Positions 1 to 35,721 of a stretch of DNA of 35,721 bases are shown here, in pieces. Position 1 is the first letter of the stretch; each line of letters starts with the position of its first letter. The DNA lies in assembly GCA_036399815.1 (NCBI GenBank), contig DASWMK010000245.1, positions 1-35,721 of the forward strand, given 5' to 3'. The notes under the pieces are model-generated. The model was not told where the DNA came from and did no database searches. It was given only the letters and a program-made list of their open reading frames with translations. The DNA is from Acidimicrobiales bacterium (lineage in GTDB: Bacteria; Actinomycetota; Acidimicrobiia; Acidimicrobiales; DASWMK01). The translations under genes were made by a program, and so were the position numbers.

Positions 1-114
1 CAGGGCCTCGGCCACCGCCTCCCGGCCCTGTTCCGGGCCGCGCAGGGCGACGAGGGCCCGGCGCAGCCGGGGCTCGACGTCGGCGACGAAGCGCTCGAAC
101 CCCTCCCGGTCCAC
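1..114 (-). CDS. ECF-type RNA polymerase sigma factor (partial, N-terminus only)
   Basis: Only the first 38 codons are in the window; the gene runs off the left edge. The start is GTG at 114-112, preceded by a strong Shine-Dalgarno sequence (GGAGGAGG, complement of 122-129) with a 7-nt spacer. The visible protein contains [19 protein letters not shown] followed by [14 protein letters not shown]. This resembles the N-terminal region 2 helix of actinobacterial ECF sigma factors, which recruit RNA polymerase to alternative promoters. It is divergent from ctaB with about 117 bp between the starts. The family call rests on a short stretch, and the regulon cannot be inferred. The absence of any stop codon and the good ribosome site make a real gene likely. 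Confidence 0.6.
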
Positions 115-190
115 CCCGCCGCCTCCTCCGCCGGTCGTCACACCCTTCGAGAGCGCGGACGGTGCCGTCCGCGCCACACCGTCCCGCGAC

Positions 191-221
191 TTTGTCCGCC
201 GACGGCGGCCGGACGTAGGCT
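191..221 (+). promoter_or_regulatory. Putative ctaB promoter, leaderless type
   Basis: A -35-like TTGTCC (192-197) and a -10-like TAGGCT (216-221) are separated by 18 bp. The ctaB ATG at 232 lies 10 nt beyond the -10, with no Shine-Dalgarno sequence, so the mRNA probably starts at or next to the start codon. The block 191-208 recurs with 16 of 18 identities at 4346-4363, ahead of ctaC. Confidence 0.5.
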
Positions 222-231
222 CGCCGCCGAC

Positions 232-1155
232 ATGCACCCGACCGTGCCGGTCGCCGCGTCCCCTGCCGCCCCGACCACCGCCGCGCGCCTGCGGCACCGG
301 CTGGGCGCGTACGTGGCGCTCACCAAGCCCCGCATCATCGAGCTGCTCCTCGTCACCACCGTGCCCGCCATGGTCGTCGCCCAGCGGGGGCTGCCCCCGG
401 CCGGGCTCGTCCTCGTGACGATGGCCGGCGGGGCGCTCGCCGCCGGCGGCGCCAACGCCTTCAACATGGTCGTCGACCGGGACATCGACCGGCTGATGCA
501 CCGCACGAGGAACCGCCCGCTCGTCACCGGCGCCGTCCGGCCCCGGGACGCGCTCGTGTTCGCCCTCGGCCTCGAGGTCGCCGCCTTCCTCCTGCTGTGG
601 ACCGAGGCGAACCTGCTCGCGGCCGTGCTCGCGGTGTCGGCCTGCTGCTTCTACGTGTTCGTCTACACGCTGTGGCTGAAGCGGTCGTCGCCGAGCAACA
701 TCGTCATCGGCGGGGCGGCCGGCGCCGTCCCCGTGCTCGTCGGCTGGGCGGCGGTCACCGGCTCGCTCGGGTGGGCGCCCGTCGCGCTGTTCGCGGTGAT
801 CTTCGTGTGGACCCCGCCCCACTTCTGGGCCCTCGCCATCAAGTACCGGGAGGACTACGCCGTCGCCTCGGTCCCGATGCTGCCGTCGGTCGCCAGCCTG
901 CACACGACGGCCCGCCGGATCCTCGGCTACACGGTCGCCCTCTGGGCGCTGACCCTCGTGACCGCCCCGGTGGCCGACCTCGGGGGCCTCTACGTGGCCG
1001 CCGCCCTCGTGCTCGGCGGCGTGTTCACGGCGATGGCCATGGCCCTCACGAGGGACCCGGAGCCCGAGCTGGCCATGCGCCTGTTCGGGTGGTCCATCAC
1101 CTATGTGACCCTGCTGTTCGGCGCCATGGCCGTCGACCAGCTGCTCCGCGGGTGA
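232..1155 (+). CDS. ctaB: Protoheme IX farnesyltransferase (heme o synthase)
   Basis: This integral membrane prenyltransferase transfers a farnesyl group to heme b to make heme o, the precursor of the heme a used by the oxidase encoded downstream. The 307-residue protein has the family signature N78-x3-D82-x3-D86 ([12 protein letters not shown]) for binding Mg-diphosphate. It also has the conserved segment [20 protein letters not shown] and many hydrophobic helices, as in the UbiA superfamily. The length is normal for CtaB/CyoE. The ATG at 232 is chosen because it sits 10 nt downstream of a -10-like hexamer and immediately precedes the conserved region; no Shine-Dalgarno sequence is present. 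Location at the head of an oxidase cluster fits the role. Family assignment is certain; only the exact start is inferred. Confidence 0.95.
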
Positions 1156-1183
1156 GGTTTTCCTCGCTGTCGTACCCCGTGGG

Positions 1184-1189
1184 TAATGT
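1184..1189 (+). promoter_or_regulatory. Putative -10 element upstream of the subunit I-like gene
   Basis: TAATGT lies 12 nt before the ATG at 1202, in the 46-nt gap after ctaB. There is no Shine-Dalgarno sequence before that ATG, so transcription may begin close to the start codon. I see no convincing -35. Confidence 0.35.
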
Positions 1190-1201
1190 CCACCGGCGCC
1201 T

Positions 1202-2827
1202 ATGGCCCTGACCGACGCGAGACCCGCGGCCGGCCCCGGTGACGCCGGGGCGACGGCCATCCGGACCACCACCCGGCGCGACCTGCCCGGCCTCGCCGGG
1301 TGGTTGAGCACCGGTTCCTCCGCCCGCATCGGGAGCGCGTACGTCGTCACCTCGCTCCTGCTCGTCGTGGCGTCGGCCGTCGCCGGCGAGCTCGTCGGCA
1401 TCGAGCGGGGCGACACGGCGGACCTCCAGGTCCTCGGCCAGGACGTCGTGGCCCAGGTGGCGTCGTTCCACGCCGTCAGCGCCGTGTTCCTGTTCGTCCT
1501 GCCGCTGTTCGTCGGGATCGCCACCGCCGTCGTGCCCCTCCAGGTGGGGGCGACCACGGTCGCCTTCCCGCGGGCGGCCGCCGCCGCCTTCTGGGGGTGG
1601 CTGCTCGGCAGCGGCCTGCTCGTGGCCGGCTACCTCGCCAACGGCGGCCCGGGCGGGGGCGACACCAACGCCGTCGAGCTGTTCGTCCTCGCCCTCGGCA
1701 TGGTGACCGTGTCGCTGCTGCTCGGCGCCGTGTGCGTCGCCACCACGGTGCTCACGCTCCGCACGCCGGGGCTCTCCCTCGCCAGGGTGCCGATGTTCTC
1801 GTGGACGATGCTCGTGTCCGCCGTGCTCTGGCTGCTGGCGCTGCCGGTGTTCGTGGCCAACCTGGCCGTCACCTGGCTCGACCTCCACTACGGCCAGGCC
1901 TTCCTCGGCGGGCCGGCCGGCGTCGGGCGGCCGATCGCCTGGGCCTTCACCACGCCGACCGTCTGGCTCTACGCCGTCCCCGCCCTCGGGGTGGTCGGCG
2001 AGGTCGTCCCCGTCTTCTCGCGCTTCGCCCAGCGCCGGCGCAACGTCGCCATGGCGGCGATCGCCGTGGTCGGGGCCCTCGGGTTCGGCGCCTACGCCCA
2101 GCCGTTCTCCGCCGTCGACACGGCCGACCAGGTCGAGCTGTCCGAGCTGTCCTTCGTCCTGCTGCTGCCGCTCCTCGCGCTCGTCGGCGCGTGGGCCGAC
2201 ACGGCCCGCCGGGGCCGGCCCCGCCCGGCCGTGCCGCTCGTGCTCGGCGGTGCCGCCCTCCTGCTGCTGCTGGCCGGCGCGGCCGCCGACGCCCTCACTG
2301 CCATCGACGCCCTCGAGCTGCGGGGCACCACCTGGGAGTTCGGCACGCTCCACCTCGTCCTCATGGGCGGGGCCGGCCTGGCCGCCGTCGGGGCCCTGCA
2401 CTACTGGCTGCCGAAGCTGTGGGGCCGGCTGCTGTCGCCCGCGCTGGGCGCCGTCGAGGCGCTGCTCCTGCTGGTCGGCACCCTGCTCCTCGCCGCCGCC
2501 GACCTCGTGTCGGGCGCCCTCGACCAGCCGGCCGGCCAGGTCGTCGGCGAGGTGCGCGACGGCGTCGAGGCCCTGAACCTCGTGTCGGCGGCGGGCGGCG
2601 CGCTCGTCGTGCTGGCCGTCGCCGTGCTGCTCGTCGACGTGGCCGTCCGGGTCGGTCGCCGCCGGGGCCCGCTCGCCGGGGACGACCCGTGGGAGGGGCA
2701 CACCCTCGAGTGGGCGACCACGTCGCCGCCCCCGCCCGGCAACTTCGCCGACGTCCCCGAGGTCGGGTCGGCCACGCCGGTGCTCGACCGCCGTACTGCC
2801 GCCCCCGTCACCCCCGAGGTCGCCTGA
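1202..2827 (+). CDS. Heme-copper oxidase subunit I paralogue lacking the binuclear-centre ligands
   Basis: This 541-residue polytopic membrane protein aligns by eye with CtaD at 5563-7536. It shares the helix II region (FHAVSAVFLFVLPLFVG), the PLQVGA loop, VPVFSR after helix VI, and a C-terminal PWEGHTLEWATTSPPPPGNF like the DPWDARSLEWSIPSPPPEHNF of CtaD. The two histidines that bind low-spin heme are kept (H90 and H384). The CuB and heme a3 ligands are not: GHPEVY is replaced by TTPTVW (T251, T253, W255), the HH pair by Q300-P301, and the a3 histidine by T382. It therefore cannot reduce oxygen like a normal subunit I, but could still bind one bis-His heme. It overlaps the next gene by 1 nt (TGATG). 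Automated annotation will probably call it an oxidase subunit I. Its function is unknown to me; electron transfer, heme sensing or assembly are possible. Confidence 0.85.
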   Translation: MALTDARPAAGPGDAGATAIRTTTRRDLPGLAGWLSTGSSARIGSAYVVTSLLLVVASAVAGELVGIERGDTADLQVLGQDVVAQVASFHAVSAVFLFVLPLFVGIATAVVPLQVGATTVAFPRAAAAAFWGWLLGSGLLVAGYLANGGPGGGDTNAVELFVLALGMVTVSLLLGAVCVATTVLTLRTPGLSLARVPMFSWTMLVSAVLWLLALPVFVANLAVTWLDLHYGQAFLGGPAGVGRPIAWAFTTPTVWLYAVPALGVVGEVVPVFSRFAQRRRNVAMAAIAVVGALGFGAYAQPFSAVDTADQVELSELSFVLLLPLLALVGAWADTARRGRPRPAVPLVLGGAALLLLLAGAAADALTAIDALELRGTTWEFGTLHLVLMGGAGLAAVGALHYWLPKLWGRLLSPALGAVEALLLLVGTLLLAAADLVSGALDQPAGQVVGEVRDGVEALNLVSAAGGALVVLAVAVLLVDVAVRVGRRRGPLAGDDPWEGHTLEWATTSPPPPGNFADVPEVGSATPVLDRRTAAPVTPEVA

Positions 2828-3411
2828 TGGCGCTCGCCCTGCCCCCCGCGCCCGCGCCGGCCCGGCCCCGGGTGCTGATGACCGCGACCGCGCTCGCCAT
2901 CGTCGGCTGCGGCGCCCTGTTCGCCGGCCTGCTCGGCCTGTACCTCGCCTATCGGTCGGCGGCCGGCGGCACCACGGCGGACTGGCTGCCCGACGGCGTG
3001 GCCGTGCCCCTCACGCCGGGCAACGTCGGCGCGTCCACCCTGGTCATGTCCTCGGTGGTCGTCCAGTGGGCCGTGTACGCCATCGGCAACCGCGACCGGA
3101 TCAACGCCTACGTCGCCCTCGGGCTCACGCTCCTGCTGGGCGCGGCGTTCGTGGTCGGCACCTCGTTCCTCTACACCCAGATCGGCGCCAGCGTCCGCAC
3201 CACCTACGGCGTGCTGCTGTACGCGGTGTCGGGCGCCCACCTCGCCCTCGTGGCCGGGGCCATGGCGTTCGTGGCGCTCATGACCTTCCGGGTGCTCGGC
3301 GGCCAGTTCTCGGGGAAGGACCGTGAGGGCGTGGCCGCCGCCGCCATGTTCTGGCACTTCATGGTCGCCGTCGGCCTGGCCACCTGGTACACGCTCTACA
3401 TCCTCAAGTAG
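2827..3411 (+). CDS. Cytochrome c oxidase subunit III-like membrane protein
   Basis: This 194-residue protein has about five hydrophobic segments and the subunit III ending (WHFMVAVGLATWYTLYI), which corresponds to YWHFVDVVWIVIFTLVYLI in CtaE at 7529-8209. It belongs to the COX3 family, whose members pack against subunit I and are not catalytic. The ATG overlaps the stop of the subunit I paralogue by one base, so the two are translationally coupled and probably form a complex. It lacks the glutamate-rich VYEF segment seen in CtaE, so it looks like a divergent copy that co-evolved with the altered subunit I. Family assignment is good; the partner is inferred from gene order. Confidence 0.75.
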   Translation: MALALPPAPAPARPRVLMTATALAIVGCGALFAGLLGLYLAYRSAAGGTTADWLPDGVAVPLTPGNVGASTLVMSSVVVQWAVYAIGNRDRINAYVALGLTLLLGAAFVVGTSFLYTQIGASVRTTYGVLLYAVSGAHLALVAGAMAFVALMTFRVLGGQFSGKDREGVAAAAMFWHFMVAVGLATWYTLYILK

Positions 3412-3417
3412 GCGCGG

Positions 3418-4338
3418 ATGCTCACCACCGGTACCAAGCTCCTGTTCGGGTTGGCGATGGCGGCGCTGGTCGCCGCCTGGGTGTACGGCCTCTCCACCGG
3501 CGGCGACCCCGTCGGCGTGCTGTCGGCCGGCATCAAGGGCGGGGTCGGGGAGCGGCTCGGCTACACGATCCTCGGGTCGGTGGCCCTCCTCGCCGGCTTC
3601 CTCGGCTGCGTGGTCGCCGCCTTCCGCGACGCCGACCCCGAGGCCCAGGCCGCGGTCGTCGGCGTCGAGGTGCCCCCGGCCACCCCGCCGGCCGGCGCGT
3701 CGGCCTGGCCGGTCGTCGGCGCCTTCGGCGTGCTGCTCGCCGCCATCGGCCTGGTGGTCGGCGCCCCGCTGTTCCTCGCCGGCGTCGGCGTGGTGGCCAT
3801 CACCCTGATCGAGTGGATGGTCCAGGCCTGGGCCGACCGGGCGACCGGCGACCCGGAGGTCAACCGCACCCTCCGCAACCGGGTGATGATGCCGATCGAG
3901 ATCCCGGCCATCGCCGTGCTCGCCATCGGCGCGCTGGTGCTCGGCGTGTCGCGGGTGTTCATCGCCCTCTCGGCCGTCGGCGCCACCGTCGCCGCCATCG
4001 CCGTCGCCTCGATGATCCTGCTCGTCGCCTCCCTGCTCGCCGTCCGCCCCCGCGTGGGCGCCAACCTGGTCGCCGCCCTGGCCGTGGTGGGCGGGCTGGC
4101 CGTGGCCGTCGGCGGCATCGTCGGGGCGGCCGTCGGGCCGCACGAGGTCGACCACCACGAGGGCGAGGTCACCGACGACGGCGGGGCCGGCGAGGTCCAG
4201 CCCGAGGACGAGGGCACCGGCGGCGACCGCACCGACGCCGACGAGAGCGACCACCAGGGCGACGAGCCCCAGGGCTCGGGCGAGGAGGACGAGGGCGGGC
4301 TCGGCGTGCCGTCCGGCACCGTGGTGGTCCTCCACTGA
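3418..4338 (+). CDS. Multi-pass membrane protein with acidic, His-containing C-terminal tail (function unknown)
   Basis: A 306-residue protein that I do not recognise as a named family. Roughly seven hydrophobic segments are spread over residues 1-245, with a conserved-looking stretch LIEWMVQAWADRATGDPEVN near residue 130. The last 65 or so residues are very rich in Asp, Glu and Gly and contain PHEVDHHEGEV and a later DHQ, a composition that could bind metal ions, though this is inference. The ATG at 3418 lies 6 nt after the subunit III-like stop, so it is in the same transcription unit as the degenerate oxidase pair. It sits directly before ctaC, in the place where accessory or assembly proteins of the oxidase might be expected. 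The long open frame, codon bias and tight spacing support a real gene. Confidence 0.65.
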   Translation: MLTTGTKLLFGLAMAALVAAWVYGLSTGGDPVGVLSAGIKGGVGERLGYTILGSVALLAGFLGCVVAAFRDADPEAQAAVVGVEVPPATPPAGASAWPVVGAFGVLLAAIGLVVGAPLFLAGVGVVAITLIEWMVQAWADRATGDPEVNRTLRNRVMMPIEIPAIAVLAIGALVLGVSRVFIALSAVGATVAAIAVASMILLVASLLAVRPRVGANLVAALAVVGGLAVAVGGIVGAAVGPHEVDHHEGEVTDDGGAGEVQPEDEGTGGDRTDADESDHQGDEPQGSGEEDEGGLGVPSGTVVVLH

Positions 4339-4345
4339 GCCCGGT

Positions 4346-4363
4346 TTTGTCGACCGACGGCGG
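4346..4363 (+). promoter_or_regulatory. Motif shared with the ctaB promoter, upstream of ctaC
   Basis: TTTGTCGACCGACGGCGG matches the block at 191-208 ahead of ctaB at 16 of 18 positions. It contains a TTGTCG that could serve as a -35, with CATGGT at 4371-4376 as a weak -10 at 18-bp spacing. It may be a promoter or a regulator site common to oxidase genes; nothing beyond the sequence identity supports this. Confidence 0.35.
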
Positions 4364-4421
4364 CATGGGCCATGGTGGGCCCGTGGCCGCCCGGCAGGAG
4401 GAACAGGAGGAAGGAGCGCCG

Positions 4422-5558
4422 ATGCGCCGGCCTGGTCGGGCCCGCACCGTCCTCGTCGTCGCCGTCCTCGCGCTCGTGGTGCTCCTCGCCGCGTGCGGCA
4501 GCGACGAGCACCCCCTCGACACGCTGAACCCGAAGGGGCCCGAGGCCCGCTCGATCGACCGGCTCCTCGACCCCGTGCTGCTCGTCGCCGGCGTCGTGTT
4601 CGTGTTCGTCGAGGCCGGGGTGCTCTACCTCGCCTTCCGCTTCCGGCGCCGCCCGGACGACGACGACTCGGTCGTCCCCGACCAGATCCACGGCCACACC
4701 CGCCTGGAGATCGGCTGGACGGTCCTCCCGGCGCTGATCCTCGCCGGCGTCGCCGTCGGCACCATCGCCACCCTGTTCCGCCTGTCCGACGAGCCCGAAG
4801 GGGCCATGGAGGTCAAGGTCTACGGCCAGCAGTGGTGGTGGGCCTACCAGTACGACACGACCGGCGACGGCGTGAGCGACATCATCACGGCCAACGAGCT
4901 CGTCATCCCGGCCGGCCAGCCGGTCAACCTCCGGATCACGGCCCGCGACGTCATCCACTCGTTCTGGGCGCCGGCGCTGAACGGCAAGCGCGACGCCGTG
5001 CCCGGCCGCGAGCACCCGCTCACGATCGAGGCCGACGAGCCCGGCATCTACGCCGGCCAGTGCGGCGAGTACTGCGGCCTCTCCCACTCGCTGATGCGGC
5101 TGCGGGTGGTCGCCCTCGCCCCCGACGACTTCGACGCCTGGGTCGAGGGCCAGCTGGCCGACGCCGCCGAGCCGGGCGACGCCGACGCACAGGCCGGGCT
5201 CGAGGTGTTCCAGCAGCTGTGCATCCAGTGCCACCAGATCAACGGCGTCAACGAGGTGCCCCTCGGCGAGGCCCAGCAGGTCGCCGGCGTGGCGCCCAAC
5301 CTCACCCACCTCATGAGCCGCACGGTGTTCGCCGGCGGCGTCTTCACCCTGCGCGACGTCAGTTTGCAGCACGGTGAGGGCTTCACCCTGGAGGACTACC
5401 AGGGCGGGAACTTCGACCGGGCGGCCCTCGAGGCCTGGCTCCGGGACCCGCCGGGGCGCAAGCCGATGTACCCGGAGGGCAACCGGGGGATGCCGAACCT
5501 CGGGCTGACCGAGCAGCAGATCGACCAGCTCGTCGCCTACCTGCAGACGCTGGAGTAG
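4422..5558 (+). CDS. ctaC: Cytochrome c oxidase subunit II with fused cytochrome c domain (caa3-type)
   Basis: This subunit carries the CuA centre that accepts electrons and passes them to subunit I. The start is ATG at 4422, chosen for the strong Shine-Dalgarno sequence (AGGAGGAAGGAG, about 4406-4416) and because it opens a lipoprotein signal peptide ending LLAAC. Two transmembrane helices follow. The CuA ligands are H179 and the C214GEYC218GLSH222SLM225 motif. A C-terminal cytochrome c domain has C267-I-Q-C270-H271, with M357 (GMPNLGL) as the likely sixth ligand and M349 as an alternative. The fusion means the enzyme carries its own tethered cytochrome c. The protein is 378 residues long. 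It sits 4 nt before ctaD in the same operon. The family call is secure. Confidence 0.96.
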   Translation: MRRPGRARTVLVVAVLALVVLLAACGSDEHPLDTLNPKGPEARSIDRLLDPVLLVAGVVFVFVEAGVLYLAFRFRRRPDDDDSVVPDQIHGHTRLEIGWTVLPALILAGVAVGTIATLFRLSDEPEGAMEVKVYGQQWWWAYQYDTTGDGVSDIITANELVIPAGQPVNLRITARDVIHSFWAPALNGKRDAVPGREHPLTIEADEPGIYAGQCGEYCGLSHSLMRLRVVALAPDDFDAWVEGQLADAAEPGDADAQAGLEVFQQLCIQCHQINGVNEVPLGEAQQVAGVAPNLTHLMSRTVFAGGVFTLRDVSLQHGEGFTLEDYQGGNFDRAALEAWLRDPPGRKPMYPEGNRGMPNLGLTEQQIDQLVAYLQTLE

Positions 5559-5562
5559 CCGA

Positions 5563-7536
5563 ATGGCCATCGTCGAACAACCGCGCATCGAGCTCGAGGC
5601 GGCGCCCGAGGACCGCGTCGGCTACCAGCCGCTCGGCGTGTTCGCCCGGCCGCGGCCGAAGACCGGCTGGCGCAGCTGGGTGACGACCGTCGACCACAAG
5701 AAGATCGGCATCATGTACGGGGTCGCCGCCTTCTTCTTCTTCCTGGTCGGCGGCATCGAGGCCCTGCTGATCCGCCTCCAGATGGCCGTGCCCGACGGCC
5801 GCATCCTCTCGGCCGACCTCTACAACGAGGTCTTCACCATGCACGGCGTCACCATGATCTTCCTCGTGGTCATGCCGCTCGCCGCCGCGTTCGCCAACTT
5901 CCTCGTGCCGCTCCAGATCGGCGCCCGCGACGTCGCCTTCCCCCGCCTGAACGCGTTCGGGTTCTGGTGCTTCCTGTTCGGCGGCCTGTTCTTCACCGCG
6001 TCGAGCTGGCTCATGGGCGGCGGGCCGGACGGCGGGTGGTTCGCCTACGCGCCGAACACGACGGTGATCTTCTCGCCGTCGCACGGCATGGACTTCTACG
6101 CGCTCGGCCTCCAGATCACCGGCATCGCCTCCCTGACGAGCGCCATCAACCTGATCGTCACCTGCCTCAACATGCGGGCGCCGGGCATGACGCTCATGAA
6201 GATGCCGGTGTTCACCTGGATGGCGCTCGTGACCCAGGTGCTGCTGCTGTTCGCCATCCCGGTCATCACGGTGGCCCTGTTCCTGCTCATGTTCGACCGG
6301 CTGTTCGACACGAACTTCTTCAACGTGGAGGCCGGCGCCGACCCGCTGCTCTGGCAGCACCTGTTCTGGATCTTCGGGCACCCGGAGGTCTACATCCTGA
6401 TCCTCCCGGCCTTCGGCATCGTGTCCGAGGTGATCCCGGTGTTCTCCCGCAAGCCCATCTTCGGCTACCCGTTCATGGTCTTCTCCGGGATCGCCATCGG
6501 CTTCATGGGCTGGGGGGTCTGGGCCCACCACATGTTCGCCTCCGGCATCGGCCCGATCTCGGTGGCCGCCTTCTCGCTGTCGACGATGTTCATCGCCGTG
6601 CCGACGGGCGTGAAGATCCTCAACTGGATGGCCACGATGTACGGCGGCCGCCTGCGGTTCACCACGCCCATGCTGTTCGCCGTCGGCCTCGTCGCCATGT
6701 TCACGATCGGCGGCCTGTCCGGCGTCACCCACGCGGTCGCACCCGCCGACACCCAGCAGACCGACACCTACTACATCGTCGCCCACTTCCACTACGTGCT
6801 GTTCGGCGGCGCCCTGTTCGGCCTGTTCGCCGGCATGTACTTCTGGTGGCCCAAGGCGTTCGGCTACCGCCTGTCGGAGAAGCTCGGCAAGGTCCACTTC
6901 TGGGTGTTCCTCGTCGGGTTCAACATGACGTTCGGGCCCATGCACATCCTCGGGCTCCAGGGCATGCTCCGCCGCCAGTCGACCTATCCGGACGGCTACG
7001 GCTTCAACTTCTGGAACATGGTGTCGACCATCGGGGCGTTCACGATCGCCTTCGGCGTCCTCGTGTTCCTCACCAACGTGTTCACCAGCCGCCGCAAGGC
7101 CCACGCCGGGCTGGCGCCGGCCCCTGGGCCGGACCCGTGGGACGCCAGGAGCCTCGAGTGGTCGATCCCGTCGCCGCCGCCCGAGCACAACTTCGACGAG
7201 CTGCCGGTCGTCGAGCACTTCGACCCCTGGTGGGACCAGAAGTACCGCGCCGACGAGACCGGCCGGGTCCGCCGCGTGCCCGACGCCGACGCCCTGGCCC
7301 AGACGGGCACGGCCACCGGCGTGCACCTGCCGTCGCCGTCGTACTGGCCGATCGTGCTGGCCTTCGGCCTCCCCCTCATCGCCTGGGGGCTCATCTTCAA
7401 CCTGTGGCTGGTCATCCCCGGGGTGGTGGCGGTGATCTCCGCCCTCTACGGATGGGGCCTGGAGCCGTCGGTCGACGAGGAGGGCCACGAGTCCGAGCCC
7501 GGCCACCCGCACGAGGAGGCCGTCCCCGTTGGCTGA
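5563..7536 (+). CDS. ctaD: Cytochrome c oxidase subunit I (catalytic)
   Basis: This is the catalytic subunit that reduces O2 to water and pumps protons. All metal ligands are present: H94 and H410 for low-spin heme a, H408 for heme a3, and H273, H322 and H323 for CuB. The cross-linking tyrosine Y277 is in GHPEVY, and the K-channel lysine in VPTGVKILNW. At 657 residues it is longer than the minimal subunit I, with a C-terminal extension carrying two or three extra hydrophobic helices after the DPWDARSLEW linker, as in many actinobacteria. The ATG lies 4 nt after the ctaC stop. The 3' end overlaps ctaE by 8 nt. It is the functional counterpart of the degenerate copy at 1202-2827. Confidence 0.97.
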   Translation: MAIVEQPRIELEAAPEDRVGYQPLGVFARPRPKTGWRSWVTTVDHKKIGIMYGVAAFFFFLVGGIEALLIRLQMAVPDGRILSADLYNEVFTMHGVTMIFLVVMPLAAAFANFLVPLQIGARDVAFPRLNAFGFWCFLFGGLFFTASSWLMGGGPDGGWFAYAPNTTVIFSPSHGMDFYALGLQITGIASLTSAINLIVTCLNMRAPGMTLMKMPVFTWMALVTQVLLLFAIPVITVALFLLMFDRLFDTNFFNVEAGADPLLWQHLFWIFGHPEVYILILPAFGIVSEVIPVFSRKPIFGYPFMVFSGIAIGFMGWGVWAHHMFASGIGPISVAAFSLSTMFIAVPTGVKILNWMATMYGGRLRFTTPMLFAVGLVAMFTIGGLSGVTHAVAPADTQQTDTYYIVAHFHYVLFGGALFGLFAGMYFWWPKAFGYRLSEKLGKVHFWVFLVGFNMTFGPMHILGLQGMLRRQSTYPDGYGFNFWNMVSTIGAFTIAFGVLVFLTNVFTSRRKAHAGLAPAPGPDPWDARSLEWSIPSPPPEHNFDELPVVEHFDPWWDQKYRADETGRVRRVPDADALAQTGTATGVHLPSPSYWPIVLAFGLPLIAWGLIFNLWLVIPGVVAVISALYGWGLEPSVDEEGHESEPGHPHEEAVPVG

Positions 7537-8209
7537 CACGACCGTGACCGGCGCGCCGGCGACGCCGGCCGAGGCGACGGCCGAGGGGGTCGGGACGATG
7601 GCCGTCCCCGGCGTCCACGGCGAGAGCGTCGGCCACCACCACACGAGCACCGGGCTCTCCAACGAGAAGCTCGGCATGTGGATGTTCCTCGGGTCCGAGT
7701 GCCTGCTGTTCGGCGGGCTGATCTCGACCTACCTGCTGTACCGGAACCGGATCCAGCCCGGCCAGGGGCCCGGCCCCCGGGACGTGTTCGACATCCCGTT
7801 CACGTCGGTGAGCTCGTTCGTCCTGCTGATGAGCTCGCTGACGATGGTGCTGGCCCTGGCGGCCATCCAGCGGGGCGACCACCGGCGCACCCGCACCTGG
7901 CTGCTGACGACGGCGCTGCTCGGCGCCACGTTCATCTCCGGCCAGGTCTACGAGTTCACGACCTTCGTCCGCGAGGGCCTCGGGTTCACGACCAACATCT
8001 TCGGCTCGGCGTTCTTCACGCTCACCGGGTTCCACGGCGTGCACGTCACGGTCGGGATCATCATGCTGATGTCCCTGTTCACGATGTCCATGCGGGGCCG
8101 GCTGCCCCAGGAGCGGGCCGAGACCGTCGAGATCGTCGGCCTCTACTGGCACTTCGTCGACGTCGTGTGGATCGTGATCTTCACCCTCGTCTACCTGATC
8201 CCCACGTGA
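7529..8209 (+). CDS. ctaE: Cytochrome c oxidase subunit III
   Basis: A 226-residue COX3-family protein with about five transmembrane helices. Family hallmarks are QVYEFTTFVREGLGF, the FFTLTGFHGVHVTVGI helix and the C-terminal YWHFVDVVWIVIFTLVYLI. Subunit III stabilises subunit I and supports proton uptake. The start is the unusual codon TTG at 7529, chosen because GAGGAGG at 7513-7519 stands 9 nt before it and the reading frame gives a sensible ADTTVTGAP N-terminus. A GTG at 7543 is a weaker alternative. The gene overlaps ctaD by 8 nt, so the two are probably translated together. Confidence 0.93.
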   Translation: MADTTVTGAPATPAEATAEGVGTMAVPGVHGESVGHHHTSTGLSNEKLGMWMFLGSECLLFGGLISTYLLYRNRIQPGQGPGPRDVFDIPFTSVSSFVLLMSSLTMVLALAAIQRGDHRRTRTWLLTTALLGATFISGQVYEFTTFVREGLGFTTNIFGSAFFTLTGFHGVHVTVGIIMLMSLFTMSMRGRLPQERAETVEIVGLYWHFVDVVWIVIFTLVYLIPT

Positions 8210-8216
8210 GCCGGGC

Positions 8217-8573
8217 ATGAGCGACACCCGACCGAAGACCGACCCCGAGGTCGCCGAGGCCGTCGACGAGACCATCGCCGAGTCCCTCGAGGCCCACGAG
8301 TCCGCCCACCCGAGCGACGGCTTCTACATCGTCGTCGCGCTGATCCTCGCCTTCGTCACCGCGCTCGAGGTCAGCACCTACTTCGTGGACTTCGGCGACG
8401 TCGCCCTGCCCGTGCTCTTCGTCCTCATGGTCATCAAGTTCGCCATGGTGGTGGCGTTCTTCATGCACCTGCGCTTCGACAGCAGCCTGTTCCGGCGGGT
8501 GTTCGTCTCTGGGCTGTTCCTCGCCGTCGGCGTGTACCTCGCCGCCCTCTCGACGTTCCGGTTCTTCGGGTAG
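8217..8573 (+). CDS. Cytochrome c oxidase subunit IV-like small membrane protein
   Basis: A 118-residue protein with a hydrophilic acidic N-terminus of about 35 residues and three hydrophobic helices, including VLFVLMVIKFAMVVAFFMHL. The K-F-x-M-V-V-x-F-F-M-H-L pattern is typical of the prokaryotic oxidase subunit IV (CtaF/COX4-type) family. The ATG at 8217 lies 7 nt after the ctaE stop in the same operon. It is expected to be a small accessory subunit of the caa3 oxidase. Family assignment is good; no catalytic role is expected. Confidence 0.87.
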   Translation: MSDTRPKTDPEVAEAVDETIAESLEAHESAHPSDGFYIVVALILAFVTALEVSTYFVDFGDVALPVLFVLMVIKFAMVVAFFMHLRFDSSLFRRVFVSGLFLAVGVYLAALSTFRFFG

Positions 8574-8577
8574 CCCC

Positions 8578-9489
8578 GTGCTCGCCGTCGCCGCCACCGC
8601 CGACTTCTGGCGGTGGCAGCCGCACCCCGAGGTGTGGCTGCTGGTGGCCGCCCTGGCCGCCGGCTACTGGTACGCCGTGCGGGCCATCGGCCGGCGGGCC
8701 GTCCCCCGGGGCCGCCGGGCGGTGACGACGGGCCAGGTGGCCTGGTTCGCGGGCGCCCTCGTCGTGCTCGAGGTGGCGGCCGACTGGCCGATGCACGACG
8801 TGGCCGAGGAGTACCTCTACAGCGTCCACATGGTCCAGCACCTGCTGCTGACGTTCGTGCTGCCGCCCATGGTCCTCCTCGCCACCCCCGAGTGGCTGGC
8901 CCGCCTGGTCGTCGGCGACGGCAGGGCGTGGCGCTGGGTCAGGCGGCTGGCCAGGCCGGTCGTGGCCGGGCTGGTGTTCAACCTGCTCGTCGCCGTCAGC
9001 CACTGGCCGGCCTTCGTGAACCTGTCGGTGTCGTCGGGCCCGGTCCACTACGGCGCCCACGTGGTGCTCGTCACCGCCGCTCTGCTCATGTGGGTGCCGG
9101 TGGCAGGCCCCTTCCCGGAGCTGCGGATCTCCCTGCCCGGCCAGATGGTCTACCTGTTCCTGATGTCGATCATCCCGACCATCCCGGCGGCGTGGCTGAC
9201 CTTCGCCGACGGCGTGCTGTTCAGCGCCTACGACACGCCGTACCGGCTGTGGGGCGTCACGGTCGCGTCCGACCAGCAGGCGGCCGGGCTGATCATGAAG
9301 CTGGGCGGCGGCGCCTACCTCTGGACCCTGATCACGATGCTGTTCTTCCGCTGGGCGGCCCGCCACTACGAGGCCGACAAGGCCGGCGTGCCCCTCTCCG
9401 AGCGCGACGTGCTCACCTGGGAGGAGGTGAAGGCGGAGCTCGACCGGCTCGGCCCCGCGCCCCGCCCCACTACTCCCAACGGAAGCTGA
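8578..9489 (+). CDS. ctaG: Cytochrome c oxidase assembly protein, CtaG (caa3) family
   Basis: A 303-residue membrane protein with seven or more helices. It has the family features WPMHDVAEEYLYSVHMVQHL near residue 65 and a later SHWPAFVNLSVSSGPVHYG. The conserved histidines in HMVQH fit the proposed role of the caa3_CtaG family in copper delivery to the oxidase. The start is GTG at 8578, 4 nt after the subunit IV stop. The 3' end overlaps the convergent ABC permease gene by 20 nt. It closes the oxidase operon, as is common in actinobacteria. Copper insertion is family knowledge, not shown here. Confidence 0.88.
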   Translation: MLAVAATADFWRWQPHPEVWLLVAALAAGYWYAVRAIGRRAVPRGRRAVTTGQVAWFAGALVVLEVAADWPMHDVAEEYLYSVHMVQHLLLTFVLPPMVLLATPEWLARLVVGDGRAWRWVRRLARPVVAGLVFNLLVAVSHWPAFVNLSVSSGPVHYGAHVVLVTAALLMWVPVAGPFPELRISLPGQMVYLFLMSIIPTIPAAWLTFADGVLFSAYDTPYRLWGVTVASDQQAAGLIMKLGGGAYLWTLITMLFFRWAARHYEADKAGVPLSERDVLTWEEVKAELDRLGPAPRPTTPNGS

Positions 9490-10261
9490 CGGCCGCCGCC
9501 ACCGGCGCGAGCACCGCCCAGGCGGCCAGGACCAGCCAGGCCCGGCCCGGCACCCGGCCGGCGGCGCCGATCGCCGCCTGGAGCACGTCGGACAGCGCCG
9601 CCGCGGGCAGCGCCCTGGCCACGGCCCTGAGGCCGCCCGGCAGCTCGGCGAGCGGCACGACCATGCCGCCGAGGAGGAGCAGCACGAGGTAGAGGCCGTT
9701 CGCGGCGGCCAGCGTGACCTCGGCCCGGAGAGCGCCGGCCATCAGGAGCCCGAGGCCGGCGAAGGCCACGGTGGCGAGGAGGACGGCGGCGACGGCCGTC
9801 GCGACCCCGGAGGCGTCGGCGTCCCAGCCGAGGGCGAGGGCGACGGGGACGAGGACGGCGACCTGCACGGCCTCGACGGCGAGGACGGCCGCCGTCTTGG
9901 CGGCGAGGAGCGCCGGGCGCCCGAGCGGGGTGGACCCCAGCCGCTTGAGCACGCCGTACTGGCGCTCGAACCCGGTGGCGATGGCCACGCTCACCATCGC
10001 CGTCGACATCACGGCCAGGGCGAGCACGCCGGGGGCGAGGAAGTCGACGGGGTCGTCGACGACGGCGTCGGTGGGCAGCACGTCGACAAGCGAGAAGAAG
10101 GCGAGCAGCACGACCGGGATGCCGAGGGTCAGCAGCAGTGACTCCCCGCGCCGCAGGGTCAGCACCACCTCCATGCGGGCATGCGCCAGGAGCCCCCTCA
10201 CCGGCCGCCCCCGCCGACGCGGCCCCGGCTTGCTCCGCCGGGCGGCCTCACCCGCCGCCAC
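9470..10261 (-). CDS. ABC-2 type transporter permease
   Basis: A 263-residue membrane protein with about six helices after a basic N-terminus. The segment GFERQYGVLKRLGSTPLGRP is typical of ABC-2 permeases that pair with drug- or lipid-export ATPases. It overlaps the end of the upstream ATPase gene by 14 nt, so the two form one operon and one exporter. The start may lie further in: a second Met (MEVVLTLRRGE, near residue 30) would also give a complete domain. It is convergent with ctaG and the two coding ends overlap by 20 nt. The substrate cannot be told from sequence; proximity to the oxidase genes is suggestive only. Confidence 0.85.
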   Translation of the reverse strand: MAAGEAARRSKPGPRRRGRPVRGLLAHARMEVVLTLRRGESLLLTLGIPVVLLAFFSLVDVLPTDAVVDDPVDFLAPGVLALAVMSTAMVSVAIATGFERQYGVLKRLGSTPLGRPALLAAKTAAVLAVEAVQVAVLVPVALALGWDADASGVATAVAAVLLATVAFAGLGLLMAGALRAEVTLAAANGLYLVLLLLGGMVVPLAELPGGLRAVARALPAAALSDVLQAAIGAAGRVPGRAWLVLAAWAVLAPVAAAVSFRWE

Positions 10262-11150
10262 CGCCGGTGAGGCGGAGGAACACGTCCTCCAGGCGCTGGC
10301 GGCCGGCCCGGAGGTCGGCGATGGGCAGGTCCCGCTCGGCCAGCCAGGCGGTGAGGGCGGCGACGGCGGCCGGGGTCGGCGCCGCCGCCACCACGTACTC
10401 GCCGGGGGTCGCCTCCCGCACGGGCGCGCCGAGCACGCCGGCCAGGGCGCCGACGTCGAGGCCGGGCGCGGCGCCGAACCGCCACTCGTCGCCGCCGGCC
10501 CGGAGGTCGGCCGGCCGGCCGTCGGCCACCAGCCGCCCCCGGTCCACGATCACCACCCGGTCGGCCAGCCGCTCGGCGTCGTCGAGCTCGTGGGTGGTCA
10601 GCACCACGCACACCCCCCGGTCCCGCAGGTCCCGCACGACCTGGCGCACGACCTGGCGGCCGGCCACGTCGACCCCGGCCGTCGGCTCGTCGAGGAACGC
10701 CACCCTCGGCCGCCCCACGAGGGCGAGGGCGAGGGACAGCCGCTGCTGCTCGCCACCCGACAGCTGGCGCCAGGTCGCCCTGGCCCGGCCGGCCAGCCCG
10801 ACCCGCTCGAGCAGCGCGTCCGGGTCCTCGGGGTCGTCGTGGTAGGCGGCGAACAGGCGCACGGCCTCGGCGGCCCGGATGCCGGGCTGCACCCCGCCCC
10901 GCTGGAGCATCACGCCGATCCGCCGGGTGAGCGCGGCGTGGTCCCGCACGGGGTCGAGCCCGTCGACCCGCACCGTCCCCGAGGTCGGCCGCCGGTACCC
11001 CTCGAGGGTCTCGACCGTCGTCGTCTTGCCGGCGCCGTTCGGCCCGAGCAGGGCCAGCACCTGCCCGGCCTCGGCGGTGAACGACAGGCCGTCGACGGCG
11101 ACGACGTCGCCGTAGCGGACGGTCAGGTCGGCGACCTCGACGGCCGGCAT
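10248..11150 (-). CDS. ABC transporter ATP-binding protein (ABC-2 exporter)
   Basis: A 300-residue ATPase with Walker A GPNGAGKTTT near residue 35, Q-loop MLQRGG, signature LSGGEQQRLSLALAL, Walker B VAFLDEPTAGVD and the switch His in TTHELDD. After about residue 215 it carries a C-terminal regulatory domain typical of CcmA/DrrA-like exporters. The ATG at 11150 is 8 nt beyond TACGGT (11164-11159), a -10-like hexamer, and no Shine-Dalgarno sequence is present. The gene diverges from serS within a 56-bp shared promoter region. It supplies energy to the permease encoded at 9470-10261. Confidence 0.92.
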   Translation of the reverse strand: MPAVEVADLTVRYGDVVAVDGLSFTAEAGQVLALLGPNGAGKTTTVETLEGYRRPTSGTVRVDGLDPVRDHAALTRRIGVMLQRGGVQPGIRAAEAVRLFAAYHDDPEDPDALLERVGLAGRARATWRQLSGGEQQRLSLALALVGRPRVAFLDEPTAGVDVAGRQVVRQVVRDLRDRGVCVVLTTHELDDAERLADRVVIVDRGRLVADGRPADLRAGGDEWRFGAAPGLDVGALAGVLGAPVREATPGEYVVAAAPTPAAVAALTAWLAERDLPIADLRAGRQRLEDVFLRLTGGGGG

Positions 11151-11158
11151 GGCGGGTC

Positions 11159-11164
11159 ACCGTA
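11159..11164 (-). promoter_or_regulatory. Putative -10 element for the ABC exporter operon
   Basis: TACGGT on the minus strand ends 8 nt before the ATG at 11150. There is no Shine-Dalgarno sequence, suggesting a leaderless transcript. Confidence 0.45.
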
Positions 11165-11194
11165 CCGGCCGGCGGCGGCCCCGACGGGGGCGGG

Positions 11195-11200
11195 TACCGT
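11195..11200 (+). promoter_or_regulatory. Putative -10 element for serS
   Basis: TACCGT ends 6 nt before the serS GTG at 11207, which lacks a Shine-Dalgarno sequence. This is the spacing of a leaderless start. It is back-to-back with the promoter for the divergent ABC exporter. Confidence 0.5.
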
Positions 11201-11206
11201 TGCCCG

Positions 11207-12496
11207 GTGCTCGACGTCCGCCGCATCCGCAACGACCCCGACGAGGTCAGGAAGGCGCTGGCCCGCCGGCACGACGGCAGCGACGCGGACGTCGACCGGG
11301 TGCTCGACCTGGACCGCCGGCGCCGCGAGGCGGTGGCCGAGCGCGACGCCCTGCGGGCCGAGGTGAAGGCCATCTCCCAGGAGGTGGGCCGCCTCCGCCG
11401 CGAGGGGGCCGTCGAGGAGGCCGAGCGGCGGGCGGCGGAGAGCGCCGGGGTCGGGGACCGGGTGACCGAGCGGGACCGGGAGGTCGACGCCCTCGACCGC
11501 GAGCTGCGGGACCTGCTGCTGCGCATCCCGAACACGCCGGCGCCGGAGGCGCCCGACGGCGGGGGCGAGGCCGACAACGTCGTCCTCCGCACCGTCGGCC
11601 ACGACCCCGACGCCTACGGCGAGCACCAGCGGGTGCCCCACTGGGAGATCGCCGCCCGCCTCGGCCTGCTCGACCTCGAGCGGGCGGCCAAGATCTCGGG
11701 GTCGATGTTCGTGATGTACCGCGGCCTCGGCGCCACCCTGAACCGGGCCCTCTGCCAGCTCGCCCTCGACCGCAACGCCGACGCCTTCGAGGAGGTCCGC
11801 CCGCCCCACCTCGTCAGCTCGGCCACCCTCACGGCGTCGGGCCAGCTGCCGAAGTTCGCCGACGACGCCTACCACGTCGAGCGGGACGACCTGTGGGCCA
11901 TCCCGACGGCCGAGGTCCCGCTCACCTCGCTCGCCCGCGACGAGATCCTCCGCGAGGACCAGCTGCCGGTCCGGCTGATGGCCTACACGCCGTGCTACCG
12001 CCGGGAGGCGGGCTCGGCCGGCAAGGACACGCGGGGCCTGCTGCGGTCCCACGAGTTCGACAAGGTCGAGATCCTGGCCCTCGGCACCCCCGAGCAGGGG
12101 CCGACCCTGCTCGACGAGCTGCTGGCCAGGGCCGAGTCCACGATCGCCGCCCTCGGCCTCGCCTACCGCCTGGTCGACATCTGCACGGGCGACCTCGGCC
12201 AGACCCACCACCGCTCGATCGACATCGAGGTCTACGCCCCCGGGTGCGGCCAGTGGCTCGAGGTGTCGTCGGTGTCGTGGTTCTCCGACTACCAGGCGAG
12301 GCGGGCGAACATCCGCTACCGGCCGGCCGGCGGCGGCAGCCCGGTCGTGGCCCACACCCTGAACGGCTCGGCGCTGGCCGTCCCCCGGGTGTGGGCCGCC
12401 CTGGTCGAGACCAACCACCAGCCGGACGGGTCGGTCGCCCTCCCCGAGGTCCTCCACCCGTACCTGCGCGGCGCCACCTCGATCCCGGCCCGCTGA
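11207..12496 (+). CDS. serS: Seryl-tRNA synthetase
   Basis: This cytoplasmic class II synthetase charges tRNA-Ser (and tRNA-Sec where present). The 429-residue length is normal. The N-terminal MLDVRRIRNDPDEVRKAL begins the long antiparallel coiled-coil arm (residues 25-100) that grips the tRNA. The catalytic core has motif 2 in TPCYRREAGSAGKDTRGLLR and motif 3 in NGSALAVPRVWAALVETNHQ. The GTG start is placed 6 nt after a TACCGT -10-like hexamer and matches the expected N-terminus. It is essential and single-domain; I see no T-box or other leader. Confidence 0.97.
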   Translation: MLDVRRIRNDPDEVRKALARRHDGSDADVDRVLDLDRRRREAVAERDALRAEVKAISQEVGRLRREGAVEEAERRAAESAGVGDRVTERDREVDALDRELRDLLLRIPNTPAPEAPDGGGEADNVVLRTVGHDPDAYGEHQRVPHWEIAARLGLLDLERAAKISGSMFVMYRGLGATLNRALCQLALDRNADAFEEVRPPHLVSSATLTASGQLPKFADDAYHVERDDLWAIPTAEVPLTSLARDEILREDQLPVRLMAYTPCYRREAGSAGKDTRGLLRSHEFDKVEILALGTPEQGPTLLDELLARAESTIAALGLAYRLVDICTGDLGQTHHRSIDIEVYAPGCGQWLEVSSVSWFSDYQARRANIRYRPAGGGSPVVAHTLNGSALAVPRVWAALVETNHQPDGSVALPEVLHPYLRGATSIPAR

Positions 12497-12533
12497 CGTT
12501 CTGAACCGCCCATCCGGGGGGAAGACGGAGGGC

Positions 12534-13085
12534 GTGGACACGGACGCAACCGGAACCGACCTCGCCGAGCTGATCGCCGCCGACCACCGGGCCGTCGAGG
12601 CGCTGTTCGACCGGCTCGACGCGGACGCCGGCGACCGCAAGGAGGTCGTCCAGGAGCTCGTCAAGGCGCTCTCCCGGCACGCGGTCGCCGAGGAGCAGGT
12701 GGTGTACCCCGCCCTGCGGGCCGCCGAGGGGGGCGACCTGCTGGCCGACCACGCCATCGACGAGCACCAGGTGGTCAAGGACGCGCTGAACCGCGTGGAC
12801 GGGGGCAAGCCCGACGACGAGAACGTGGCGTCGTCGCTGACGACGGTGATGGAGGAGGTCCGCCTCCACGCCAACCGGGAGGAGGCCGAGCTGCTGCCGG
12901 CCCTCCGCGCCGCGGTCGGCGACGAGCGGATGGTCGAGCTCGGGCGGGCCTACGTGGAGGCGAGGGACAAGGCCCCGACCCGGCCCCACCCCCACGCCCC
13001 GAACACGCCGCCCGGCAACGTCGTGGCCGGCGCCGTCGCCGCGCCCGTCGACAAGGTGCGGGACAAGCTCACCGGCCGGGACTGA
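12534..13085 (+). CDS. Hemerythrin-like (HHE) domain protein
   Basis: A 183-residue soluble protein whose first 140 residues form a four-helix HHE domain. His and Glu residues sit at helix positions expected for a diiron site: ADHRAVEALF, SRHAVAEEQVVYPAL, DHAIDEHQVVK and LHANREEAELLPAL. HHE proteins bind oxygen or iron, or sense oxidative or nitrosative stress; which applies here is unclear. The last 40 residues are Pro/Ala-rich and end in a basic segment. The start is GTG at 12534, with a purine-rich GACGGAGGG just upstream. It is convergent with the Fur-family regulator, with 12 bp between the stops. Confidence 0.85.
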   Translation: MDTDATGTDLAELIAADHRAVEALFDRLDADAGDRKEVVQELVKALSRHAVAEEQVVYPALRAAEGGDLLADHAIDEHQVVKDALNRVDGGKPDDENVASSLTTVMEEVRLHANREEAELLPALRAAVGDERMVELGRAYVEARDKAPTRPHPHAPNTPPGNVVAGAVAAPVDKVRDKLTGRD

Positions 13086-13097
13086 GCCGGCCGCCGC

Positions 13098-13538
13098 TCA
13101 CAGCCCGCCGGCGCAGGCCCCGCACCGGCCGACGATGGCGAAGTGGTGGCCGGTGACCTCGAAGCCGTGCTCGGCCCGCAGGCGGGCGGCGAGGTCGTCG
13201 AGGACGTCGAGGGGCAGCTCGACGACGGCGCCGCACCGGTCGCACACCGCGTGGTGGTGCAGCTCGGCGGTCAGGTGGTACACGGACGGTCCGTGCCCGA
13301 GGTGGACGTGGACGACCACGCCGGCCGCCTCGAACACGTCGAGGCTGCGGTAGACGGTCGACAGGTGGATCTCGGGGTGGCGGGAGCGGACCCTCGCCGC
13401 CACCTCCTCGGCGGTGAGGTGGTGGTCGCCGCCGGCGAGGAACGCCTCCAGCACGGCGCGGCGCGCCCGGGTGACGCGGCCGCCGCCGCCGCGCACCCGC
13501 TCGAGGAGGTCGTCGAGGGCCGGCCCCGCCTGCGGCAT
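13098..13538 (-). CDS. Fur-family metalloregulator, Nur-like (nickel-responsive candidate)
   Basis: A 146-residue Fur-family repressor with an N-terminal winged helix (STVYRSLDVFEAAGVV) and a C-terminal metal-binding domain. The structural zinc pairs are C99-x2-C102 and C139-x2-C142. The stretch V-H77-V-H79-L-G-H82-G, then YHL and HHHAVC, and the ending HHFAIVGRC resemble, from memory, the nickel site of Streptomyces Nur (HAHLGHG, YHL and KHFAIFGRC). A Nur-box-like palindrome stands before the nickel/cobalt transporter at 30667, consistent with this assignment. The ATG at 13538 is 7 nt beyond TAGCCT, whose first three bases are the stop of the preceding gene. A general Fur or Zur role remains possible. 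Confidence 0.7.
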   Translation of the reverse strand: MPQAGPALDDLLERVRGGGGRVTRARRAVLEAFLAGGDHHLTAEEVAARVRSRHPEIHLSTVYRSLDVFEAAGVVVHVHLGHGPSVYHLTAELHHHAVCDRCGAVVELPLDVLDDLAARLRAEHGFEVTGHHFAIVGRCGACAGGL

Positions 13539-13545
13539 GGGCGCC

Positions 13546-13551
13546 AGGCTA
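13546..13551 (-). promoter_or_regulatory. Putative -10 for the Nur-like gene, overlapping the upstream stop codon
   Basis: TAGCCT on the minus strand ends 7 nt before the ATG at 13538. Its TAG (13551-13549) is also the stop codon of the membrane protein gene at 13549-14127. No Shine-Dalgarno sequence is present. Confidence 0.45.
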
Positions 13552-14127
13552 GATGGCGACGGCCAGCCAGGCGGCCGCCGCGGCGAGCGCGACCATCACC
13601 AGGTTGAGCCGGCGGGCGGCACCGGCCCGCCCCGAGAACACGTCCATGGCCCGGCCGGGGTCGCCCGGGTCGCCGCCCCTGAGCACCTCGGCGGCGAGCG
13701 CCAGGCGGGCCGCCCCGTACAGGGCGCCGGCGGCGACCGCCGCCGCCGGCCCGGCGACGAGCAGGCCGGCGGCGAGGAGCAGGAACGCCGAGTAGGGCAC
13801 GAGGGTGACCACGCCGGCGCCGAGCTGGACGCCGGAGAGGAAGAAGTAGCCCCGCACGTCGCCGGCCATCCCGAGCCGGCGGCCGACCTGGCGGTTCAGG
13901 CCGTAGCGCCGGCCGGGGTCGCGCACGGTGAGGACGAGCACCGCCGTGGCGGCCACGGCGAGCACGGCGGCCGGGTGGTCGTCGAGGCCGACGGCCCAGC
14001 CGGCGAGGCCGAGGGCGGCGCCGAGCAGCGCGCCGCCGACGGCACCGCCGGCCACGAGCAGGCCGACGGCGGCGCCGGTCGAGAGGGGGAGGGTCCTCGC
14101 ACGGAGGGCCAGGGCGGCCATGCCCAT
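13549..14127 (-). CDS. Multi-pass membrane protein of unknown function
   Basis: A 192-residue, Ala/Leu/Gly-rich protein with about five hydrophobic helices and a short polar loop (RDPGRRYGLNRQVGRRLG, near residue 75). I do not recognise the family. It lies downstream of, and in the same direction as, the MauE/MauD/Cys-rich cluster, with a 92-nt gap after the Cys-rich gene, so it may or may not belong to that unit. The start could be ATG at 14127 or the ATG at 14121. Its TAG stop doubles as the start of the -10 element of the Nur-like gene. The continuous open frame and codon bias support a real gene. Confidence 0.6.
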   Translation of the reverse strand: MGMAALALRARTLPLSTGAAVGLLVAGGAVGGALLGAALGLAGWAVGLDDHPAAVLAVAATAVLVLTVRDPGRRYGLNRQVGRRLGMAGDVRGYFFLSGVQLGAGVVTLVPYSAFLLLAAGLLVAGPAAAVAAGALYGAARLALAAEVLRGGDPGDPGRAMDVFSGRAGAARRLNLVMVALAAAAAWLAVAI

Positions 14128-14219
14128 GTTGGTGATTCAGGGCGCGTGGGCGGTGACCAGCGCGGCGCCGGCGGCGAGGATCGTGACCGTGAGCAGGGCG
14201 CCCAACGGCGCTCAGCCGC

Positions 14220-14630
14220 TCAGCAGGACCCGGGCGGGCCCGAGCAGGTCCGGACGTACTTGCGGCAGCCGCACTCGTTGGCGCCGCAGTAGCAGTCGCA
14301 GCACTTGTACCAGCCCCGCGACGACCCGTCGAAGTTCGGGCACTCCTTCGTGCACCAGCAGGCGTCCGGGTAGTACCGGTAGTTGTACGTGCACGGCGGG
14401 CGGCACCGCCAGCCCTTGCACTGGTTCTGCGGGTCGCAGTAGCCGATCCCGGGCGGGAAGCAATAGCAGGCCTGCTCCGGGTTCGGGCAGCTGCCGGTGG
14501 CGCCCGACCGCCCGGTCATCGCCGCCCAGGACGTGGCCGCGAGGAACCCCGTCTCGGCGGCCCTGCGCAGGAAGTGGCGGCGGTCGATGCCTCGTGCGAG
14601 GCGCTCGCCGACCGAGTCGAGGTCGGCCAT
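14220..14630 (-). CDS. Tat-exported protein with 18 cysteines (methylamine-dehydrogenase light-chain-like context)
   Basis: A 136-residue protein. Residues 1-46 look like a twin-arginine signal (DRRHFLRRAAETG, then a hydrophobic stretch), so it is probably exported folded. The mature part of about 90 residues holds 18 Cys (48, 55, 57, 65, 71, 76, 80, 91, 93, 97, 110, 111, 113, 115, 120, 122, 129, 136), many Tyr, Pro and Gly, and three Trp (74, 92, 107). The Trp lie beside cysteines, as in CKGWRC, CWC and GWYKCC. It follows MauE-like and MauD-like genes, which in mau operons serve export and disulfide formation of the Cys-rich MauA light chain bearing a tryptophan-derived quinone. I see no convincing MauA similarity beyond style. 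The start is supported by GGGGGAG upstream. Function unknown. Confidence 0.8.
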   Translation of the reverse strand: MADLDSVGERLARGIDRRHFLRRAAETGFLAATSWAAMTGRSGATGSCPNPEQACYCFPPGIGYCDPQNQCKGWRCRPPCTYNYRYYPDACWCTKECPNFDGSSRGWYKCCDCYCGANECGCRKYVRTCSGPPGSC

Positions 14631-14644
14631 GTCTCCCCCTGGCG

Positions 14645-15211
14645 CTAGGTCGTGCGGGGCGTGAGGGTAGCCGCGAGGTCGGCCCGCCCGCCGGACTCCA
14701 GCAGGTGGGCGAGGCCCTCGGGCGACGAGCACACGCCCTTGGCCGCCACCTCGCCGTCGTGGACCAGGAAGGCGAACGGGGTGACGCGGACGAGGAACCG
14801 GTCGAACAGGTCGTGGGCCTCGCTGACGACGGTGGTGGCGCTCGGGAACAGCCCGCTCACGTGCTCGTTCTCGATCGGCCCTCCCTCGGCGACGACCACG
14901 ACCTCGAGCTGCCGGTCCCGGCCCCGGCGGGCGAGGTCGTTCACGAGCGGGGCCATGGCCTCGCACGGCTCGCAGCCAGGGGCGGCGAAGTAGAGGACGG
15001 CGTCGGTGCCGTCGGCCGCCCACGCCGTGCGGCGCCCGTCGCGGTCCATGCCGTCGAGGGCCGGGGCCCGGCTGCCGAGCCCGAGCCCGTCGCGGGAGTG
15101 GCCGGCGGCCGTGCCGATGGCCGCCAGCCCGAAGTGGCGGAGCACGAGCAGCAGGGCGACGCCCTGCACGACGACGACGACCCAGAGCACCACGTAGGAC
15201 GCCCAGAACAC
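14645..15211 (-). CDS. MauD-like membrane-anchored thioredoxin-fold protein
   Basis: A 188-residue protein with one N-terminal transmembrane helix (FWASYVVLWVVVVVQGVALL) and an extracytoplasmic thioredoxin-like domain. The active site is C80-E-P-C83 in YFAAPGCEPCEAMAPLV, with the cis-proline region VTPFAFLVHDG later. This layout matches MauD and related disulfide-handling proteins. The GTG start at 15211 is preceded by GAGGAGGGGGG; upstream codons in the same frame would add a non-hydrophobic extension and overlap mauE. It lies 13 nt after the MauE-like gene and 14 nt before the Cys-rich gene, so it most likely forms or isomerises disulfides in that protein. Confidence 0.85.
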   Translation of the reverse strand: MFWASYVVLWVVVVVQGVALLLVLRHFGLAAIGTAAGHSRDGLGLGSRAPALDGMDRDGRRTAWAADGTDAVLYFAAPGCEPCEAMAPLVNDLARRGRDRQLEVVVVAEGGPIENEHVSGLFPSATTVVSEAHDLFDRFLVRVTPFAFLVHDGEVAAKGVCSSPEGLAHLLESGGRADLAATLTPRTT

Positions 15212-15224
15212 CCTGCCCCCCTCC

Positions 15225-15752
15225 TCAGGCGGTCGCCTCGTCCGGCAGCCGCTTGAGCAGCGCCGGCCAGGCGAGGACGACACCATACGTGCCCCACAGG
15301 GCGAGGACGGCCCCGGTGACGAACAGCAGCGCCGACCCGCTCGGCTCGACCGGGAGGTCGCCGGCGTCGCCGGGGAGGCAGGCGGCCGCCACCGCGGCCA
15401 TCGCCGCGTTGCGGGCCAGCGCCGGCCCGAGGCGGGTCCCGGCGTCGCTGCCGAAGCAGCGGCACGGCACCTTCAGCCGCCGCCGGTGCAGGCTGACCAG
15501 CCAGGCGGAGAAGGCGGCGAGCAGGGCGAGGACGGCGACGAGGGCGACCCGCTGGCTGGCCCGGGTGCCGACGACCAGCCCGGCGGCGGCAAGGACCTCG
15601 ACGGCGGGGACCGCCGCGCCGGCCGCGGCCGCGACCGCGCCGAGGCCGCCGGCCCGCAGGACGGCGACGAAGCGCTCCCGGTCGAAGAACTTGGTGGCCG
15701 CCGCGTACGCGAAGGCCACGGCCAGTGCAGCCACCCCTGCCGCCCGCAACAT
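15225..15752 (-). CDS. MauE/DoxX-family redox-associated membrane protein
   Basis: A 175-residue membrane protein with four or five helices and the MauE-type loop VPC97RC99FGS, whose CxC pair probably shuttles electrons or disulfides across the membrane to the MauD-like partner. The N-terminus AYAAATKFFDRERFVAVLRA is typical of the family. The ATG at 15752 is the first gene of a leftward cluster (MauE-like, MauD-like, Cys-rich protein). It diverges from the betaine transporter operon. No dehydrogenase heavy chain (mauB) is seen nearby, so this is not a standard methylamine dehydrogenase locus. Confidence 0.83.
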   Translation of the reverse strand: MLRAAGVAALAVAFAYAAATKFFDRERFVAVLRAGGLGAVAAAAGAAVPAVEVLAAAGLVVGTRASQRVALVAVLALLAAFSAWLVSLHRRRLKVPCRCFGSDAGTRLGPALARNAAMAAVAAACLPGDAGDLPVEPSGSALLFVTGAVLALWGTYGVVLAWPALLKRLPDEATA

Positions 15753-15775
15753 TGGTGAACATCCTGCTACAGGAG

Positions 15776-15804
15776 TTGGCGGGCCAGGGGGCGGGGGCTA
15801 CCCT
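15776..15804 (+). promoter_or_regulatory. Putative promoter of the betaine/choline transporter operon
   Basis: A -35-like TTGGCG (15776-15781) and a -10-like TACCCT (15799-15804) are separated by 17 bp. Transcription from here would give a leader of about 70 nt before the short ORF at 15881. Confidence 0.45.
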
Positions 15805-15839
15805 GCCGCCGGGCAAGACCCAGGGTGCGACGAGCGCAT

Positions 15840-15876
15840 CCGACGGGCGTCGGGGCCGCGGCCAACCGCGGGGAGG
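15840..15876 (+). promoter_or_regulatory. Leader hairpins adjoining the Shine-Dalgarno sequence of a leader ORF
   Basis: Two small stems occur: CCGAC (15840-15844) with GTCGG (15849-15853), and CCGCGG (15856-15861) with CCGCGG (15866-15871). The second runs into the Shine-Dalgarno sequence GGGGAGG (15870-15876), so folding could limit ribosome access. Regulatory function is inference. Confidence 0.35.
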
Positions 15877-15880
15877 CACC

Positions 15881-15916
15881 GTGCAACTGACGAGCGAGCG
15901 CCGGGCGGGGCCCTGA
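15881..15916 (+). CDS. Putative 11-codon leader ORF coupled to the transporter ATPase gene
   Basis: GTG at 15881 is preceded by an excellent Shine-Dalgarno sequence (GGGGAGG, 4 nt away) and encodes MQLTSERRAGP, ending in TGA at 15914-15916. The ATPase ATG at 15921 follows 4 nt later and has no ribosome site of its own, so ribosomes finishing this ORF could restart there. The peptide is not recognisable. It may act only as a ribosome-loading device. Confidence 0.4.
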   Translation: MQLTSERRAGP

Positions 15917-15920
15917 GCGC

Positions 15921-17038
<1,118 letters not shown>

Positions 17039-17042
<4 letters not shown>

Positions 17043-17716
17043 TCCGCGTCTTCGCCGAGAACACGCCCGACTCGTTCGTCTACTGGGGCTGGTTCGACCG
17101 CAACACCGACGAGCTGTGGCGGCGCACCACCGAGCACCTCCAGCTCACCGGGATCGCCGTGGGCGTCGGCTTCGCCATCTCGCTCGTGCTCGCCGCCGTG
17201 GCCCTGCGCTTCCGGTGGACCTACGCCCCGCTCACCTGGGGGACCGGGATCCTCTACACGATCCCGAGCCTGGCCCTGTTCGGCTTCCTGATCCCGTACA
17301 CCCACCTCGGGACCCTGACGGCCGAGATCGGGCTGGTCGGCTACACCCTGCTGATCCTGGTGCGCAACATCGTGGCCGGGGTCGACGGCGTGCCGGCGGC
17401 CGTGAAGGAGGCGGCCGACGGCATGGGCTACCGGCCGTGGCGGCGGTTCGTCTCCGTCGACCTCCGCCTGGCCACCCCGGCCATCGTCGCCGGCCTGCGC
17501 ATCGCGACGGTGACGACCATCGGGCTCGTCACCGTGACCTTCCTCGTCGGCCTCGGCGGCTACGGCGCGCTGATCGCGAGCGGCCTGTCCCGCACCTACA
17601 GCACGCCGGTCGTGGTCGGCACCGTGCTGTCGGTGGCCATGGCCGTGGCCTTCGACGTCGCCCTGCTCCTCCTCGAGCGGGCCGTCACGCCCTGGGCCAG
17701 GCGGGGGGTGCGGTGA
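17039..17716 (+). CDS. Betaine/choline-type ABC transporter permease 1
   Basis: A 225-residue BPD-type inner-membrane permease of the ProW/OpuCB type with about six helices. The EAA loop that contacts the ATPase is EAADGMGYRPWRRFVSVDL. The helix YTIPSLALFGFLIPYTHLG is characteristic of the family. The GTG start overlaps the ATPase stop (GTGA), and its own stop overlaps the second permease in the same way. Two permeases imply a heterodimeric membrane channel as in OpuC. Confidence 0.92.
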
Positions 17717-18450
17717 GCGCCACCGGCGAGCTGTGGTCGTACCTGACGACGGCCGACCACTGGTGGGGGGTCAGGGGCATCGCCAGGGGGATGTACGACC
17801 ACCTCCGGCTGTCGCTCGGCGCCGTGGCCGTGGCCGGCGTGATGGCCGTGCCGGCCGGGATGGTGCTCGGGCACGTGCGGCGGGGCGGGGTGGTGGCGTC
17901 CACCGTCGTGAACCTCGGCCGGGCCATCCCGTCCTTCGCCGTCATCGCCCTGCTGTTCCCGCTGTCGCTCGCCTACGGGTTCGGGCTCGGGTTCTGGCCG
18001 ACGTTCGTCGCCCTCGTGCTCCTCGCCGTGCCGCCCATGTTCACCAACACCTACGCCGGGGTGCGCGACGTCGACGCCGGCGTGGTCGAGGCGTCGAGGG
18101 GCATGGGCATGACGGCGAGGGACGTGCTGCTGTCGGTCGAGGTGCCCAACGCCCTCCCGCTGATCATCACCGGCGTGCGGGTGGCCACCGTGCAGGTCAT
18201 CGCCACCGCCACCCTCAGCGCGCTCGTCGCCTTCCGGGGCCTCGGCGACCTGATCATCGGCGGGGTCGCCCAGAACGACGACGGCAAGCTCCTCACCGGC
18301 GCCCTGCTCGTGGCCATCCTCGCCATCCTCGCCGAGCTCGTCTTCGGCGTCCTCGAGCGCCGCCTGACCCCGTGGGCCCGCCGCGGCGCGGCCACCGGCC
18401 GGGTGCACGACGTGACCATCACCCCGGAACTCGACCCGACGTCCACCTGA
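17713..18450 (+). CDS. Betaine/choline-type ABC transporter permease 2
   Basis: A 245-residue permease of the same family as the preceding gene. The EAA loop is EASRGMGMTARDVLLSVEV, and the family helix is NLGRAIPSFAVIALLFPLSL. The GTG start overlaps the stop of permease 1 (GTGA). Its C-terminal 20 residues are hydrophilic (TGRVHDVTITPELDPTST). It should pair with permease 1, the ATPase and the lipoprotein encoded 12 nt downstream. Confidence 0.9.
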   Translation: MSATGELWSYLTTADHWWGVRGIARGMYDHLRLSLGAVAVAGVMAVPAGMVLGHVRRGGVVASTVVNLGRAIPSFAVIALLFPLSLAYGFGLGFWPTFVALVLLAVPPMFTNTYAGVRDVDAGVVEASRGMGMTARDVLLSVEVPNALPLIITGVRVATVQVIATATLSALVAFRGLGDLIIGGVAQNDDGKLLTGALLVAILAILAELVFGVLERRLTPWARRGAATGRVHDVTITPELDPTST

Positions 18451-18462
18451 GAAAGGACCCGC

Positions 18463-19434
18463 ATGACCCGACGATTCCGACTGCTCGTCGCCCTCCTCGC
18501 CGTGCTCGCTCTGCTGGGGGCGGCGTGCGGCGGCGACAACGACGACTCCGAGGTCGGCGGCGAGGAGGGCTCGTCCACGAGCGCCGCCGGCGACGACGAG
18601 GGCGGGGCGCCGCCCGAGGGCCCGGCCATCACGATCGGCGCCCAGGACTTCGGCGAGAGCGCCATCCTCGCCGAGATCTACTCCCAGGTGCTGTCCGACG
18701 CCGGCTACGAGGTCGACATCCAGGACCTCGGCGGCTTCCGGGACATCGAGCTCAGCGCCTTCGAGGGCGGCGACATCAACATGGCCGTCGAGTACGCGGC
18801 GTCGATGCTCGAGTTCCTGAACGAGAACGCGGGCGAGGCGACCGGCGACGCGCAGGAGACGGTCGGCCTCCTCCAGGAGCGCCTGGACGGGATGGACCTG
18901 GTCGCCTTCGAGCCGGCCGAGGCCATCGACACCAACGGCTTCGTCGTCACCCAGGAAACGAGCGAGGGCGAGGGGCTGACGACCCTGTCCGACCTCCAGG
19001 ACCACGAGGACCTCGTCCTCGGCGGGCCCCAGGACTGCGAGACCAACCCGTTCTGCATCCCCGGGCTCGAGCGGGTCTACGACGTCGACCTGAGCGGCAG
19101 CTTCCAGGGGCTCGAGGCCGGGCTCGTCCCCGAGGCCCTCGAGGCCGGCGAGATCGACGTGGGCGTGATCTTCTCGACCAACGGGATCATCGCCGACAAG
19201 GGCTGGGTGCTGCTCGAGGACGACCAGCAGATGTTGGCCGCCGACAACATCACCCCGGTCGTCACCACCGAGGTGGCCGACGCCTACGGCGCCGACCTCG
19301 AGGAGCTCGTCAACTCGGTGAGCGCCGAGCTGACCACCGAGGACCTCACCGAGCTCAACCGGCGCTTCGACATCGACAAGGAGGAGGCCGCCGACATCGC
19401 GTCGGACTGGATCTCCGAGCACCTCGGCGACTGA
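18463..19434 (+). CDS. Betaine/choline-type substrate-binding lipoprotein
   Basis: A 323-residue OpuAC/OpuCC-type binding protein. A lipoprotein signal ends at C22 (ALLGAAC), followed by an acidic Ser/Gly linker to about residue 55. The ligand-binding domain begins ITIGAQDFGESAILAEIYSQ. NMAVEYAASMLEFL contains the family's conserved acidic/aromatic site region. GAAAGGA at 18451-18457 is a good ribosome site. It is the last gene of the transporter operon and delivers the substrate to the permeases at the outer face of the membrane. A possible disulfide, C-E-T-N-P-F-C, lies near residue 190. Confidence 0.9.
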   Translation: MTRRFRLLVALLAVLALLGAACGGDNDDSEVGGEEGSSTSAAGDDEGGAPPEGPAITIGAQDFGESAILAEIYSQVLSDAGYEVDIQDLGGFRDIELSAFEGGDINMAVEYAASMLEFLNENAGEATGDAQETVGLLQERLDGMDLVAFEPAEAIDTNGFVVTQETSEGEGLTTLSDLQDHEDLVLGGPQDCETNPFCIPGLERVYDVDLSGSFQGLEAGLVPEALEAGEIDVGVIFSTNGIIADKGWVLLEDDQQMLAADNITPVVTTEVADAYGADLEELVNSVSAELTTEDLTELNRRFDIDKEEAADIASDWISEHLGD

Positions 19435-19459
19435 GGTCGCCGTCGAACTGATGTTCGGC

Positions 19460-19465
19460 TAGGGT
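19460..19465 (+). promoter_or_regulatory. Putative -10 for the radical SAM gene
   Basis: TAGGGT ends 7 nt before the GTG at 19473. This spacing argues for that start over the in-frame GTG at 19464, which would overlap the hexamer. Confidence 0.4.
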
Positions 19466-19472
19466 GGGGGAC

Positions 19473-20540
19473 GTGGCCGACGGCCCGCCCCCCACCCAGC
19501 TGCGCTGGTCCCTGGCCGACGACCCGGCCGGCCAGGGCGAGCTGTTCGACCGGGTGGTCGAGCGGCGGCCCGGCACCGGCCAGTTCCGGGGGATGGAGTT
19601 CCTCCACGTGCACGCCCGGTCGCTGGTGAACCGGGTGCCGGGCGCGTCCCGGATGCCGTTCGAGTGGACGGTCAACGTCTACCGGGGGTGCAGCCACGCC
19701 TGCACCTACTGCTTCGCCCGGCCCACCCACGCCTACCTCGGCCTCGACACGGGGGAGGACTTCGAGCGCCGCATCGTCGTCAAGGTCAACGCCGTCGAGC
19801 GCCTGCGGGCCGAGCTCGACCCGCGGCGCTGGCCCGGCCACCACATCGCCATGGGCACCAACACCGACCCCTACCAGCGGTGCGAGGGGCTGTACCGGCT
19901 GACGAGGGGGGTGGTCGAGGAGCTGACGAGGGTGGGCAACCCGTTCTCGCTGCTCACCAAGGGCACCCTCGTGCTGCGCGACCTCGACGTGCTGGCCGAG
20001 GCGGCGCGGCGGGGGCTGGTGAGGGTCAACCTGTCGATCGGCACCCTCGACGAGGCGGTGTGGCGGGAGACCGAGCCGGGCACCCCGCACCCGGCCCGCC
20101 GGGTCGAGGCCGTGGCCCGGCTGAACGAGGCCGGGGTGCCGTGCGGGGTGCTGGTCGCGCCGGTGCTGCCCGGGCTGTCGGACCGGACCGACCAGCTGGC
20201 CGCCGTGGTCGACGCCTGCGTCGCGGCCGGCGCCCGCTCGATCTCCACCCTGCTCCTGCACCTCCGGCCGGGCGTGCGCGAGCCCTACCTCGCCTGGCTC
20301 GGGGGCGCCCATCCCGACCTGGTCGAGCGCTACCAGGCGCTGTACCCCCGCTCGTACGCGCCGAAGGCCGACCAGCGCCGGCTGGCCGAGCGGTTCGGCC
20401 GGCTCGTCGAGCGGGCCGGCGGGCGGGCGGCCTCGCCGCTGCGCAGCCGGGAGACGGCGCCGGCCGCCCCGGCCGCCCCGGCCGCTCGGTCGACCCCGCC
20501 GGCCGGCCCGCCGCCGTCCCAGCTCGCCCTCGGCCTCTAG
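19473..20540 (+). CDS. Rv2578c-family radical SAM protein (spore-photoproduct-lyase-related)
   Basis: A 355-residue radical SAM enzyme with the cluster motif C73-x3-C77-x2-C80 in YRGCSHACTYCFARPTH. Conserved MGTNTDPYQRCEGLYRLTRG and PFSLLTKGTLVLRD follow, typical of the Rv2578c group related to spore photoproduct lyase. A low-complexity Pro/Ala linker (residues 325-348) leads to the C-terminus PPPSQLALGL. QLALGL resembles the hexapeptide that binds the DNA polymerase sliding clamp (compare QLSLPL in Hda), which would fit a DNA repair role. Function of the family is not established to my knowledge. The GTG at 19473 is preferred because a -10-like hexamer lies 7 nt upstream. Confidence 0.85.
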   Translation: MADGPPPTQLRWSLADDPAGQGELFDRVVERRPGTGQFRGMEFLHVHARSLVNRVPGASRMPFEWTVNVYRGCSHACTYCFARPTHAYLGLDTGEDFERRIVVKVNAVERLRAELDPRRWPGHHIAMGTNTDPYQRCEGLYRLTRGVVEELTRVGNPFSLLTKGTLVLRDLDVLAEAARRGLVRVNLSIGTLDEAVWRETEPGTPHPARRVEAVARLNEAGVPCGVLVAPVLPGLSDRTDQLAAVVDACVAAGARSISTLLLHLRPGVREPYLAWLGGAHPDLVERYQALYPRSYAPKADQRRLAERFGRLVERAGGRAASPLRSRETAPAAPAAPAARSTPPAGPPPSQLALGL

Positions 20541-20543
20541 GTT
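20538..20543 (+). promoter_or_regulatory. Putative -10 for pdxH, overlapping the radical SAM stop codon
   Basis: TAGGTT ends 8 nt before the pdxH ATG at 20552. Its TAG is the stop codon of the radical SAM gene. No Shine-Dalgarno sequence is present. Confidence 0.45.
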
Positions 20544-20551
20544 CGGGCGGC

Positions 20552-21199
20552 ATGGACATCGCCGCGCTGCGCGAGGAGTACCGGCGGGTCGGGCTGGAGC
20601 GCGACGACCTCGACCCCGACCCGTTCCGCCAGTTCGGGCGGTGGTTCGAGGCGGTGGTCGAGTGCGGGCTCCACGAGCCGAACGCGATGACGGTGGCGAC
20701 GGCCGACGCCGACGGCCGCCCGTCGGCCCGCCTGGTCCTGCTGAAGGGGGTGGAGGACGGCGCGTTCGTGTTCTTCACGAACTACGAGAGCCGCAAGGGG
20801 CGGGAGCTGACCGCCAACCCGAGGGCCGCCCTGGTGTTCCCCTGGTACGCGCTGGCCCGCCAGGTCACCGTGGTCGGCGACGCCGAGCGCCTGGCCCCCG
20901 AGGCGTCCGACGCCTACTTCGCCAGCCGGCCCCGCACGAGCCAGCTCGGCGCGTGGGCGTCCGCCCAGAGCACGGTCATCCCCGACCGGGACGTGCTCGA
21001 CCGGCGCTACGCCGAGGCCGAGGCCCGCTTCGCCGGCGGCGCCGTGCCCCGCCCGCCCCACTGGGGCGGCTTCCGGGTCGTCCCCGTGACGATCGAGTTC
21101 TGGCAGGGCCGCCCGAGCCGGCTCCACGACCGCTTCCGCTACCGGCGCGACGGCGCCGGGGACGGCGGCGGTTGGGCGGTGGACCGCCTGTCGCCCTAG
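20552..21199 (+). CDS. pdxH: Pyridoxamine 5'-phosphate oxidase
   Basis: A 215-residue FMN-dependent cytoplasmic enzyme that oxidises pyridoxamine or pyridoxine phosphate to pyridoxal phosphate, the final step of vitamin B6 salvage. Family features are present in order: DPFRQFGRWFEAVVECGLHE, NAMTVATADADGRPSARLVL, FFTNYESRKGREL, SRPRTSQLGAWASAQS and the C-terminal FWQGRPSRLHDRFRYRR with the FMN/PLP-contacting R-L-H-D-R. The length is normal. It is convergent with the F420-type oxidoreductase gene and overlaps it by 4 nt. Confidence 0.95.
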   Translation: MDIAALREEYRRVGLERDDLDPDPFRQFGRWFEAVVECGLHEPNAMTVATADADGRPSARLVLLKGVEDGAFVFFTNYESRKGRELTANPRAALVFPWYALARQVTVVGDAERLAPEASDAYFASRPRTSQLGAWASAQSTVIPDRDVLDRRYAEAEARFAGGAVPRPPHWGGFRVVPVTIEFWQGRPSRLHDRFRYRRDGAGDGGGWAVDRLSP

Positions 21200-22125
21200 A
21201 CCCGCCCGACCAGCTCGGCGCCGAGCAGGGCGACGTGGTCGAGGTCCCGGACGTCGAGGACCTGGAGGTACAGGCGGTCGGCGCCGGCCTCGGCCCAGCG
21301 GCCGAGGGTCGCCCGGCACTCGTCGGGGGTGCCGGCGACGGCGTGCTCGCGCAGCTCGGCCGGCTCCCGGCCGATGGTGGCCGCCCGCCGCTCGACCTCG
21401 CCCTCGTCGGCGCCACAGCACACGGCCAGCGCGGCCGACCACCGCATCGTCGCCGGGTCCCGGTCGATCGCCTCGCAGGCCTCGCCCACCCGCCGGCGGG
21501 CGGCGGCGAAGTCGTCGAGCGACCCGAACGGCAGGTTGAACTCGTCGGCGAAGCGGGCGGCCAGGCGGGGGGTGCGCCGGGGGCCGCCGCCGCCGACGAT
21601 GACCGGCGGGCGGGGCCGCTGCACGGGCTTGGGCAGCGCCGGCGAGCCGTCGAGGCGGTGGTGGCGGCCGTCGAAGGAGAACCGCTCGCCCTCCGGGGTC
21701 GACCACAGCCCGGTGACGATGGCCAGCTGCTCCTCCAGCCGCTCGAAGCGCTCGCCGAGGGGCGGGAACGGGATGCCGTAGGCGGTGTGCTCGTCGTCGA
21801 ACCAGCCGGCCCCGAGGCCGAGCTCCACCCGCCCGCCGCTCATGGCGTCGACCTGGGCGACGGCGATGGCGAGGGGCCCGGGGTGGCGGAAGGTGGCCGA
21901 CGTGACCAGGGTGCCGAGGCGCACCCGGCGGGTGTCCCTCGCCAGGCCGGCGAGGGTGACCCAGGCGTCGGTCGGGCCCGGCAGCCCGTCGCCCTGCCCC
22001 ATGCGCAGGTAGTGGTCCGAGCGGAAGAAGGCGTCGAAGCCGGCGTCCTCGGCGGCCAGCGCGACGGCCAGCAGCTCGTCGTAGCTCGCGCCCTGCTGGG
22101 GCTCGGTGAACACCCGGAGGTCCAT
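21196..22125 (-). CDS. Luciferase-like (LLM) F420-dependent-type oxidoreductase
   Basis: A 309-residue TIM-barrel protein of the bacterial luciferase-like superfamily. Typical segments are LAAEDAGFDAFFRSDHYL, VRLGTLVTSATFRHPG, VDAMSGGRVELGLGAGW and RPPVIVGGGGPRRTPRLAAR. Actinobacterial members of this subgroup use coenzyme F420 for hydride transfer; the substrate is unknown. The ATG at 22125 lies 8 nt after TAGGTT. It ends convergently with pdxH, with a 4-nt overlap. Confidence 0.87.
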   Translation of the reverse strand: MDLRVFTEPQQGASYDELLAVALAAEDAGFDAFFRSDHYLRMGQGDGLPGPTDAWVTLAGLARDTRRVRLGTLVTSATFRHPGPLAIAVAQVDAMSGGRVELGLGAGWFDDEHTAYGIPFPPLGERFERLEEQLAIVTGLWSTPEGERFSFDGRHHRLDGSPALPKPVQRPRPPVIVGGGGPRRTPRLAARFADEFNLPFGSLDDFAAARRRVGEACEAIDRDPATMRWSAALAVCCGADEGEVERRAATIGREPAELREHAVAGTPDECRATLGRWAEAGADRLYLQVLDVRDLDHVALLGAELVGRV

Positions 22126-22133
22126 GGCCGGCG

Positions 22134-22139
22134 AACCTA
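22134..22139 (-). promoter_or_regulatory. Putative -10 for the LLM gene, overlapping the upstream stop codon
   Basis: TAGGTT on the minus strand ends 8 nt before the ATG at 22125. Its TAG (22139-22137) is the stop codon of the gene at 22137-22700. No Shine-Dalgarno sequence is present. Confidence 0.45.
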
Positions 22140-22700
22140 ACCGGCCCAGGAACGGGCGGCCGCGGCCAGGGCGCCGGCCAGCGCGTCGGCGTCGGCGCCC
22201 CGCCTGGCCCGCAGCGGCAGCTCGACCTGCACGCCGCCGCCCATGGCCAGGTTGACCGGGTTGTCGGGGTGCTGGCCCCGCAGCTCGGCGGGGATGGCGT
22301 CGAGGTCGTCGACCACCCGGTAGGCGGGCAGGGCGGCCCGCAGGTGGGCGGCGAGGTGGGCGGCCAGGGCCCGGTGGCGGCCGCCGAGCAGCAGGCAGGC
22401 CCGCAGGTCGCGGCGGCCGTAGCCGTGGAGGGCGACCGCCACCTCGACGTGGGCGAGGAACCGCCGCAGGCCCGGCGAGGCGTCGGCGCCGACGACGGCC
22501 GACGGCACGTGCCAGCGGAGGTCGGGCGGCTGGATCACCGCGTACAGGGAGGCGCCGGCCCGCCCGGCGGCGTCGGCGGCCACCCGGTCGGTGCCCTCCT
22601 CGAGCGAGCCGCCGTGGAAGGCGAGGAAGCCGAAGCGGGACCGCACCTCCACCAGCTCCTCGACCCCCGGCGAGGCGAGGAGGTCGGCGAACGCGCCCAT
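22137..22700 (-). CDS. Poly-gamma-glutamate hydrolase family protein
   Basis: A 187-residue protein matching the zinc-dependent hydrolase family first known from phage poly-gamma-glutamate depolymerase. The family pattern is visible: FLAFHGGSLEEGTDRVA (zinc-binding His and Glu near residues 29-35), VEVAVALHGYGRRDLRACLLLGG (second His) and a C-terminal GGGVQVELP. There is no signal peptide, so it is cytoplasmic or released otherwise. It follows the CcdA-like gene by 10 nt in the same direction. Many bacteria without gamma-polyglutamate capsules carry such a gene, so the true substrate is uncertain. Confidence 0.75.
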   Translation of the reverse strand: MGAFADLLASPGVEELVEVRSRFGFLAFHGGSLEEGTDRVAADAAGRAGASLYAVIQPPDLRWHVPSAVVGADASPGLRRFLAHVEVAVALHGYGRRDLRACLLLGGRHRALAAHLAAHLRAALPAYRVVDDLDAIPAELRGQHPDNPVNLAMGGGVQVELPLRARRGADADALAGALAAAARSWAG

Positions 22701-22710
22701 CGGGGTGCGC

Positions 22711-23568
22711 TCAGCCTCCGCTCGCGCCCCGGCTGGTCGGGCGGCTGAGCACGAACACGACGGCCAGGCCGACGAGGGCGGCGAGGCCGAGGCCCACGCG
22801 GGTGCCGCCGGTGCGGTCGACCCACGAGGCCGCCGACGAGGACCAGTCGTAGACCACGCCGACGACGCCGGGGGTGCGGTCGCCCGGATCGCGACCGAGG
22901 TCGCTCGCCCAGTAGTAGGCGATGTAGGCGCCGGCCACGATCAGCATCACGCCGGCGACCCGGTCGACGTGGCGCATGGCCGCCCGCAGCGCCCCGACGA
23001 GCGACTGGCGGGCGAGGGCGATGGCGACGGTGAGGGTCACGAGCACGAGGCTCATGCCGAGGCCGTAGGCCAGGAACGAGACGATGCCGGCGAGCAGGTC
23101 GACCCGGCTGACGGTGCCGGCGACCACGAGGAACACCGGCAGCGCGCACGACAGCGAGGCGAGCGCGTAGGACACGCCGAACACGAACAGGGAGCCGGCG
23201 CCCCGGCCCCGCCCGCCCCGCTCCAGCTTGGGCAGCGCGGGGGCCAGCCGGTAGCCGCGGAGGACGGCGACGCCGAGCACGACGAGGCCGGCGCCGATGG
23301 CGAGGGCCACCCACGGCACCCACTCGACGAAGGAGCGGATGCCGGCGCTGATCAGGGTGCCGGCGACGGCGAAGACGACGAGGAACCCGCTCGACACGAC
23401 GCCGCCGACGGCGAGCGCCCTCGCCACGCTGGCCCTGGCGTCGCGCCCGCCCCTCGCCCCCTCGAGGCCGAGGAAGTACGACAGGTAGGCCGGCAGCATG
23501 GCGAACCCGCACGGGTTGACGGTGGCGACCAGCCCGGCCGTGAACGCGAAGGCGACGGACTCGCTCAC
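22711..23568 (-). CDS. CcdA-type cytochrome c biogenesis / thiol-disulfide transporter
   Basis: A 285-residue membrane protein with six or more helices, in the DsbD transmembrane/CcdA family that carries reducing power across the membrane to apocytochrome c or other thiol acceptors. The two redox cysteines are in NPCGFAMLPAYLSYFLG near the N-terminus and in YALASLSCALPVFLVVAGT in the fourth helix. The C-terminal third adds one further helix and a basic tail. The GTG start at 23568 overlaps the stop of a short potential ORF (GTGA). The heme of the CtaC cytochrome c domain needs such a pathway, and the MauE/MauD-like system also handles thiols. Confidence 0.88.
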   Translation of the reverse strand: MSESVAFAFTAGLVATVNPCGFAMLPAYLSYFLGLEGARGGRDARASVARALAVGGVVSSGFLVVFAVAGTLISAGIRSFVEWVPWVALAIGAGLVVLGVAVLRGYRLAPALPKLERGGRGRGAGSLFVFGVSYALASLSCALPVFLVVAGTVSRVDLLAGIVSFLAYGLGMSLVLVTLTVAIALARQSLVGALRAAMRHVDRVAGVMLIVAGAYIAYYWASDLGRDPGDRTPGVVGVVYDWSSSAASWVDRTGGTRVGLGLAALVGLAVVFVLSRPTSRGASGG

Positions 23569-23584
23569 CGGCGGGTCTCGTCGG

Positions 23585-23625
23585 TCCCGGGCACGGGGAC
23601 GACGGTACCGTCCCCGTGCCCGGGA
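23585..23625. repeat. Perfect 17-bp inverted repeat between whiB7-like and ccdA genes
   Basis: Arms 23585-23601 (TCCCGGGCACGGGGACG) and 23609-23625 (CGTCCCCGTGCCCGGGA) are exact reverse complements around a 7-nt centre, ACGGTAC. There is no U-tract, so it is not a classic intrinsic terminator. On the minus strand the centre gives TACCGT (23607-23602), followed after 7 nt by GTG of a 9-codon ORF (23594-23565) whose TGA overlaps the ccdA start. It could be a terminator, an operator, or a hairpin in the ccdA leader. Confidence 0.6.
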
Positions 23626-23649
23626 GCTGCCTCGCGGCGCCCGCCCGGC

Positions 23650-24009
23650 CTACGCGGTGCGCAGGTGGGGCGGGATGGGCACCTCGTCGACCACGAGCTC
23701 GGGTCTCGGGTGCTTGGGTGGTCGGCCCCGGCGCCGCTTCTGGGCCAGGACCTTGCCGTTCAGGACGAGCTCGCCGCCCCACACGCCCCACGGCTCCCGG
23801 CGGGCGAGCGCGCCGGCCAGGCACGGCTCCCTGACCGTGCACTTCGAGCACACGGCCTTGGCCCTGGCGATGTCGTGGAGCTCCTCGGAGAAGAACAGCG
23901 CGGTCAGGGTGGCCGCCCCGTCCCGGCAGCGGGCCTGCTCGCGCCACGCGGCCGGCGCCTCGTGCTGGTCCTCGTGGTCCTCGTACTCGTCGTACAGCGG
24001 TGCGAACAC
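23650..24009 (-). CDS. whiB7: WhiB7-like transcriptional regulator with AT-hook
   Basis: A 119-residue WhiB-family iron-sulfur protein. The four cluster cysteines are C28, C54, C57 and C63, followed by the sigma-factor contact loop EPWGVWGG (72-79) and the AT-hook RGRPPK (94-99) in a basic tail. WhiB7 of mycobacteria and WblC of Streptomyces end in the same way (GVWGG, then KRPRGRPRK) and activate intrinsic antibiotic resistance genes by binding the primary sigma factor. The GTG start at 24009 follows GAGGGGG, 4 nt upstream. The leader has an upstream ORF, an extra hairpin and a terminator, as in whiB7 loci, which supports the assignment. The spacing C28 to C54 is longer than in mycobacterial WhiB7. 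Confidence 0.85.
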   Translation of the reverse strand: MFAPLYDEYEDHEDQHEAPAAWREQARCRDGAATLTALFFSEELHDIARAKAVCSKCTVREPCLAGALARREPWGVWGGELVLNGKVLAQKRRRGRPPKHPRPELVVDEVPIPPHLRTA

Positions 24010-24033
24010 GGATCCCCCTCCCGGGTCGATTGG

Positions 24034-24072
24034 CGAAAAAGCAAGAAGGCCGTCGGGTTGTCCCGACGGCCT
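24034..24072 (-). terminator. Intrinsic terminator in the whiB7-like leader (attenuator candidate)
   Basis: Perfect 11-bp stem on the minus strand: AGGCCGTCGGG (24072-24062) and CCCGACGGCCT (24057-24047), loop ACAA, followed by the U-rich TCTTGCTTTTT (24046-24036). It lies only about 25 nt before the whiB7-like start, so it would stop transcription unless disrupted. CTCCGGAGGCC within and next to the 5' arm (24078-24068) could pair with GGCCAAGGGAG (24130-24120) at the end of the upstream ORF, giving an alternative fold. Confidence 0.75.
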
Positions 24073-24084
24073 CCGGAGCTTCCT

Positions 24085-24108
24085 GCGCTCGGTTTGGTGT
24101 CCGAGCGC
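24085..24108 (-). promoter_or_regulatory. Hairpin at the end of the upstream ORF (attenuator stem 1)
   Basis: GCGCTCGG (24092-24085) and CCGAGCGC (24108-24101) form a perfect 8-bp stem with an 8-nt loop. The stem begins at the last base of the uORF stop codon, so a ribosome at the uORF end would block it. Confidence 0.55.
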
Positions 24109-24284
24109 TAGGTGGTCTGCTCCCTTGGCCGGTGGGACTGGTCGGTGCCGAACGGTGCGATGGCGATGCCGAGCGGGGTCGACACCACTCCCGTGAGCTG
24201 GCAACCCATGGCGACCGGCAGCGGGCGCGGACGCGCGCCGCCGGCGATGGCCTGGTGCCTCGCCTGGTCGGTGCAGATCCGCAT
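24108..24284 (-). CDS. 58-codon upstream ORF in the whiB7-like leader
   Basis: ATG at 24284 opens MRICTDQARHQAIAGG and the frame ends PFGTDQSHRPREQTT before TAG at 24110-24108. A modest GGAG stands just upstream. The ORF lies between the putative whiB7 promoter and the terminator. This is the arrangement known in mycobacteria and Streptomyces, where slowed translation of a leader ORF under ribosome-targeting antibiotics relieves attenuation. The peptide has a hydrophobic middle (LGIAIAPFG) and I do not recognise it. A longer in-frame version would start upstream of the promoter and is rejected. Confidence 0.55.
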   Translation of the reverse strand: MRICTDQARHQAIAGGARPRPLPVAMGCQLTGVVSTPLGIAIAPFGTDQSHRPREQTT

Positions 24285-24344
24285 CACTCCACTGTGCTCC
24301 TGTGTCTGGTCGCCGGGCACGGGACCCGGAAGGTCGTGCCGAGC

Positions 24345-24382
24345 ATCCGACCACGGCGCCCCGTCCGGCGTCAACCGATTTT
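24345..24382 (-). promoter_or_regulatory. whiB7-like promoter with upstream AT-rich box
   Basis: On the minus strand: AAAAT (24382-24378), 3 nt, then -35 TTGACG (24374-24369), an 18-bp spacer, and -10-like TCGGAT (24350-24345). An AT-rich box just upstream of a strong -35 is the described signature of WhiB7-activated promoters, which include its own gene. This suggests autoregulation. Confidence 0.6.
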
Positions 24383-24387
24383 CCGCA

Positions 24388-24393
24388 TAGCGT
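24388..24393 (+). promoter_or_regulatory. Putative -10 for the acyl-ACP thioesterase gene
   Basis: TAGCGT ends 7 nt before the GTG at 24401. No Shine-Dalgarno sequence is present. The element adjoins the AT-rich box of the divergent whiB7-like promoter. Confidence 0.45.
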
Positions 24394-24400
24394 CCGACCC

Positions 24401-25138
24401 GTGGGACCGGACCTGGTGCCGCGGCCACCGAGCGGCCGCACGTTCACGACCGAGCGCCGCGTCCGCCTGGGGGACGCCACCCCCGGCCAGCGGCTCCGCC
24501 TCGACGCGCTGGCCCGCTACCTCCAGGACGTGTCCTCGGACGACACGCGCGACGCTGGCGTGTCCGACGACGGCACGTGGATCGTGCGGCGCACGGTGAT
24601 CGCCGTCCAGTGCTGGCCGGTGTTCGCCGAGGCGATCGAGATGACCACGTGGTGCTCGGGCCTCGGCAGCCGGTGGGCCGAGCGCCGGGTGTCGGTGCGG
24701 GGCGAGCACGGCGTGGCGGTGGAGACCTCGACGCTGTGGGTGCACGTGGACGCCGACGGCCTGCCGGCGCTGCTGCCGCCCCGGTTCCTCGAGGTCTACG
24801 GCGAGGCGGCCCGCGGCCGGGAGGTGTCGTCCCGGCTCGTGCACCCGAAGCCGCCGCCCGACCTGCCGACGGAGCCGTGGCCGCTCCGGGCCGTCGACCT
24901 CGACGTCCTCCGCCACGTGAACAACGCCGCGTACTGGGCCGTGGTCGAGGAGGAGCTGGCCGCCCGGCAGCGGGCCCTGCGGGCGCCGTTCGTGGCCGAG
25001 ATGGAGCACCGGTCGGCCATGCTCGGCGGCGACGAGGTGTCGGTGGCGGTGAGCGACGACGACGACGAGCGGTTCGTGCTGTGGGTGCTCGTGAACGGCC
25101 GGCCGCGGGCGAGCGCCCGGATCACGCCGGCCTCCTAG
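24401..25138 (+). CDS. Acyl-ACP thioesterase family protein
   Basis: A 245-residue double-hotdog protein. The first hotdog starts with FTTERRVRLGDATPGQRLRL and LDALARYLQDVSSDDTRDAG. The second contains RAVDLDVLRHVNNAAYWAVV, where D/H/N residues match the acyl-ACP thioesterase pattern. Such enzymes release fatty acids from acyl carrier protein. The GTG at 24401 is chosen because it lies 7 nt after a -10-like hexamer. The gene is divergent from the whiB7-like gene and directly followed by a glycosyltransferase, so a role in making a lipid or glycolipid is possible but unproven. Confidence 0.82.
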   Translation: MGPDLVPRPPSGRTFTTERRVRLGDATPGQRLRLDALARYLQDVSSDDTRDAGVSDDGTWIVRRTVIAVQCWPVFAEAIEMTTWCSGLGSRWAERRVSVRGEHGVAVETSTLWVHVDADGLPALLPPRFLEVYGEAARGREVSSRLVHPKPPPDLPTEPWPLRAVDLDVLRHVNNAAYWAVVEEELAARQRALRAPFVAEMEHRSAMLGGDEVSVAVSDDDDERFVLWVLVNGRPRASARITPAS

Positions 25139-26227
25139 GTGGACGCGGCGACGGTGGCCGGGGCCGGTGCCCGCCTGGCCGCCGGCGCCTGGCTGCTCTG
25201 GCGGGTGCCGGTGCCCCGCCCGGCGGGCGGCGGGCGCGGCCCCGTCGCCGTCGTCGTGCCGGCCAGGGACGAGGCCGCCGCCCTGCCCGAGCTGCTGCCC
25301 GGGCTGCTCGCCGCCCGGCGGCCGGGCGACGAGGTCGTCGTCGTCGACGACGGGTCGGCGGACGGGACGGCCGACGTGGCGGCCGGGGCCGGCGCGACCG
25401 TCGTCGCCGCCCCGCCGCCGCCGGACGGCTGGACGGGCAAGGCGTGGGCCTGCCACACCGGGGTGGCGGCCACGACGGCCCCCGTCCTCGTGTTCCTCGA
25501 CGCCGACACCCGCATCGCCTCCGGTGGCCTCGACCGGGTGGTGGCCGAGCACGCCGCGGCCGGCGGGCTCGTCTCCGTCCAGCCGTACCACCTCGTGCCC
25601 ACCGCCGTAGAGCGGCTCTCGGCCGTCTGCAACGTCGTCGCCATGATGGGGACCGACGCCTTCACCCCGCTCGGGCGCCGCCTGGCCCCGATCGGCGCCT
25701 TCGGCCCGGTCCTCGTCTCCACGCGGGCGGACTACGCGACCGCCGGCGGGCACGCCGCCGTCGCCGGCGCCGTCCTCGACGACGTCGCCCTCGCCCGCCG
25801 CTACCGGGCCGCCGGGCTGCCCGTCACCTGCCTCGGCGGCCGGGGCACGGTGTCGTTCCGCATGTACCCGGGCGGGCTGCCCGCGCTCGTCGAGGGGTGG
25901 AGCAAGAACCTGAGCGGCGGGGCGGCCTCGACCCGACCGGTCACCCTCGTGCTCGTCGTCGCCTGGGTGTCGCTGCTCGTGCAGGCCCCGTGGTGGCTGC
26001 TGACCGAGCCGGTCCCGCTCGGCCTCGCCGCCTACGCCGCGGTCGCCGCCGAGCTGTGGTGGATGCTGCGCCGCATCGGCTCGTTCGGGCCGGCGACGGC
26101 CGTCGCCTTCCCGGCCCCGCTGGCCGCCTTCCTCGCCGTGTTCGCCCGGTCGGCCGTGCTCAGGACGGTGCGGCGCCGGGTGCGGTGGAAGGGGCGGGAC
26201 GTGCCGGTTCGCGGTCGCGGAACATGA
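25139..26227 (+). CDS. Family 2 glycosyltransferase, membrane-associated (CrtQ-like)
   Basis: A 362-residue protein with a GT-A fold: VAVVVPARDEAAALPELLPG, VVVVDDGSADGTADVAA and the metal-binding FLDADTR, then GAVLDDVALARRYRAAGLPV. Two or three C-terminal helices (about residues 265-340) anchor it in the membrane. The sequence GGRGTVSFRMYPGGLPALVEGW resembles glycosyltransferases of carotenoid or terpenoid glycoside pathways. The GTG start directly abuts the TAG of the thioesterase. Its 3' end overlaps the convergent orn gene by 68 bp, an unusually long coding overlap. The acceptor is unknown. Confidence 0.82.
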   Translation: MDAATVAGAGARLAAGAWLLWRVPVPRPAGGGRGPVAVVVPARDEAAALPELLPGLLAARRPGDEVVVVDDGSADGTADVAAGAGATVVAAPPPPDGWTGKAWACHTGVAATTAPVLVFLDADTRIASGGLDRVVAEHAAAGGLVSVQPYHLVPTAVERLSAVCNVVAMMGTDAFTPLGRRLAPIGAFGPVLVSTRADYATAGGHAAVAGAVLDDVALARRYRAAGLPVTCLGGRGTVSFRMYPGGLPALVEGWSKNLSGGAASTRPVTLVLVVAWVSLLVQAPWWLLTEPVPLGLAAYAAVAAELWWMLRRIGSFGPATAVAFPAPLAAFLAVFARSAVLRTVRRRVRWKGRDVPVRGRGT

Positions 26228-26744
26228 CCGAGCGGTAGTAGCGCAGCTCGGCGACGCTCTCCCTGATGTCGTCGAGGGCGCGGTGGGCCCTCGCCTTGGG
26301 CGGGGCGTGGTCGAGGGCGCCGGGGTACCAGCGCCGGCACAGCTCCTTCAGGGTGGACACGTCGACCGACCGGTAGTGCAGGTGGTCCTCGACGTCCGGG
26401 AGGTAGCGGGCGAGGAAGCGGCGGTCGGTGCCGATCGAGTTGCCGCACAGCGGCACGGTGCGGGGCTCGGGGATGTGGCGGCGGAGGAACTCCAAGGTCT
26501 GGCGCCCGGCCTCGTCGAGGGTGACGGTGGAGGCCCGGATGGCCGGGAGCAGCCCGCTGCGGGTGTGCATCTCGACCACGACCTCGTCCATGAGCGCGAG
26601 GGCGTCGGCCGGCTGGTGCACGACGAGGTCCGGCCCCTCCTCGACGATCTCCAGCTCGTCGTCGGTGACGAGCGAGGCGATCTCGACGATCACGTGGCGG
26701 CTCGGGTCCAGCCCGGTCATCTCGAGGTCCATCCAGGCCAGCAC
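26160..26744 (-). CDS. orn: Oligoribonuclease
   Basis: A 194-residue DEDDh 3'-5' exonuclease that degrades 2-5-nt RNAs and pGpG to nucleotides. Exo I is WMDLEMTGL (acidic residues near 6 and 8), exo II is NSIGTDRRFL and exo III is RAHRALDDIRES with the catalytic His. The GTG at 26744 is 6 nt after TAGGGT, with no Shine-Dalgarno sequence. The C-terminal tail (DREPARPAPSTAPGAAPS) extends past the usual end, and this tail overlaps the glycosyltransferase coding end on the other strand by 68 bp. It diverges from dut. Confidence 0.95.
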   Translation of the reverse strand: MLAWMDLEMTGLDPSRHVIVEIASLVTDDELEIVEEGPDLVVHQPADALALMDEVVVEMHTRSGLLPAIRASTVTLDEAGRQTLEFLRRHIPEPRTVPLCGNSIGTDRRFLARYLPDVEDHLHYRSVDVSTLKELCRRWYPGALDHAPPKARAHRALDDIRESVAELRYYRSVMFRDREPARPAPSTAPGAAPS

Positions 26745-26750
26745 GGCGCC

Positions 26751-26756
26751 ACCCTA
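26751..26756 (-). promoter_or_regulatory. Putative -10 for orn
   Basis: TAGGGT on the minus strand ends 6 nt before the GTG at 26744. Paired with the dut promoter in a 33-bp divergent region. Confidence 0.5.
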
Positions 26757-26764
26757 GGCGGCAC

Positions 26765-26770
26765 TACCCT
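26765..26770 (+). promoter_or_regulatory. Putative -10 for dut
   Basis: TACCCT ends 7 nt before the GTG at 26778, with no Shine-Dalgarno sequence. This is leaderless spacing. Confidence 0.5.
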
Positions 26771-26777
26771 CCCGCCC

Positions 26778-27212
26778 GTGCTGGAGGTGCCGCTGCTGCG
26801 GCTCGACGCCGACCTCCCCGTCCCCGCCTACGCCCGGGCCGGCGACGCCGGCGCCGACCTCGTGGCCAGGGAGGGCGCCGTGCTCGCCCCGGGGGGCGGG
26901 CGGGCCGTCGTGCCCACCGGGGTGGCCGTCGCCATCCCCGACGGTTGGGCGGGGTTCGTGCAGCCCCGCAGCGGGCTGGCCGCCCGCCACGGCGTGACCT
27001 GCCTGAACACGCCCGGCCTGATCGACCCCGGCTACCGGGGCGAGGTGATGGTCGTGCTGGTGAACACCGACCCGGTGACCCCCTACGAGGTCCGGCGGGG
27101 CGACCGCATCGCCCAGCTCGTCCTCCAGCGGGTGGAGCAGGCCGTGTTCACGCCCGTCGACGCCCTCCCCGGCACCGACCGGGGCGGCGGCTTCGGCTCG
27201 ACCGGCCGCTGA
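26778..27212 (+). CDS. dut: dUTP diphosphatase
   Basis: A 144-residue trimeric-type dUTPase that hydrolyses dUTP to dUMP and diphosphate, keeping uracil out of DNA and feeding dTMP synthesis. The five family motifs are visible: AGDAGADL, PRSGLAARHG, GLIDPGYRGE (catalytic Asp), RGDRIAQLVLQ and the mobile C-terminal RGGGFGSTGR. The length is typical. The GTG start follows a -10-like hexamer by 7 nt. It ends 3 nt before the convergent Zur-like gene. Confidence 0.96.
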   Translation: MLEVPLLRLDADLPVPAYARAGDAGADLVAREGAVLAPGGGRAVVPTGVAVAIPDGWAGFVQPRSGLAARHGVTCLNTPGLIDPGYRGEVMVVLVNTDPVTPYEVRRGDRIAQLVLQRVEQAVFTPVDALPGTDRGGGFGSTGR

Positions 27213-27215
27213 CGC

Positions 27216-27650
27216 TCAGCCGCAGTCGCGGCAGGTGCCGACGAGGTCGAGGCGGTGCCCGGCCGGCCGGAACCCGGCCTCGCCGGCGGCCCGCTCCAGC
27301 GCCCGGCCGAGGCTGCGCTCGAGCTGGCGGGAGACCGTGAAGTCGGTGACCGACCCGCAGGACGAGCAGATGAGGTGGTGGTGGTGGCCGGTCAGCTCCT
27401 CGGCCAGCTCGTAGCGGGCGAACCCGCCGGGGCCGGGGACGCGGCGGACGACGCCGGCCCGCTCCAGCACGGCGAGGTTGCGGTAGGCCGAGCTCTGGGG
27501 GAGGTCGGGCCGGGCGCCGAGCACCTCGGGCAGCGACAGCGGCCGGTCCGCGTCGAGGAGGACGTCGACCAGCTCCCGCCGGCCCGCCGTGTAGCGCTGG
27601 CCGTCCCGCCGCAGCCGGGCGGTGACGACCGCGTGCAGGTCGCCTGCCAC
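27216..27650 (-). CDS. Fur-family repressor, Zur-like
   Basis: A 144-residue Fur-family regulator with a winged helix (SSAYRNLAVLERAGVV), a metal-binding run TGHHHHLIC95SSC98GS and C-terminal C140-x2-C143. It is divergent from znuACB and separated from it by a Zur-box-like palindrome, so zinc-dependent repression of the transporter, and perhaps of itself, is the likely role. The GTG at 27650 is chosen because TACGAT (27662-27657) ends 6 nt upstream. An in-frame ATG at 27698 would add 16 residues and overlap the znuA start. It lacks the HLGHG and HFAI motifs of the Nur-like protein at 13098-13538. Confidence 0.82.
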   Translation of the reverse strand: MAGDLHAVVTARLRRDGQRYTAGRRELVDVLLDADRPLSLPEVLGARPDLPQSSAYRNLAVLERAGVVRRVPGPGGFARYELAEELTGHHHHLICSSCGSVTDFTVSRQLERSLGRALERAAGEAGFRPAGHRLDLVGTCRDCG

Positions 27651-27656
27651 CCGGCC

Positions 27657-27662
27657 ATCGTA
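27657..27662 (-). promoter_or_regulatory. Putative -10 for the Zur-like gene
   Basis: TACGAT on the minus strand ends 6 nt before the GTG at 27650. No Shine-Dalgarno sequence is present. It lies 11 bp from the palindrome at 27674-27694. Confidence 0.45.
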
Positions 27663-27673
27663 TCCGCTGAGGT

Positions 27674-27694
27674 CGAGAGTTAGAATCGTTCTCG
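27674..27694. promoter_or_regulatory. Zur-box-like operator between the zur-like gene and znuA
   Basis: CGAGA (27674-27678) and TCTCG (27690-27694) are inverted arms of a 21-bp imperfect palindrome. TTAGAATCGTTCTCG (27680-27694) matches the recalled actinobacterial Zur consensus TGAAAATCATTTTCA at 10 of 15 positions. It contains TAGAAT (27681-27686), the presumed -10 of znuA, so bound repressor would block transcription. Confidence 0.6.
27681..27686 (+). promoter_or_regulatory. znuA -10 element
   Basis: TAGAAT differs from TATAAT at one base and ends 10 nt before the znuA ATG at 27697. No Shine-Dalgarno sequence is present, so the transcript is probably leaderless. Confidence 0.55.
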
Positions 27695-27696
27695 TC

Positions 27697-28560
27697 ATGG
27701 TCCCCACTCCCGGGTGGTTCCCCGCGGTCCTCGCCTGCGCCGTGCTCGCCGCCGGCTGCGGCGCCGCCGCCGGGTCGGGCAAGGCGGCGCCCGTCCGGGT
27801 CGCGGCCGGCGTGTACCCCCTGGCCTTCGCCGCGCAGCGGGTGGGCGGCGACCGGGTCGACGTCGTGACGCTGACGCCGCCCGGCGTCGAGCCCCACGAC
27901 CTCGAGCTCGACCCCGACCAGGTGGACGACGTGCAGACCGCCGACCTCGTGCTGCTCGTGGGCGGCGGCCTCCAGCCGGCCGTCGAGGCGGCGGCCGGCG
28001 ACGCCGACGGCGAGGTGGTCGACGTGCTGGCGGCCGTGGACGTCGTCGGCGGCGACCCCCACGTCTGGCTCGACCCGGTCCGCATGCAGGCCGTGGTGGC
28101 CGAGGTGGCGGACGCGCTCGCCGCCGTCGACGGGGCCGGCGCGGCGGGGTACCGGGCGCGGGCGGACGAGCTGGCCGGCGAGTTGGCCGCGCTCGACGCC
28201 GACCTCCGGGCCGGCCTGGCCGACTGCCGCTCCCGCCTGCTCGTCACGACCCACGCCGCCTTCGGCTACCTGGCCGGCCGCTACGACCTCGAGCCCGAGC
28301 CGCTCACCGGCCTGGCGCCGGAGGCCGAGGCCGACCCCGACCGCCTGGCCGAGCTGGCCGACCTGGTCGAGGGGGGCGGGGTGACGACCGTGTTCACGGA
28401 GGCGCTGGCGCCCGCCGACCTGGCCGAGACGCTGGCCGCGGAGGCCGGGGTGGGCACGGCCGTCCTCGACCCCATCGAGGGCCCGCCCGCCGAGGGCGAC
28501 TACCTCGACGCCATGTGGTCCGACCTCGCCGCCCTGCGGGAGGGCCTCGGGTGCCGGTGA
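27697..28560 (+). CDS. znuA: Zinc-type ABC transporter substrate-binding lipoprotein
   Basis: A 287-residue cluster A-I metal-binding protein. The lipoprotein signal ends at C21 (LAAGC). The metal ligands expected for ZnuA-type proteins are H67 (PPGVEPHDLE), H122 (GDPHVWLDP), H186 (TTHAAFGYL) and an acidic residue near D258. It lacks the long His/Asp-rich loop of E. coli ZnuA. It binds zinc (possibly manganese) outside the membrane and passes it to ZnuB. The operon context with a Zur-like gene and operator favours zinc. The stop overlaps the znuC start region. Confidence 0.9.
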   Translation: MVPTPGWFPAVLACAVLAAGCGAAAGSGKAAPVRVAAGVYPLAFAAQRVGGDRVDVVTLTPPGVEPHDLELDPDQVDDVQTADLVLLVGGGLQPAVEAAAGDADGEVVDVLAAVDVVGGDPHVWLDPVRMQAVVAEVADALAAVDGAGAAGYRARADELAGELAALDADLRAGLADCRSRLLVTTHAAFGYLAGRYDLEPEPLTGLAPEAEADPDRLAELADLVEGGGVTTVFTEALAPADLAETLAAEAGVGTAVLDPIEGPPAEGDYLDAMWSDLAALREGLGCR

Positions 28561-29297
28561 CCGTGATCGAGGCCGCCGGGGTGGCGTTCTCCTACGGCCG
28601 CACCCCGGTGCTGGCCGGGGTCGACCTGCGGGTGGAGCGGGGCGAGTTCGTGGCCCTGGTCGGCTCGAACGGGTCGGGCAAGTCGACCCTGCTCCGCGTC
28701 CTGCTCGGGCTGGCCCGGCCCGAGCGGGGCGAGGTCCGCCTGCTCGGCGAGCCGCCCGACCGGGTGGCCGACCGCTCCCGCATCGGCTACGTCCCCCAGC
28801 GCCCGGCCACCGCCGGCCTGCTCCCCGCCACCGTCGAGGAGGTGGCCGCCGCCGGCCGGCTGGGCCGCCGGGCGTGGTGGCGCCGCCCCGGTGCCGAGGA
28901 CCGGGAGGCGGTGCGGGCGGCGCTGGCCGCCGTCGGCCTCCTCGACCGGCGGGCCGACCGGCTGGGCGACCTGTCCGGCGGCCAGCAGCAGCGGGCGTTC
29001 ATCGCCAAGGCGCTGGCCTCCGGCCCCGACCTGCTCGTGCTGGACGAGCCGACGGCCGGCATCGACGCCGCCTCCCAGCGCGGCTTCCGGGACGCGCTCG
29101 TCGGCCTGGTCGAGTCGGGCGCCACCGTGCTGCTCGTCTCCCACGAGCTGAGCGCCGTCGCCCCCGACCTCCACCGCGTCGTCGTCCTCCGCCACGGCGC
29201 GGTCGCCTTCGACGGCCCGCCCGCCGACCTGGAGGCGTCCGGGGTCAGCCTCGGCGTCCACCGCCACGACCTGCCCGTGTGGCTGGAGGAGCCGTGA
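28551..29297 (+). CDS. znuC: Zinc-type ABC transporter ATP-binding protein
   Basis: A 248-residue ATPase: Walker A GSNGSGKST, signature LSGGQQQRAFIAKAL, Walker B LLVLDEPTAGID, switch His VSHELSAV. GGGAGGG at 28538-28544 lies 6 nt before the GTG at 28551, favouring that start over the in-frame GTG at 28557. It overlaps znuA by 10 nt and znuB by 4 nt, as in tightly coupled znu operons. The C-terminus VHRHDLPVWLEEP carries His residues often seen in ZnuC-like ATPases. Confidence 0.92.
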   Translation: MPVTVIEAAGVAFSYGRTPVLAGVDLRVERGEFVALVGSNGSGKSTLLRVLLGLARPERGEVRLLGEPPDRVADRSRIGYVPQRPATAGLLPATVEEVAAAGRLGRRAWWRRPGAEDREAVRAALAAVGLLDRRADRLGDLSGGQQQRAFIAKALASGPDLLVLDEPTAGIDAASQRGFRDALVGLVESGATVLLVSHELSAVAPDLHRVVVLRHGAVAFDGPPADLEASGVSLGVHRHDLPVWLEEP

Positions 29298-30130
29298 GCC
29301 TGCCGCTGCCCCTGCCGTGGCCGTTCGAGCGGACGTACATGCAGCTGGCCCTGGCCGCCGGGCTGGTCGTCGGGCTGTGCGCGCCGCTGATCGGCACGTT
29401 CCTCGTGCAGAAGCGGCTGTCGCTGCTCGGCGACGGGATCGGCCACGTCGCCTTCGCCGGCGTGTCGGCCGGGCTGCTCGCCGGGGTGTGGCCCACGTGG
29501 ACGGCGCTGGTCGCGGCCGTCGCCGCCGCCGTCGCCGTCGAGTGGCTGCGGAGCCGGGGCCGGGCGACCGGCGACTTCGCCCTCGCCCTGCTCTTCTACT
29601 CGGGCATCGCCGGCGGGGTCGTGCTCGCCGGGCTGGCCGGCTCCTACGACGCCGGCGTCCTCACCTACCTGTTCGGCTCGATCCTCACGGTCACCCGGTC
29701 CGACGCCGTGACCGTGGCCGTGCTCGGCGGCGTGATCCTCCTCGCCGTCGTCGCCTCGTGGCGGGCCCTCTTCGCGGTCGTCCTCGACGAGCCCGCGGCC
29801 CGGGTGGCCGGCCTGCCCGTCGACCTGCTCAACCTCGGGCTGGTCGCCCTGGCCGCCGTCACCGTCGTGGCCGCCATGCGGGTGGTCGGCGTCCTGCTCG
29901 TCGCCGCGCTGATGGTGCTGCCGGTGGGGTCGGCCCAGCGCCTGGCCCGTTCCTTCCGGGGGACGCTCGTGGTCGCCGCCGCCATCGGCGGGGCGTCGGT
30001 CGTCGGCGGCCTGGTGGCGGCCCGCCTGTGGGCACTCGCGCCCGGCGGCACGATCGTGCTCGTGGCCGCGGCGGTCTTCGCCGTCACGGCGGCCAGGGGT
30101 ACCGTGCACGCGTGGCCCTCCGACCGCTGA
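29294..30130 (+). CDS. znuB: Zinc-type ABC transporter permease
   Basis: A 278-residue ABC-3 family permease with about eight helices. LCAPLIGTFLVQKRLSLLGD and GIGHVAFAGVSAG near the N-terminus and ARVAGLPVDLLNLGLVALAA later are characteristic. The GTG start overlaps the znuC stop (GTGA). Its 3' end contains the probable promoter and start of the hotdog thioesterase, which overlaps it by 19 nt. Confidence 0.92.
   Translation: MSLPLPLPWPFERTYMQLALAAGLVVGLCAPLIGTFLVQKRLSLLGDGIGHVAFAGVSAGLLAGVWPTWTALVAAVAAAVAVEWLRSRGRATGDFALALLFYSGIAGGVVLAGLAGSYDAGVLTYLFGSILTVTRSDAVTVAVLGGVILLAVVASWRALFAVVLDEPAARVAGLPVDLLNLGLVALAAVTVVAAMRVVGVLLVAALMVLPVGSAQRLARSFRGTLVVAAAIGGASVVGGLVAARLWALAPGGTIVLVAAAVFAVTAARGTVHAWPSDR
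30100..30105 (+). promoter_or_regulatory. Putative -10 for the hotdog thioesterase, inside znuB
   Basis: TACCGT within the last codons of znuB ends 6 nt before the GTG at 30112. This could give a zinc-independent leaderless transcript. Confidence 0.4.
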
Positions 30131-30606
30131 CCAACGAGGGCTGGGGCTTCTCGTCGAACTGCTTCGTCTGCGAGCCGGCCAACGCGAGCGGCCTGCGCAT
30201 CCCGTTCTTCCACGACGACGAGGCCGGCACCGTCGTGGCCGACTTCCGCCTCGGGCCCGAGTTCTCCGGCGCCCCGACCTACGTGCACGGCGGCGTCGTG
30301 CTGGCCGTGCTGGACGAGGCCCAGGCGTGGGCGACGATCGCCGTCGGCGGCCGGTTCGCGGTGACGACCGAGACGACCACCCGCTTCCTGCGGCCGGCCC
30401 GGGTCGGGCGCGACTACCGGGTCGAGGCCCGGCTGACGGCGACCCACGGCGACGACCTGGCGACGGCGGCGACGGTCAGCGACGAGCGGGGCCGGCCGTG
30501 CGCCGAGTCGACGGCCACGTTCCGGGCGCTGTCGGCGGCCGCCGCCGTCGACGCCATCGGCTCGGACATCTCGGGGACGCCCGACGCCGACTACCTCCGC
30601 GACTAG
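30112..30606 (+). CDS. PaaI-type hotdog-fold thioesterase
   Basis: A 164-residue single-hotdog protein. The N-terminal CFVCEPANASGLRIPF and the central TYVHGGVVLAVLDEAQAWAT are hallmarks of PaaI/YbgC-like acyl-CoA thioesterases, where HGG and the following Asp/Glu contribute to catalysis. The substrate is unknown. The GTG start lies inside the znuB end (19-nt overlap) and 6 nt after a -10-like hexamer, so it may have its own leaderless transcript. The alternative is read-through with znuB. A link to zinc is not apparent. Confidence 0.8.
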   Translation: MALRPLTNEGWGFSSNCFVCEPANASGLRIPFFHDDEAGTVVADFRLGPEFSGAPTYVHGGVVLAVLDEAQAWATIAVGGRFAVTTETTTRFLRPARVGRDYRVEARLTATHGDDLATAATVSDERGRPCAESTATFRALSAAAAVDAIGSDISGTPDADYLRD

Positions 30607-30633
30607 ACCGCGCCGCCCGCCGCCGGTACGTTC

Positions 30634-30650
30634 TTGCGAACCGGTCGCAA
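30634..30650. promoter_or_regulatory. Nur-box-like operator upstream of the nickel/cobalt transporter
   Basis: TTGCGA-ACCGG-TCGCAA is a perfect 6-bp inverted repeat around 5 bp. The recalled Streptomyces Nur consensus is TTGCAA-N5-TTGCAA, so the spacing is identical and four of six bases per arm match. It lies 16 nt before the transporter start. Repression by the Nur-like protein at 13098-13538 is inferred. Confidence 0.65.
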
Positions 30651-30666
30651 CAAGGAGGCGCGCGAC

Positions 30667-31332
30667 GTGCACATCCCGGACGGCTTCATCGACGCCGGCA
30701 CGTCGCTCGGCGCCGGCGCCGTCGCCGTCGGGGGGCTCGCCGTCTGCGTCTCGCGGACCAGGGACGCGCTGGCCGACCGCCAGGTGCCGCTGGCCGGCCT
30801 CGTCGCCTCGTTCGTGTTCGCCGTGCAGATGGTCAACTTCCCGGTGGCCGCCGGCACCAGCGGCCACCTGCTGGGCGGCGTGCTCGCCGCCGTGCTCGTC
30901 GGGCCGTGGACCGGCGCCGTGTGCATCGCCGTGGTGCTCGCCGTCCAGGCCCTGTTCGCCGACGGCGGCCTCACCGCGCTCGGGCTGAACGTCACCAACA
31001 TGGCCCTCGTCGGCGCGCTCGGCGGGTACGCCCTGTTCCTCGTGGCCCGGGCCGTGCTGCCCCGCACGCCCGGCGCCGTCCCGCTGGCCGCCGGCGTGGC
31101 CGCCGGGCTGTCCACCGTCCTCGCCGCCACCGCCTTCGCCGTCGAGTACGCGCTCGGCGGCACCGGCGACGCGTCGACCGGCGCCGTCCTGGCCGCCATG
31201 GTCGGCGTCCACACGCTCGTCGGGGTCGGCGAGGGCGTGATCACGGCGATGACCGTCGGGGCCGTGCTGGCCGTCCGGCCCGACCTCGTCCACGGCGCCG
31301 ACCACCGGCCGCCCGTGCTGGTCGACGCCTGA
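30667..31332 (+). CDS. ECF-type nickel/cobalt transporter S component (CbiM/NikM family)
   Basis: A 221-residue membrane protein starting MHIPDGFID, the CbiM/NikM signature in which the N-terminal Met-His segment binds the metal; this fixes the GTG start at 30667. AAGGAGG at 30652-30658 is a good ribosome site. Segments such as MVNFPVAAGTSGHLLGG and HTLVGVGEGVITAMTV are characteristic. The Nur-box-like operator upstream argues for nickel, though sequence alone cannot exclude cobalt. It overlaps the next gene by 1 nt. Confidence 0.92.
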   Translation: MHIPDGFIDAGTSLGAGAVAVGGLAVCVSRTRDALADRQVPLAGLVASFVFAVQMVNFPVAAGTSGHLLGGVLAAVLVGPWTGAVCIAVVLAVQALFADGGLTALGLNVTNMALVGALGGYALFLVARAVLPRTPGAVPLAAGVAAGLSTVLAATAFAVEYALGGTGDASTGAVLAAMVGVHTLVGVGEGVITAMTVGAVLAVRPDLVHGADHRPPVLVDA

Positions 31333-31628
31333 TGCGCCGGTTCGTCGTGGCCGGCATCCTCGTGGCCGTGCTGGTCGCCGGCCTGGCCGGCGCGGTCGCC
31401 AGCGACGAGCCCGACGGCCTGGAGCGGGTGGCCCGGGACCAGGGCTTCGCCGGGGAGGCCGACGAGCACGCGCTCTCCGGGTCGCCGGTGGCCGACTACC
31501 GGGTCGACGGGGTGGACGACGACCGGGTGTCGACCGGCCTCGCCGGCGTGCTCGGCGTGGTCGTCACGTTCGCGCTCGGCACCGGGCTGCTCCTCGTCGT
31601 CCGGCGCCGCTCGTCCCGCGCCGGCTGA
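31332..31628 (+). CDS. PDGLE-domain small membrane subunit (NikN/CbiN-like)
   Basis: A 98-residue protein with two transmembrane helices flanking an extracytoplasmic loop that contains DEPDGLERVA, the PDGLE motif of the small subunit associated with CbiM/NikM. Family members help load the metal. The ATG overlaps the stop of the CbiM-like gene (TGATG) and the stop is 1 nt from cbiQ, so it is part of the same operon. The length is normal. Confidence 0.87.
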   Translation: MRRFVVAGILVAVLVAGLAGAVASDEPDGLERVARDQGFAGEADEHALSGSPVADYRVDGVDDDRVSTGLAGVLGVVVTFALGTGLLLVVRRRSSRAG

Positions 31629-31629
31629 G

Positions 31630-32394
31630 GTGGGCGCCGGCCACGTCGCCGACCTCGTCGTCCCCGGGCCGTCGCCGGTCCACCGGCTCCCGGCCCAGTG
31701 CAAGCTGGCGGCGACGTTCCTGTTCGTGGTGGCGGTCGTCGCCACCCCCCGGGAGGCGTTCTGGGCCTTCGCCGCCCACGCCGCCGTCGTGGTCGCCGCC
31801 GCCGCCGTCGGCCGGCTCCCGCTCGGCGTGCTGGCCCGCCGGCTCGTGATCGAGGTGCCGTTCCTGCTGTTCGCGCTGGCCCTGCCGCTCGTGGGCGGGG
31901 GCGAGCGGACGGAGGTCCTGGGCGTGCCCCTGTCCGTCGCCGGGCTGTGGGGCGCCTGGTCGATCCTGGCCAAGGCGACGCTCGGCCTCGGCGCCACCCT
32001 CGTCCTCACCGCCACCACGCCCCTCGCCGACGTCGTCACCGGCCTCGACCGGCTGCGGGTGCCGCGGGTGTTCACCGCCGTCGCCGGGGCGATGGTCCGC
32101 TACGCCGACGTGGTGGCCGGCGACCTGCGGCGCATGCGGATCGCCAGGGAGTCCCGCGGCTCGGACCCCCGCTGGCTGTGGCAGGCGAGGGCGGTGGCCG
32201 CGACCGCCGGCGCCCTGTTCGTCCGCTCCTACGAGCGGGGCGAGCGGGTCCACCTCGCCATGCTGTCGAGGGGCTTCGACGGGACCATGCCGGCCGTCGG
32301 CGGCGCCGCCGCGGCGGGCGCCGACTGGCTCGCCGCCCTCCTCGTGCCGGCGGCGGCGGCCGCCGTCGCCCTCGCCGCCGCGGTCGCCGCGTGA
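31630..32394 (+). CDS. cbiQ: ECF-type transporter T component (CbiQ family)
   Basis: A 254-residue membrane protein, the energy-coupling scaffold that links the S component to the ATPase. It begins with the HRLPAQCKLAATFLFVVAVV pattern. It has the coupling-helix signatures ARESRG (near residue 178) and ERVHLAMLSRGF (near residue 210) that touch the ATPase. Several helices surround these. The GTG start lies 1 nt after the PDGLE gene stop and the end overlaps cbiO by 4 nt. Confidence 0.92.
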   Translation: MGAGHVADLVVPGPSPVHRLPAQCKLAATFLFVVAVVATPREAFWAFAAHAAVVVAAAAVGRLPLGVLARRLVIEVPFLLFALALPLVGGGERTEVLGVPLSVAGLWGAWSILAKATLGLGATLVLTATTPLADVVTGLDRLRVPRVFTAVAGAMVRYADVVAGDLRRMRIARESRGSDPRWLWQARAVAATAGALFVRSYERGERVHLAMLSRGFDGTMPAVGGAAAAGADWLAALLVPAAAAAVALAAAVAA

Positions 32395-33167
32395 CCACCC
32401 CGGCCCTCCGGGTCCGGCGGCTGTCCTACGCCTACCCCGACGGGCACCAGGCGCTGTTCGGCGTCGACCTCGAAGTCGCGCCGGGGGAGCGGGTGGCCGT
32501 GCTCGGCCCCAACGGCGCCGGCAAGACGACGCTGGTCCTCCACCTGAACGGCGTGCTCCGCCCCGGCGCCGGGACCGTCGAGGTCGGCGGGCTGGAGGTC
32601 GGCCCCGGCACCCTCGGGGAGGTGCGGCGCCGGGTCGGGATCGTGTTCCAGGATCCCGACGACCAGCTGTTCATGCCGACCGTCGGCCAGGACGTGGCCT
32701 TCGGGCCGGCCAACCTCGGCCTCCGGGGCGACGACCTGCGCGCCGCCACCGACCGGGCCCTCGCCGCCGTCGGCATGGAGGCGGTGGCCGACCGCCCGCC
32801 CCACCACCTGAGCTTCGGCCAGCGGCGGCGGGTCGCCGTCGCCACCGTCCTCGCCATGGGCCCCCAGGTCCTCGTCCTCGACGAGCCCTCGTCGAACCTC
32901 GACCCGGCCGGCCGCCGGGAGCTGGCCGACGTCGTCCGCGGGCTCGACCTGACCGTCCTGATGGTCACCCACGACCTGCCCTACGCGCTGGAGCTGTGCC
33001 CGAGGGCGGTGATCCTGAACGGCGGCCGGATGGTGGCCGACGGCCCGACGGCCGACCTGCTGGCCGACGAGGCCCTGCTCGGCGCCAACCGGCTGGAGCT
33101 GCCGTTCGGGTTCGACCCCCGCCGCGTTGCGCCACCTCGCCCTGTGCAAACCGGCCGCGAGCCGTAG
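32391..33167 (+). CDS. cbiO: ECF-type nickel/cobalt transporter ATP-binding protein (CbiO family)
   Basis: A 258-residue ATPase: Walker A GPNGAGKTTLVLHLNGVL, Q-loop VFQDPDDQLFMPTVGQDVAFG (the ECF-type Q-helix), Walker B VLVLDEPSSNLDP and switch His VTHDLPYA. The signature is LSFGQRRRVAVATVL, with Phe in place of the usual Gly, a variant I note but would not call inactive. The GTG start overlaps the cbiQ stop. Its TAG stop forms the first half of the -10 hexamer for the next gene. Confidence 0.92.
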   Translation: MTTPALRVRRLSYAYPDGHQALFGVDLEVAPGERVAVLGPNGAGKTTLVLHLNGVLRPGAGTVEVGGLEVGPGTLGEVRRRVGIVFQDPDDQLFMPTVGQDVAFGPANLGLRGDDLRAATDRALAAVGMEAVADRPPHHLSFGQRRRVAVATVLAMGPQVLVLDEPSSNLDPAGRRELADVVRGLDLTVLMVTHDLPYALELCPRAVILNGGRMVADGPTADLLADEALLGANRLELPFGFDPRRVAPPRPVQTGREP

Positions 33168-33170
33168 GCT
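33165..33170 (+). promoter_or_regulatory. Putative -10 for the SufR-like gene, overlapping the cbiO stop codon
   Basis: TAGGCT ends 6 nt before the GTG at 33177; its TAG is the cbiO stop. A weak -35-like TGTGCA lies 16 bp upstream. Confidence 0.45.
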
Positions 33171-33176
33171 GGGCCG

Positions 33177-33836
33177 GTGGCCGACGCCGCCCCCGCCCCC
33201 ACGCCGTCGCTGGCGAGCCTGCCCACCACCCGGCGGGCCCTCCTCGTCGCGCTGAAGAAGCGGGGCGAGGCGTCGGCCGAGGACCTCGCCGCCCAGCTGG
33301 CCATCACGGTGAGCGCCGTCCGCCAGCACCTCGCCGGCCTCGTCGGCGACGGGCTGGTCGCCCACCGGGCCGAGCGGGGCCGCCCCGGCCGCCCCCGGCA
33401 CCGCTACCACCTCACCGAGGCGGGCGAGTCGCTGTTCCCCCGCCGCTACGGCGACCTGGCCAACGAGCTGCTCACCTACGTGGAGGACGAGGACCCCGAG
33501 CTGGTCGAGCGGGTGTTCGAGCGCCGCCGGGTCCGCCGGGTCGAGCAGGCCAGGGAGCGCCTGGCCGGCCTCGGCTTCGGCGAGCAGGTGACGGAGCTGG
33601 CGAGGATCCTCGACGAGGACGGCTACCTGGCCCACGTCGAGCGCACCGCCGACGGCGCCTGGCGCATCGTCGAGCACAACTGCGCCATCCTCTCGGTCGC
33701 CCTCCGCTACGGCACCGCCTGCGGCACCGAGCTGTCGTTCCTCCGCGAGGTGCTGCCCGGCGCCACCGTCGAGCGGGTGGCCCACATGGTGGCCGGCTCG
33801 CACCACTGCGCCTACGAGGTCCGGCCCCGCCCGTGA
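33177..33836 (+). CDS. SufR-like helix-turn-helix regulator with C-terminal cysteine domain
   Basis: A 219-residue protein. Residues 15-85 form a winged helix (AEDLAAQLAITVSAVRQHLA, then RGRPGRPRHRYHLTEAG). The C-terminal domain has C169, C182 and C211, spaced C-x12-C-x28-C. SufR iron-sulfur repressors show C-x12-C-x13-C-x14-C, so the spacing fits exactly with the third cysteine replaced by A196. It may therefore bind an iron-sulfur cluster with three Cys and sense iron or oxygen. No suf operon is in the window. The GTG follows a -10-like hexamer by 6 nt, and the stop overlaps the LigD-type polymerase gene. Confidence 0.78.
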   Translation: MADAAPAPTPSLASLPTTRRALLVALKKRGEASAEDLAAQLAITVSAVRQHLAGLVGDGLVAHRAERGRPGRPRHRYHLTEAGESLFPRRYGDLANELLTYVEDEDPELVERVFERRRVRRVEQARERLAGLGFGEQVTELARILDEDGYLAHVERTADGAWRIVEHNCAILSVALRYGTACGTELSFLREVLPGATVERVAHMVAGSHHCAYEVRPRP

Positions 33837-34732
33837 CCGTCACGGTCACCCACCCCGAGCGGGTGCTGTTCCCCGACGCGGGGATCACCAAGGGCGACCT
33901 CGTCGCCTACTACGAGAAGGTGGCGGACGCCATGGTCCCCCACCTCGAGGGCCGGCCCCTCACCATGCAGCGCTACCACGGCCCGGTCACCGGGGAGGGC
34001 TTCTTCCAGAAGTCGGCCTCGGACCACTTCCCGCCGTTCGTGGAGCGGGCGACCGTGCCGAAGGGCGGCAAGGGGACCATCACCCACCCGGTCGTCGCCT
34101 CGCCCGACGCCCTCGTCTACCTGGCCAACCAGGGGATGGTGACGGCGCACGTCTGGCTGGCGCGGGCCGACCGGCCGCTGCACCCCGACCGCCTCGTGCT
34201 CGACCTCGACCCGTCCGAGCCCGACCTCGCCCTGCTGCGGCGGGCGGCCAGGGCGGCCAGGCGGGCCTTCGAGGAGGTGGGGTTGGTGCCCCACCTCGCC
34301 GCCACGGGGTCGCGCGGGTTCCACGTGACCGCCCCGCTCGACCGGTCGGCCACCACCGAGGAGGCGCACGCGTTCGCGGCCGACCTCGCCACCCTGGTGG
34401 CGTCCCGCGACCCGGACGAGCTGACGACCGCGTTCTCGAAGGCCGAACGGGGCGGGCGGCTGTTCCTCGACGCCAACCGCAACGGGTACGCGCAGACGGT
34501 CGTCGCCCCGTGGTCGGTGCGGGCGAGGCCCGGCGCCGGCGTGGCCGTGCCGCTGCGGTGGGAGGAGTTGGGCCGGGCCTTGCCGGACCGGTTCACCGTG
34601 CGGACGGCGCCCCGCCGCCTGGCGACGGCCGGCGACCCGTGGGCGACGATCGACGAGGCCGCCCGCCCCCTCGCCCCCGCCCGCGAGGCGCTCGACGCGC
34701 TCCTCGCCGAGTCCGGCGCCGACCCCGGCTAG
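33833..34732 (+). CDS. LigD-type DNA primase/polymerase domain protein (stand-alone)
   Basis: A 299-residue protein matching the polymerase domain of LigD, which fills or extends ends during non-homologous end joining and related repair. Catalytic acids are D124 and D126 (VLDLDPS) and probably D213 (RLFLDANRNGYAQT). The conserved SRGFH164VTAPLD and PWSVRARPGAGVAVPLRWEE are present. The ligase and nuclease domains of LigD are absent and no ku gene is in the window, so it is a separate polymerase as in many actinobacteria. The GTG start overlaps the SufR-like stop (GTGA). Confidence 0.9.
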   Translation: MTVTVTHPERVLFPDAGITKGDLVAYYEKVADAMVPHLEGRPLTMQRYHGPVTGEGFFQKSASDHFPPFVERATVPKGGKGTITHPVVASPDALVYLANQGMVTAHVWLARADRPLHPDRLVLDLDPSEPDLALLRRAARAARRAFEEVGLVPHLAATGSRGFHVTAPLDRSATTEEAHAFAADLATLVASRDPDELTTAFSKAERGGRLFLDANRNGYAQTVVAPWSVRARPGAGVAVPLRWEELGRALPDRFTVRTAPRRLATAGDPWATIDEAARPLAPAREALDALLAESGADPG

Positions 34733-34761
34733 CCGCACCGGCCCGCCCGGACGACCAGCCA

Positions 34762-34975
34762 GCCGGGTCGAGCCGTCAGCCGACGCGAACGCCCCGCGTC
34801 CCGCCGGGTCGAGCGGTCAGCCGAGCGGAGCGGTCCGCCGGGGCGAGCCGTCGGCCGACGCGAGCGTCGTCGCGCCGGAGCGAGCAGCGTCAGCCGAAGT
34901 GAGCGCCGTACGCGCGAGCGAGCCGTCGGCCGACGCGAGCGCCGTCCCGCCGGGGCGGGCGGTCAGCCGGCGGCC
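34762..34975. repeat. Degenerate tandem repeat, about six copies of a ~37-bp unit
   Basis: Copies begin near 34762, 34803, 34837, 34874, 34912 and 34949 (spacing 34-41 bp) with a shared core like GGGGCGAGCCGTCGGCCGAC followed by GCGAGCGCCGTC. Several copies contain the palindrome CGTCGGCCGACG or close variants, so they can form hairpins. The array fills the space between two convergent genes, and its last copy enters the 3' end of the sigma factor gene. Role in termination is possible; no U-tract is seen. Confidence 0.7.
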
Positions 34976-35721
34976 TCGGCCGCTTCCCGCAGGATGCGCA
35001 GGCTCTTGGCCAGCAGCCGGCTGACGTGCATCTGGCTGATCCCGAGCCGCTCGGCGATCTGGCTCTGGGTCATCCCCTCGAAGAACCGCAGGTGCAGCAT
35101 CAGCTGCTCGCGCCGCGGGAGCGTCGTCAGCAGGCCGGTGATGAGGATCCGGTTCTCGGCGTCGAACAGCGCCGCGTCCCGCTCGCCGAGCTGCTCGGCG
35201 AGGCCGGGCGCGGCCTCGTCGCCGTCGGAGGCGCCGCTCGGGGCGTCGATCGAGGACGACCGGTACGCCTGCCCGGCCTCCATCGCCTCGAGCACCTCCT
35301 CCTCCGAGGTCCCCGCCCGCTCGGCCAGCTCGGACACGGTCGGCGACCGGCCGAGCTCCTGGGTGAGCTCGCTGACGAGCGAGTTGATCTCGACGTGCAG
35401 CTCCTGGATGCGGCGGGGCACCCGCACCGCCCATCCCTTGTCCCGGAAGTGGCGCTTCAGCTCGCCGACGATCGTCGGGGTGGCGAACGTGGAGAACTCG
35501 AGGCCCCGGGCCGGGTCGAACCGCTCGACCGCCTTCACGAGGCCGAGCGACGCCACCTGCACGAGGTCGTCCAGGGCGACCCCCCGGTTGGCGAAACGGC
35601 GAGCGAGGTGCTCGGCCAGCCGCAGGTGCGCCTCGATGAGCTCGTCGCGGAGGGCGCGCTCGCGCCGGACGGCGTACTCCTCGAACTTCTCCCTGAGCTG
35701 TTCCCGCTCGGCGTCCTCCAG
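34963..35721 (-). CDS. SigB/SigF-type stress sigma factor (partial, N-terminus beyond window)
   Basis: The visible 252 residues lack a start codon; the frame is open to the right edge and begins LEDAEREQLREKFEEYAVRR. Region 2 (RLAEHLARRFANRGVALDDL, then VQVASLGLVKAVERFDP) and KGWAVRVPRRIQEL are typical of SigB/SigF/WhiG-like group 3 sigma factors. Region 3 and the region 4 helix-turn-helix (MTQSQIAERLGISQMHVSRL) follow. Such factors control general stress responses or differentiation and are often held by anti-sigma proteins; none is visible here. The tandem repeat touches its 3' end. The family call is secure, the regulon unknown. Confidence 0.92.
   Translation of the reverse strand: MEDAEREQLREKFEEYAVRRERALRDELIEAHLRLAEHLARRFANRGVALDDLVQVASLGLVKAVERFDPARGLEFSTFATPTIVGELKRHFRDKGWAVRVPRRIQELHVEINSLVSELTQELGRSPTVSELAERAGTSEEEVLEAMEAGQAYRSSSIDAPSGASDGDEAAPGLAEQLGERDAALFDAENRILITGLLTTLPRREQLMLHLRFFEGMTQSQIAERLGISQMHVSRLLAKSLRILREAAEAAG

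Follow-up and report, generated by a model that had tools for sequence, protein, structure and literature searches.

A mauE-mauD-mauF module with a cysteine-rich exported protein, a candidate selenocysteine in MauF and no adjoining heavy chain

Four adjoining genes in an Acidimicrobiales genome encode relatives of MauE, MauD and MauF, the helpers of the methylamine dehydrogenase (MADH) light chain, together with an exported protein in whose mature part one residue in five is cysteine. The main new part of this module is a MauF whose Cys codon is TGA. We propose, with a probability of roughly two-thirds, that the module, which has no heavy-chain gene beside it, is dedicated to forming or shuffling disulfides in a single exported substrate. 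We also consider it quite probable that MauF constitutes an unrecognised, widespread selenoprotein family (in Actinomycetota, Thermomicrobia, other Chloroflexota and some Acidobacteriota) at the centre of a selenium-dependent folding pathway for Cys-rich, Tat-exported, often multi-domain surface proteins.

The window, by which we mean the whole 35,721-nucleotide stretch analysed, is an entire contig of a genome assembled in 287 contigs. On its minus strand, the four-gene unit runs from 15752 to 13549 in the order mauE-like, mauD-like, Cys-rich gene and mauF-like, with intergenic gaps of 13 to 14 bp:

15225..15752, minus strand: mauE-like gene, DoxX/MauE membrane protein of 175 aa with a CRCFG (CxC) motif (Pfam PF07291)
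14645..15211, minus strand: mauD-like gene, 188 aa, GTG start, membrane helix at the N-terminus and a thioredoxin-like domain with CxxC (GCEPC) (TIGR02661, below cut-off)
14220..14630, minus strand: Cys-rich exported protein of 136 aa with a Tat-type leader, in the MauA position of the module (translation)
13549..14205, minus strand: mauF-like gene, TTG start at 14205, polytopic membrane protein of 218 residues when read through an in-frame TGA
14137..14139, minus strand: in-frame TGA (HAP-U-ITNM), which occupies the conserved Cys/Sec position of MauF
14092..14110, minus strand: SECIS-like hairpin GGCCCUCCGUGCGAGGACC, whose loop CGUGC lies 33 nt downstream of the TGA, at a position that matches the family's covarying hairpin

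An earlier note on this DNA had described the first three genes, and translation and profile searches bear out that description. The unit it had drawn was incomplete, as the mauF-like gene starts 14 bp past the Cys-rich gene; it was overlooked at first because the in-frame TGA splits its frame. The note had also reported the absence of a mauB heavy-chain gene, and in the surroundings of the cluster we likewise saw no mauB-like gene beside the four genes. A gene for a Fur-type regulator (13098-13538, minus strand) starts 11 bp past the mauF stop and may share the mauF transcript.

The mauE-like protein matches the Pfam MauE family well above the curated cut-off (PF07291, E = 5.6e−20, 72.4 bits versus 27), and the CxC, ARN and Glu columns of MauE are invariant across module members. 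The mauD-like protein matches TIGR02661 (E = 5.9e−13) with 48.7 bits, short of the equivalog cut-off of 188.6, and we therefore name the product of 14645..15211 MauD-like rather than MauD. Its CxxC is invariant in the alignment with the MauD proteins of other modules. In Paracoccus, a stable light chain needs both MauD and MauE. Earlier work quoted by PMC7794033 views MauE as assisting the formation of disulfides in the beta subunit of MADH.

MauF of Paracoccus denitrificans, taken from the annotated mau operon, matches the profile of the actinobacterial family, which was built without the Paracoccus sequence (113 bits, E = 5.8e−34; best of 1000 shuffles, 4.6 bits), and the Cys of its ‘STWSPCG’ motif aligns with the TGA/Cys codon of the family. 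The module is therefore mauE-mauD-(exported Cys-rich)-mauF, that is, light-chain helpers without an adjoining heavy chain. When its genome was scanned for the MauF family, the mauF-like gene of the window was among the loci recovered, and the encoded protein keeps every invariant column of the family alignment, among them P-U and the Met four positions further along. In neither Pfam nor NCBIfam is there a model that names the MauF family. The DsbD_2 model (PF13386) matches 12 of the 21 MauF members (best, 8.4e−7), and MauF is weakly related to the DsbD transmembrane domain. The DsbD/CcdA thiol transporters (PF13386, PF02683) have an SPC-type motif after the first helix in common with MauF, whereas MauF has a single conserved redox residue (Cys or Sec) instead of a pair, and the structural match is not significant. 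The predicted model of MauF (pLDDT 94.6) gave Foldseek rows that include CcdA (TM 0.35, E about 1) and no significant match in the PDB, the best VIA matches (Z about 6) being to unrelated transporters. Because these matches are weak or to unrelated transporters, no fold is assigned to MauF.

In all 26 module loci first examined, the membrane-protein frame starts right after the TGA, and an in-frame hydrophobic stretch lies ahead of it. In 25 of the 26 loci, [W/F/Y][S/G]P closes this stretch and G(L/E)S directly follows the TGA; the window reads HAP-TGA-ITN. Homologues in other genomes read WSPCGLS across the same place. A codon census of 108 loci in 106 genomes gave 70 TGA and 36 Cys codons (TGC or TGT), with 2 loci undetermined and no TAA or TAG, and so the motif column after the first helix of MauF is TGA (Sec) or Cys in 106 of the 108 loci; the window has P-TGA. 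A marker of the selenocysteine machinery (SelA, SelB or a tRNA-Sec match of at least 60 bits, the set of markers tested varying between genomes) was found in 67 of the 69 genomes with the TGA form versus 6 of the 34 with the Cys form (nominal P = 4e−17, a value that treats related genomes as independent). In one genome (G699), selA, selB and tRNA-Sec all lie within about 6 kb of MauF; in another (G187), MauF has selA and tRNA-Sec within about 5 kb. A true stop fails to explain the exchange with Cys and the link to the Sec machinery at the level of the family, in which the TGA of MauF is very probably decoded as selenocysteine. This natural exchange of Cys and Sec at one codon points to the active residue of MauF and opens it to direct testing in cultured strains. 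We also considered a changed genetic code and discarded it, since the Cys-rich gene ends with TGA as its own stop codon and the Sec machinery tracks the TGA form. Outside the WSPUG pattern, a weaker MauF-family match (locus L281, genome G703) reads ‘SIPUSSNTAIY’, a possible further Sec site.

Two adjacent hairpins follow the TGA in the TGA genes and are mostly absent from the Cys genes, and folding energies after the TGA or Cys codon differ between the two groups. In the second hairpin, the loop is rich in G and lies about 33 nt downstream of the TGA, and the helix covaries, one of its positions showing as many as five types of pair. This hairpin fits the bSECIS model, in which the loop lies 16 to 37 nt after the UGA with G in its first two positions (PMC13188914). 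These limits alone do not discriminate in GC-rich DNA, where they hold for 70 of 70 TGA genes versus 23 of 36 Cys genes, and an Rfam search of the window returned no SECIS family. As in MauF, catalogued prokaryotic selenoprotein families combine an in-frame UGA with Cys homologues and a downstream SECIS-like hairpin; the 2026 review of 119 such families (PMC13188914) includes no MauF-like family and no WSPUG motif.

For the copy in the window, the reading of TGA as selenocysteine is probable to a lesser degree than for the family. The genome carries a tRNA-Sec (67.6 bits, anticodon TCA), and the helix upstream of the TGA is still open and in frame, with P-TGA-xxxM retained among the invariant columns. 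Against this, the HAP-U-ITN motif is a diverged context compared with WSP-U-G.S elsewhere, the hairpin is weak (−6 kcal/mol, no better than shuffles), and neither SelA nor SelB was found in the window's own genome assembly. The same genome also holds an intact second module (G000:C150; L179 7635-12050) with a canonical WSP-TGA-GLS MauF and an exported protein with a long C-terminal part, so that the copy in the window is a divergent paralogue. These features would fit a TGA that truly stops translation here, leaving either a shorter MauF from an internal ATG at 14127 or a second copy in decay. We consider such a stop rather unlikely, given the retained features and the tRNA-Sec, and extended to the whole family it could not account for the Cys exchange or the link to the Sec machinery. 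We infer instead that selenocysteine is probably inserted in the window copy as well.

Translation confirmed that the exported protein, as had been noted earlier, is a Tat-type protein of 136 residues, whose mature part of about 90 residues contains 18 Cys and 3 Trp. It has a Tat-like leader (DRRHFLRR), a Cys content of ~20 percent and CC, CxC and CxxC spacings. Its frame is the most Cys-dense open frame of the window (18 per 90 residues versus 14 for the next best), and this density, together with the conserved gene order, indicates that the gene is no chance frame. Searches against Pfam, NCBIfam and PDB sequences returned no match, so that the protein, which the earlier note had not recognised, falls in no family characterised by Pfam or NCBIfam; the profiles of the MADH light chain (TIGR02659, PF02975) do not match it either. 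Neither genome contigs nor plasmids, nor 198 genomes from the order, 396 from the phylum or 99 relatives, yielded more than leader-like or chance matches when searched directly for homologues. Comparisons of the mature part with MauA and with other exported proteins were not significant in HHalign, profile and shuffle tests, and a structure predicted for a related Cys-rich domain (pLDDT 71) had no match in the PDB. The protein is linked to its family by gene position and by a leader pattern that is alike by eye.

Relatives of the module were reached through a MauE search and then through MauE neighbourhoods. In two other families of the order, MauE is surrounded by MauD, a polytopic membrane protein and a Tat-type protein with a Cys-rich domain and a long C-terminal part, which looks cell-wall-binding-like by eye and has no Pfam match. 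A search with TIGR02659 yielded more such loci and a second, short exported type, whose match is confined to the leader. In further genomes, the exported protein is of a third type, which combines a ‘CPPG..AGWWK.DGS.FC’ domain with C-terminal parts that vary. Neighbourhood scans with four protein profiles showed that the same set recurs in several families and classes, with the four genes in identical or nearly identical order, and that the exported proteins of module relatives have 170 to 700 residues. The arrangement described earlier, with an exported Cys-rich protein in the MauA position, a Mau-type maturation set and no adjoining heavy chain, is found in many genomes.

We also searched 84,980 species genomes for the bare DNA pattern WSP-TGA-G.SM; counts refer to the 80 loci among the matches listed. 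Among these matches, 73 of the 80 loci encode MauF (at least 25 bits), and MauD and a Cys-rich Tat-type protein lie near 67 and 57, respectively, of the 75 flagged loci. The matches listed fall in Acidimicrobiia, Thermoleophilia, Nitriliruptoraceae and Frankiales, with outliers in Chloroflexota and Terriglobia, and include the cultured carriers Kineococcus, Janibacter terrae, Knoellia, Pedococcus and Phycicoccus. The Thermomicrobium roseum plasmid NC_011961 carries a WSP-TGA-GYS MauF, whose record starts the gene after the TGA and misses the N-terminus. At several loci (L184 103-1425, L187 6929-8317 and similar), the MauF frame continues into an exported-looking part of 200 residues, a MauF fusion. 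At others (L191-L194, L198, L292-L371), the Cys-rich domain is fused to widely differing C-terminal parts that by eye are lectin-like, repeat or cell-wall-binding-like, as in a display or anchoring module.

Because two membrane-bound CxC/CxxC redox proteins and a Sec/Cys one adjoin the exported Cys-rich protein, we suggest that the three redox proteins most likely build disulfides in it. The Cys-rich protein would be exported by the Tat route, the thioredoxin-like MauD, with its CxxC, would act on its cysteines outside the membrane, and MauE, with its CxC, and MauF would transfer redox equivalents into the membrane or across it. MauF itself would be of the DsbD/CcdA transmembrane kind, with its one conserved redox residue being Sec in most of these bacteria and Cys in the rest. 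Points that weigh against such a line include the lack of detectable relatives of the mature Cys-rich protein, the absence of a significant PDB match for the predicted MauF fold and the single conserved redox residue of MauF. The earlier note had listed a heavily disulfide-bonded protein among its options, and judging from the neighbouring redox proteins this is the best of them.

The Cys content and the CC, CxC and CxxC spacings would also suit a metal-binding protein, a metallothionein-like store or a copper handler kept reduced by the Mau proteins, and the Fur-type regulator gene just downstream of mauF could be read in the same way. We find this unlikely, as the protein is Tat-exported and encoded beside oxidoreductases whose pathway serves the maturation of a subunit rich in disulfides, and the large C-terminal domains of its relatives are unlike metallothioneins. 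Less likely still, the Mau proteins would mature the Cys-rich protein as a RiPP precursor, along the lines suggested for comparable clusters in Streptomyces: the decRiPPter study (PMC7794033) found mauE, once with mauD, beside candidate precursors with at least 8 Cys and read these families as RiPP clusters. The size range of the exported proteins in module relatives differs from that of short precursor peptides, and the four-gene unit includes no protease, transporter or further tailoring enzyme. The modified Trp cofactor that the note had offered as another option fares worst. A TTQ-like cross-linked cofactor working with a distant heavy chain would explain the MauA-type helpers, and the CP...GWYKCC stretch can be aligned with the Trp57 region of MauA, although not significantly. 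However, this Trp, the only one that can be so aligned, lies ~29 residues before the end, and the last 29 residues contain no Trp and hence none at the Trp108 position. Because no second Trp follows, we judge a TTQ cofactor very improbable; moreover, neither mauB nor mauG lies beside the cluster, and a PF02975 search of 148 genomes of the order gave only chance matches, with no light chain over the Pfam cut-off.

The closest known system is the mau operon of Paracoccus denitrificans (mauF-B-E-D-A-C-J-G), which has in common with the window MauE, MauD, MauF, the E-D-A order and, at the position of MauA, an exported Tat-type protein rich in Cys. The window cluster differs in being without mauB, amicyanin, mauJ and mauG, in an exported protein that is not detectably MauA, and in the TGA at the MauF Cys codon. 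The decRiPPter families of Streptomyces resemble it in placing mauE (once with mauD) beside a small Cys-rich protein, and neither MauF nor selenocysteine was reported there. The earlier description of the system as undescribed accordingly needs to be narrowed: mauE and mauD beside Cys-rich proteins were already on record in that study, whereas the literature searched (most subscription journals and all preprints lay outside its scope) yielded neither a selenoprotein MauF nor the conserved module of four genes. If our reading is true, the mau helpers would be a general disulfide line with methylamine dehydrogenase as one special customer, which would give the poorly understood MauE, MauD and MauF a role beyond that enzyme. 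It would also add a family of membrane selenoproteins whose genes are split by gene callers, and would connect the use of selenium by many Actinomycetota with how exported proteins fold.

Genes resembling the MADH light chain also occur beside TGA-form MauF. The Thermomicrobium roseum plasmid NC_011961 (L289 717-9349) is comparable to the window in combining MADH-light-chain-like genes, here two open reading frames (one unannotated), with MauE (as a fusion), MauD and a TGA MauF; it differs in that its light chains have both TTQ Trp positions and that several propeller-like proteins adjoin them. Light-chain-like genes with Trp at both TTQ positions likewise lie beside MauD, MauE and a TGA MauF in Terriglobia (L310 3058-3582) and Chloroflexales (L320 3301-3849), and these two loci possibly connect true light chains with the modules described here.
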